DNA from: Eucalyptus grandis
Lineage: Eukaryota; Streptophyta; Magnoliopsida; Myrtales; Myrtaceae
Length of the DNA stretch: 64,000 nt
Direction of reading: 5' to 3'
Assembly: GCF_016545825.1 (NCBI RefSeq)
Contig: NC_052613.1
Location: 10,602,001-10,666,000 of the forward strand
A program made the position numbers and the translations under genes. The notes under the pieces are model-generated. The model searched no databases. It worked only from the letters and a program-made list of their open reading frames with translations, and was not told the origin of the DNA. Below, piece by piece: positions 1 through 64,000 of this stretch; position 1 is the stretch's first letter; every line of letters starts with the position of its first letter.

Positions 1-1056
1 AAGAAATTTATGTAACATATGCATTCATTTTGAGGGAATAAAAATAATAATAGAAATGATTAGGAGATTCTCCATATCTCCCTTGATTACAAATCAAGGA
101 AGATATAGAGAACTAAGAGAAATTATGAGAATCTCTTAATTGATGATACAACATGCGGAGGCATGTGTGGTGGCAGACTTCGGTGAAATTTCAAGATTTT
201 GGAGGTGTGAGGCTAGTGATTTTGATGGTTGTGTTTAAGGGTGGTTGGATTCTAGGGTGGATAGGTTCCAAAGCTAAAACCCGAAACCTATCTTGTTTGC
301 CTAGAACCGGTTATGGAATCTACAATGTTTTTCCAATCTAATTCTAGGGTCTAATCGATAACTTGTTATATTATTTTGTTCCTTTTTTGGTTCATTTTTT
401 TACACCAAAATCATATGAGGCTATGAGTAACAAAATGATTCAAAGTAAAAGATAAATAACAGAAATCCTAACTTGCTAAAAACAATAATCCATAAGATGA
501 ATACGTAGTTGCGTACAATTATAAATGATAAAAAGTTCGAACACAATATAAAACATAATTTATAAAACTCCATTCCCCATTCATCCATAAAAATTTAGGA
601 GAATAGGAAATATTGGCGAAAGAGTTTTAAAGAAGGACATAGAACAATGGAGTACTAAGGTTAGAATTTAGGAGAAAAAGAAATTAGAATCTTCGCTTTT
701 GAGCTTATAAAACCAGTTCCAAAATAAGACGGTCCAATCCAATTCCCAAGTGAGTATTCACTTGGAACTTGTTCTCAAACTGGTTACAACTGGTTTCAAA
801 TTTTTGGAACCTGTTCTCAAACCTGTTTTTGGGGTGATCTGATCGGGTTTCCAAGTGAAACCGATTTGGTTGCACATCCCTAGTTTTGCTGGTTTTTTGA
901 AAGAAAAACATTGTTTAATGACGAGTCAACACTCTAAATACATATAGGGCCGAGAATTACATATTAATGAGGCCAAGTTGGAATCTGATTTGATAAATAT
1001 CGTACTTGGAAGATAATTCAATTGTTTTTAATGAAAAAATTCAACTAGAGGAAATG
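1..1056. other. AT-rich spacer, no gene
   Basis: No coding signal: all frames are interrupted and the short open stretches match nothing I recognise. The only structure is the GGTTCC/AACCGG-rich repeat ending near 882, listed separately. Confidence 0.6.
695..882 (-). repeat. Dispersed repeat with TAGGGATGTGCA end (copy 1)
   Basis: The segment is rich in AACCNGTTCC and GGAACC words. Read on the minus strand it starts with TAGGGATGTGCAACC. Similar boundaries followed by GGTTCC-rich sequence occur at 50877 (+), 52759 (+) and 61574 (-). The terminal word is compatible with a hAT-type non-autonomous element, but I found no convincing 8-bp target duplication, and the inner limit here is approximate. 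Confidence 0.4.
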
Positions 1057-1065
1057 ATCATAAGA

Positions 1066-2200
1066 TGACACGTGGACCCCTGGAGTGCCTTAACTTTGGC
1101 CAAAGGGACACTTAAGTGCCATAACTTACGAAAGGTACACTTAAGTGCCAAAATCGGAGTAAAATGGATCATTTGAGTGCCAATCCGGCCAAAATCCTGC
1201 CAAAATATCGACGTGACACTTTTCCGGCGATTCGAGCCCAAAACAATGCCGTTTTGCACGCTAACGTGGCCAAAACAGCGTCGTTTTGGGCTGACGTGGC
1301 AAAAAAAAATAATTAATTAAATTAAATTATTTAAAATATTTTAAAATTAAATTTAGTTAAAATATTTTAAATTAATAATTTTAAAATTAAATTCAATTGA
1401 AATATTAAAATATTAAAAAAAAAAAAAAAAAGGAAAGGGAGGGAGGCGGTGAGATCCCTCGGCCGGGCCGCCACCACCCCGCCACCGCCGGAAGGGCGGC
1501 GATGGCGGGGGAGGGTCGGCCGGGGTCGCCGGGCCCGGCCAAGGGTTGGCGACCCCGGCCGACCGGCGGCAAGGGCTCGCGAGCCTCGCCCCGATCGGGG
1601 TGAGGGTCGCAGCCCTCACCCGGACCGGCCAAGGGCCGCCGCCCACTGTGGGGTCGCCCTAGCGGGTGGCGGCCCTTGGCCCAAGCGAGGGCCGCCGACC
1701 CTCGCCGGATCTGGGCAAGGGCTTCGAGCCTCGCCACGCATCTAGGGAGGGTCACGGCCCTCGCCGCCCGCCGGCCGGGAGGGCCGGCGACCCCCGCCGA
1801 CCCTCCCCCGCCGTCGCCGGCCCTTCCCGGTGGTGGCGGGGCAGCGGCCGAGGGCTAATCCCTCGGCCCGCCTCCTTTTTAATTTTTTTAAATTTTAATT
1901 ATTAATTTTTTTAATATTTCAACTAAATTTAAATTTAAAATTATTATTTTTAAATATTTTAACTAAATTTAATTTAATTAATTTTTTAATTTTTTTACCA
2001 CGTCAGCGTGCAAAACGACGTCGTTTTGGGCGCGCTTCGCCGGAAAAACGCTACGTTGGCGTATTGGCCGGACTTTGGCCGGAGTGGCACTCAAGTGATC
2101 CGTTTTTCTTCGAATGTAGCACTTAAGTGTATCTTTCGTAAGTTATGGCACTTAAGTGTCCCTTTGGCCAAAGTTATGGCACTTGAAGTGTTCTTTTGCC
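1066..2200. mobile_element. Non-autonomous MULE-type foldback element, GC-rich core
   Basis: The element is flanked by an exact 9-bp direct repeat, ATCATAAGA, at 1057-1065 and 2201-2209, the duplication size expected of Mutator-like elements. Long inverted ends of roughly 290 bp share words such as TTTGGCCAAAGGGACACTTA and CATAACTTACGAAAG. Inside are AT-rich shoulders around a GC-rich core at about 1440-1880, itself partly self-complementary. Open frames in the core on both strands are compositional artefacts. No transposase is present, so mobility would need a partner in trans. Confidence 0.85.
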
Positions 2201-2209
2201 ATCATAAGA

Positions 2210-3300
2210 CTATCAAAACATTAGGAAATAAAAACCCTAGGTTTGCTATTATAAATAGAGATTGTTTGGGTTTGAAAAAAAAAGAAAAAAAAAGAGATAC
2301 AGCCATACACTCAAAAAAGAAAAGAGAGAGAGAACACAAGGGAGAAAGGAAGGAAAAAAGGTTCTTTGTTTTCTTCAAATGACTCGTGCCACTACCCTAT
2401 CCCTGTGGCCAAACTACATCATCACGTTTCTGATTTCCTAGTCAATTTTCAAGTGCTCCCGATCGTAGCCCAACATCTCGAGGCGAATTTCGCCAAACTT
2501 CCAGGTGGTCTCACGAATTCCAGCAAACTTCTAGGTGCGCTGAGATGGATTTTGGTAAGTTGCAAGCGAGTCCCAGCAGGTCACAACCATCATCATCCTG
2601 CAAGTTTGCTACCTGATTTTCTTTGCTCATTGGTATCCCTCTCCTTGTCTCTGTTTAGCCACAATTAATGTCCCTACCAACCTTTGTCTGTCGAGTAATT
2701 CCAACAGCTACTTCTCTCACACTATTTCAACCGATTCCCAACAGTCCAATGCCATGCTATCTCCTGTTTTGTATAGAGAGCTGCCTCAACTCACAATAAT
2801 TATCATGCCCGAAACTGGTAAACACTTGTAACGAACAACTAGCAATACCAAACCAGCTATTCTTTTTTTGCAGGTTTTTCATAACTCACCCTCTGTTCTA
2901 GTGACATCCAATTGCAGGTCCTTACCGTTAGTCCTAACATTATCACCAAGCCATTTGTTGTGAGCTAAGAATAGCCACCATCGTTGTGAACTCACTGCCA
3001 CCAGTCCCTGCCGTCCGTGAGCTTACCTCCTATCTTGTTTTTTGGAAACAAATACTCCAATCTAGTTAATTTCTTGAGCCCAAATATATTGATTTCCCAA
3101 ATTGATTTATTTTGAATGTAAATGAGATTGTTCAACATATCCAACTAGGAAGGCTATCATATTGAGAAGCACTATAATCAAGAATTTGAGCCGCAAGATG
3201 TCGAATTGGATTTTTTAATTTTTTAATTTTTTATTTTGAGGAAACCTGAGATCCAAGTTTCTACTTGGGATCATATTTTGGTTCCTATTATTTACGGGTC
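2210..3300. other. Unassigned spacer with A-rich tract
   Basis: The stretch has a TATAAATA at about 2250, an AAAGAAAAA/GAGAGA-rich tract at 2270-2360 and a low-quality open frame at 2366-2668. It could be a decayed promoter or part of an older transposon. I recognise no protein domain. Confidence 0.35.
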
Positions 3301-3399
3301 AAGCGTATTATTACCTTCACCTTCCATCAGAGGAGGTGCCTAATGAAGAAACTCACAATATAGAGCATATTCTTCTCCTCATTGATGAACAACCTTTTT

Positions 3400-4687
3400 G
3401 GAGGTTAGGACAAGAAAGAAATTAGCCATCTCTGATGATTACATCATAATTCTAATGAGTTGAACCATGATGTTGGCATAGGACCTAATCCTATCTCTTA
3501 TGATGAAGCCATTACAAGTGATCCGTCAACTCAATGATTTAAAGTCATGAAAAATGAGTTTAACTCTATGAAAGCTAATGATGTCTAGGACCTAGTAGAC
3601 TTGCCTAAAGGGGCCAAAGTTGTAGACTATAAATGGTCTATAAAACTAAGCTAGACTCCAAAGGTAATGTTGAAAGTTATAAAGCAAGATTGGTCACAAA
3701 AGGTTTTGCTCAAAGAGAAGGAATAGGTTATAGCGACACTTTCTTGCCTGTGTCAAAAGAGAATGACTCTTTCAGAATAGTCATGACATTGGTAGCTCAT
3801 TATGATTTAGAGCCACGTCAAATAAACATGGAAACATCATTTCTTAATGGAGGAAACCTACAAGAAGATGTCTATATGGCACAACCACAAGATTTTATGG
3901 CTAAGGGCAAGGAATACTTGAAATGCAAACTGAAAAAGTCCATCTATGATTTGAAACAAGCCCCAAGATAGTGATAACTTAAGTTTTATGATGTGATCAA
4001 TAATTTTGGCTTTGAAGAAAATATAGTGGAAACTTTAAGATTAGTGGGAGTAACTTCATCATTTTAGTATTGTATATAGATGATATACTACTTGTGAACA
4101 GTTGTACAAACATGTTATTTGAGACCAAGAGTCTTCTTTTGCATATTGAAATGAAAGACCTTCATGAAGCATCTTATGTTATAGGCATTGAGATTTACAG
4201 AGATAGATCTCAAAGGATCATAGGATTATCTTCAAGAGCCTATATTGAAAAGATTCTTGAGAGATTCAACATGCATAACTACTCTCCTAGTGTTGCCCAT
4301 GTTGTTAAGGGTGACAATTTCCGCTTACACATTTGGAGCATATTCCCTATGCATCTATTGTAGGGAGTATTATGTATGCTTAGGTATGTGCTTGTCTAGA
4401 TATAGTGTATGTTGTTGAAATGCTTGGCCATTACCAAATAAACCCAAGAATGGATCATTGGAAAGCGGCTAAGAAAGTGATACATAAATTAAAGGGTATA
4501 AAAGATTTTATGCTTTACCTACAATAGAACAGACAGCCTCAAGATTATTGGTTATTCTAATTATGCTGGGTGCATTGACACCAAGAAATTCAAATCATGT
4601 TACATTTCTATGCTCGCTAGAGGACTCAACTCATGGAAAAGTGCAAAGTAGTCTTTAACTGCATCTTCCACTATGGAAGCCGAGTTT
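3400..4687 (+). pseudogene. copia reverse transcriptase remnant
   Basis: Translation in broken frames shows family hallmarks: a KARLVTKGF motif, an AFLNG-like SFLNGG, a VYMAQP motif, the end of the KSIYDLKQAPR motif, and the catalytic YIDDILL at about 4073. An ALLAYSSRAYI-like thumb (SSRAYIEKILERFNM) follows. Stops at 3649-3651 and 3969-3971, among others, interrupt the frame. The enzyme would have copied element RNA into DNA, but this copy cannot encode it. Confidence 0.8.
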
Positions 4688-5448
4688 GGGCGCGTTTGGT
4701 TCGGCTATTGGGAAATGCCATTGGAAAAATGCAAATACCTTTAGGATGAAGGGGTTTTTTGAAATATTTTAGCGTGTGAAAAATTATAATTTAAAGTGCA
4801 TTGGAAAGTGACTTTGATGTAAATACCATTGTTAAACCCTACATTCAAAATGGCTTTTTAATTTAGAAAAAAAAAAATCAAGTCCAATGAAACTTTGTCA
4901 CCAACCAACGATCGACCACCCGCTCACGACCAGATCTAGCCACCAACAAGGCTAGCTAAGGTCGCGCAACCTTAAACAATGTCGTTTGGGTCTCACCATC
5001 AACCAAATATGGGTTCGCACAACCTAGGCAGGCATTGCTTGAGGTTGTGCAACTTCAAGCGTCACTTGGGTCTGATCGACCCAAGCATTAACCCAAATTT
5101 GGCCGCTAGCACGACCTTAGGTGGTGCTACCCGGGCCTTGCCAATGGCCAAATCTAGGTTCACCTAACCTCAAGTAGCCTCACAGGTGGTTGGCCGGCCT
5201 CTTGCAAGTATGGGAAGATGAATGCTCGGGGGGAAAAAGAAAAGGTCAACGGATGAATAGTAAAAGGTGGACTTGCATTTCCAAATGGACATAGCCTAGG
5301 GTAGGTCCGGATGTACGTTGGGCTTTTAGCATTTCCAATGCTAACATTTGACTAAGGGACTTCAAAAGATGCTTCCCAAATGCCTAATATTTTCCCAAAA
5401 AGGCTTTGGGGCTCAAAGACTTTTGGAAAAGCTGAATCATAAGGGGCC
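4688..5448. mobile_element. Harbinger/Tourist-like MITE inside copia RNase H
   Basis: The 761-bp insertion has ends GGGCGCGTTTGGTTCGGC and, inverted, GGCCCCTTATGATTCAGC, and is flanked by TTT at 4685-4687 and 5449-5451. Removing it rejoins the copia RNase H reading frame at the conserved ME-A-E-F / V-A-C-Y boundary, which fixes both borders. Related copies lie at 29270-30149 and 33859-37625. The open frame at 4979-5167 is internal to the MITE and not a gene. Confidence 0.8.
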
Positions 5449-5778
5449 TTTGTAGCATGTTATGAGGTGAGTTCTCATTGTTTATGGTTGAGAAACTTCA
5501 TTATGGGGCTTAAGGTAGTTGATAATATTTTGAGATCATTGAAGATTTATTGTAACAATCAGGATGCTATTTTCTCCTCGAACAAAAATAAGTCAAGTGG
5601 TGCATCCAAACACATGAACATTAAGTACCTAGTTGTGAGAGAAGGAGTCCAAAATCATAATGAATCCATTCGGTATATTAGTACAAAAGCCATGTTAGCG
5701 AATCTAATGACGAAAGGCTTACCACCCAATCTCTTTCAAGAACGTGTTGCTAGTATGGGTTTGGTTAATAGCCTTTAA
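5449..5778 (+). pseudogene. copia RNase H C-terminal remnant
   Basis: The frame resumes directly after the MITE and runs through an RNase H C-terminal part: the NQDAIFSSNKNKSSGASKH segment, then MNIKYLVVREGVQ, then MLANLMTKGLPP, ending just before a non-coding tail and the 3' LTR. It carries the usual copia order but is separated from its N-terminal half by the MITE. Confidence 0.75.
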
Positions 5779-6172
5779 TTTAGACCATGGTTTTGGACAT
5801 ATGACATGTTTTTATTTATTTTGCAATTACCTCATTTAATGGATTTGAATTTATTGTTTGTTGCTTCTTATTATATGTACACCTTTGAAGCTTTTTGAAA
5901 CAAACAATAATGTATTGACCTCGTGAACATATTTAAATTATGAAACATTATAGTTCATGACTATTAAGCCATTAAATTTTGTGTTTAATGTTTGTGCTAG
6001 GATTGTAATTGGAGAACGTTATAGTGGCATTGGAACATGGATATTGGCTCCAATTCTTTTCTATATGAATGTCAGGCATTGCTTTATTTAAGGGATGTTG
6101 TCTATGCTTGATTATGTTGTGTTAAGCCTTGTGAATTAGATCGATAATAGAACATTTTGCCAAGTGGGAGAA

Positions 6173-6602
6173 TGTTGAACTTTACAAGGTTCAACCCATT
6201 TATGTGGGTTATCAAGTCTATTATTTAACATTTGATATATGCCCAATTTAATTAAATATATTATGGGCAATATATTTATGACATCCAATTAGGCATGTAG
6301 AATTAATTTCTTAAAACTTTGATTAAAAGTTGAGATTTGATAGCTCTAGGATTGGCCCTATCACTCCCTCTATATAAGGTCTCTCTTTGGTGGATTATGT
6401 TTGCATCCCATTATTATGCTTTTGTAATTTCCACAAAATTGTTGAGAGAAAAATATACACCCATAGTAACCATCATAGAGAAGAGTGGTGAAGATTCAAA
6501 CCTACATGATGACATCATCTCTCGTTGGATCAATGATACTTTCTTTGATCCAGGTACATTATATTTAATGTGATTGAAAGATCTTATTACAAGCACCACA
6601 TT
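6173..6602 (+). repeat. copia 3' LTR (putative)
   Basis: It begins TGTTGAACTTTACAAGG immediately after a purine-rich tract and contains a TATATAA promoter element and a following CTCTCTTTGG. No 5' partner LTR is visible in the window, so the right end is estimated from a CACCACA near 6600. Confidence 0.5.
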
Positions 6603-7090
6603 GAAAAAATTAAAAGTTTAGGGACAACATTGCATATAGGGCTCAAATTCAAAGTCCATCTATTTCCTTTTCCATGTATTAGATAAGTCTTGGTAATCAA
6701 TGTCTTAAGGAACTGGTTATGCGTACTTCATTCAAAATAATTCAACTTTCAAAGTATTGATTGCTCCACAAATGTCGAATGGGAATTTGTTAAGCAACTA
6801 TTAAAAATTTTGTGGTTTTTAGTAATCAAATATCAAATCATGCTTTCATTTAATAGTTTAAACTTTTAAAACGGTTGATAGAAGTCTTAAAAATTGTACA
6901 TGGTATCATAGTAGAATACCTTTTCAGATCCCTTATTTGCCTCCATATTATATATTTCAATCCTTATTCTTAAGCCAAAGTCCAGCCTAAGTGTGAATAG
7001 GGCAAAATTTAGTGTATGTGTGAAGAGGTGTTGAGATATTTAAATATTAAATTATACCTTTTTTAAGAATTTCAGTTTTTAGAACAATTA
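6603..7090. other. AT-rich spacer, nothing recognised
   Basis: No gene, paired repeat or RNA signal seen. Confidence 0.5.
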
Positions 7091-7145
7091 ACAATAATCT
7101 CATAACATCTTTACCAAAAAAAAAAAAAACAATAATCTCATAACA
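7091..7145 (+). mobile_element. Minimal poly(A) retroposon insertion with 17-bp TSD
   Basis: An exact 17-bp direct repeat (ACAATAATCTCATAACA, 7091-7107 and 7129-7145) brackets only TCTTTACC followed by about 14 A residues. That is the footprint of an extremely 5'-truncated target-primed retroposition event (LINE or SINE tail). Confidence 0.7.
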
Positions 7146-10100
7146 CATTATGTAATGTCTATCTCATTTTCTAACTACGTGCCCCACACGAGTCCGTGCA
7201 TCTTATATAACTTTTCTTTTCTATCGTGTTTCATTAGTCCTATTAGCCTATGTCATTTTTTATGAATTCACACTCTTATCAGCAGCAATAGTTTGTTCCT
7301 ATCTTCACAATGACTATATATGAGAAGGCCAAAGGGGCTAGGTGACAAGATCGAGCAATCACCGAATTCAACAAAAGCCACTTGTAATATATTATCAAAC
7401 TAAGGCTTCATCTCCCTCTTGCCTTTACATCAACATATGTTACTCGAGCTATAAATTAAAATATTTATTGAAGATAAGCATTGAAAATTGTAAATTTGAA
7501 CCTCTTGCTCCATGATTCTGGTGGGATTCATTTGTCCTTTCCTGGGCAGAAGAGAACTATTAGTTTCCAAGCGCAAAGTACATACAATCCCAAATTGTAC
7601 AAGAATATTTTTTTTTATTGTGACGATAACTCCATCTAAACATTTAGTTTAATGGAATTTATTAAAGCATTAATACATTAATCTCTTTTTTTCGCAAAGC
7701 AATGCATTATTGACGCAAAGAGAATGTATCAAGAAAAACAATGCCAATAGCTGGTGTGGTTATGGAAAGTACTTTCACATTATAGCTTTGTTTATTTTGT
7801 GAAAAATTAACAATTTGAAAATTATTTTCCTAACTTAAACCACTTATATCTCTTAGGAAAAAAAAGGGTAATGGCAAATATCCTTATAATCAAAATGGAA
7901 ATATTTTTCATCAATTCATTTTTATAAACAATAACAATGATTAAAATTAGGAAAGTATTTTTTTAATTTTTTCATTTTTTACAAACAAACAGAGTGTATA
8001 TTACTGATATCTTTTCTAGTCCAAGATGATCATGGTGAATTTTCTAATGGTAAACAATTTATATAACGGGTGTATGGATTTTAAAGTTATAATCAATTTA
8101 TAAAGTTGTGTAACGGACTCTTATTGGGGGTTTAATGTAACCTACTTTTTAAATTACTTATTTATAATTTTACTGTATTTTTTTTTTTTAATTACTGCAT
8201 CTTGTAGTATGTCGATTTTATGAATCAAAATCGTTAATATAAATACATTGCACTGGCTCGGTGTGACAAATCAATCAGGCTTTGGTGGCTATTAGTTCCC
8301 ATCAAGCCTCAAACTATGCAAATGTGTTGTGGGCCCTATTTTTAATTGCTATGTAGGCCCAAATCTCAGGGCCAAATATCACAGATGAAATTTCAAATCA
8401 GACATGTTTGAGGGCCTGATGTGTCAGAAGAGCCCCCGTGACCCATCAATAAGAGGAAGACTGACCAGTTCCTGTACATATTAAATGGTTAGAAATTAGC
8501 ATAGTTTGAAAAGATAATTCATATGATTGAATTTAGTCAAAGTATTTTATGGCACGCAAATTATGTTCGCACTCTCCACTTGTTCTACGGCACAGTATTT
8601 TATTGAAATGGTTAGGTTTTTCCCTTTGATGATGAGAAAAGCCACGTGAAATTTGTCATCGACCCAAATTACAAGAAAGTCTTCATAGTTCATAGTGATT
8701 TTGAAGATGAAAAGAATTCCATCAATCGACATAATGAGTTGAGATTTACGTCTTTGGATTCATTCTGTATACTTATTGTTGCACGTTCTTATCTACCTCA
8801 TCTAGCAAAATCATTGTTGGGGTTTTTATTTTTATTTTATTTTTTATAAATTAAGGGCCCAAGCGTGAAGAGTTAGTTAAGCTCACAAAACACCCCTCAA
8901 TCCCTATGAACCGGTTAAAACTGAGTTTTTGGCCAGAGCTAATGAAGTGGACTTGAGCAGTTTACAGGAAGGTAATGTAATTGGAACGAGTGGTCTTTAG
9001 TTCTTGAACTCGAAATCCTAAATGCCCCAACTAATTGCGCCAACACAGAGTGATTTGAATATATATATATATATTATATTTTATTAACGATGACCTTGGT
9101 AATTGTATTTTTTGTATTTTAGTCTTGATTGTATTGCTCGATCTTGTTAAGTTGAAGAACAACTAAGAAAATTTCTTTCTCTCAATTTTGTCGATGAGAA
9201 TGCTTCAGCCTACTTGTTGAACGGTAGATAATGTAAGTCGGAAATGGAGCAAACAGCTTTTGCATGTTCAGTTTTTATAAATTTGGTTGTAATATGTTAT
9301 GACCCCATGCAAAGCAAAGAGAATGGATTGAAAGAGTAATCTCTGTAGTGAAGAGAACAAGAGAAATGTGAAGTATTTGCTGCATACTTGTATCAATATT
9401 CCTTCATAGATAAAGAATGTCAGGTCTATGCAAATTTTCCAGAACCATCCTTTTCTGGGCATCCTTCTTCTTCCGGCTCGTGCATTTGAAAGATTGGACC
9501 AGACGCCGAGGAGGGTCTTTTTGTGAATCTCTTTCTTGACTCTGTTGACTTTTCGTGATGCTCACTTTTCCTCCACCTTTAGGAGGGAAAGTGCTCCTTA
9601 GAAATTCAGTTTGACCATCCATTCAGAGACACGTGGCGCGGCAGCATTTCTAGTTGCACCCGAGAATGGACAAATCCCAATCTGTCGGCTCATTTAACTT
9701 CCGTTTCTGTCTTCTCCCGAAGGCCCGAAGGAAGATCAAACTGCATCTGCTTCTTACACGTGTGCGCCATCGGCTTATCCACCTTTGTTTTCAGCTGTGA
9801 AGAGCTTGTTTCCGATCTAACGGTCAACGTGAGAAACATGTGATTCACCCTACCAACATCTCATGATTCTGCTTGGTAGGAATCGCAACTGGAAACCCTA
9901 CCCTCGTATTTTCCCAAGTTCTGGTTTTGAGGTTTATTCACCAAATATTATAATAGCCAATATTTTATTAATTTGTATATTATGTTTTAATAATAGTCTG
10001 GGAATCTGAGTGAGAAATCTAGGACCCTCTTCGTGTGTGCAGAATAGAAGATTACCTTTTCAGGCTACTTAACCGAAAGTCACAAACAATCCAACGTAAT

Positions 10101-10337
10101 AAGTTTAGTTAGGGTTTGTGAATTTCAACTTCCTTTGAGGGACCATTTTACAGGTAGAGTCCAATTTCAAGATATGACCATGAGTTGAGTTAAGTCATTA
10201 TGAACAAAGTCGCAATTGACGACAAAAGTTGTAAGGAAACTGTACCAAAACTATAAGGGTCCCTTCTTGAAAATTTTAATTCTCAAGTCACTTGAATGAG
10301 AATCCTCGATCTCAATTATTAGGGATATTTGCATTGA
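7146..10337. other. Long AT-rich intergenic stretch
   Basis: No convincing gene. A minus-strand open frame at 9404-9622 begins MDGQTEFLRSTFPPKGGGK and is basic and Ser/Lys rich. Upstream of it (on its strand) lie two CACGTG G-box cores, near 9631 and 9757, which would fit a promoter. I do not recognise the product and treat it as unproven. The rest is homopolymer-rich spacer. Confidence 0.4.
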
Positions 10338-10668
10338 AGGTATTAAAACTTATTACGAAAGTGTAATTAAATCATAAAACTTTCAACAAGTGCTATTAAA
10401 TTCTAAATCCTGTCATATAAGTAAAATTCTATTAAATTCTAAATCCTTTCATGTAAGTAAAATTGAGTTCTTAAACTTTCAAAAAGTGTAATTAAATAAT
10501 TAAAGTTATCAAATTGATCCAATCAAGTCATTCCATTGGCTGCGATATTTATAATTTTTTGAACTCGATTGCTCTTTAGTAATGAGTTTTAGGACTTGAT
10601 TATATTTTTTTAAAGTTATGGGACTTAATTACACTTTTATGGCATGTTTTAGAACTTTTAGTGTACTT
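10338..10668. mobile_element. Probable MITE with inverted ends
   Basis: The left end (TATTAAAACTTATTACGAAA followed by GTGTAATTAAATCA) and the inverted right end (TTCTAAAACATGCCATAAAA followed by GTGTAATTAAGTCC) are clearly related. A 36-bp unit is tandemly duplicated inside, at 10395-10430 and 10431-10466. No target duplication could be fixed, so borders are approximate. Confidence 0.5.
10395..10466 (+). repeat. 36-bp tandem duplication
   Basis: Two adjacent copies begin ATTAAATTCTAAATCC and differ at a few positions (CTGTCATATAAG versus CTTTCATGTAAG). They lie inside the probable MITE. Confidence 0.75.
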
Positions 10669-11660
10669 ATCTCCAATTGTTGTTACAACCATTTGCCTCT
10701 TTCGTCGTGTGGTAGGATTTCTATTTTTCACATGTTCTAATTAAAGACATCTAACCAACTGTCAAACCCTAACGACTCATTTCTCTCTATATATAACTTA
10801 AGCGAAGGACGGGTTTTTGAAGTTAGGTTATTCTTGTGGGATCGTGACCCTTTCATGAATCACACCAAAAATGTTTAAGAGTGAATTAGGGTTTGCAAAG
10901 CATGTCATGATGGATCATCATAGTTCCAAAATGCTAACTCGGTAAATGAAAGGTTGTTAGAAATATCAGCATATTTTGCCACTCATCTTTATGTAAAATC
11001 TTGGAAACGAGTTATTATTTTATCAATTGAATCGATGCGGAAAAACAAGTCTCAAAGCAATATTTAGGTCAACTGTTAAGGCTTCTATGATGCTTGAGGA
11101 ACCAATTCACTATAGTCACAATATGGATTGATATTTTCTGTTTGAAATGGCACCTGACAACGCAAAAAATTATTGTATTATATGGTAATTACAAAGACGA
11201 TGGAATTTCAACATTAATACATATTATGAAAAATCATTGGCATAGTACATCAAAAGTAGATAATAACAATTCCTATGTCATGTACCATAAAGAGAAAGTT
11301 TAGATACGAAAAAATTTCTAGAAAAAATTTGCATGGACTAAAAGTACATAGAACAAATTTGTGTTCTTGGGGTGGACTTGAAATATGGCTAGTCATTGGA
11401 AATGTCATACGAGCAATCGTGAAAGAGTAGTTTCAAAAGCGGGTTCCATCGACCGTCCCTAAAAAGTCATCGCTTATTGTTGCGTCCTCATCGTACGTAC
11501 AAAATGCAGTAATTTTAAAAACACTAAGGACAAGTAATGGTTGGGACCATAGTTAGTTCTTTAATCCCAAGTCCCAAAGAATGAGCTTTTCAAAGATATT
11601 GTGTAAACCCTATGGGCTTTTTACTCACCAGGCCTTTGGAGAACCTTTTCTCTGGCGACG
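10669..11660. other. Spacer upstream of the first MYB gene
   Basis: No gene recognised. Low-quality open frames at 11094-11303 have no family hallmarks. The stretch grades into the MYB promoter region. Confidence 0.4.
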
Positions 11661-11799
11661 CTAGGTTAAATGGAAGCATACCCTCTTATGGATATGTTGT
11701 ATCATTTCCCACATTCTGCTGTGGGGCCCGCGGATGAACACTTGTCTGCCATCTGTCGAGAGAGCAGGTGTGCTGGCATCAAAATAGAGGAAGGGAGGC

Positions 11800-12047
11800 C
11801 TACGTGGCAGACCTTGGACATGCACTCACTTTTAACTACAGTAGCTAGCCCCCTCACCAACTCTCTCTCTACTCTTCTACATGTTCTTCTAAAGTCTCCC
11901 TCTACTTTTTCCTTCAACGGTCAGTCCAAGCTTTTGCGGTTTGACCAGCTTAGTCTCTCTTATATTTCACACCAAGCGTCTCTCTCCCTCCCTCCTATCG
12001 AATTTTCTCTCTCTCTCTCTCTCTCTCTCTGGCCTTTGAGAAGGAAA
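11800..12047 (+). promoter_or_regulatory. Promoter and 5' leader of first MYB gene
   Basis: Direct signs are an ACGTGGC core (11802-11808, G-box/ABRE-like), a TATATTT TATA-like box at 11961-11967, and a pyrimidine-rich leader ending in an uninterrupted CT tract at 12006-12030, 17 bp before the ATG. Use of these elements is inferred. The CT tract just upstream of the start recurs at the second MYB gene. Confidence 0.45.
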
Positions 12048-13831
12048 ATGAGGAAGCCTTGTTGCGAGAAGAAAGGGACGATGAACAAAGGGGCGTGGAC
12101 AAAGCAAGAAGACCAAAAGCTCATTGACTACATACATAAACATGGCGAAGGTTGCTGGCGCTCTCTCCCCCAAGCTGCAGGTAATTTCGTGCACGAGTTT
12201 TTGCATTTTTCCTCTCCGCGTCGCTTTGAAACAGCGGTGGGCCCAGAAACTTACGTTACGAGCGAAACATAGAAATTCAAGCCAGGATGTAGTATAAACT
12301 ATCTATGATATTGGCAAAGAATTGCACCGAGACAACTGAAACCAAGCTACACGTAAAATGTTGCAATGCATGTACACTTCCCTTACTTGCAAGTAATTCT
12401 CGAAACTCTTGAAAAACTGTAATGTATGGTTGAGGTTTCTCTTTTTTATTTTTATTTTTTATTATTTTTTTGGCTTATTTGGGGGGTTTTATATCTGGTT
12501 TGTTTCAGGTTTGCTGCGTTGTGGGAAGAGCTGTCGACTGAGATGGGTCAACTACTTGAGACCAGACCTTAAACGTGGCAACTTTGGTGAGGATGAAGAA
12601 GACCTCATCATCAAGCTGCATGCACTCCTCGGAAATAGGTGAGAGCGAGACAGAGATGACACTTTCTCTTCATGCACAGCTTCGGTCTTCGAGTATTTAA
12701 TGAGGTTTTCCGTATGCATGTTTAGTCATTGCACTGCTCATGATTATATACTTGTATACATAATTAGAGGGAAAAAGAAGCCTTTTTTTTTTTTTTTTCC
12801 ATTGGAAATGCCCCAGAACAAGAAGAAACAATGTGAGATATTTCAAGAGAGAAGAAAGAAAAGCTCATTCTGGACTTGCTTTGGTATTCTTTGTTGATAA
12901 GTAGCATAATTATTGGGTATTTCATTAGACAAGATTGGCATTTGGTCTTCGCAAGTGTCAAGTCTGAAGAGCTTCACTGCTAAAATTAGAAGGTCGCTTT
13001 GAAAGTTAATAATCGACAGTTCAAATGGCAGAACAAAACGGAAGCTTTAGTAGTTTCGTTTCAGTAGACTAACAAGAAAGTACTCTGGCCTACTTAAGGT
13101 GCAATCCTTTTTCAAACTGAGCCAAAAGCTTCCAACTCCTCGTTCTGTTAGCTCACCACTGTAGTTTTTAGGACACTTGCATAAATTATTGGGACCTGCC
13201 GTCGGATTGAGCGATAGCTTTCGTTTTTCCGCGTTCTCGGTTGAACAACGTTAAATGATTCAACTATCTACTAAAAGTAAACGAAATGATTTGACAATGA
13301 TGTGGCCAAGTGGATAAAATTTTAACTGACAAAAATTTTTGTGTCCGTGTGTGTTTTGGAAATGTGAAATCCTTGTGCTCCTGATTGTTGAACAATCTAT
13401 TCGTACAAAAAGTACTAATCCCGGTGCAACAATCCATGTTCTGTTGACTCAGGTGGTCCCTCATTGCCGGAAGATTACCGGGACGGACAGACAATGAAGT
13501 GAAGAATTACTGGAACACCCACTTGAGAAGAAAACTCATGCAGATGGGGATTGATCCAAACAATCATCGGCCCCGACCTGCTGTCTCTGTTCCGAACAAA
13601 TCGGTCGGGTCAGACCATAGTTCAACGTGCAAACCCGAGAACTCGCAGGAAGAAGAAGACATAGGCTCTGTGCTGCAATGCTCGAGTAAACCCGAGAGCA
13701 ATACTGGCTTCCTGCCCGACCTGAATCTCGAACTCACAATAGGGCCCCCGTTGATCGAAGAGCGACTACAGTTATCGCACATAGACTCTACTCAACTTAG
13801 TTTCTCAAATTTTTCGACAGTTATAAGCTGA
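12048..13831 (+). CDS. R2R3-MYB repressor (subgroup 4 / FaMYB1-MYBC2-like), gene 1
   Basis: Three exons, 12048-12180, 12509-12638 and 13453-13831, join to 213 codons with GT-AG introns in phases 1 and 2, the canonical R2R3-MYB positions. The start is the [13 protein letters not shown]2 covers about residues 13-61 (W17, W37, W57) and R3 about 66-112 (F70, W89, W108). R3 carries the bHLH-contact signature D76-L77..K80...L84......L91...R95, expected for partners in MYB-bHLH-WD40 complexes. After R3 comes a C1-like GIDPNNHR (120-127), then an EAR-type repression core LNLEL at 178-182 within [12 protein letters not shown]. There is no terminal TLLLFR-type motif. The likely role is a nuclear repressor of anthocyanin, proanthocyanidin or phenylpropanoid genes. 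Clade placement is by motif, not by tree. Confidence 0.9.
13479..13499 (+). promoter_or_regulatory. Predicted miR858 target site in MYB gene 1
   Basis: The codons for P-G-R-T-D-N-E-V align with miR858: by hand, mismatches at miRNA positions 17 and 21 and G-U pairs at 1, 5, 14 and 20. Positions 9-12 around the slicing site are perfectly paired. miR858 is known to target this R3 region in other plant MYBs; cleavage here is inferred. Confidence 0.6.
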
Positions 13832-14602
13832 TGGCTAAATTGTCCGGGTGCAATTTGAGATCATCTGATCTGATGAGATGAGACTTTTGTTATCAAAACG
13901 ATTCGCTCACAGCAAGCACGAGTGGAAACATGGTAAAAGAATTTTTTGACATAGCTCATTGTCACACGTTCCTTATCATGGGGGACGTAAAAACCCCATT
14001 TTTCTTTGGTTTGTAGGGTTTAGTCTCAAAGTTAAACTTTGAGACTTCTAATTGTGGATCTGTGATCCACAAGAGTCCATTTGAAAAGCTTTGCATGGGC
14101 AGGAAAGCATTTTACCTAAGCCTAACAAATCTTAAAAACTCAACATCCACCGACGTACATGATTAAGCCTGTGAGTACGGGCGCTATTAAGATGCTCTAA
14201 AATCATATAAAAGTATCCGAACCTGTAAATGTGAATAGAAGATCACTTGGGCTTTCAGTATAATCCGATTATTTTCTCTTCACATGAAGGGCTCAAGAGA
14301 TTTCTTTCACCTTAGTTATCTTCAATTTCATTTGCGTCTTTAAATGCGGAAATATATATTCTTCCCCTCTATATATTCTTCCTTCCCATACAGACACAAG
14401 GGCAAAGTCAAAAAGAATCAAAACGAGCAACGTATTCCAAGCAATTGTATAAACATGGCGGGGATTGTCAGGGCAGCTTTTGATTATCTTATAGAACCCC
14501 ATCCTAGGAAATTATCGAAACTCGGTCCCCAAAAGTCACTCAATGACTAGGAAACCATTTCGAAGATAAGGGGCAGATCTGGAAGTTTGCTGGAAATATT
14601 GT

Positions 14603-14634
14603 CAGAGAGAGTCAGAGAGAGAGAGAGAGAGAGA
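14603..14634 (+). repeat. GA-rich microsatellite
   Basis: Interrupted AGAGAG/GTCAGAGAGA run. Confidence 0.85.
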
Positions 14635-14981
14635 AAGAAAGAGGAAAAATAATGCTCTCGTGTGAGCCAAAAGACTGCAACAAAAATCTACGTCTGGGTT
14701 CGGCATTCCCTCCCATGAACTAATAAAATAGCTAAAATCAATGCGTGACATATTAAACATCGTCTGTTAAAATCATCTTTACCAGATTCCTGCTGGATGC
14801 TTGAGCCCATCGACTTTTATTTGCGTACTTATAAAGCGTTACATCACCTTACAATCAATTTGGTAGTTTGAATTTTAATTAAGCTAAAAATCACTTACTC
14901 AACATATCTAACGAGAAATAATTTGTTATTCAGAACATTAACTATAAACGATGTGGACAAGAGCAAAGTGTTAGAAAACGT

Positions 14982-15001
14982 GTATATATATATATATATA
15001 T
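14982..15001 (+). repeat. TA microsatellite
   Basis: Ten TA units in the inter-MYB spacer. Confidence 0.9.
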
Positions 15002-17134
15002 TTTGTAATAGCTTAATCGATGCTCCGGTGGAACTCGTTAAATAAATCCATAGAGCATTACAAGGGTTTAATGGCAAATGTTCGAAGGAAAAAAGACAAT
15101 TCTCGTGAAACCGTAAGCGTGACATTTTCCTGGCGAAGGTCAAAAGACATTTGGAAGTCCCTAGTAAAAACCAAACGTTCAAAGGAGCAACTTCCAACAT
15201 CACATGAAGGTGTTAGGAACAGTTCGTGCCTAGCAGTTTTCAATGTCACTTCGAGAAATCGTGAATGGACAGCCGGTGGAGACTCTGCCCGTCCATTTGG
15301 TTTGAAAAAGCTTCGACCAACCACGGTTCTCTCCGAAGAGATAAATTATTATAGATATATATATATTCAAAATTGGAATTAAATGCCAACCTCACTTGGG
15401 AAATGGGAATGTTCATCTACCGTTCAAGACAAAAAGGCGCCGGGCCTCACCAGATGTTCCTTTCTCTGCGATTGCTGCGTTTCTTGATTTGTAAATTTAC
15501 GTTTGATGCCACCCGCATTTAATTTCGTCGTTCTCGCTTTGACACTTTTAGGGTTTTTAAATATGGAGGATGTAGGCCTAGCTAAGCTATAGGTTTGGAA
15601 AAGAAAATAAATGTGACGCAAGACTTTCCACAGACATTGGTCCACAAATCCGTTTTGTATAATTAGGTTTCGGAATACAAATGACAGTTAGATTTCATTT
15701 TGGAGCTACCACATGTTCATTTCCATGCATCCTTCAAGACCCCTCCTTTTTTTGTCCTTTTTATCTATTAACTATTCGAATATCTTTAAGAGAATTTATC
15801 TTTTAAACAGTATTAATGAAATGTAATTATGGGTCATCATGATTTTTTTAATTTTATGGGAAGCTATGGAGAGAATTATACAGTTCCGCTAAGCAACCTG
15901 AGTCCCATAAACTTTTTGATCGATTTTTGTTTCTTCGATAATCGGCATATATTTTTCTTTTAAAATATCTATTTTAAATTAGTTTTAGTCTTTCAACATT
16001 TGGTACACAAAATTATTATTTTACATATAGATTCCATAGTTGGGTTAGATAGGTCATAAGGAATCCGCAGGAGATCAATTGCTATGTATTCTCCTCATCA
16101 TCCTGCACGTTTTCTATGCATAATTTTCCTCTACCAAAGCAGTTGAAAATGACTAAGAAACCATCAGAAAAAATGGCTATTGAAGTTTTTCCAACTAATT
16201 TTCTCCATGGGTTGAAGGAATGCTTTTTCAATTTATTTTGGCTAGGAAATTTAACCGACTGATTCAGGGTGTTCATTCTAGTGATTAATATGCTCTAATT
16301 AACATGATTTTCTTGTAGATTGAGGATTAATTATTGTGAACAGCAGAATAATTTTCGTGGAGATGCTCAAAAATAATTTCCTCCATTATTGGGGCTATGT
16401 TACACACGGTTCGCATGTAAAAAGATGAAGTCTTTAGATACCATTAATTGATTTGTGATGGTAAAGTTCTTGTTTTCAGGGTCAATCAAATGCATTAAAG
16501 AATTTGCAGTGCTCCAAACCTTGCATCAACCTCACTAGATTATATATAATGTGCATAAATTGTGAGATTTGTGAAATCACTACTAATTATTTCAGCTTAA
16601 GTTATTAGAGGAATGTGTCATTTAATGTTTAAATATTTATTCACGCTTCCTCATGTTTAGTCTGATCTTTTTTACTAATACTACATATGGAAATATTTCA
16701 TTGTGAGACAAATAGGGATTTCGAAATATTCAAACTTAGGACCTTTTACTCCGGTACCATGTAATATTACTACTGAATGTTCTAAAAACTTAAGTTATTA
16801 AAGAAACATGTGATTTAATATTTAAATATTTTATTCTTGAGTTGAAATCTTCGAAGTTCTTATTTGTCCCCTAATTAAGCAAATGTCCAGCTTATACATG
16901 ATGGGGAGTATTAAAATATTTCTATACTATATCACATCTTCATTTAACAATTTAAATTTTTATTATGAAATCTCATATATACAGTACTTAATATTATACA
17001 AACATAAACCATGAAAATTGGAATTTACCTGAAAAATACCATCCGTTCAAGGAAAAAGGACTTAAATCAATCCTAAGCCTAGCGATCATCTCGCTTAATC
17101 AAACTTGATTTGTACCATCAAGTGGGATCAGGTA

Positions 17135-17413
17135 TCTCTCTCTCTCTCTCTCTCTCGGATTTTTCAACCATATGTCTTTTTTTTTTAACCAACCGTATGT
17201 CTTTGATATATCTAGAAAATCTCCAATTGACAAGTCAACTTCATGTACTTCACGGCGCCCTTGTGTTCTGTGCTACTTTCACAGCCCCACCTTTTATGTA
17301 GCTGAAAATCATATGCTCCTCTAACCTCCTGCTTTCTTTCTCTTCCCAGGAGCACACCCACCACTCTCTCTCTCTCTCTCTCTCTCTCCCTCCCTCTCTC
17401 TCTCTCTCACATA
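17135..17413 (+). promoter_or_regulatory. Promoter-proximal region and leader of second MYB gene
   Basis: Two pyrimidine microsatellites, CT at 17135-17156 and a longer CT tract at 17364-17408 interrupted by CCCTCC, lie upstream of the ATG at 17414. No clear TATA box is visible. The second tract sits at nearly the same place as the CT tract of MYB gene 1, so the leader was probably duplicated with the gene. Confidence 0.45.
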
Positions 17414-18345
17414 ATGAGGAATCCTTGTTGTGACAAGCAAAAGACCAACAAAGGAGCTTGGTCCGAGCAAGAGGACCAGAAGCTCATCGACTACGTCCAA
17501 AAGCACGGTGAGGGTAACTGGAATTCCCTGCCAAAAGCTGCAGGTAAACTTCTGTCCCCAATAGAATAGAAGAAGCCGAAAACAAGAAACATAAGTAAAA
17601 AAAAACGCGCATGTTTGTACGATTCTGTGAGCGTATTGAGATATAGAGCATGAGAAGTCCTTGAAGTTGCTTTCTTTCTCACTAGCCCTAATCATACTTA
17701 CCCTAATTATGCCACCCAGAAAAATTGTCAGTTATGTTAACGCTCTTGTTTTGATTGGAATAGGATTGCTTCGCTGTGGAAAAAGTTGTAGGCTAAGATG
17801 GCTGAACTATCTGAGGCCCGACCTTAAAAGAGGGAACTTTGGTGAGGATGAAGAGGACCTTATTATCAAGCTCCATGCTCTTCTAGGGAACAGGTTAGTG
17901 TGATTAATAACCTAGAAAATCAAAAGCAAATTCGTTCTGATCATACTAAAGTCGACATCGAAATAATCAGTTCATCCAAAAGCTGACGCAATATTGCTCC
18001 GTAAATTGTCTTTCTAGGTGGTCTCTCATAGCCGGAAGATTGCCCGGAAGGACAGATAATGAAGTGAAGAACTATTGGAACTCTCATCTACGGCGAAAGC
18101 TACTAAGCAAAGGCATCATTCACCGCCGACCATCAGCAGCAAAAATCAAATCCTCGACTGAGGATAAGACAGTTCATCAGTCAAGTGCAGCAATCTCCAT
18201 CAAAGAAAAAGGAGTATCACCAGATGGTGATCGTTTGGACCTCAAGCTCGGGGTGTCCGGTGGTCCGGCAAAGCACTCGAAGCATGCTCAAAGCAAGGAG
18301 ATTAACGGGGGGAAACCGTATACTACGTTACTATTGTTTAAATGA
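17414..18345 (+). CDS. R2R3-MYB repressor, MYBC2/MYB27-like (EAR + TLLLFK), gene 2
   Basis: Exons 17414-17543, 17764-17893 and 18018-18345 give 195 codons, with introns of 220 and 124 nt at the same phases (1 and 2) as gene 1. The start is [10 protein letters not shown]2 has W16, W36, W56; R3 has F69 and W88. The bHLH signature D75-L76..K79...L83......L90...R94 is intact. The C-terminus holds an EAR core LDLKL (160-164) and ends exactly with TLLLFK (190-195), a variant of the TLLLFR repression motif known from MYBC2, MYBL2 and MYB27-type repressors. The C1 GIDP motif is replaced by GIIHRRPS. R2 has GNW where gene 1 and most relatives have GCW. Expected role: nuclear repressor of flavonoid MYB-bHLH-WD40 activity. 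Exon 2 is nearly identical in protein to gene 1, indicating tandem duplication. Confidence 0.92.
18044..18064 (+). promoter_or_regulatory. Weaker miR858-like site in MYB gene 2
   Basis: This is the same codons as the gene 1 site. By hand it has mismatches at miRNA positions 16, 17, 20 and 21 and G-U pairs at 1, 5, 8 and 14, so pairing is clearly poorer. Regulation is possible but less likely than for gene 1. Confidence 0.4.
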
Positions 18346-18544
18346 TTGTTTACATAGACTTTATGACCTGAGATATGGGTTGAGGTTTTAGTGTGCTTCC
18401 CTTATCTACAAGTTTATCTAACTCTGATAATTGGGTGAAGAAAGAAAAACCCAACATGTGTGTAAGTTATTTGCATGCTTTCTCCTTCCACAAATATTGC
18501 AGAGGATGGAGCTATGCATGTGGGATTTAGAGGCATTATTATGT

Positions 18545-18550
18545 AATAAA
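18545..18550 (+). terminator. Possible polyadenylation signal of MYB gene 2
   Basis: AATAAA about 200 nt after the stop codon, followed by T/G-rich sequence. Confidence 0.4.
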
Positions 18551-20450
18551 TGTAATGGCGTGTGTTTGATGTGAATCTTGAATTTCAATTTGCAGGAAAA
18601 TCTTGTACTGCACACAGGTCGGTCTATGCATGTGCATGATACAGATTCCTTTTCCAGGAGACGACCTATTGATCATTTAATTTTCTAAGATGGCACGCCT
18701 AGAGATAGGTGAATGAGAAGTGTGCATAGTAAACCCTCAAGGGTAACGGAGTTAATTGAGGTTTTTGGAGATTTCCAACTCAGAATTCCGAATTCAGTTG
18801 TTCTATTCCCACTTGCATGCAAACTGCTCTTGTAGGGAAACTTAGAAAGGCCAAAGACTCAAACTTAACTATTTCATATAACTTGTAGGGTGTCTTATAA
18901 ACCTTCCGAGAGTCAGACCTCTAAGCTCGTATTCTAGATCATTTAAAAAAAAAAAAACTAAAGAAAAGAAAAGATACATGTGCATTTTCATCCACTATCG
19001 GTTTGCTATTAAAATGTGCCTTAGCAAGTGAGAGTGGAGAAAACTTCTTGAAAGTCTTCGCATTCATGATTATAAACCCATTTGTGGATGCTGTAGGAAA
19101 ACGTCGCACGATTGTTTCCAGTCAATAAGCCAAGCAAAAGCAAAATCGGTGATGACCCTGAGGGCAGGACAATCATTCTTTTGACCGCGGCAGTGGGTGA
19201 AGAGAAAAGGAGTTGTGTGCACAAGAGAGAGAGAGAGAGAAAGAAATAGAGCACTTGCTGTAAAATTGCATTTACAGCCGGTTCACAAACAGGGATAATA
19301 TTATAAGCCTGTTATGTAATAGTTATTACGCTGTAATATAATAGAACTGTAAAATTTATTAAGTTGCTTAGTTTAAGTAATGCAATACCTTTTACACCGT
19401 ACGGTTTTATGAATGACATATGCAATAAGATGAAAATAGTCTTCGATTTCCCAAATTACCCCTATAATCCACATTATAGGGAATATAACGATTACTAATT
19501 TATAGTCAATCACCATTATTCATGAGTTTGATACCACATATAAATCAATAGATATATAATTTCGCATTCAAACATTTTGCTACACGCATGATAACGTGGA
19601 AATAAATATTACATCATAGCAATGGCACCTAATACTAAGCAACTAATATGAATCGTGATGTCCTTTCTAGGGTACTGCAAGTCTCTTTATCAGTTTCTAT
19701 ATGTGCTCTACATATCATGCAAGTCTTTTACTTGTCATTCAGTGATAAACATAAAATTCTCGAGATCAGTGGCGAACATAGCCACTAAGATCATGACGAG
19801 CAAAATATATAAATTTACATGCGATTTTTTAGATTATGTTATATACTTGCAAAAGAAAAATTGCACCAATTACCACAAGAGGTCGGAGAGAGCGGCCCTG
19901 CGAGTCATCGTTGGTACCTCCATACTACTGCTTGTGCCCCCGAAAACTTGTTGCTTTTGCTGAAACAGGTAATTGTGGTTTTAGAATTAGCGGACTACCT
20001 TGCCGTACTTACGCATGCATGTATGAGATCAAATAATCTTTTTCTATATGATATAATGGCCTTGTGGCTCCCATAAGACACATTTTATCTTGAGATCCAC
20101 GGTTTGAACAAGTTATTTTTGTACAGATTAATCGGATATTCCAAGGTACACTTTTTAAATTACTAAAACCGATTTAAAAAATTACAATAGGGTGCTCGGC
20201 ATGACTATCATGGAAAATCTAGGCTTTATAGGCCATCATGCTATAATTATGGCCCTTAACCACCGGGATCTGCTTAAAATAATCTTCGTCTTCTCATTAA
20301 AGGTACACTTTTTAAATAATCTTCATATCAAGGCTTCGTTTTTCTTTGTTCGATTGCTTCTTTGTGGGTAGCTGCCATTTCGTGGTGGTAGTCTCTTATC
20401 AGACCGGCAGAAGTTGGTGCTCCTTCGCCAATTTCTGCCCAGTGCATTCC
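18551..20450. other. Intergenic spacer
   Basis: No gene recognised. Contains an A-run (about 18945-18957) and a short GA tract (about 19224-19240). The overlapping frames at 19655-20076 are AT-rich chance openings. Confidence 0.5.
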
Positions 20451-20453
20451 TAA

Positions 20454-21348
20454 GTGTCAACTCAAAGTGGATTTGCAATAGACTTTTTGCAGCTTTGCCG
20501 TGCAACGGTGACGGAAAATCCGCCTGACCTCGTTAGTAGAGCGAGAAGTTCTATCACCAACTTTTCTCGCCAAATATCAGGAAGATCAAGCAAGAAAAGA
20601 GATCTTTCTGGCCAGGAGTTGGGGTACTGTCATAAACTGAACTGCCATTTTTTTTTAGAATTTTTTTTTGGTGGAGTGAGTATTAAAATTAAGAGCAGAT
20701 GAATTTATAGAAAACAATGGGTGGATACAAACTAATTTATGCAGTTCCATCTATATTTGAATATTAAATTGTTCCCCGAATCTTCCATGACCTCTCTACA
20801 ACCCTATATTGTAAGTTCTAACGCTTCCATCTAGCTTTACACCATTTTTCAAAGAGGTGGTCAATGATGTTTGATTATTTTTGTGCCCAAAATGTGGTCA
20901 GTCTATCTATGACTATGACAATGTCTTGCTTTCATGTTCTTTCTACTTTGGTTTTCCATTCAAGAATCAGAATTCTCTTGCAGAACAACATGATTGTAAA
21001 TACATAACAAGGGAAAGTCGATGATTTTCAACGCACTGCCAAATGAAGCATCAGAGATATTTAAGCAAATGGATCGTGTTGAACATCTGATTGGAGTCCG
21101 GCATATAGCTTAGATATATCGATTCTACATGTGAGTGTTGATATACCTAGCACTATCCAATGCATCCTTCTTATTTTGCAGAGTAAGTTCAGACACTAGA
21201 AGGTCCTTGCGAGCTCATCGAGAGAGCACCACATATTCTCGGACACCAAATAGGGTTTGTGCAGGGAAGATGCTTTGAACTATCAGGACAGTACCTTGGT
21301 CCACCAAACATTCCGTCAAGTTGAAAGAGGAAATGAGATGAATTTGGT
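20454..21348 (+). pseudogene. Exon-like fragments of unknown origin
   Basis: Three separate stretches read like protein: about 20454-20620 (AIDFLQLCRATVTENPPDL then SRARSSITNFSRQISG), about 21012-21110 (NALPNEASEIFKQMDRVEH then LIGVRHIA) and about 21190-21323 (LEGPCELIERAPHILGHQI then GFVQGRCFELSGQYLGPP). Each is bounded by stops, and I cannot build a consistent spliced frame or name a family. They may be exons or relics of the same gene as the 23.3-23.6 kb exons. Confidence 0.25.
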
Positions 21349-21458
21349 AAGCTTTTCTTATTTATTCATTTTCTATTTGCAGTTTTGAGTCTTCAGTGGT
21401 AGTTGCATGTGATTTTAGCCGCTCAACCAAAGCGTATCCTCATAAGGTGCGACCTTCT

Positions 21459-21461
<3 letters not shown>

Positions 21462-21501
<40 letters not shown>
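21462..21501 (+). repeat. GA microsatellite
   Basis: About 20 uninterrupted GA units. Confidence 0.95.
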
Positions 21502-21503
<2 letters not shown>

Positions 21504-22052
21504 CTTTTCATCTACCATTCAAGATAAAGATGTCTGCGCGTGCATGTCTGCTTGCAGTTCCATCGGAAGGACCTATTCACGCTTAGGTCATGGTTCGCAC
21601 TTTAGAATAGTTTATATATTTATTACCAACTTAATAGGTTAATTAAATCGAGGAATATTAAAAATTCGCGTCATTGACACGTTGAGGAAAATGAAGATTG
21701 CAGCTGCGGAAAAATGATTTCCTTGGTGTAAGCTTCCGACATGAGTTTGATTTTGAGGAGCACATTGTCAAAAGTAAGAGCTAAATGCCTTTTTGACGAA
21801 TCCTTGTTTTTGCATTTAACAAAAGTATGTGGTCCCTGAACTTGTTGTGTTTTTTCAGTTTAGTCCTCAGAGTGCTTTTTTGACTTGGGTTGCCCGAACT
21901 TCCTAAAATTTCTACACTAGCTCAGAAAAATGATAGCACAGACAAAAGAGAGATTATTTGTGGATTGGCTTTCAATTAGTATATTGATTATGACAAAGAA
22001 GTTCGTAAGTTAAACAATGGCTAGCCAAATAGAGGGGGAGAGATTTTTTGAG

Positions 22053-22657
22053 CGAAAAATTGCCTGAAAAGTTAAAAACCTATTGCATTTTTATCAATTT
22101 AGTCATAATCCTTTTGATTGTGTTAATTGAATTCATTTGGCCAATTTGGCCAAAAATCAATGACATGAGTGCCGATCTCCTAAATGGCACAACCATTATT
22201 GACATTGACAATTTTTAGTAATATTTTAAATTTTTTGAATTTTTTGATATTTTGTTTTTTTTTCTTTCTTTTTCCTTCTTTTTCCACCGGTCATTGAGCC
22301 TCGGCAACTAGCCAGAGGCAACCACCGGCGAGGGTTGCCCTTGCCAAAGGCCAACGAGGACCGAGCTGCTAGAGTAAGAGGTGCAGGCGGGATTACTCAT
22401 CTTGCAAGCCATTTGATTCCAAATCAGCTTTCAAGGAGAGAAGCTTGAGCATCGGTTCCTCATCTGATTTGGGGGAAGAGATGTGGCGACTAAGGCTTGT
22501 TCAGCGTAAGTTGACCTCCCTGGAGTCACCTGGTCCTCGCTCGGCCTTGGAGTCGGTCCTCACTCTGCCCTCGCTGGCCTCGGGTGACCCTCACTGGTAG
22601 TTGCCTTTGGCCGATTGTTGGCCATCACCAAGGCCGACAATCGGCGGAGGAAGAAGG

Positions 22658-22688
<31 letters not shown>

Positions 22689-22940
22689 ATAAATAGAAAA
22701 TTAAAAAAATAATATATATATATATATATATATATATTATCTAAAATTGTTCACATCATCGTGTTTGTCCTAAGTGGTACAACTAACAACGTCCATATCA
22801 ACGATTTCAAATTAAAATTGGTTGAATGGACTCAATTAATAAAACGTGAAAATGTTAAGGGTTCAATTGACATAACTAAAAGGTTTAGGTATGAATTAAT
22901 AAAAATGTGATGGGTTTATGATTTTTCAAATAATTTTTCT
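22053..22940. mobile_element. MULE-type MITE
   Basis: The ends are related inverted repeats: left CGAAAAATTGCCTGAAAAG, inverted right CAGAAAAATTATTTGAAAAA, and similarity continues inward (TTTTTATCAATTTAGTCATA versus TTTTTATTAATTCATACC). Flanks are TTTTTTGAG (22044-22052) and GTTTTTGAG (22941-22949), eight of nine matching. Inside are a GC-rich CTCGGC/CCGGCG core, an A tract and a TA microsatellite at about 22711-22738. No transposase. Confidence 0.75.
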
Positions 22941-23283
22941 GTTTTTGAGTGGTTTTTAAACAACTGTACATTGTTGATTACATTCACCGTTAAAAAGTTA
23001 TTATGCGAAGAGCAATATTTTCCTCCAACTTTGGTTGAAGAAAAATCTCTCCAACCTTATCTTTGATGGGGGTTACAAGTTGTAGACACGACTTATATGA
23101 AAATTTAACCAAAATTAAATAAAGGTAATGTCCATGCCTAGAAGCCACCAATCAAAATATGTGGCGGGATAGTTGGAGGAAAAACACGACTTTTCCATAA
23201 TTAAAAATTATTCTTTTCCTTTCGTGTTCGACACACCCTTTTAGGTGGTACAAAGGGAAAACCATGATTTGCTCTAGTAGACA

Positions 23284-23597
23284 TTCTGGCCCACATTACA
23301 TATGAGAGAACCATTTATTTGTAACCGCGGTTGGGAAGATAGCGTTCTGTTGTTCAGTTCTGATATCTTTCTTAAGCTCCTTGGGAGTTTTTTCTTGAAA
23401 AGAAGCTCAACCAAGATTCCGGTATTACTCTCTCCTCCTTTCTGGATAGGCAGTTGTGAGAACTCAAGCTTAATAATTCGTGCTAACACTGGATGCAGAT
23501 TGTTAATGGAAGGCTCATCCTGGCATATTTGCAGAAGCTAGAGGACCTAGAGAGGCTGCTGACTCGTGAGAAAATGAGCAGCGCTACTTTCGCTTGA
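23284..23597 (+). CDS. Possible last two exons of an unrecognised gene
   Basis: An open frame reading SDIFLKLLGSFFLKRSSTKIP ends at a GT donor after 23421. A 77-nt intron (23422-23498) with a GCTAAC branch-like motif and GATGCAG acceptor follows, and the last exon 23499-23597 continues in phase 0 as IVNGRLILAYLQKLEDLERL then LTREKMSSATFA and a stop. Phase agreement, short intron and the amphipathic leucine-rich helix make a real 3' gene end plausible. I do not recognise the family, and the upstream exon border (about 23284) is a guess. Confidence 0.35.
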
Positions 23598-24880
23598 TTT
23601 GGCGCTCTTCCGAAGGCACCAAAAGCAAAACTGAAGCATTGGTCTAGTTTGCATGTATCTCCAGTGATAGTGAAGTTTGCTCAAGTTTTAACATAACAAG
23701 AGCACGATTTTTAGGAGGCGATGCCGATACAAATGCATTTTCGGTGCAGTAATTTGTTTCGGTGGTTGGGTTTTTAGAGTTCAAGAAATAATTTAATTGG
23801 AATGGGTGCACTTTTTATTTGGGAAGGGGCCTTTCGTGTTTCTTGCGCAATTCATCTTCTTGCTCGTTCACTATTCATGAAAGGTCTCCAAATAGAATTG
23901 CACTGAGTACTCCCTCATTGCTAATACTTTAAGATTTGAATCCGATTGCTATATTTCCTTTTGATGAAAAAATACAATTGATGTTGTAATAATCGATTGA
24001 CAAGTATGTTGTTGTGTAGCAAATTCATAACTTGCTCATCAACTGAGATGTGTAGATCTGGAAAATATGATACCAAGAAGATAAGTTGAAATTTCATCAA
24101 GCCCAGTGCATTAAGACTTCATCATCAACACCAAAACCCGAACCTCTTTCATTATTTATAAATGGCCTGAGTCGGACTATCACCGCTGCCTTGACTCCTT
24201 GTCCATAATTTGATCCCCAAACTCCCTCGCTAACTCAGCGAGCTGGTTTATGGAGCCACCAATTCTTCAAAGGCAACAATTAAAGGAGAAAAATTGCTAA
24301 AAATGAATCCCGAGTATAGTTGTGGGCTAAGTTAGGAATGACTCGCTAAATTTGTATTGCATATAAATGGATTAATTTGGATCAAACCATTTTTGACCCG
24401 ACCCAATCATTTGATAGGCCTAATTACGGGTACATTGTAAGATTCACCGTTAAGTGAGAGAACTAAGTATATAAATGAATTATACAATGTTATCACTGCA
24501 AAAATCACTATAACCCTTGATATTGTATATCAACATAGATACTTGACAAAGACTTTATAAAACCTAATTGGGTATCGGTCTAAAAATCAAAATTCGAACC
24601 AAACTCGAAGCTAAGGCATTTCCCTTCTCTTTTAGCATTTACATTGGTACTTGGCCAAATAATTCAGCGCAACCAGAAAACAAGAAACCGACTTCTTCTT
24701 CCCAAATGTTTTGCGGGCCTGAAGCCCTAATTGATTCTAAGTTTGTCTTCCATTACTTGACTTCATCTGGGCCCGATAAAACGAACTTTTCCATACTTTC
24801 ATGAGCTCCTAAAGAAAGAATAAAAAAGAAAAATTAGGCTGCTTCACTACCAATTTGGGCCTCACCTTAGGCTGGCCATA
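23598..24880. other. Spacer
   Basis: No gene recognised; AT-rich with no paired repeats seen. Confidence 0.45.
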
Positions 24881-24881
24881 C

Positions 24882-25334
24882 TCAGCAGACAGGCACTTCC
24901 TTTGGGCTTGAAAACACTTGCTTCTCCGCTTCCAAAAGATGGGCCATCATGTTTTCAAATCTTTGAAGGCCCGCTCTTGCAAAAGTAACTTTGAAATATA
25001 GAATGAAAAAACAGGTGAGATTTTGGGAGTCTTTGGCTCTAGGTCTACGCGCCTTCCGTGGTTCTTGAACGTGCCCGATTTGAAGGCCGTCCTGGTTGGA
25101 GAAAACTTCATGCCCAACAATACTACTGATTGATGCGTTACAATTTATGGACATCACTCCATACGAATTTAACATATGTAAATATGAAAGATGACAAAAT
25201 TTGTAATCCACCGATTGGAATACTAGTGGGAAGAAATTTTCTTCAATTGGAGATGAAGGAAAGCACAGCCCTTTAAAGAGTGAGTTATTCAACCCCAAGA
25301 TTGTCACTTTCGAGAAATCCGATAAAATCGTCAT
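24882..25334 (-). CDS. Unidentified 150-codon open frame
   Basis: This is among the longest uninterrupted frames of the window. The C-terminal part (RFENMMAHLLEAEKQVFSS then PKEVPVC) is helix-like and preceded on the minus strand by a TTTGCAAG acceptor-like site, so it might be a terminal exon rather than one continuous protein. The N-terminal part is Ser/Phe/Leu-rich with no motif I know. Length alone is weak evidence in this AT-rich DNA. Confidence 0.2.
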   Translation of the reverse strand: MTILSDFSKVTILGLNNSLFKGLCFPSSPIEENFFPLVFQSVDYKFCHLSYLHMLNSYGVMSINCNASISSIVGHEVFSNQDGLQIGHVQEPRKARRPRAKDSQNLTCFFILYFKVTFARAGLQRFENMMAHLLEAEKQVFSSPKEVPVC

Positions 25335-27287
25335 TAAACTTTGAGATACTCTAAGGATTGACCGCTAACTCCCAGTCTTACTTTGCTGGCTACTATTCAC
25401 CTTCCAACCATTTTCATCCAAGCTCTTTGCGGTCATAATAGGTTGAGAAATTAATTTCCGACGTGCATGCGACTATTAAATCCAATATAATGCTTTTATG
25501 ACATGAGAACATATCAAAAAAAAAGTTACGTCAAGTCGCAACCTCTTTTAAGCATTTATAGGAAGACATATAAATCATTTTTTTTTTTTTTTGGTATGGA
25601 ATATCTAATCTAATCGAAAGCTTTTCATCCATCGTCCCAAGCTCCAAGTGAATCCCTTTTGCTTTCTTGTTGCTAAGGCTACAAATTTGAGTCCACAGTA
25701 GGTTCTCCTCTTATTCCTCTTGCATGTACTTGTATTGGAAGACAGTGGGTACGATCGAATAAAGAAAGCTTTACAAACTTGTGAAGCAAATAAGAAAAAT
25801 TGACCTATAGGGACCATCAAAAATGCCCAGCAGATCCTAACGTATGTGGGCGACAGAGTGCTTCATGTGTGGTCCGACTTCAGAGAATGGCCTGGAACTG
25901 GTCACTCATCTAACTGATCGAGACATCCAATCGGCAACTACGTCCACAGCTCATAAAGGCTTATAAGGTAGCCAAGATTGGACAAAGCCAAGTGGGTCTA
26001 GAGAGTCATTCAAATGGTCCTGGAAAATATCTTTTAGTTATTGTTAGAGAAAACATCTTTCTAATATGGTATCGGACACTACCATCATACTTACCGTTGT
26101 TAAATGATCCACATATTGTAATCTTGTTGTCAATCTTATGTCTAATTTCAGGTGATTAAAGATTTTGGGACATCGTTTGGATTATTTTTCAAATTCAAAC
26201 TGATTTGTTCCAACCTTACGTTAGAGGGGATATTTGCGATTTAGACGTCTACAATTGATTAATTATGTTCGATATGTTATCTTGTTATCTCAAGTAGTTA
26301 TCCAATAAAACCTATAAATAGGCATATGAACTATTCATTATATATATCTAAATATATTGAAAATTCCCCATTTTCTCCATTCCGCATTTTTACGTTCAAC
26401 TGTTATAAAGCCCCGCTGGATTGGCCCTGAGACAAGCCTGAACCGACCTAAGAATATCACGTGTTTCTCTCGGGGATAGATTGGCCTAGGCAAAAAATAA
26501 GGCTCGAGCTTAAAGCCAAGCTTGAGCTCGACTCCACTGATTACTTCTATTACAAATATAATATTAGAAGTCCTCTTTGATCAACACAATTACATTCACT
26601 TGCTATTCATCTTGTTCGCTTTATGTGTTAAATATGGGCCATTTCCACTCCTGTTTAAAGTACATTCATTCTTTGCTTTAAACAAAAAATCTAGTTGTCT
26701 TATGGAATCACACTTTTAATTTTTGGATCCAGAACTCATAATGGGTAAATGAATAAGTCAAAGGAAAAAATATTTTGGGTTTATTTCCATCCCTAAATTG
26801 AATTGAGAGTACGTAAATTACTCAAATAATGTTATTTATTGCCTGAATTAGCATTAATTGACTGAGGGCGCTTTTCACTTTACATTTAAAAAAAAAAAAT
26901 GATTCCATTCAAAATGACGTGGAAGTAGCCACACCCAAATTGAAAGTATCTTTGTGAGTATTAGCTGTCGAAGAAAAATTTGTCACCGACCAGCCGAAGA
27001 ATTCGCATAAATTGTATAAAGTTCAAGTGAAATTTTTGTCGTATGTTATTGTTATATCACTTGTCTTGCTTTCACCAGAATGTCTTCCGCTGAAACCGAG
27101 AGACCCTCTGCTCCGATTGACCGCATCTCGCTGACATGGACTGCTAGCTGAAGGACTCCTATCGGTTGGTCGTAGGAGAACTGCCCCGGTGTTTTTCTAT
27201 TGTTTGATTTCCCCTTTCTCTTTTCTCTTTCTGCTGTCCATTTTATTTTTTGGTACAACGAGAATTTGTTCGGGAGACAATTACAAG
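25335..27287. other. Spacer
   Basis: No gene, RNA or paired repeat recognised. The short frames at 25605-25820 and 26522-26719 lack support. Confidence 0.45.
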
Positions 27288-27584
27288 ATAAATCCTAAAA
27301 CTTATCATGATAATGCACTTGAGTCTTGAAATTTTCATTTTGTACATTTAAATCTTAAAACTTGCCACTTTGATGTACTTAAATTTTTTGTTAGTCGTAC
27401 ATAAAGTATCACTTATCATTTTTAGTGTATATAGTTTTTTCAATTTTATGTGGCCACCATGAAAAAATGTCCCGTTAGTTTTCTGTATGCTAAAACCTTA
27501 TGGAGTTGGCTGAAGGACTAAGTTGGACGACAAATGATAAATTTTTGGACTTAAATGCATTATCACAACAAGTTTTAACCTCCG
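27288..27584. mobile_element. Small MITE with inverted ends
   Basis: The left end CCTAAAACTTATCATGATAA then TGCACTTGAGTC matches the inverted right end GGTTAAAACTTGTTGTGATAA... with TGCATTTAAGTC. It is about 300 bp long. No clear target duplication, so the superfamily is not assigned (MULE-like by style). Confidence 0.5.
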
Positions 27585-27769
27585 TTTATGTTTTCTATTT
27601 TCCGGCATTTAGATCGTTAAGAAAAATGAGTCAATGGAAGATTTATACTTAAATTCTAGAAAATGATTTCATTTTTAAAAATTTGTAAATTATTTTCCAA
27701 AATATGACTAGATCTCATGCTTGAATTAGAAATTTTGTACTTGGGTATAGAAACCCAACACTTGTTCAT

Positions 27770-28690
27770 GAGAACTTGGTAGCTGACTTGGTTCTAGGCA
27801 TGAGGGCTAGGTCCACAAGGGTCCATTAAGACCAAATTCATGTCCATAGAGGCCAACCCATTTCCATCGAGGTTGGGCTTGAGAACCCAACACACATGCC
27901 TAGTCCACTGAGGCTGGGCCTAAATCCCTAGTGCTTGCCCTAGGCCCATTGAGGCCCAAGGCTGAGTCCCAGGTGCTCGTACCTAGTTCCCTTAAGCCTA
28001 CGCCCGGGTCCATCTGGGTCATGCTTGAGACACTTGTGCCGATGCCCAAGTCCCCAAACCCCGAGCGTAGATTCCCTTGGGTCCATTAAGGCTAGGCCCG
28101 AGTTGTGGGATACCTAGGCCCATGTCCATCAATGTTGGGCTCAAGCCCCCTGCTCCATTGAGGTCGACACCCACCTCTAATGCCCATGCCCTTGAGTCCC
28201 AAGTGCTCACGCTCGAGTCCATCGAGGTTAGGTCGGTGTCTATTGAGGTTGGGCCCAGGACCCGATGCTTATGCTCAAGTCCCTACTCCTAGGCCCAAGT
28301 CCATCGAGGCCAGGTTTGGGTCCTGCAACGAGGCTTGATTGCCGGAATCTAGGCCAAACCTAGATGAACTTGAACTTGGGTTTCGTGAACCTAGACACGG
28401 GCATCAAGGTCTTGGGCCTCATCCTTGATGGACTCAAGCTTGGGCACATGAAATCTAGGTACATGCATAAGGGTCTCAAGCGTAGCCTCAATTGACTTGG
28501 GCCCAACCACTATAGAATTAGGCCTAGGTGTTGAGGACCTGGGCTTTGTTCTCTAGGATTTGAGTACGGACATTGGGGTTCTAGACTAGGGCTCGACTAT
28601 AAGGGACCCAAGCCCCAGTGCTAGGGACTCGGGCAAGGGCATTGAGGCCACCCTAGGCAATGGGTTTTGCACTTGGCCTCTGTGGACTTG
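27770..28690. repeat. Degenerate tandem-repeat field, CCATNGAGG/GGGCCCAAG type
   Basis: Variants of GTCCATTGAGGTTGGGCC, CCTAGGCCCAAGTCC and TGCCCAAGTCC recur for about 900 bp with no strict period. From about 28330 the GGACTTGGGCC-type words predominate in the other orientation. The overlapping frames on both strands (28019-28292) are by-products of this repetition. Confidence 0.6.
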
Positions 28691-29266
28691 AGACCGTTAC
28701 TACCATAAAACACATCTTTAGCAACCCGACTCTAGCGGCGGATTTTTATGATAATAAAAAAAGTCTCAAGTCTTTCGTCTAATTATTTGCCTTCATTTTT
28801 CAGCCAACATCTTTCCCTTGCTAATTACTTTAGCGTTATCTTTTAATAAATGTGCCGTCTTAGTGAAACTCCTCACCTAAAATGTCTTTTGTTTGGATTG
28901 GCTTGCATGCCATAGATTAAGGCCAAAAAAAAATTCGATTAAGGCATTCTGCATATGCCATAGATTTCGGAAGCAATTCTCAATCGAGTCCCCATAAAAT
29001 TTATCGAGCTACCATTGAAAAAATATTACGATCTGAATTTTTTTTTCCCAAATTTTCCAAGGCACTAATCGTGAATCAGTTAACTACACGTATCTGCTTC
29101 GTTAACTACACATATTTGCTTCGTAATCAACATATTTACTTGGTAATCTAGCCAGTTAGCTACGAAAGACTCATCCAAACCCCAAGGATCGAGACGCGAA
29201 AGCCGAAGGCAACTAACATATTCCGAAAATGTGTGGCCGTGCTATCGAGGAATCCTAGGTGAATAC
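28691..29266. other. Spacer with short repeated words
   Basis: No gene. A TTAACTACACGTATCTGCTTCG-like word occurs twice and is followed by a variant near 29079-29150. The segment 29128-29210 is duplicated inside the adjacent MITE. Confidence 0.5.
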
Positions 29267-29269
29267 TTA

Positions 29270-30149
29270 GGCCCCATTTGGTTCAGCATTCCCAATGAGC
29301 TTTCAGCCTCAAAAGCCCATTGGGAAAAAATTTAGGTATTTGGTTCAGCATTTAGAGGTGTCCTTGGTCAAATGCTGGCTTTTGAAATTCTGAAAGCCCA
29401 AAGCAAGTACGGATCTGCTTTAGGCTTTCAGCATTTCGGAAATGCATGTCCACCTTTACTATTCATCCGTTGATTTTTTTTTTAAAACCGATCATATTCC
29501 CAACATATTTACTTGGTACCCCAAAGACTCATCCAAACCCCAAGGATCGAGACGAAAGCCGAAGGCAGTTTCAAAATGTGGATTTTATTTTTATTTTTAA
29601 AAAAAATAATAAAAACCCTTTGGGAAATGTTAGGTTTACCTTTTTTTTTTGTCATTTTTATCTTTCGACAATCAATAGCCCAACTTTTTATCAACACACT
29701 AGAAAACCGATCATTTCCCTAACCCCAACGAAGATGATTAATACTACAATAATTAAAAAAAAAAAATATTCAAAGTTGAAAACAAACCTAAAAGAACCCT
29801 AGGCCAAAAGTTGAGCTTTACATCTAATTTATAATCAAATTATTTTAATATAATTTTTAAATAAATTTAATAATATATATCTTTTACATTACTCTCAACA
29901 TGAAAATGTAAAAGGTTATATAGTCATTGTTTCTTTTTTTATAATTTTAAAAATACTAAAACTAAAAAACTTAATTTGATCACACTAAAGGGCTTTTCAA
30001 ATATATGTTTACCAAACAGTCTTGCATTTTCCTAAAGTACTTTTCAGTTATAATTTACCAAACAGTCTAGCATTTCAAAAAACCCATTTACCTTAAAGGT
30101 ATTTGCATTCTCTCAAGAGCATTTCCCCAAAGCCAAACCAAATGGGCCC
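29270..30149. mobile_element. Harbinger/Tourist-like MITE
   Basis: Flanked by TTA at 29267-29269 and 30150-30152, the duplication of PIF/Harbinger elements. The left end GGCCCCATTTGGTTCAGC and the inverted right end GGGCCCATTTGGTTTGGC match well. At 880 bp it is long for the family here, and its interior includes a segment (about 29501-29567) nearly identical to host sequence just outside its left border. No transposase is coded. Confidence 0.85.
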
Positions 30150-30152
30150 TTA

Positions 30153-31251
30153 ATGCGGTATCAAGAAACTTCTCCTACTATGTCGCAGGTTGCAACATAC
30201 AAGTTCGGGTAGGGTTTGGAGCTGCCCCACCTAACCACATTATACGAGAATCATGAATGTGAGCTGCTGCTTCTCGTCAGTTGCCATTGGACCAAAACTA
30301 GAACTCAACAGTTTAATCATTCGGGTAACAAAAGGGAAGGTATACTTTTAACAGCTGCAACTGCCCTATGTAGAAAGTTAGCCAACCAAATATGTTTCAA
30401 TTCCAGCTAGCTATCTCCTTCGCGGGACTGCGACACATGTCCATATATATGCTTTGTCATAGCCACCTATCACTAACCAAAAACCTAGCACTCCTCTTGC
30501 TTTCTCCTCCCTCTTTCCACCTGTTACGTCTGCCAACCACATCGTTGCCATCGTCAATGACAACCTTTGCCGCTCCCTAAGAGCACTAATGACAATCATT
30601 TTGTTCCATAAATAAATTTTTAGGAATGAGTTTTGAGCAAAAATACACGATTGATAATGATATAAAATTTATGTTCCTGGAACAGAAATTGAAATAGAAA
30701 TTCATTCGATAGCGATATAATTTTTTTTCTTTCCGGCCGACCGATGGGCGACGACAGGAGGTGCTTGGTAGAAGATGGTGCATGAAGGACGACAATGGGC
30801 AGTAGGTGGCAGTGGCGGGTTGGTGGCCGGTTAGTAATGAAGGTGAGCAATGAAAATAGTTTTTTCTCATTTTTGTTTTACAAATATGAAAGTAGAAAAT
30901 TTTTACTTTCCGTTTATGTTCGAAACATATTTTTGGATTATAAATTTGTTCCAGAAATAGAAAATGAAACTGTATTATTAAATAGATTTTTGTTCAAACT
31001 TGTTCCTGTAAACAAAAAATAGAATAATAAATAAACAAAATAGTTGTCATGCGCGCCCTAAATGTGACAGGGTTAGGTAGGAAAATTACTCTAAATAATC
31101 AATCTACATAATCTTCTAAACAAGTCTTCACTGTCCATAATCAATTTCTTTTCCCATATTTAAGAGAAACTTTCTTTAATAAAAAAATTTCTTCGCAATT
31201 GAGTCGATTAAAACTCTATGGCCAAGTGATTTGGTCGGTAAACATAAATGT
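30153..31251. other. Spacer
   Basis: No supported gene. The frames near 30586-30870 lie over a short GC-richer patch (30735-30840) and have no motif. Confidence 0.45.
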
Positions 31252-31264
31252 GAATGTTGTCAAT

Positions 31265-31378
31265 TTTTTTTTTTTTTTTTGATGTTGAGAATCCAGCCTA
31301 GCTCACCTTACGGGAGCACAACATCGACTATACCTCGGAGGAGATTAGCTTAGCAACCCACCAGCCGGGGCCCCCTGC
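31265..31378 (-). mobile_element. Short SINE-like retroposon
   Basis: An exact 13-bp direct repeat, GAATGTTGTCAAT, lies at 31252-31264 and 31379-31391. The insert reads on the minus strand as about 98 nt beginning GCAGGGGGCCCCGGCTGG, passing through TGGGTTGCTAAGC, and ending in about 16 A residues. Length, A tail and duplication fit a SINE. Neither tRNA promoter box is clear, so the source RNA is not assigned. Confidence 0.8.
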
Positions 31379-31391
31379 GAATGTTGTCAAT

Positions 31392-32368
31392 GTTTGTAGC
31401 ACACAAATTAGAATACCGATTCAAGGAAGTTTCGTCCAACCGTGAATAGAGGAAAGCACGGCCCTCATTTATATGTAAGTATTTTGAAAATGAGTGTCCA
31501 AAGGTACTTGTTAAGTAAGTAATCCAGTGAAATTTATAGTCTCCAATGCACCATAGTCATTGTATTATGCATAATTAGTGCCTTGAAATTTAAATTGTTC
31601 GAGGGCACTTGTCAACAACATCCTACATTTAATATTAAAACACCCTCTAAGTACTAAAATTGGTTGACGAGAATCAATTTGATTGTCACACAGATGCCAT
31701 TTGTCATTAATCACTCTTTACCATTCGTTCCAAACATGAAGAGAACCATGTACTTATTTTCATATAAAAAATACTTAATCAGTGTCCCGAAGGCACTAAT
31801 TCTCACATTTAACACTAAAACACTCTCTAACGGCTTACATTGGTCGAAGAGGATCGATTTGATTCTCACAACGATGCCATTCGTCGTTAGTCACTCTTTA
31901 CCATGTCGTTTGAAACACGGAGAGGACTGTGTAACCATTTTCCAAGAGAATTAGTTTATCCCATTGAACTAATCCCAATGTAGAAAGCAAAAAGCAGTTG
32001 CTTGGTAAAGCCAACCGTGGATACCAGTTATTGCCTAATTTGATTCTGCTTCTCCTAAGTTTCCTGTATGGAGGTTAGCACGACATGATGATTACATCTG
32101 AATATATATTACCGTCCAAATTAGATTACTGAGCAAAATGGTTTACTACAAGTTACTTCCTAATTAATGAGTGTGACATTGTCTTTCGGAGGGATCCTAT
32201 TTGTTTGAATATTCATCTATTAATTATCTCATCGTCAATCAGATGACAGTGCACATTCTTAATTCTCTAGTATTGCTGTTTCATTTGTATATGATGCTGT
32301 TTGCACAATAAAAAACAAAAACAAAAAAGAAAAAAAAGAAAGAAGAAGACCAAATCGTCAACATGGAT
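31392..32368. other. Spacer with a local duplication
   Basis: No gene. A segment around 31620-31760 is repeated, diverged, at about 31795-31935 (shared words GATGCCATT, GTCACTCTTTACCAT, ACACTCTCTAA). This looks like a tandem duplication of about 175 bp. Confidence 0.45.
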
Positions 32369-32373
32369 AAACA

Positions 32374-33335
32374 TGGGATTAATGTGTGAATATTGTCATG
32401 ACGTGATGCATCGTTAATTACCACAAGGACCAATATCGATTTTAATAATCAATATTAGCACACATTGACGGCGCGTTTTGATGGTCACTACCAATCAATG
32501 ATCAATATATGATAACGAATGGCTAACGATCATTGACAGAGGTATCGGATGAGTAAGGAGTAGCAAACCATCAAGGTCTTTGAATGTATAGGGAGCATTG
32601 GGATATAGCTACAAATCCGAGGCCACTAGGGGACAAAACAATCGAGATTGTTGAGCAATCGACATGCCTTTTAAAGGGAAGAAAGTCGCTCGAGATCAAG
32701 ATCATGAGATCACGAGAGTATGGGCACAAGACTTTTGAAAATGAAGGAATATGAATGCAACTACAGGAAACCGCTTGGGATGGGCGCAACCGCCTAAAAC
32801 CGCTCAAGAAAAGTTACCGCACGACCAATATAAATACCACTAGTCATCTATTGAATAGCCTCCCTTGGCCACAAATCAAACAAATTTACTATCTTTTAAT
32901 AAATTTACTTTTCAGCATGGAACTTTTATTTTCCAAAAGCATGTCGTCAATTAAATTCTAATGTGTTTCTTAGTTGTAGCTTCCCAGATTCATGTCATTG
33001 ATTAAATTTCATAATGTATCTCTATCTTAAGTTATGTGTTGTCGATTAAATTCCATCATAGTATACTCATGTTCTCAGGCTATGTCGTCAAATAAATTTT
33101 GGTATAGTTGGTTTGCATCTAGTTACATCATATAGTTTTATGTTCCAAGCCTTGTCATCAACTAAATTTTGGTACGGTTTGTGTCTATATAATCTTGCTC
33201 TAATCAAAATTGTTGATTCCTTGTAATTTGTGATATTTCCTATAAGGAATTGGTGCATAACCTGGTTTCCTATAATTAAAAGCCAAATAAATGACTTTCG
33301 GTCAAAGATATTTTGTCGTAGGAGAAATTTATGCA
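32374..33335 (+). repeat. gypsy 5' LTR
   Basis: 962 bp, TGGGATTAATG to ATGCA, TATAAATA at 32829-32836. It aligns collinearly with the 3' LTR, for example at AAACCATCAAGGTCTTTGAA and CACTAGGGGACAAA. Confidence 0.8.
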
Positions 33336-33344
33336 AAAAATCCT

Positions 33345-33363
33345 TTTGGCACATCTAGTGGGT
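33345..33363 (+). promoter_or_regulatory. Primer-binding site of gypsy element
   Basis: TTTGGCACATCTAGTGGG resembles the TTGGCGCCGTCTGTGGG primer-binding site of plant gypsy elements, nine bases after the LTR end. Confidence 0.55.
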
Positions 33364-34239
33364 CTAGTATGGCTAACTTGAGAAGATCTTATGGTACGCA
33401 CAAGAATCAACATGATCCTAATAATGCTGGTGGGACTTAGCACCATTGCATACCAATGAAAGGGTAGGATGTTATGAGTCATTAACGGCACTTATCAAGC
33501 CCAAGGTGGAGATGTCGACACTCGAAGGCAACTTACCAATGAGCAGAGGAGGCAGTTGGAGCCAAACCCGGTAATGATGACTGCTATAAGGGGACTTCTT
33601 AAATGAACACTAGAATTGATTGGCCAATTACTTGGCGCAACACATTGTCAATGTGGTCAAACCAATGATAATCAACACCTTCCATGAGCCGATGCATGGA
33701 CAAGGAGTGTCCGACAATTCAACTCAAATGCAGATCAATCCTACTAATCCTGCACCTTCCGAGTATGTTCTAGCATCAGCTGCTACACAGATTACCCTCG
33801 GTACTATAGAACAGGTTATACCACCTCCATCACCTTTCATGATTTTGCAAAGGGTTGAGGCCCTTTTTAGTTTGGCTTTAGGGGAATGTTCTTGGAAAAA
33901 TGCAAATGCCTTTGAGTTAAAAGAGTTTTCCAAAATGCAAATAACGTTTGGTGAATTGTAATTTTAAAGTGTATCGTGAAACAACTTTGACTAAAATGCT
34001 GTTTGGTAAAAATTGCATTCGTAAATGACTTTTACTAAATTAAAAAGAAAAGATTTTTGTAATTTTTTTTTTTGAAGTCCAATGGTTGATTGGCTAGATC
34101 TAGCCCCCAGATGCCCTCGCTTAAGGTCACCCACCTCAGGCGACAGCCACTTGGGTCATTGTCACCTGGGTCGGGCGACCCAAGTGTCACTTGAGGTCCA
34201 GCGACGGTCACCGATGTAATATCCTCGATTTCACCTCGT

Positions 34240-34700
34240 AAGGATCGGCCATAAGGTCATAAAAGGACCGATCATGGGCCATTGGCCATGGATAGATCGG
34301 TTCGATCGGCAAGGAATCGCAAATCGGTCATGGTTCGATCAACTGACCAACCGACCGACTGACCGGTCATGAATCGGTCAAGGTGTTGGCCTCGAATTTT
34401 CTACTGACCATACCAATAAGATAGGATCACCAACTCATAACATAACTTTTCAATCACAAGAATTGGTCATGGGATGACTTTGGATTGGTGACGGTCACGA
34501 CCAATCATAGCACCGATACACGAACGATCCAAATTGATCAAATGCGATCGTCTTCTAACAAAAAATGCATCATTCCCTATTTAATTCTTAGTGATTAGAA
34601 AGAAATCTTGAATTGGTGATGTCCGATCATGGATCGATAACGCACCGACCATGAACCCTACCGACGGATCGGATGCTGACCGAAATAAGCCCAGGGATAG
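34240..34700 (+). repeat. GATCGGTCATG-rich repeat cluster
   Basis: The words GACCGATCATGG, GATCGGTTCGATCGG, ATCGGTCATGG, GACCGGTCATG and ATCGATAACGCACCGACC recur at short irregular spacing near the 5' end of the solo LTR, giving many small palindromes. Confidence 0.65.
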
Positions 34701-35929
34701 ACCTGGCTATTCCATCACTAACTCTAAGGTACATGAGTGTCTTGGCTTAGTGCTAGGCCATGGGTAGCTCTAGTATTGGTCTCAAACCGATCAAATGACA
34801 ACTGACCCTATTGGCCAATAGACCATCCAAATGAACGATTTGGGCAAATATGGGACGTAATGGCCGAACCTCGGGTGTACATGATTCGATTTTTCAAGGT
34901 GTACCTAATGATCCCTTTTCAGCCCCGGAATCAACTTGGACGATAGAATTCTCTAGATCGCCTTCTTGAGGAAGAAAAAGACAAAACGAAAAAAATTCTC
35001 GAACACCATCATTTAATGAGAAGGATGACTCACCGCTTTGGAAAGATATTTCTAGATTTGGTAATGATTACCAAAGATTCACCTTGGGAATTTAGTAAGA
35101 GACTCTTGGACAAATGGACCAATCAAAAGAAGACATATAGAAGATTCTAGAATGCCTCATTAAATGCAAAGATGAGTCATCCCATTTAGGTGCCCCATGA
35201 AGATTTGGTAATGATGGCTCAAGATTTTCCTTGGAGAAGAAATCGATGAGTCATTGGCTTAGGTGTCCATAAAAGATATGGTCATCATTACCCTAAGATT
35301 TTTCTTAGAGAACAAGTAGGCCAAGTCATGAGAACATTATATAAATGGTCAAATAAGAATGAAACAAATAATCCTCTAATCATTACATTAGGCCATTAGG
35401 TGTGCCACATTTTAAAAATATGCATGATACCTTGCAACTTAGGCTTGCCACCCAATGAATTTAGGTGGGACACATGGAAACTTAAGATTGGACCGCTTGG
35501 CTTAGTAATGATGGCACTAAGGGGCTATAAATAGAAGGAGCCCTCTTCATTTTTTTCACATTGCCTCTCATTTCCTCCTTCCTCCTTCTTCTTGGACGCC
35601 CCCTCCTCCTTCTCCTTTCTCTCAGCCTTGCATCCTCAATCCATCAAGTTATATAAGTTGGTCCTCGAGGTTTGCCAAGGTAAGTAAGATTCCTATGTCT
35701 CATCTAGGGTGGTAGTCTCCATTATCGAGTCTAGTTAGATGCTCACCCGTGAAGTCATGGGTAGAATGTTTTATCTTTTGTATGGTTTTACTCATGTTTG
35801 TGCTTGAACGTGTGCTTGAATTATTCATGCCCGGAATGAGGCTGAGGTTCATTTGAATTGAGTTCATCGCAAGAAAAAGTTACCAAAGCCATAAAGCCTT
35901 GGTTTGGCATAAATAGAATGCCAAGTCCA

Positions 35930-36290
35930 AGTCTCGCTTGGTACGGGAATCGCCCAAGACCGCAAGGTTCTAAGTCAACATTGAGGCATGTCGATCTTAT
36001 GCCTTGATCGGTACAGGGATCGCCCAAATCCACGAGATCTTGGTAAGGCACCAAGCATGCCAATTTCTATAGTCCAAGTGGACTTGGGGACCTTGTGCTT
36101 GGCATTGGATCAAACCGCGAGCCAAGGGTCACTCTCGATACATTCGCATTCACATCAGGTTGGAGCAGAGGCCCGTCAAGCTTGGGATCATCACTAAAGC
36201 GAGGTGTACCCAAGCCTCGAGGTCTTGGATCGATATTAAGGCATATCGTTTCCAAGCCTTGTCTAGTGCAGGGAGTGGTGCTAAGTGATT
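35930..36290 (+). repeat. Degenerate tandem repeat in the solo LTR
   Basis: Variants of TTGGTACGGGAATCGCCCAA, then GACCGCAAGGTTCTAAG and GGCATGTCGATCTTATGCC recur at 35938, 36010 and 36200, suggesting a unit of roughly 70-90 bp. Confidence 0.55.
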
Positions 36291-36489
36291 AATTCAAGTT
36301 ACAAATAAATGATTGTTCCCGACATATATATTAGTGAAGTATAAGAATTCATGACACACATGAATGAATGAGCACACCTTTGGGCCATACATGTGTTGGT
36401 TAAGAAAAAAGATAAGAACCAACTTGTGTGATACATTTATGCATGCACCTAAAGAGGAAAAAACATATGTCCCCACATAGAGTTGGCGA

Positions 36490-36695
36490 TGATGCCTCGT
36501 TTATTGAACAGATGCTTTGGTTGAGTCACGATGCCTGTGTTTGAGCCTGGATGCCTTGGGTAAGCTAGCCCCAAGATGCCTTGGTGAGCTAGTGTCGGGA
36601 TGTCTTGGTTGAGCCAAGATACCTTGGTAAGCCAAGATGCCTAGCTTGAAGCTAGATGCCTCAATTGAGCCAGGAGGGCCTAGTTGAGCCAAGAC
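36490..36695 (+). repeat. GAGCCAAGATGCCTTGGT minisatellite
   Basis: About eight degenerate copies of (T)TGAGCCAAGATGCCTTGG lie in tandem. Words such as GATGCCTTGG and GAGCCAAGAT(A/G)CC are shared. Confidence 0.7.
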
Positions 36696-38886
36696 AATAG
36701 TAAATGAATTTGCATGAATGCCAGTATATGCATAAATGATATGTTGATATATTTATTGATAAGCCAAAGGTAAGTATACATTGAAGCATGTTACGATGGA
36801 CATTTGCATGTAGTTAAGGATTGCAACAAGTTTGCTATTGATCTACCATTGACATTATTTGCGAGTGTTGTACTTGCTAGGTTTCGATGATGAGATGCTT
36901 TCTTAATAAAGAACTATGAATTTTACTTGTTGAGTTTCCCCAAAACTCATCCCTCTTATTTCAGTCTTGTAGGCATAAAAGTTTCACATCAGTTTTGGGA
37001 GCTGCAGTCATGCTAGAGGAGATAGGATTTCCCTTAACTTATGTAGAAAACTTATACTGTGATGTAAAAAAAAAAGAGGGCCCGTAAAGAAAGGGCTTGT
37101 AAAAGTACCGTTCTGATATAAATTAATGTGTTCTATGTGATATGTGTCCCAATCTTCCAACTATTGTTTGTTCGGGAGGTTATTTGTTCGCGTTTCCGTA
37201 TGTGCATGATAACAATATTAAAAGAATTGGGACGGCAACAAGCCTAGGACGTCGTGAAAATAACCCTTGCCGCTCATGACCTTAAAGATAGAGTTGGGGT
37301 CATGACAGCCGAGGTCGGGCGACCCTCAAGCGACGGTCACCGATGTGCGCAAATTGTTGGCTGGCGGTTGTCAACCTTCAATTAGCTTTCTATGCTGCGG
37401 TTTTCGGAGAAGATGAATAGTAACCGAGGCCAACACTTACATTTTGAAAATGCAACTTTCCAAAGTATCTCGTGACCTGTTTTAGATTAAAAGGCCTTAG
37501 ACCCCTTTGGAGATGCAATTGTATTTTCTCAAAGTTGACCAAAAACATTAACCAAATGCGTTTGCATTTGGCTAAGGGACTTTAGAGTCCCAAAGCCCAT
37601 TGCAAATGATGAACCAAATGGGGTCTGAAACTACTAAAACAACCCAAACTTAAGGGCCAATGCATACCAATGGAGGTAATTTGCTTAATCTTGCTCGAAT
37701 CAACGTTGGTAGTAATACTAATGGCAATGTAGTGAATCAAAACTCTTAATAAACTATGCCATTATTGGAGAATATATGGCCATTTGGCCTAGCACCTCGG
37801 GTAGATAATGCTAGGCCAATTGGCATAGTACCCTAACTTAATGTAGTACCTGCTCTTATAGACCTAATGTTGTTATCAACAATTAAGCTATAGCAGTGCC
37901 TAATCAAGTATGTGCTCTACAAAGGCCAAACATGGTGATCAACAACCAAGTTGTACCTTAGACTTTACTTGGGAAGTAGGGTGCTCCTCTGATTCTTGCA
38001 AAAGATCTGCAGAACCCTCAATTGGTATTCAAGCAAATGTTGTGGCAATATAAGTTCAACTTGTGAAATGTTATACCTGTATGTAGAAAGTCATATCCGG
38101 ACTTGATGAATGCGATATCCTATTGAGGGGTTTCAAGATGTCTAATATTACTCTATTTTCTGGCGAGGATAGCCACTTGACGTTGGAACATATTAGTCAG
38201 TTCATCACACTATATGGTGATGCAAGTCAAGCAAATTGTTGGAAGCTAAGATTGTTCTAGTTATTGCTATCCAAGACTACTTTCACATGGTATACGACAC
38301 TACCGATCAATTTCAATCTCTCATGGGAACAAATGGAAATACAATTTCATTATCAGTTATATCGATCTAGTCCTGACATGTCTACTGCATACCTGTCTAG
38401 TATTAAGCAATAAAACAATGAATAGATAGACCAATATATTCAACCTCAAAGAAAGGAATGTATTTTATTATTGCCAGAGAAGTCCTTTGTCAATATAGCT
38501 TTCAGATTTCTGTAGTTTACCTTGAGAGATAGATTAGAAGGTCGACCATATAACCACCTATTCCAATTGGCAACAAAGGCAATGAGGCATGAAAGCCTAT
38601 TGAAAGAGAAAGAGAAGAAACTTGATAAACATGACATGACCTTTGTAGAAAGGTATGAACCTGAGGATGAGTTGGACTAGGGAGAATATGCTGAGATCAC
38701 CATAATCACGATGGTTATTGACAAGCCATACTAATCATTTCATGTCAAATAACTAGTATCTTTTGCCATGATCATGATGTTCTCCCTCCCTCAACTTTTC
38801 TTTAACTTCAAGTCGAAACTTCTTCACTGCTTACACTTCTCAATAGAATAGAGTAGTAAAAAAAAAGAAATCAATCACTTTAAGAA

Positions 38887-40960
38887 ATGGCTAGAACCAT
38901 GATGATCGAAAGTGGTGTACCTACTTATTTTTGGGCTGAAGCTATTGCCATCACATGCTACACACTCAATAGAATACTATTGAGACATATGTACAAAAGA
39001 CTTTGTATGAAATCTTCAAAGAAAGAAAGCCTACTTTGCATTACTTCCATGTATCCAAATGCAAATGTTTCATTCTCAAGAATACAAATGACGACATCGA
39101 GAAGTTTGATACATAAGCTAATAAAGGTATTTTTCGTGGTTACTCAACTATGAGTAAGGCCTGTTGAGTCTTCAACAAAGATTCAAAGGTAGTAAAAGAA
39201 TCCATAAATGTAAAGTTCAAGGATGATGAAAAAATAAGTGCAAACTAATGACAACAAAGATACTATACAAATATTTGCACCGGTTACTTATAAACAGCAA
39301 CAACCACAACCACCAGTTGATCTTTCAAATCAAGGACAATCTTTAAAAGATTGGAGATTCAAGCCTAAGGATCCTAAGGAGCAGATTATAAGAAAGGCGG
39401 ATGAAGGAATCAAAACTAGATCGTCTCTCAAAAGCATGCTAAACTCCTTTGCTCTCATATCCCAATTCAAGCCTAAGGAAGTAGAAAATGCTCTCAAGGA
39501 TGAGAACTATATTAAAGCTATGCAAGAGGAATTACATCAATTCAAAGTCAACAATTTATGGAAACTGGTTGCAAGACTCAAGGATCAAACAATAGTAGGA
39601 ACCAAATAGGTATTTTGAAATAAACTTGATGAAGCATGTAATGTTATACACAACAAGTCAAGATTAGTTGCTAAAGAATACCTATAGGAGATAGGTATTA
39701 ATTTTGATGAAACTCATGCTCCTATTACTAGATTAGAAGCTATATGTATATTGTTACCTTATGCTTCCTTTCATAATTTTATACTACATCAAATGCATGT
39801 CAAAAGTACATTTCTAAATGGACATATCAAAGAAAAAGTATATGTTGAGCAACCTCTAGGTTTTGAAGAATCAAGAAAATCTAGTAATATCTATCGTCTC
39901 AAGAAGGTGCTATATGGCTAAAACAAGCACCTAGAGCTTGGTACAAAAGAATTTAAGTAACTTTTTGACGGATCATGAATTTGAAAAAAGTAATGTAGAC
40001 ACTACTCTCTTTATGAAAAGGAAAAGTAAAGACTTGCTCATTGTTCAAATATATCTTAATGATATAATTGTTAGAGCCACTAGCGATGTAATGTGTAAGG
40101 ATTTTGCAAACATGATGAAAAATGAGTTCGAGACGAGCCTAATTGGAGAACTAAATTTCTTTCTTGGATTTCAACTCAAGCAAACTCCTGAAGGCATCTT
40201 CATACATCAAACATCAAGAAAAGTATGCAAAGGAAATAGTAAAGAAATTTGGTTTGGAATAATGTAAGAAAATTGAAACATCCATGTCATGCTTTATCAA
40301 GTTGGATAAAGATAAGAAAGTTAAGTTTGTCAACTCCAAACTATATAAAAGTATGATAGGATCATTACTATACTTAATAGCATCTAGACTTGATATTTTA
40401 TTGAGCACTTGCTTGTGTGCTTGTTTTCAATCTAATCCAAATGAATCTCACTTATTAGTTATTAAGCAAATTATTCAATATATCAGATCCACTCCAAAAT
40501 TAGGGATCTAGTATCCCAAAAAATACAAATTTTATATTGCTTGGATACTTGAATGCTAAATTTACAAGTTGTAAGTAAATAAAAAGAGTACATCAAGTAC
40601 TTGCTAACTGCTAGGCAGCATGCTAATCTCTCGATTCTCAAAGAAACAAAATTCAGTTGCTCTTTCAACCACTGAGTCTGAATACATTGTTCTCGAAAGT
40701 TGTTTCGCACAACTTATTTGCATGAAACAACAACTCAGTGATTTCGGAGAAGAGGGAGAATATATTCCTATTATGTGTGACAATAATAGTGCTATAAATC
40801 TTGCCAAGAATCCAAACTTATACTCAAGAGCAAAACATATCGAGGTAAGGCATCACTTCATTATAGATCATGTTAGCAATGGTGAAATCTATATATAATT
40901 TGTAGAATCAAAACATCAGTTAACAGACATTTTCACCAAGCCGCTAGATAAGCTAGCCTT
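38887..40960 (+). pseudogene. Sirevirus pol remnant (integrase end, RT, RNase H)
   Basis: Motifs seen in three frames: FWAEAIAITCYTLNR (integrase C-part), AMQEELHQFKVNNLWKLV then a GTK, SRLVAKEYL, ETHAPITRLEAI, KSTFLNGHIKEKVYVEQPLG, VQIYLNDIIVRATS (the YVDD position reads YLND), LNFFLGFQLKQTPEGIF, and RNase H VALSTTESEYIVLESC, DNNSAINLAKNPN and RAKHIEVRHHF. The changed catalytic motif and stops make it inactive. Confidence 0.8.
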
Positions 40961-41418
40961 CGAATACATTTGTGGTGAATTGGGGAATATGCAATGCAAT
41001 GGAATAATTTTCTCCACGTAATGTGTCAATTTTGTCAAAAACATCGAGTACAATAGAAACTACAGGTATGCACCTATTGTCTTATTTCAAAAAAGTTACC
41101 ATTACAGTACTATATTATTACCGTTTTGACTACCTATACACTCTATCTAGGGTTGTTACGTTTGTTCAACATAATTTATAAGCATAATTTTACTACCTCT
41201 TTAATCAATTAAATTTGAATACCAAACAATTATGGATAAGAAAGTTACCGTTGAAAGACAACAACTAACTCTCTCTATGTGAAATATACTACTCCTATTT
41301 ATAAAGAAACAATGCTTACTTTCTTACTCACGCTACTCATATTCTCTCGTATTCTTTCCTACACCATCTACTCAAAATTCTTGCTCTTTTACACACATTC
41401 TCTCTACACTCAAAAACC

Positions 41419-42100
41419 ATGGCACCCAAAACTCGTCCTACTTCTAAGGTTGTAAGAAAATCCTATTGTACTACTAGCCAAACGTCCAGAACCTATAAAA
41501 AGGAGGTCACCCAATAGGAAGAATCACTTGAGCCCACTCAAAGTTAAAGTGTGACTCAAGCTGATGAATCAACTACTACTAGCACCATTTTGCCCATGAC
41601 AATAGAGAAGGGAGCGCCCATAGGAAAAACACTAGAATCATGGCTGCCAGAAGAAAAGGATACATGCACTGTACCACCTATAGCACCACTAGTTATAGTC
41701 AATCCATCACCATTAGCTGCCCAATCTCTTCTAGGAGACCTGCTAAAAAGCTTAGCTACTCTATGGAAATCCATGGATTGAAACTAGATAAACTTCTAAA
41801 GTTTGAAACCACAAACTTGCAAGCCCTACAAATTGAACAAGCTTTGATAGCTTAAGAAAAGCCAGCCGCTAAACCATCACATTCAGCTGCTCAAGCCTCT
41901 CAGCTCTCTCAACCCTCACCTAAAAAATCCTCAACTAAAGAGGAAAGCACCTCTGAACCCGTCGTTGCCAAGGACAAAGGTAAACAAGTCATCAAAGAGA
42001 TAGAAGTGTTGAGACTAACAATACAACCTAAAGGAGGTGAATATGTTGTTGTCAAACATAGATGATCTTTTTGCGGAAATTAGTTGATTGCCAAGTAAAG
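41419..42100 (+). pseudogene. Sirevirus env-like region remnant
   Basis: After pol, a frame opens MAPKTRPTSKVVRKS and is followed by Ser/Pro/Thr-rich pieces (41551-41781; later SQPSPKKSSTKEESTSEP). Position and composition fit the extra ORF of Sireviruses. It is broken by stops. Confidence 0.5.
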
Positions 42101-42375
42101 ATCACCTTATCTTGATGTTAATGTAGATACTCACTAATTGGATGCCAATGTATATAAGAAGATGAATATAGTGGAACACGGAAGAACTTTCATGCAGTCA
42201 TGCTCTATCTTGCTAAAGATCACCTAAGTTCGCATATCCAAAGCACTATTGCAAAATATCCTAAGGAGATCCTCTTTTTCTTTTTCTTTTTTTAATTATT
42301 CAAACTACTTCAAACAATTTTTATCACTCTTTCACATCTGTGGAATAGTTTTGTCATCATAAAAAAATTAGGGAT

Positions 42376-43390
42376 TGTTGGAGAAAACATTTTCAAGTGA
42401 TTTTGATAATGTCCAAACTATCCTTAGTATATTACTTACTATAATGTATGAAGATATCTATTCCAAAGAATTATGAAATATATGTGGGTGATTCATTGGA
42501 AAGAAGTTCGCAAATGTCCTGTTATGATAAACAATACCAATCGACCTAAAAGATCAGCTATTGATGATGTTTACATTAAAGCCGTAAAGATCAAGTTGAT
42601 GGTGATGTGACAACTAAGTAAATATGATGATGTTTGTTGGGTCAGCTAAGTAGCCATTAAAAGACTTGGATTCACACAGCAGCAGAATCTAGATAAAGCA
42701 TGTAGTAAAGTAGCTAGGCTGTTTGACAAGTCAGCCAGAGACTGTAGTGAGAAGACAATAGCAGTTGTCGCTTTTGGTTAGCCTATAGAAGTTCAAGGAA
42801 AGAAACTGTATGGGAAGTATCTTTCCTGGATAGTAGCTCAACGGAAACTCTTCAACAATGATCTACTTCTCTAATTCATTTTCAATGGATAGATTGGGGA
42901 AAAGTATAAAAGAGAAGACCACGAAGAACCAAGAGAATGTGTAATATATACAAGATCAAGAAGCCTACCTACCGTTGTTCTTAGCTATAAGTTTTCTATT
43001 GCACTATTTTGATATTCATTCTGTTTGGCAATTGTGCAAAGGATCAAGTATATAAGCGTAAAAGTAGTAACTAAGTCTAGATGGTGATATCTATCGTGTA
43101 AAGGATCAATGCTAGTTGTTTGTAACTTTTCAAGTAGATTGTTAGTAGAATTCAGCCCGTCTTGAGGTAGTTAGTCTAAAGAGTGGACATAGGCTTGTGG
43201 ATAAACACAAACCACCATAATTCTTTGTGTCCCACTATTTACATACATTGACATATAGCTAGTTAGTGTTTTCTCAAACATTAGGTTGAGCTAATCTTTA
43301 TTTAGTGACTAGCTAATTTTCGTAAAAGATCATCAAAGTTTGAAAACAACTTATTCACCTCTCTCTAGGTTGTATTATTAGCCACCAACA
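42376..43390 (+). repeat. Sirevirus 3' LTR
   Basis: It begins TGTTGGAGAAAACATTTTC after an A-rich/TTAGGGAT tract and ends TTCACCTCTCTCTAGGTTG... to CCACCAACA, matching the ends of the two minus-strand LTRs at 51144 and 55752 in style. 1015 bp. Confidence 0.7.
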
Positions 43391-44600
43391 TCTTGGACTT
43401 GCCAACTCTTAAGGCTTTGCAAGCCATGGTCGAAAACAACCAAGAACTCATCAAAGTCCCCTTAGAATAAATGAGTGGTAGGAAGATCAAGTAGTTCTAT
43501 TGTAGCCATGAAAAGCACCCCGAGATCTACAAATCTAGAATCAAGAACACATCTAAATGAGTGAAAGAGATTTGCGCACCTGATTTGGAATCCATCATTC
43601 ACGATGCGGAATTGGGACAATCCAAAGCTCAAATGCTTCTCCTCTATTACATTCTCTATCACTAGCTCAATGAGACTACCCCTCACCTTTAGCATTCTAT
43701 AAATGCTCCTTATATGAGAATAATTGTATGTCACGATTATAGGAGAGACTTGAGTATTATTTATAGAGTTTCCAGCCAGGCTCAACTTGGCCTATACTAG
43801 CCAGCCCCATATTAAACTAATTAAGAAACATTATATCTCATCTTATTAGATAAATTCCATAAAATGGTAAATTAAAATATTAATTAATGTAACCCACATA
43901 AAAAAAAACTCTTGCTTACGCATCCTTCATTAGTGTGAGGATCTCTTCTTGAACATCAAGGTTGGAAATGATATATGCATCATTGAAGGAGAGAAGGTTG
44001 GTCAACCTTTTCCAAAGGGAAATGAACTCACTGGTGAAAGAAGAAGCGTTAGAAGTAGATCAAGAAGGAGAAGAAATCATGACTAGAGATGAGCAAGTGT
44101 TTGAAAATTAGAAGGAAATCTATGTTGGTAAGTGGATGTGGTCTTTAGATCACAAGTACAATTTATATGAACCGCATTGATGGAAGTTAAAACAATGTGG
44201 TGTAGTATTAAAGGACATGTGTAAATAGGCGTTATAATCATTGATAAAGCCCTATCGACAGGAGATGAACGTCGTGACATCGCATTAAATGACGTGCATG
44301 AACAAGAGTGAATAAGTGGAGGGTGATTGGTTATATCTGATCATCAACTTTCATCCTTAAATACCATATGCAGAAATCCACTTCAAGGAAAGGAAAACCC
44401 TTGAGGCGTGAAGGCTCGATGGTCCAAACATCTACAATAGAGGACCTCTGAATTAGAAGTAACTCCTTACTTCCTTGAGGGAAACAAGGCATAAAGAAAA
44501 TTGGGACTCAAAAAGTGATTTTTAAGGCAAGATTCAAGAATGGTTGTGTTGGGGTAATCATCAATCACGTTTAGAAGATCAAGGTAACAATTTTCTTGAT
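43391..44600. other. Residual internal gypsy sequence, unassigned
   Basis: The start reads TNILDLPTLKALQAMVENN then QELIKVPLE before a stop, and may be gypsy polyprotein. A minus-strand open frame at 43462-43785 has no motif. Nothing else is recognised. Confidence 0.35.
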
Positions 44601-44605
44601 GTTCA

Positions 44606-45183
44606 TGTTACGTGTGAGTGGTGTTAAAGAAGTTCCACATTTGAGAACTATTGTGATGTTGGGCAATCAAAATATCCTAGTTGGCCTATAACTCATTGAC
44701 TTAGACTTTTAAATGAAGGTGAGTCCAATTGGATATGTTGACGAGCTCAAATTTGAGCTCCCTCTTGGCAATCTCCCCAAGTGAAGTTACCGAATTTCTG
44801 CTGCACATTCCCAACAAATGATATTAGAGCCTATGGTTGCAGTTTTTGGACAGGTGAACATTGTGATGTAGTTATGTGGGCCTGTAGAAAGTTGATGTAG
44901 ATGGATGCCCGAATTAAGGGAAGAGCATATCTAACACTAAACTCACATGTGGGGGGAAGATTGTTAGGATACACGTGTAAGTGAGTTGTGTTAGAGAAAT
45001 TCCATATAAGAGAATTGATATGGTGTAGAGCAGTTTATATATTTTACTTGGTTCATAACTCATTGACTTAAGCTTTTAAATGAATATTGATGTAAATGGA
45101 TATATTGACGAGCTCATATTTTGGTTCCCTCTTGAAGATATCCTTGGAAGAAGGTATTGGACTTCTACTGTATGCTCCCGATA
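44606..45183 (+). mobile_element. TRIM (miniature LTR retrotransposon)
   Basis: The 5' LTR 44606-44816 (TGTTACGTGTGAG to CCAACA) and 3' LTR 44962-45183 (TGTTAGGATACACGTG to CCCGATA) share CATAACTCATTGACTTA and ATATNTTGACGAGCTCA. Between them is a 145-bp core with a primer-binding-like TGATATTAGAGCC (44819-44831) and a GTGGGGGGAAGAT polypurine tract. The whole is flanked by an exact GTTCA at 44601-44605 and 45184-45188. There is no coding capacity, as expected for TRIMs. Confidence 0.88.
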
Positions 45184-45562
45184 GTTCATCCTTCCGTAAG
45201 CTGTCAAACTTGGCAATATAATATGGAGGAAAATACTTAGGAGAATCAAGAGCCATAGAGAATAGTGGAGTCTTAGACGTAGAGAAGGTTTTAGACCAGA
45301 CAAGAGGTTAGGGATAAGGCTAGACACGAAGGAAGTATAAAATTCAAATCTTTTTTTGAATATATGCTTTCTAGGAATGTACAGCAATTCAGAAAATGCT
45401 GATTCGAAGAAATACAATCCATAACGATAACGAGTCACACGAAGGGTCAATCAAGGCAACATGTCTAAACACTATGTGCTAGCCGATTGCGCCACGCAGA
45501 GTACGAAGGGTTAGAGGGACAATACGCATCCTAGTATGATTTGCAGGGCAGAAGTGCGCACA

Positions 45563-46408
45563 TGATTAATGTGTGAACATTGTCATGCACATGATGCATT
45601 GTCGACAACCACGGGGACCAACATTGATATTAGTGCACATCGATAGCATGCTTTGATACAATAACAATGGTTAATGATTATCGATAGAGGTACTAATGAG
45701 TAAGGAGCAATAAACCATCAAGGTCTTTGAATGCATGGGAAGCATCGGGATACAATTACAAATCCAAGGTCACTAGGGGACAAAGCAATTGAGATCATAA
45801 AGCAATCAACATGCATTTTTTGAGGAAAGAGCATCGCTCCAGAACAATAGCATGAGATAATGAGAGCATGGGCACAAGACTTTCGGAAGTGAAGAATATA
45901 GATGCAATCGCAGGAAACCGATTGGGATGGATGCAACCGCTGAAAATCTTTCGAGGATAGTTACCACAAGACCACTATAAATATCGTGATTCTTTTATTG
46001 AATAGCCCGCCGACCAAATCAAACAAGTTCACTATCTTTCAGTATGTTTACTTTCCTGCATTATATTTTTATTTTCCAAATTCACATAGTTGATTAAATT
46101 TTGGCGTGTTTCTCAGTTGTAACTTCCAAGATTCGCGTTGTCAACTAAATTCCAATACATTTTGTTTACATCTAGTTACATCATAGATTCTGTATGTTCC
46201 ACACATTGTCGTCAATTGAATTCCAACAAGGTTGGGTTTGTATAGTCATGCTCTAATCAAAGCTGTTGATTCCTTAACACCTATGATATCTTCTTCTTTT
46301 TTCGTAAGGGTTAACAACTATGATATTTCATATATGGGGTTTCCTATAATTAAAAGTCGAAGAAAGATTTTGAATGAAAGATATTTAGTAGCGAAAGAAA
46401 TTTCGGTA
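45563..46408 (+). repeat. gypsy 3' LTR
   Basis: 846 bp, TGATTAATGTGTG to TTTCGGTA, TATAAATA at 45976-45983, followed by AAACA at 46409-46413. Partner of the 5' LTR at 32374-33335. Confidence 0.8.
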
Positions 46409-46413
46409 AAACA

Positions 46414-47225
46414 GATGCTGACTCAATTTCGTCAAGAAGTACAGTACTCTCGATTCTATTGAGTTTATTGCAAAACTCATCCTGATGGAATCACGCGTAT
46501 CTTTCAAAAAGTAGAAGGATAAGCCGAAAGTATCTATGAACAGTTTGACACCTCAAATCCCTTTCCGACGTGTGAAATGATCTTTAGCATAACCTTCGAA
46601 GTAATTTATCTGCCTAACTTAAGAAAACCCGATCTTTTCTATAACACCAATAATGCTTTTGAAACAAACATCTGTAAAATCGTCTGGCTTTGATCTTCAA
46701 GCCTTATGAACTATGCATAATACATTGTTCGATATTCCTACAACTCTAAGTGCAGATGAACTCATCTTTGGACCCTTATCTGAAATTTAACTCCCTTCTT
46801 ACCTATTTCTTTTACATTTATACACAAGTAGATTCCCTGATCATAGAAGAAATTGTTGACACCGATCAAAATGATTGTTGGAAAAGAGAGTACAACTGCC
46901 AACCTAATTTAATACTTGTTACAGCTGGTAAATTAGGTCATCGCACGAGTGGCTTGCACAAAGTTCAAGTTTTGTCCTTTTCTCCTTTTTGAAATGCAAC
47001 AATGAAAATTTTCCAATTTTGAAGAGTTGGAGGAAACCATATCATTTAGTGATTGCCCCGGAATTGTCCATGTCCACACATACTTTAAATAAAGGATCAA
47101 ATTTATAAATTTTAATGGAAGTTTGCCATTGGTTGAGATCAAAATGTTAGGTGGAAAAAGGGCACACAGCAGGCTTTATGCACACGAGGCTTAAAACTGT
47201 GGCAGTCCTCGCGATTACTCTTCAA
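46414..47225. other. Spacer upstream of MIR858
   Basis: A frame from about 46410 to 46690 reads through with two stops (VEG/AESIYEQFDTSNPFP, then ITFEVIYLPNLRKPDLF). It may be an old coding relic, but I recognise no family. Confidence 0.35.
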
Positions 47226-47234
47226 CGAGAGCCC

Positions 47235-47279
47235 TATAAACTCTATCTCACTCTCTCTATCTCTCTCTCTCTCTCTCTC
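47235..47279 (+). promoter_or_regulatory. Putative MIR858 core promoter and CT tract
   Basis: A clean TATAAA at 47235-47240 (GCCCTATAAACTC) is followed 10-40 bp downstream by a CT microsatellite (47251-47279), where transcription would start. The arrangement resembles the CT-rich leaders of both MYB genes here. Promoter use is inferred. Confidence 0.6.
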
Positions 47280-47372
47280 GAGCACAGCTACCCTTGAAAA
47301 TCTAGGTTCGAACCCTCCATTCTCTCTCTCCCTCCCTCTCCTTCGACACCCCCACCCCCATCTGAAAGTCAA

Positions 47373-47570
47373 ATGCTCCTCTCTAATGGACAGTCAAACC
47401 CTCCGTGTTTCTATAAGATAGGTGAAGTTCTCACCGATCAAAATGAGCTCCTGTTCAAACTCTTTTTTATTATCATTGGCATGCCCTTACTCAAATTCCA
47501 TCGTGTTCATTTTCGTTTGGAGAGTTTCCATTGGTTTGATGGAAGACTTAGCTTGAAAGTCTTTCCCTAA
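47373..47570 (+). CDS. Leader ORF of the MIR858 transcript (65 codons)
   Basis: An ATG-started frame, MLLSNGQSNPPCFYK and onward to a stop, lies between the putative start site and the hairpin, ending 54 nt before the stem. A peptide-coding primary transcript (miPEP858a) is known for Arabidopsis MIR858a. I see no evidence beyond position that this frame is translated or related to it. Confidence 0.25.
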   Translation: MLLSNGQSNPPCFYKIGEVLTDQNELLFKLFFIIIGMPLLKFHRVHFRLESFHWFDGRLSLKVFP

Positions 47571-47673
47571 ATGGGAAAAAATGTCTTCTTTCATGCGCTT
47601 TTAATTCATCCGTGAGAGTGGTTTCCATGCTGTCTCTTGGCGAGTGAACAGTTGGCTTGGGGGTGATCCTTTA

Positions 47674-47694
47674 TTTCGTTGTCTGTTCGACCTT
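47674..47694 (+). ncRNA. Mature miR858
   Basis: The 21 nt start TTTCGTTG and end TTCGACCTT. This equals my recollection of Arabidopsis miR858a, and the frame shifted by one equals miR858b. The antisense spells the MYB R3 codons for G-R-T-D-N-E. Its surroundings show no other MYB residues, so it is not a MYB pseudogene read backwards. Confidence 0.88.
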
Positions 47695-47737
47695 GAACTT
47701 TTCTTGAGCTTCATCTGGCGCATGCTATTTTTCTGAG

Positions 47738-48691
47738 GTAATGTACTAAGACAGCATTATATTTGCGTCTGCCTAAGGGAAACAATTTCTTCGCATAGAT
47801 GAATCTTCTCGAGAATGCGTCTCAGATATAAAAAAGGGTTTATTTGACACTTCCTTTGGATGAGCTCCTCTTTCTTTTCTCTATGTTTTTTGGCCCTAGA
47901 AGAAGAAATGAGCCACTCATTCACTAGGAACTGAAATTTTGAGCTAATTTTTCGTGCTTTTGCATTTCTATGTTCTCCTTTACGAACATTTTGGTAGCAG
48001 AAGAATATGTTTAAGCATCTAATGAAAGTCTTGAAATTAATTTGGATTCACATGCTTGATATTTAGAATAATCGGATTTTTTTTTTTTTTGGTCAAAAAA
48101 TAATGAGATATTGGATCGCTCTGGAATGTACTTCCATGATATTAGCTTTCTGCCAACTAAGATTGACTTGTCACTTAGGGTTCAATGTAGGAAAGGTGAA
48201 TGCCTTGCATGTCCTGTTGCCTGCTTGAAGAAGGCGGTAGATGATTAAACGTTTTGCGACTATGAATAGGAAGGGAATTTTCTTTGGCGATCCCAATATT
48301 CATTCTTTTATCAGTTGATTTTATATGGACGCAAAATCTATCAAAATCAGAAAGATTATGGAACTTACTATCTCACGCATCACATGACATTTATTATAAA
48401 TATGCCATCTGACAATCTGAGTACTACAAGTTAATGCATATCATTTATTGTGGTATTATGTGACCGCAGAAGATGTTGAATTTTGGTTAGCTACGAGTAT
48501 TTTACATTAAATAACTTTTGTTTCTAATCCGAATTGATTTCTTTATATATATATATAGATTAAACCCGTGTGTCTGATCTAGAAAGAATAATTGGGTATT
48601 AGTTACAAATTAAATTCAAGCAACGTCGCTCCTGTACTGAGCTAATGAAGCGAAATGTTAAGGCAAAATATCTGCTAAACCTAGTTTTCAG
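47738..48691 (+). other. Putative intron in the MIR858 loop
   Basis: A GAG/GTAATG donor at 47738 and a CTAAACCTAGTTTTCAG acceptor ending at 48691, with a branch-like CTAAAC, would remove 954 nt and leave a loop of roughly 120-130 nt. The interior is T-rich, with a T tract near 48078. It is predicted from consensus only. Confidence 0.45.
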
Positions 48692-48797
48692 GAAGACAGA
48701 AGAAATAAATAACCATAATTGAATCGAATTGAGTCGATTCAAATGAACAACCAACGCAAGGTTTGAAGTGAGAGCGAGTTGTTAGAGAGAAGACCAA

Positions 48798-48818
48798 GGT
48801 CGGACAGACGGCGAAATT
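48798..48818 (+). ncRNA. Predicted miR858* strand
   Basis: Includes GGTCGGACAGACGGCGAAA, fully paired to miR858 with three G-U pairs. The exact ends assume the normal two-base 3' overhangs. Confidence 0.65.
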
Positions 48819-48863
48819 GAGGTGCAAGCAAGAACTGTTTGCTCGACAAGGGTTTTGCATGGA

Positions 48864-50268
48864 CACCAAGGCACTCCACTTTTCAAGCGCTCGGTCAATC
48901 ATCCCAGTAATTGCCTTCTTAAATGCATCTATGTCAGGTATCTCTGGGTGCGCGCGTGCGCGCGTGGGGGTGCGTGGGTTTTGTGTTTACATAAATCAAG
49001 TGCAGCTCTAGCTCGGAGGAATCTTCATGAACTTATGTTAATGAGGAGCTAAATCCTTGCAAGTTCTCGGGTCCCGACATCGATGTCAGTATATTTCACA
49101 AAACAAATTGGATGTGCCGTGGATGGATTCGATCTGTCAACTGAAGCTCAATCAGGATGCCGACTTACGGGATCGCGTTGCCCCAAAAAAACGACAGCCT
49201 GATTGATGGTTTCGCAAGGAACCAATTTGTGATATGATCGCGATTCATGTATAGTTAATGAATTCATGCAATATAGTTCTTGAGATATGCCTAGTCGATT
49301 GACACGGGGTTTCATTCTTTCGGTCAATATTCGATCTTCTTTTTTTATCCATTGCAATTATTATTATGGTGAGCAATTGATCTGCGAGAAATTTAGGCCA
49401 TCAATCAGAGATGAAGTGAAGTGTGCATGAGAAATTTCACCAACCTTTCTCGCTATCTTAAGCCAAGTGACTGCATGTCGCTGTGTATTTAGTCCACGGA
49501 ATATCTTTTTCTCCATTACTGGAGTGTAGTACCCTTAAAGTATAAATAAAAACGATCTCTGACAATAACTCCAATTGCAACTTTTGTATTGTCTCCAACA
49601 AAAGCCCCATCACATTCACTTTTAACTCAATCTCCATTAGGCTTTTGCCAACATTTGGGCAACGTTTGGTGAACCAGATATAATGCAGCCAGCGTTTGGG
49701 GTAATGTGAAGTCCGGATACATCCAGATATGATTTGAATATAGCCCGGATAAAAAAATCTCACTTAAAAGGTGGGATATAGCCAGTTAAGATAAGAATCA
49801 AAAAGAAAAATTATGAGCTAAAACAGAGGGAAAAGGATTCACTGGCCCATCCGGCCACACCTTCGCCTGAGAACTTGGGACTGTTCATTCTTTGCTCTGG
49901 GTTTACAGAAAGTAAAATAAATTCAGTGTGGCCCAATTCACATTTTCAATGACTTTCATTTCTCCCCTGCAAGACATGCCAACAGATGAAAACACGCCTT
50001 CTGAGGAAACCTCGTGTTCCTTTACCTATACCCAAGATAGTGTATTGCAGCCATTGGCCAGTCGAAGTTATTCTCTCCTTCTGCAGTCTTTATGCCAAAT
50101 AACTAAACAAAACAGCTCTACTCGATTCATACAGGAGAATAAGGTGCTTCACAGGTTCAGATTTAGGGGATGAACGGATCCTTCTAAGGAATGCATTTCC
50201 TGAGGTGGCAATTGCTCCAGAACAGAGTTGTCAGAGAAGATGTTTCATTTTTTGGGTATAATCATTCT
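48864..50268. other. Spacer after MIR858
   Basis: Contains an alternating CG/TG tract (GTGCGCGCGTGCGCGCGTG, about 48948-48966) that could adopt Z-form, just after a CAG/GTATCT donor-like site. Otherwise no gene is recognised. The frame at 49458-49763 (-) is unsupported. Confidence 0.45.
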
Positions 50269-50269
50269 A

Positions 50270-50876
50270 CCACAAGTTGCTGTCAATATGCACGGACGTG
50301 GAAGCTGCAAAATGAGACTTCAGGGAAGCTCATTTCCTGAGGAAATGATAGGCAGATCTGACTGAGAGGGATGCCACTCCCTCTTCTCCCTATGCCACCA
50401 AAGTTTGTCTGGACCCCTCACTCTACTAAGTGGATACTAAAAATGTTCTCTGCTCTTGCACATTTAAGAGATGTCGGTTATCTGTCAAATTGCAGCAGCC
50501 TGTGTCCACATGTAAAATTTCTTCAACTTTTTTCTTAACTACATCAGATTCAGCAAAGGTGTGAAGCATAGGAATCCAACCATCCTTCCAGATTCGGACA
50601 CTTCTTCCATCCCCAATATGCCAAATACCCCCTTCCTTCAAGAATTTCAGACCTTCACATGTGGTATTCCATCTCCAGGAAGCTCTTTCCCCTTCTCTAG
50701 CATTCAGAAATTCATGCTTAGGAAGATAGAGCCTATTCAGAATCCTCAACCAGAGTTCTTCAGGATTACTATATACTCTCCAAGCTAGTTTCGCAAGGAA
50801 AGTAGGTAGGGATGCATTAAAAGTGTCGAAAACCAAATCCCCCTTCCGCCTTGGGCTAAGGTTATAACCTCCCAAC
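50270..50876 (-). pseudogene. LINE reverse-transcriptase C-terminal fragment
   Basis: The minus-strand product of 50426-50875 shows the conserved plant LINE segment: FLAKLAWRVYSNPEELWLRI, LYLPKHEFLNAREG, SWRWNTTCEGL, GGIWHIGDGRSVRIWKDGWI. The preceding PKAEGGFGFRHF is in a different frame (shift near 50815). A following SVRSAYHFLRK in another frame near 50340 extends the match toward the zf-RVT region. It is truncated at both ends. Confidence 0.8.
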
Positions 50877-51060
50877 TAGGGATGAGCATGATCCTGGTTG
50901 AGCCAATCCAACACATAACCCAAAGTCCAACCCACATAGTGTTGGTCTCCAATTTTTGAGACTGGAGACTGCCCCCATTGAGCCTAGGACCGAGGACCAA
51001 ACCGACCCTATGGGTATGGTCTTGTTCCAAGGTCAATTTTGGATCAACAATGTGATATTA
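50877..51060 (+). repeat. Dispersed TAGGGATG repeat (copy 2)
   Basis: Starts TAGGGATGAGCATGATCC directly at the LINE border and is rich in GGTCC/GGACC words, like the copies at 695-882, 52759 and 61574. Right end not defined. Confidence 0.4.
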
Positions 51061-51143
51061 AGCAACTAAATTATGAACACCAGTATATATCAAACATAAA
51101 TATAAGATGAGGTAGCAATAGGAATTTCACACTTGCTAAAAGC

Positions 51144-52087
51144 TGAAAGGGCTAGTATGAACAACTAAAGGGGGGTGAATAGGTGTGAAGATAATTTTTC
51201 GCAACGAACAGTAGAAATAGTTTGCTTTTAGAAAATGATAAACTATGAACGAATTCAGTTAGATAAAACTATGAACAGAATAAAGGAGTTCATTGAAGAG
51301 AATAAGAACACAAGGTTTATAGTGGTTCGGCTTAGATCAAACCTACATCCACTCTTCTGCGCTGACAGCCTACTGGCTAGATTTCACTAAAGAAAAAAAA
51401 AAGATTTTACAATCTTGTGATTTCAACTTCACAGTGAAGAGTCTCTACTAGTTTCTCACAAAGTCTCACTATGAATTTCTCTCTTTTGTATACAACTTTG
51501 AGCTCAGTAAATGAAATAACAAGGAACTAGGAAGCTTCATATTTTGAATTTTTTTTTTTTCACGCATTCTATCAAGCAACTGGAGAGTCATCCTTAAATA
51601 CTCATTCATGCCTTCTTGACCGTTGACACTTTCAAAAGGAATTCTTTCAGTCTACCTATTAGACAGAATCAATCAAGGAGATCTTGAGTCGTTTGAAGAT
51701 TGTGATAAAAGGCCATCAATCATGTTCACCCATACAATCAGGATCTTGGTTTCCAGAAGTAGAACCTTCCAAGTTTACTTGCCTTCCAAAAGATTTGATT
51801 ATCAGAATTGATTCCAATAAAGATAGTCAATCATATAGGTGCTACATCCAACAAGAAGGTCATACATACGCCATACAAATCGAATCCTTGAAGAAATAAA
51901 GATAATCTTGCATTTAGATAAATTTTCATTCTTCAGTAGTGTTCAGTCTAGAATCTGTCAATGTGGGCAAACTTTGAACCTAAAGTTTAGCGGTCTCCAG
52001 ACTTTGACACTAAAGTTTGGAAGTCTTCAGACTAGACTTTAGAAAGGTTTTGTCAACTTCGAAACAGTAAAGGAATTTTCTCCAACA
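51144..52087 (-). repeat. Sirevirus LTR, minus strand
   Basis: On the minus strand it starts TGTTGGAGAAAATTCC and ends ...TATTCACCCCCCTTTAG to CCCTTTCA. It is followed at its 5' side by the internal PPT-like AAAAAAATGGAGAGAT. 944 bp. The open frames at 51623-51899 are LTR noise. Confidence 0.7.
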
Positions 52088-52730
52088 ATCTCTCCATTTT
52101 TTTATGATGACAAAACTTTTCTACAAATTTAAGAACTTTTGACCTGCAAAACAACTTTTAAGCAGTACATGATATCTTATATAAAAAATTGATTAGGATC
52201 TAGATAGTATCGATTTTGCAACCATAGAAAACATGTTAATTTTGAAAAGATAAGAGAAATATCAAGACTTAAACAACTATCCATCCATAATCACCACATC
52301 ATCACCACAAAAATAAATTGTTGCAAGCGTCAATATCAAACAGAGTCAAATAGAATAATAGTTCAACAAAGTTCAGCATAAAAGTCAAACAGAGTTAAAT
52401 CTGCACATTCTTCCCCTTTTTATCAATAGCAGAAAGTGGAGAAGGATAAAAAGTTCAAAGAGATCAAGAGTGTTTGAGAATGCGAATGAGCTGGAAATCC
52501 CCCATAGACCGAACTGTCTCCTCCAACTTTCTCATTGACTCTTTCAGCTTCTCAATTTCTTCACTCTTGGTAGTCTCTTGAACTTGAAGCTTAAGGTCTT
52601 GTACTTGTTCGTGAAGAGAAACTAAAGTTGATTTCAATACAGATTGGAAGTTCTAAATTTCACACTCCATGCCATATTGCTTTGTGCTTTTAACTCAAGA
52701 AGGAGCTTTAGCAGCATTTGAAAGTCTGCG
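52088..52730 (-). pseudogene. Sirevirus internal 3' region with env-like C-terminus
   Basis: Adjacent to the LTR is the polypurine/TTTTGTCATCATAA segment, then a minus-strand reading of coiled-coil type (EEIEKLKESMRKLEETVRS then MGDF) at about 52490-52560, as in the C-terminus of Sirevirus env-like proteins. No complete frame. Confidence 0.5.
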
Positions 52731-52758
52731 AAGTTGCTATTTGAGCACTAGCCTCGGC

Positions 52759-53335
52759 TAGGGTGAGCGCGATTCCCTTAGAACGAGAACTAGAGAACCT
52801 CACCGAAGGGTCCGGTGCGGTTCCCGATTCTAAAGGGGCCGGTTACGGTTCCCGGTTCCCTTTTTCTGGGAATCGTTAGTTCTTGGTTCCGACCCCTTTA
52901 GAACCGGTTAGGGTTCCTTAAAAGTTAAAATCCCCAAATCAACAGTTCAGTTCTCCTCTCTTGTTCTCTGCCTTTGCCCCTTCCTCGACGCTGCTCGCCC
53001 TTGATGTCGCCATTGGACACCACTCGCCCTCGATGACGCCGCCGAACGCCGCTTGTCCCGTCGTTGGACGCCGCCGCCCCTTACCCACCCCCGCCCTTTC
53101 CTCCCTCAACGCCATCAGCCCCCTCTCACCTCGCAGCTCGGCCGTTGGACATCGCTCGCCCTTGACACCACCGCTGGACAAGCTTGTTCCCCGGTGGATG
53201 TCGCTCACCGCTTGCCCAATCACCCCGACGTCCCTCGCTCAGCTGCTCACCCAGCCGCCCCGACGCCTCTCGCCACTTGCCTTTCGTGCCGATAATCTCT
53301 GCCACCCCTTTCTCCATCATTTTGTGAAGTGTTGA
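52759..53335 (+). repeat. TAGGGTGAGCGC repeat (copy 3) with GC-rich tail
   Basis: It begins TAGGGTGAGCGCGATTCCC, then GGTTCCCGGTTCC-type words to 52925, then a GC-rich block (52970-53300) with repeated GTTGGAC(A/G)(C/T)CGCTCGCCC words. The frames on both strands (52939-53335) are Pro/Arg-rich artefacts of this composition. Confidence 0.45.
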
Positions 53336-55751
53336 AAACCGAGCAAATCCCTTTGTTGCCTTGTAGATTTCAGTTCTCCTTTAATGTCGTTTTTTGCGCG
53401 GCCTGTGCATTTCATTTGAAAGAGAGAAGTGTGAAGGTGGGTATGTTCAAGGGAGCATTTGCAGCATTCAATCAAGTCAAAAAGTTTGGACAACATAGAA
53501 ATTGAAAGTGAGTTGATACAATTCATTTGCTTATTAACAAAGAGTTGGCTTACATTTGCGTTCATGATATGCTATGGCTTTTCGTTGATTTACTTTCTTG
53601 GAACCATTGTCTCTTAGCGTATCTTGGCTCTGGTCGATAGTGTCTCAATTCCCTCTTTTTATGTTATGTGGTGAATGAGTTGAAAAATATCAAAGTCATT
53701 CTTGGTGATTTCATCTTCAGGATGCATTCCCTGTGTCATACAAATTTTGGGTTTGTTCTTTGTTCCAGAGTCTCCTAGATGGCCGGTAAGTTGTTAGTGG
53801 AGTAGGGGCATAGGCATTAACATTTCAGTGGCAATCCACTCTGACACACAATCAAATTGGTGCAGATTAACATTCTAAGTATATGCTAGTTGTGTAGAAT
53901 CATAGAACTCAATGACGAAGCCAAGATTATGAATTTTTCATTGTAAGAATAGCAGCAAGTCATTCGCAAGTAAAAGTCTACCGAGAGGAGGAGTTTGAAG
54001 TCACATTGAAGAGGTAAAGTTTAAAGGAAAAAAAGAACACTTTGATCGATTTCGCAAAATTATAGTCTTTTAGTGTTCTCTTCGAGTTCTTTGATTATGA
54101 AATTATTTGAAAATGTTTTGCTTTGTTTCTCTTTCTCAAATTGATATTTAGTTTCGTTTTTTGTAGCCATTTGGTTTATTATAATCACATAACTACTTTT
54201 TTTATGTGTTCTCTTATGCAGCCATCTGGTCAAGATCAATGTTATCAAGATTTTTTGGCAGAGCACTTTTTGGTGTTGCTTTGATGATCATCTCACTATC
54301 GTCACCAATCTTCTTTTTCACCATCAAGAATTGTCTTCATAGATGCTCTATTAGCCCTAAGAATTTGATAATTGACTCTAGACTTGAAGGACAACTATTG
54401 TTTCACTAAGGATGACTTTGAGATTTCAATACATACATTCCCAACATTTTTACTCCATTTTTCAATATATCGATATCAGCCTTGCTTTTACAAGGCACAC
54501 TAATTTTTCATATCATCTAACTTATTCCTTTTTTTTTCAACTCTTTCTCTATAGGCATCAACCTTATTTTACTAGGCATGTTGCTGTTTCATGCCTTTGA
54601 TTTTTCAATATTTATTTTATTTTATTTTTGTCCTTAGGAACTAGCCTAAACAAGCTTAAACAAAACAATGTTATTAGACTATTAAGGTCTTCTCCTTCAA
54701 TTGGCACTTCGAATCATGCTACTCAAGTGATGGTGATATTGCCTTGCCCCTATATGGGGAATGATTATCGACTAGGTTTATATGAAACGAAATTGCTAGC
54801 TCAATAAGGCTATGCAATGGATTTAAGTGTGTAGGATATAAGAAAAAATGCTATTGGTCATCCTAAGGCGCTTGAATTTTTGTGTAAGTTCATCTGTAAT
54901 GGAGACACTCAAAAATTGATGCAAGTGAGAGTAAGAAATTTTTTATTTATTTCCTTACCTCACAATGCTGACTTACTTTGGTTTGCTCTAATGTGAGATG
55001 GTTCTCGACAAGAGTAGTTTAAAAAAAAAAAAATCTCCTAGTGTTTAGGCTCAAAAAGGTTAGCAAGGGTTTGCCTATGGTGTTTGGGATAAAGAAATGG
55101 ACTATCTCTCATCATCTTAACTATCATATCTTTCACAAGAAAACCCCTTACCTTGCGACATAGAATTTTTCGCTCGACTCATTGAGGATTAGTACGTGGG
55201 ACATGTATGGAAAAAAAGCTTAATTTTCATCATTCTAATATGTCTCATTTAATATTCTCAATAGATTCCATATCGTTCATTAAATAGGTTTGTCCTAACA
55301 ACTTTCAGTGGAATTGTTAAATTATACAAGCAAAATTACCATGCAAAATTTCATTTAAAAAAACATGAGCAGTTTGAACTTAGCATCCTCATGCACAAGA
55401 AAGTTCATAACTTCATAATGATCAATTCATCAAACATGACTTTGAGCATTCGTTCAAAGAATTGTCTCTATAAGAAGTGTTAAATATAGAGGGATTATCT
55501 TAGAAGCGGGTGTCCATGGATTGCCCTTATTTTGAGGGAAAAGACATGAATCAACCAACGAAATTGGAAATTTGATCCTCAATTTGATGAATGCTACATT
55601 TTTGCTCTTGGCCCTTTTGCTTTTAAAAATAGAGTGTTCTTCTTTGATTTACTTGAGAAGTGTTAAGGACTCCTTTTGACTCTTTAGGGATTGATATCTC
55701 ACACAAGTAGTAGTGAGATTTGCCTCTATATTTCACCTTGAAAGTGAGATA
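53336..55751. other. AT-rich spacer
   Basis: No gene recognised. Fragments around 54680-55530 have the look of decayed retroelement sequence, but no motif could be secured. Confidence 0.4.
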
Positions 55752-57063
55752 TGATAGGGCTAGTAAGGACACCTAGAGGGGGGTGAATAAGTGTTAAAAC
55801 AGATTCTGCAAAATGCAGTGAAAACCTTTACTTTTAACCTGAGTTTGAATAATAACAAACTTTTGAAACTAAGTCTGAAGAACAACAGACTTTGAGCAAA
55901 TTCAGACTTTAGCAGTTAAATAGAACTATAAACAAAATAAAGGAGTTCAGGAAAGAGAATAAGAACACAAGATTTATAGTAGTTCGGCTTAATTCAAGCC
56001 TACATCCACTCTCTCACGCTAACAGCCTTCTTGGCTGAATTCCACTATGCAATCAATAAGATATTACAACTTTGAGTGCAAACACTTAGTAATATATCAC
56101 ATTATCTCACTAAGTCACTCTTTTAGTATTTCTCTTATGATCACAAACGTTTAAGCTCACAAGAGACAAGTGTATGATCGAAGATTGCTCAGACTTTGGA
56201 ATTATAAATTATACGCTCCGTCTCTTACTTGCTCATTGGTCCTTGATCTCCTTAAATACTCCTCCACTTCCAAACTAGCCGTTGGACAGTATCTTGAAGA
56301 TCGTATTCCAATCTACCCATTGGACAGATCTGTATTAGAAGATTTGGTAGCCGTTGAGTGATGGAAGTAAAATCCCAAATTGATTTTGATCGCCCATACA
56401 AACAAAATCTTGGTTTCCATAAGTAGACCTTCTTCATATAGAAAGTTCTTGTCTTCAAGATCCAATTGTTAATCAATTAGATTGAATCAATCAAATCAAT
56501 CTTGATGTGGAATCCAAACCAGATCACTAGCCATTACATGATTGGGCTTGTGTTATGTTCTGTCAAGTTGTTTCGTTCAAAATCTGCTTCATTTTGAATA
56601 TGCTACGTTCTGAATGTAAAGTCTAAGAGTCTTCAAACTGAAGTAGAGTCTGACTGTCTTCCTTCTTAAATAGACTTTACAATCTGGACGTCAGTCTGAA
56701 CATATTCTGCTTCTAAACATATTTAGCTTTAAGGTCTAGACACAGTCTGAATAAGTTCAGCTTCAGCATAGAATCTGTCTTCTGGTTCTTCATTCACGTT
56801 CAATCTGGAAAATGTCAGAGTAGGCAGACTTCTGATGTAGAACAGACTTTGCCACTAAAGTCTGGCAGTCTTCAGACTTTGACACAGAAGTCTAGAAATC
56901 TTCATAATATACGTTATGTTCAGTCTTCTGGCCGTCTTCAAACTTTGACAATATCCTTTAAATGTTCTATTATCTGCATGGTCTATTATTTAACCAATAA
57001 ACACGTTAGTAGCCTTTGATTTATTTTGTCATCTTCAAAACATCATAAGGGATTTCCCTAACA
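55752..57063 (-). repeat. Sirevirus LTR, minus strand (1312 bp)
   Basis: On the minus strand it begins TGTTAGGGAAATCCC and ends TTCACCCCCCTCTAGGTG to CCCTATCA. CAGTCTGAAG/AGACTTT-type words recur internally (56620-56950). Confidence 0.7.
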
Positions 57064-57150
57064 AATTCCCCATTTTTTTTATGATGACAAAACAATATCT
57101 AAATATGCAGATGTGTAATCATACTTTCTAAAATAATAACAAAAAGGAAG

Positions 57151-57574
57151 AGAGAATATAAATATGCATATGTGTTGATATTATTGAGCTGCGATTATTT
57201 TTCTATATATTGTTATGCTCAATCTATTTGTTTTCTTTTGATTCAAATCACATTATTTGAAAATCTAAGATGATTGATTTATCATTATTTTAGAAAGTGT
57301 GATTATACATATGCATATTCAGAGATTATTTTGTCATCTTCAAAACATCATAAAGGATTTCCCTAACAATCTCCCCATTTTTTATAATGACAAAACAATA
57401 TTTGAATATGCAGATGTGCAATCACACTTTCTAAAATAATGATAAATCAATCATCTTAGATTTTCAAATAATGTGATTTGAATCAAAAGACAGCAAATAG
57501 ATTGAGCATAACAATATATAGAAAAAATAATTGCAGCTCAATAATATCAACACATATGCATATTTATATTCTCT
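57151..57574. repeat. Large palindrome (about 170-bp arms)
   Basis: The left arm 57151-57320 and right arm 57403-57574 are inverted copies, for example AGAGAATATAAATATGCATA against TATGCATATTTATATTCTCT, and TCATTATTTTAGAAAGTGTG against CACACTTTCTAAAATAATGA. The 82-bp spacer contains another copy of the LTR start with the TTTCCCTAACAATC junction. The stretch 57064-57140 is a further direct copy of the right arm start. Confidence 0.85.
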
Positions 57575-58849
57575 CCCCCTTTTTTGTCATAATCAAAAAG
57601 CGATAACAATAGATATAGTATCACGTAGAGAATATAAAATGATAACAAATGTGTCTTGCATAATTTCCAAAAATCAGCTTTTATAATCAAATATTAAAGA
57701 TATGTAATATAGCTCACTTCGATGATATATATCAGCAAATATCCAATAAAAATCACAGATGTATTATAAAATGCACTTGACCTATTTTGTCATAATAGAA
57801 TGATAATATCAATAAGAGATTTGTTAATGACAAAAGGTAATAAAAGATGCACTAACCGGATCTTGTAAAACTTGGTAATTTCTAACACATTTACCTTTTC
57901 CTTCTTTCCATAATAATCAAGATCACAATCGATTCAAAAAGATTTTTCCAAAATTGATCAATGCTCCCCCTCAATTTGTTGCATTTTTTAGATGATCACG
58001 ATTCTTTCCTTTCTCTTGGATTCGCTTTCTCCCCCTGTCATTATGAAAATATTTGCGAATAGCACTAATTGTGGCTTGTGCATGTTGAGCAGAATATTTT
58101 TCCATTATTTCCTTTGTAGCAATAATATCCACAACGTTCGCTTGCATTTTGATATTCAAGGAGAAAATTTATTTTCTTCAATCAACTTTTTCTCGAATTC
58201 AACCTGCATAAACTTAACGAACTTTTTGCACAAATAAGCTATAATAATATCCATATAATATATAATGCCCTTTCTTCAAATAAATAAATTGAATAGCATA
58301 TATAAAATTAAAATTCAGAACTACTCAACCTTTTGTACGATACATTAGGGATTTCCTTAACAATTTGCAAAAACTTTGCACAAGGAATGGAATTTTTGAA
58401 CATCCAAAAAATAGTATAGAATCTCCATGATTTTCAAATCTAGCTTTCCAAAATCCAAATGCAAAATTCTTTTGACACCTGCAAAATCTTGTATAATAGA
58501 TAATCATCTTTGGAAAAATGTCATGTAATATCTTCCTTTGATTTGTTGATCAAACTTGCTAGATATAATATATCTTCTAAGAAAATAGAAGGAATATCCA
58601 TGAATATGCAATAATATCTTTCGAGATCAAAGAGATTTCCTTGAGCATAAATCTTAGATATATATTATTGATGCATTTTGCAAAAGGAAAATAGATATTT
58701 CTATCACGTGCCAAAATTGCAATACCTTATTTTTATGACAAAAGATATTCGCAATATAATAAACAATCATCCAAAATCATGATAAATGCACGTAGAATTT
58801 GCATGGCGGGATGATAAAAAAATATTCTCTTACCCATGGTATATCCTTT

Positions 58850-58976
58850 AAATATCCTTGACAATATCCTTTAAATGTTATATCATCTACATGGTCTATT
58901 ACTTAACCAATAAACACGTTAGAAGCCTTTGATTTATTTTGTCATCTTCAAAACATCATAAGGGATTTCCCTAACA
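58850..58976 (-). repeat. Truncated second LTR start
   Basis: TTTAAATGTTATATCATCTAC to GGATTTCCCTAACA repeats the inner end of the 55752-57063 LTR with few changes. Confidence 0.75.
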
Positions 58977-58981
58977 AGATG

Positions 58982-61239
58982 ATTTTCTCATGTCTTATCC
59001 CTAGTTTCTCATTGATGTACTAGGAAACAACTTGGGATAGGGATTTGAGATAGGAAGCACTAAACACCTTTACCTCCATGTCAATTTTGTCTTCCTTTAG
59101 ATGCATGTTCCTAAATTTGTTGATTATCAATCGAATTAATGGGTTTACCATCAAAGGAAATTGACTTGTCATTTTGAGATGCTTTATTGTTGTAATAAGC
59201 CAAGAGAATTATATTCTGAGACATGAAGTAAATGAGTCAAAAAAAAGCAAACAAGGTTAACCTAACATATGCTTAGAAGTTCCCCCTTTTATGCCATTTT
59301 TCTCCCTTTTTAGAAAATGATAGGAAATTTCTCAAGCAAACAATGATTTATGATATGCTTAGGAAAACAAAGACATGAATTGGAATTAAATTTTCTGAAA
59401 ATGTTTTCTTATTTTCTTTTCTTTTTTCAAAAGACTCAATGACTATTACTTCCAAATTGAAATGATTATTGTATTAAATCCACAACTAACCTAGATTACC
59501 GAAACATATGGAAAAGTAAGTAAATTGCAAAGCGTAGATATAGAAAACTTATTTAACCAAAAAACCGATAATAATGACATAAATATGCCCATGAAAAGTG
59601 AGGTTCGATTTCTATCTAGACAAATTGGCAAAGTGAAGCTAAGAGGGTGATTTGACCAGTTGCAATCTTCCATTTATGGTGCCGAGTCCTCTTAACTTTG
59701 GCTTAGTCGAAATGAATATTCTATAGTCCCACACTCTCGTGGACAAAGATAAACACTTGCAACACCAAGAAAAAAAAAATTCAAGGAAAAGAAAGGCAAT
59801 CTCTACATCGCAGTGTCACATTCAATATTGTATCTTTCTTAATACCATCTTAAAGTATCTTATCGCAACTCAAGTACGGTAACATGGTTGTGTGTGTGCA
59901 ACAATGTAGTGCTAAAATATTAAAGAATACATAACAGTTTATAAACAAACACCGCTTCAAAAGTTCAAAAAATAAATATTCATTCCCAAACTCCAAAACC
60001 TACTAAACGAAGGGTCAACAATCACTCATCTCCTTATAACTCTTAACTGCAAGAACATTTAACATTCACTTTAGGCACATATCTAGTATCATCACTACCA
60101 ATCAAAAATATTTTTTGACAAAATGAAATTCGGCCTAAGTCCACTAAGAAATTTTCCATATCCTTAATCAAATCGCCTAGTTGTTACGATCTACCTTTTT
60201 GTCTAGAGGGTAAAAGACATAAGTTTAAGAGTATTGCCTAAAGACGAGCCTACAACTCTCAATTAGGCACATGCTCCCCCAAATCTATACCTTACACGAT
60301 GTGAAAAAATTCAATGTTAAGTCAAATTGATGCTTTGTAGATAGTTGCCACTAGCATATTAGGAAGTATACTTCACTTCTTACACAACTAGAGAAAATCT
60401 AAAGGTAATACTTAACCTTTTTCAGTCACCAACTACAGTATCTTCTTGCTAATTATGAGTCTTAAGGTTTCATTCCCAACTAGGCTAAAATGAAAACAAC
60501 AATAAGAATATTCAAAGTGCGCAATCAAGTGTGCAAACAAAGACTCGGCTTTTGTCTATACGAACATTGAAAGCTCTATTGTAAAGCCTTACGAATTTAT
60601 TCAATTTTGGAAAAAATCCAAATAAAAACCTTCAATGTCCTCATTTTCTCAAAAAAAAAAAAAAAAAAAAGGGGTCTGCAATGGCCATATCAGTCTCAAA
60701 GATGGGTCTAATCTCACAACTTGGACAAGGGCATTTCCATCTTTTATATTTCTTTATTTTATTTCCTTTTGTTTTTTTTTTCATTTTCTTATTTTTATTT
60801 CCAAAAAGATTAACTCAAAAAGGCTAACACTTAAAAAAAAAAAAAAATAGGAAAAACTACCGAGGCGAGGAGGGGCTGCCAGCCCTCTTGCTTATATTTT
60901 TTTCTTTCTTTTTTTAAGTTTTAACCTTTTATTCTTTTCTTATATTTTTTTTGGAAAAAATGGAAAAAAAAAGAAAGAGAAAAGGAAAGAAATTTTTTTA
61001 AGAAAAATGTGACAGATGGAAATTCCCTTGACTAACTAGTGAGGTTAGGCCTTTCTTTGCCATTGACATGGCCATTTCTAACTTTTGTTTGAAACAAAAT
61101 CCACTTCAAGTGAGAAAATAAAAGCATTTCAAAGCCTTATTTTGAATTTTCCCTTCAAGTTTTGAGTAAAAAAAAATTTATCAAAGATTTTCGCACAATT
61201 AAAAAAAAAAAAAAAACTAAGACTAATCAGTTTTACAGT
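58982..61239. other. AT-rich spacer with homopolymers
   Basis: No gene. Several A or T runs occur (60650-60670, 60830-60847, 61200-61216). TTCCCCCTTTTA (59281) and GCTCCCCCAAA (60272) resemble Sirevirus internal tracts, so part may be an older element. Confidence 0.4.
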
Positions 61240-61574
61240 CTAGTTCAGTTCCGAGGTGGAACCGGCAACTGGACCCATTGACCGGTCCGATCCAGTCCGG
61301 TCTAGTGAAACCAGTAAATTTGCTTTTTGGAGCCAAAAATAAAATGGAAAATTGAAGAAATTATGAGGAATTAGGGTTTGTTTCTTAAAAAATTTAAATA
61401 TCATAATTAGTGGTCTGGTCCGGTCGGTGTGGTCCGTCAAGTTCCCGACCGACCGGCCACAAGTTCCAAAAGTGAGAACCGGGAACCAAAACGCCCTCTT
61501 TGGGAACCACCCAAAACCAATTGATTCGGTCCAGTCCAAGTGTTCCTGCTTCGGGCGCCTAGTGCACACACCTA
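61240..61574 (-). repeat. Dispersed repeat (copy 4), TAGGTGTGTGCAC end
   Basis: On the minus strand it starts TAGGTGTGTGCACTAGG and continues with GGTTCCC, GGTCGG and CCGGTCC words, ending near GGAACTGAACTAGACTG. The 109-codon minus frame is repeat-derived. Confidence 0.45.
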
Positions 61575-61720
61575 ACGAAAACTACTCAAAATCTAATTTT
61601 TAAGTTTCTTCCTAATTTTAGAAAAATAAAAATGTCCCAAATTTTTAAAAATAAATTAATGCTATTAGTTTTAAATCGAGAATAGGGACTTGGGTGGAAC
61701 CTCCGAATCCGGTCCAAGTC

Positions 61721-61768
61721 GGGACCGACCTAGATCACCAAGCCGGGACCGACCTAGATCACCAAGCC
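61721..61768 (+). repeat. 24-bp tandem duplication
   Basis: Two exact adjacent copies of a unit starting GGGACCGACCTAG and ending ACCAAGCC. Confidence 0.9.
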
Positions 61769-61899
61769 CTCAGCATGATTGGGCTTGATATGCAGGCTTA
61801 GTCTAGCTCAAAATTGAGCCCACCCAAAAAGAAAACCTAAATAAGTAAGCCCGACCCACAATAAAACCCCAACTCATAATTAAACTAAGCCACCAAAAA

Positions 61900-62830
61900 A
61901 CTACAATTAACTAGGCCCAAAATAAGTAGGCCCACAAACAACGCAAGCCTGGCCGGCAAAACCCACAAGCCGAGCCCGACCCGGCTCGTCTCTTCCCTTG
62001 CCTGCAGGAATTTTGCTGCGTTGGAGACGGCCGCGGCAAGCGACGCCACTCGTCTCCGACCGGTCGAGGGTGCCTCCGGCCATCGCCTTGGCTAAGCCGG
62101 GCCGAAAGCTCGACCGTCACCTCGACACTCCAATGACAGCTATAGTGGACGCCGCTTGGGTGCCTAATCCACCAGAATTCCGAGGACCTCTATGGGTGAC
62201 CACAAGCCGAGCAAAAGCACAGCCATCTCGACTACGACGCCTCAACAGGTCGAGACTGAGCATGGGTGACTCGATTTTAGCCGAAACAGGGGAACGAAAA
62301 CTGGATCTCATCAGGGCATTTCATCGAACGGGTGCAGTGTGCTCTTGAATTGTAAAGTTTGCGGCTTAACCGAGACTCGAAGTAGCGTCAAGACCCTCGA
62401 AGGACGATAAACAATACTGACTACAACACAACACGAGGGCTACAGGAACTGGCGGGCCAATGTCGGTTGGTCGTCAGCCAAGGCTCAATTATGTCCATCG
62501 CTGAAGAAACCTTCTCTCCCCCCCTCTCCCTTTAATCCCAACTGGCAGGCGCGCATGGCCTCTACCACCGCCACCTGCCGTGCCAACCTGCCGTCGACCG
62601 TCAACCCCGTCGACGGCTACCCCTGCTTGCTGCCGCGTACGGTGTCCTCTATTTTGCAGAGATGGGCAATGTGAGGGCTGGGCTGGAGGGGAAAAGGAAA
62701 ATGGGTCGGGCCTAAGCGGGAAAGAAGAAGAAGAAGAAGAAGAAGAGAAAAAGAAAGAAGGCTGGGCCGGCTGGCCCAGCCGAGTCTCATTTTTTCTTTT
62801 TTAAATAATAATTAGTTAATAATTAATAAT
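61900..62830. other. GC-richer block, no supported gene
   Basis: Short frames on both strands (61911-62348, 62580-62804) are Arg/Pro/Ser-rich and unfamiliar. A GAA-rich tract lies at 62725-62760. The GC rise resembles the repeat-associated block at 52970-53300. Confidence 0.35.
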
Positions 62831-63400
62831 AAATTTTATTACTATTAATGCAAATGCTCCTTATACCTTTATGCTATGCAATTTGATAAAATTATTTTTG
62901 ATAGGGGTCGGGTCGATTCCTAATATTTTAAAGTAAGAAATTACTAAATAGGATGCTAAATTTTAGATGTTAACAATAAGATACCTATACAATTAAATAT
63001 TTTCCTCAATTTAAAATAGGAAATAAATGTAATCAAGATCCTGATTAATTCTTAAAGATCGAATTTTCAATTGTCTACACAATTTAAACAGGAAATTACT
63101 ATTTGGAGAATGCCTAAAATCTCAACCAATTTGTGTTAGAATCGTAGAACCAAAATTTAGGCAATTGAATATTTAAATAAATAAATAACTTAAGAAATTA
63201 CTAGAATTGATTACCGACTCAAACGACAACTGACATTGAGGGGGGCGAAGGAATATTGATGATGGTGGTAACTGACGAGAAACTACAACAAGCTAGGACA
63301 GCAACATTAGGGATTGTGAAAATCACAATGAAATCTTTGGATCTTCGATACTCAACTCCTTTGATGAAGTTGAAGAACTAAGTGTTGCGGAGGTCTTCTC
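62831..63400. other. AT-rich spacer
   Basis: Nothing recognised. Confidence 0.5.
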
Positions 63401-63410
63401 AAAATTTTAA

Positions 63411-63888
63411 GGGTTAATATCATGAAAGACCCCAAATTGGTATACGTGTGACAAATTTACCCCCAAACTAATTTTTTAACCATAAAAAAACTGGTACATT
63501 TATAACAAATTTACCCCAATTGATAATAAAAAAAAATCCCAAACTGATTTATTCGACGGCCAAAAACCTTAAACTGATACATTTGTGACAAATATACCCT
63601 CCTTAAATTAGATTCATACTATAAAAAATTACAAAAATCATATAATTGTGACAAACGAACAGTAAAATCTCAAACTGGTAGACTAGTCAACTATCACGTG
63701 TCATTTAACTTAGTAATTTGATAGTAAAATTTAACGAAAATTAACAGAATGTAAATTTATCACAAGTATACTAATTTGGGATAAACTTGTCAAATGTGTA
63801 TCAATTTGAGGTTTTTGGTGGTCAAAAATTAATTTTGAATAAATTTGTCACAAGTATACTAATTTTGGATTTTTTAATGTATTAGCCC
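63411..63888. mobile_element. MULE-type MITE
   Basis: The left end GGGTTAATATCATGAAAGAC and inverted right end GGGCTAATACATTAAAAAAT match, and both continue to a shared TGTGACAAATTTA. Flanks AAATTTTAA (63402-63410) and TAATTTCAA (63889-63897) match at seven of nine bases. Internally, ACAAATTTACCCC-type words repeat. 478 bp, no coding capacity. Confidence 0.7.
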
Positions 63889-64000
63889 TAATTTCAATGC
63901 ATTCTAACTTAGAACAAATGCGTACTCACCATTTTTGTAATATGGCACATTGAGCTCTCTAATTTTGATTCACAAGTCGGCCGTTCGATTTTCTCCATCA

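Follow-up and report, generated by a model that had tools for sequence, protein, structure and literature searches.

The window analysed here, a 64-kb stretch of Eucalyptus grandis DNA, contains the 21-mer TTTCGTTGTCTGTTCGACCTT in a single exact copy, on the forward strand at 47674-47694. This sequence, which is identical to miR858, would be the 5p product of a hairpin whose other arm lies downstream on the same strand. When up to three mismatches were tolerated, a search of the window returned just these two arms, against an expectation of zero. Between 47673-47695 and 48795-48817 there are 23 consecutive pairs, three of them G:U, with no mismatch, an unbroken run in keeping with the few mismatches allowed in a miRNA/miRNA* duplex. 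The 2-nt 3′ overhang geometry places the predicted star (miR858*, 3p) at 48798-48818 (forward strand), so that 1103 nt separate the end of the miRNA from the start of the star. An earlier sequence-only reading of this DNA had proposed miR858 with a matching segment 1.1 kb away and had expected star reads from 48798-48818; the exact 21-mer and the 23 pairs bear out the first proposal, and the overhang placement agrees with the second. No family in Rfam matched any part of the window at its gathering score, and around the locus all hits were weak and to unrelated families, the best having an E of 1.6. Viral contigs scanned with the 21-mer gave no match, and scanning them for a degenerate form of the star picked up a single stretch, estimated to be at chance level.

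Two related R2R3-MYB genes of the repressor type, placed at about 12.05-13.83 kb and 17.41-18.35 kb, lie 30-36 kb from MIR858, in 11670-13831 (MYB-A) and 17321-18345 (MYB-B). Both encoded proteins match Pfam Myb models, and the joined exons of MYB-A give a protein of 213 amino acids that matches "transcription factor MYB3 [Eucalyptus grandis]" from end to end with 100% identity. Besides the two hairpin arms, the sites in the window with a penalty of 7 or less are just the codons for GRTDNE in these two genes, which are complementary to miR858 and correspond to the third-helix region of the R3 repeat. With a site at 13479-13499 (forward strand; penalty 4.5), MYB-A is a plausible predicted target. 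The site in MYB-B (18044-18064, forward strand) is weak, as is the case for this gene as a target: its penalty of 7.0 exceeds the cut-offs of 4.5-5 given in the accessible part of a study in peach (PMC3542160). Read as protein, the arms themselves resemble a MYB peptide: the 3′ arm gives GRTDGEIEV, and the antisense strand of the 5′ arm gives GRTDNEIKDH. This likeness hints slightly at an origin of MIR858 from an inverted MYB fragment, most of it being forced by the miRNA complementarity itself.

Elsewhere in the window, the broken frames at 3633-5778 and 39238-40267 resemble copia-type retrotransposon polyproteins when judged by eye, and a frame on the reverse strand at 50426-50875 resembles, by the same kind of judgement, the terminal part of a reverse transcriptase protein of LINE type.

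The extended stem

Pairing between the arms continues well beyond the duplex, where it is interrupted by bulges and internal loops on either side. Cofolding of the arms, confined to 47580-47737 and 48745-48900, gave 94 pairs in 17 helices joining 47595-47726 with 48767-48890; a wider cofold raised the number of inter-arm pairs to 102. The lower stem comprises 47595-47673 on the 5′ arm, with helices to 48817-48890, and 48819-48890 on the 3′ arm, while the upper stem comprises 47695-47726, with helices to 48767-48795, and 48767-48797 on the 3′ arm (all forward strand). When the unspliced RNA was folded as a molecule of 1371 nt, about 78 pairs were expected, made up of 48.3 in the lower stem, 21 in the duplex and 8.2 in the upper stem; lengthening the RNA to 1786 nt reduced the lower-stem figure to 40.1. 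The 78 expected pairs come close to the roughly 80 bp of stem proposed from the letters alone.

Folded as a duplex, 47600-47760 and 48700-48900 reach an energy of -119.6 kcal/mol, about 7 standard deviations below the mean of 300 dinucleotide shuffles (mean -74.1, s.d. 6.5, lowest -96.1). Among 620 real segment pairs spaced about 1.1 kb apart on both strands of the window it ranks third, and both pairs that score better come from a single inverted repeat at approximately 1.0-2.2 kb, counted once on each strand. This transposon-like repeat has 218-nt arms (1058-1275 and 1992-2209) that are 81% complementary and spaced 716 nt apart, and a second pair of arms at 1324-1426 and 1893-1995. The MIR858 arms were absent from the inverted repeats reported by a repeat finder that relies on exact seeds of 9 bases; they were missed because G:U pairs are uncounted there, and duplex folding reveals them.

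Could the arms then be a degenerate or unexpressed copy of MIR858, or a transposon-like inverted repeat that gives rise to siRNAs? Other inverted repeats are present in the window, that at 1058-1275 and 1992-2209 among them. However, 23 positions without a mismatch between bulged flanks form the pattern of a selected miRNA, and the conserved mature sequence is exact, which together make such an origin very improbable.

Transcription of the locus, dicing of its product and targeting of MYB mRNAs are inferred steps. Transcription by Pol II might start near 47265, downstream of a TATA-like box (CCCTATAAAC) matched by pattern at 47235-47240 on the forward strand; there is a second TATA-like match at 47104. 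The first ATG after the putative start opens a frame of 65 codons (47373-47570), a candidate miPEP858, whose length was reached in 2.6% of 5000 shuffles and for which no relatives sharing words with it were found. Once folded into the long imperfect stem with its arms 1.1 kb apart, the transcript would be cut by DCL1 to release the miR858/miR858* duplex of 47674-47694 with 48798-48818. The miRNA would then guide the cleavage of R2R3-MYB mRNAs where they encode the R3 motif GRTDNE. On this model the working element would be the stem, with a kilobase loop that is tolerated and whose splicing may be optional.

Splice sites and composition of the loop

Most of the loop can be read as a putative GT-AG intron of 954 nt (47738-48691, forward strand). 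The sequence-only reading had noted a consensus donor and acceptor at these positions, and both are present and strong. Sites in 47100-49300 were scored with an approximate plant matrix. The donor (GAG|GTAATG, with its GT at 47738) reaches 7.67 and ranks second of 108 GT sites, while 7.61 for the acceptor (TTTTCAG|G, ending at 48691) is the highest score of 119 AG sites. Equal or higher scores occur at 1.6% of 3051 GT and 1.2% of 3758 AG on the forward strand of the window. Both values are within what the presumed introns of MYB-A and MYB-B show (6.78-10.11 for donors and 5.93-9.44 for acceptors), and judged on these scores the two sites would be good enough for splicing.

These sites are the starting point for the reading in which MIR858 is split by an intron, as are miR444 and miRtop14: splicing would shorten the loop to some 117-149 nt, lengthen the upper stem, and be needed for miR858 or tune it. 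The control stretches cut both ways. A donor and a downstream acceptor that equal or exceed those at MIR858 in strength occur in 65 of 437 overlapping 1076-nt stretches, taken from both strands with those touching the MYB genes or the MIR858 locus omitted, so strength by itself is not unusual. A pair of this kind placed just inside both ends, as in the MIR858 loop, was found in two of the 437, by a placement test that was set post hoc. Composition is similarly two-sided: the putative intron has a GC content of 0.336, compared with 0.433-0.508 in most of the flanks, but the 79 nt that follow the acceptor have a similarly low GC content (0.342). Taken together, the splice-site evidence for an intron is modest.

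The A+T-rich loop might also have been enlarged by a transposable element without any splicing, which would be compatible with a long-loop MIR858 gene. Its length is far above that of a canonical loop, and a commentary reports that various taxa carry transposable elements in their MIR858 loops (PMC11062420). Nevertheless, blastn within the window gave no convincing second copy of the loop, the best match being 38 nt at 84% in the T-rich stretch, and the loop contains no long inverted repeat except a TA run; insertion of an element here is possible but doubtful. That same best match led to rejection of the idea that the loop is a repeat copied within the window.

Folding with and without the putative intron

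Four forms of the precursor were folded, unspliced and spliced, each in a short and a long version. In all four, the 21 duplex pairs have a mean probability of 0.999 (lowest 0.99). The duplex is predicted with or without the intron, and therefore splicing is not needed for it; obligatory splicing for hairpin formation was rejected on this result. What splicing would alter is the upper stem, in which the expected pairs rise from 8.2 to 25.9. The comparison of spliced and unspliced folds that the sequence-only reading had suggested is hence split in its outcome, with an identical duplex in both forms and a longer upper stem in the spliced one. Removal of the 954 nt would leave 149 nt between miRNA and star, or 117 nt above the helix at 47707-47709, so its estimate of a spliced loop of about 120-130 nt was about right.

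Joining of the putative exon ends would create an 8-bp terminal hairpin, but hairpins as stable arose in 26.6% of 1000 shuffles, and the notion that the ends are built to pair was discarded. When 40 GT-AG combinations were ordered by energy per base, the 47738/48691 pair came third, and every one of the best combinations has its donor and acceptor no more than a few bases from these positions; the ranking reflects mainly how much of the loop is removed.

Long-loop and intron-split precursors

The spacing of the arms has a precedent within the family. According to a commentary, Wang et al. (2024, Plant Cell) describe MIR858 genes across seed plants with conserved stems and with loops that range from about 300 nt to more than 4000 nt, which are processed in transient assays in a DCL1-dependent manner and whose efficient processing needs the stem and not the loop (PMC11062420). 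The vast majority of plant MIRNA foldbacks are shorter than 336 nt (PMC11062420). In Jerusalem artichoke, according to the available part of a second paper, assembled transcripts termed spliced carry four miR858 precursors, 1524-6448 nt long; cloning did not verify these precursors, and two of them have a star taken from other libraries (PMC11945104). That part also quotes a range of 350-5500 nt from Wang et al.

The E. grandis locus shares with these genes the mature miRNA, the long stem and a kilobase-scale loop, and its 1103 nt are within the reported range. It fits the long-loop class in every feature tested and no tested feature sets it apart. Splice sites that bound the loop go unmentioned in the accessible portions of PMC11062420 and PMC11945104. 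We conclude that the locus is very probably E. grandis MIR858 with the long-loop architecture known from other seed plants, an architecture for which the published MIR858 genes already account. The claim that an intron is required to account for the 1.1-kb spacing is not upheld, since the same duplex is predicted in the unspliced RNA (0.999) and long-loop MIR858 precursors are reported to be processed.

Beyond its loop, the long-loop MIR858 gene resembles canonical short plant MIRNA genes in its clean duplex with predicted 2-nt overhangs and in the 15 nt (47695-47709) that separate the duplex and the first large loop; it differs in an unspliced foldback of about 1.3 kb, compared with less than 336 nt. 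To the intron-split genes, miR444 of monocots and miRtop14, it is akin in having good splice sites between miRNA and star and a short loop if these are used. miRtop14 is a Solanaceae miRNA whose authors, in the text available, are aware of no other intron-split miRNA beyond miR444, and a non-spliceable form of its precursor yields almost no miRNA (PMC11706861). This offers a precedent for splicing that matters. However, miRtop14 needs splicing, whereas the MIR858 duplex is predicted without it and long MIR858 loops are, in the portions of the two papers available, found on transcripts and described as processed unspliced (PMC11062420, PMC11945104). No report of a spliced MIR858 loop emerged from the listings and passages searched, which covered Wang et al. 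(2024) through the commentary and citing papers. Strong splice sites, their rare placement and the longer upper stem argue for an intron-split gene, while the duplex at 0.999 unspliced, equally strong sites in 65 controls, a terminal hairpin no better than shuffles and the A+T-rich sequence beyond the acceptor argue against it; on balance this reading is unlikely.

As a long-loop gene, the locus adds a Eucalyptus example to the published class of MIR858 genes, and it is a neighbour of two MYB genes with predicted miR858 sites. Hairpin finders that limit size would overlook such a gene. It is conceivable, though improbable, that the loop is a true regulated intron, such that spliced and unspliced precursors coexist, the spliced form is diced better, and splicing tunes miR858 and with it the MYB regulators of flavonoids and lignin. 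If so, MIR858 would be an intron-split miRNA beyond miR444 and miRtop14, and would show a route from a long-loop to an intron-split precursor that links two oddities of plant miRNAs. It would also offer a splicing handle on a regulator of flavonoids and lignin in a wood crop.
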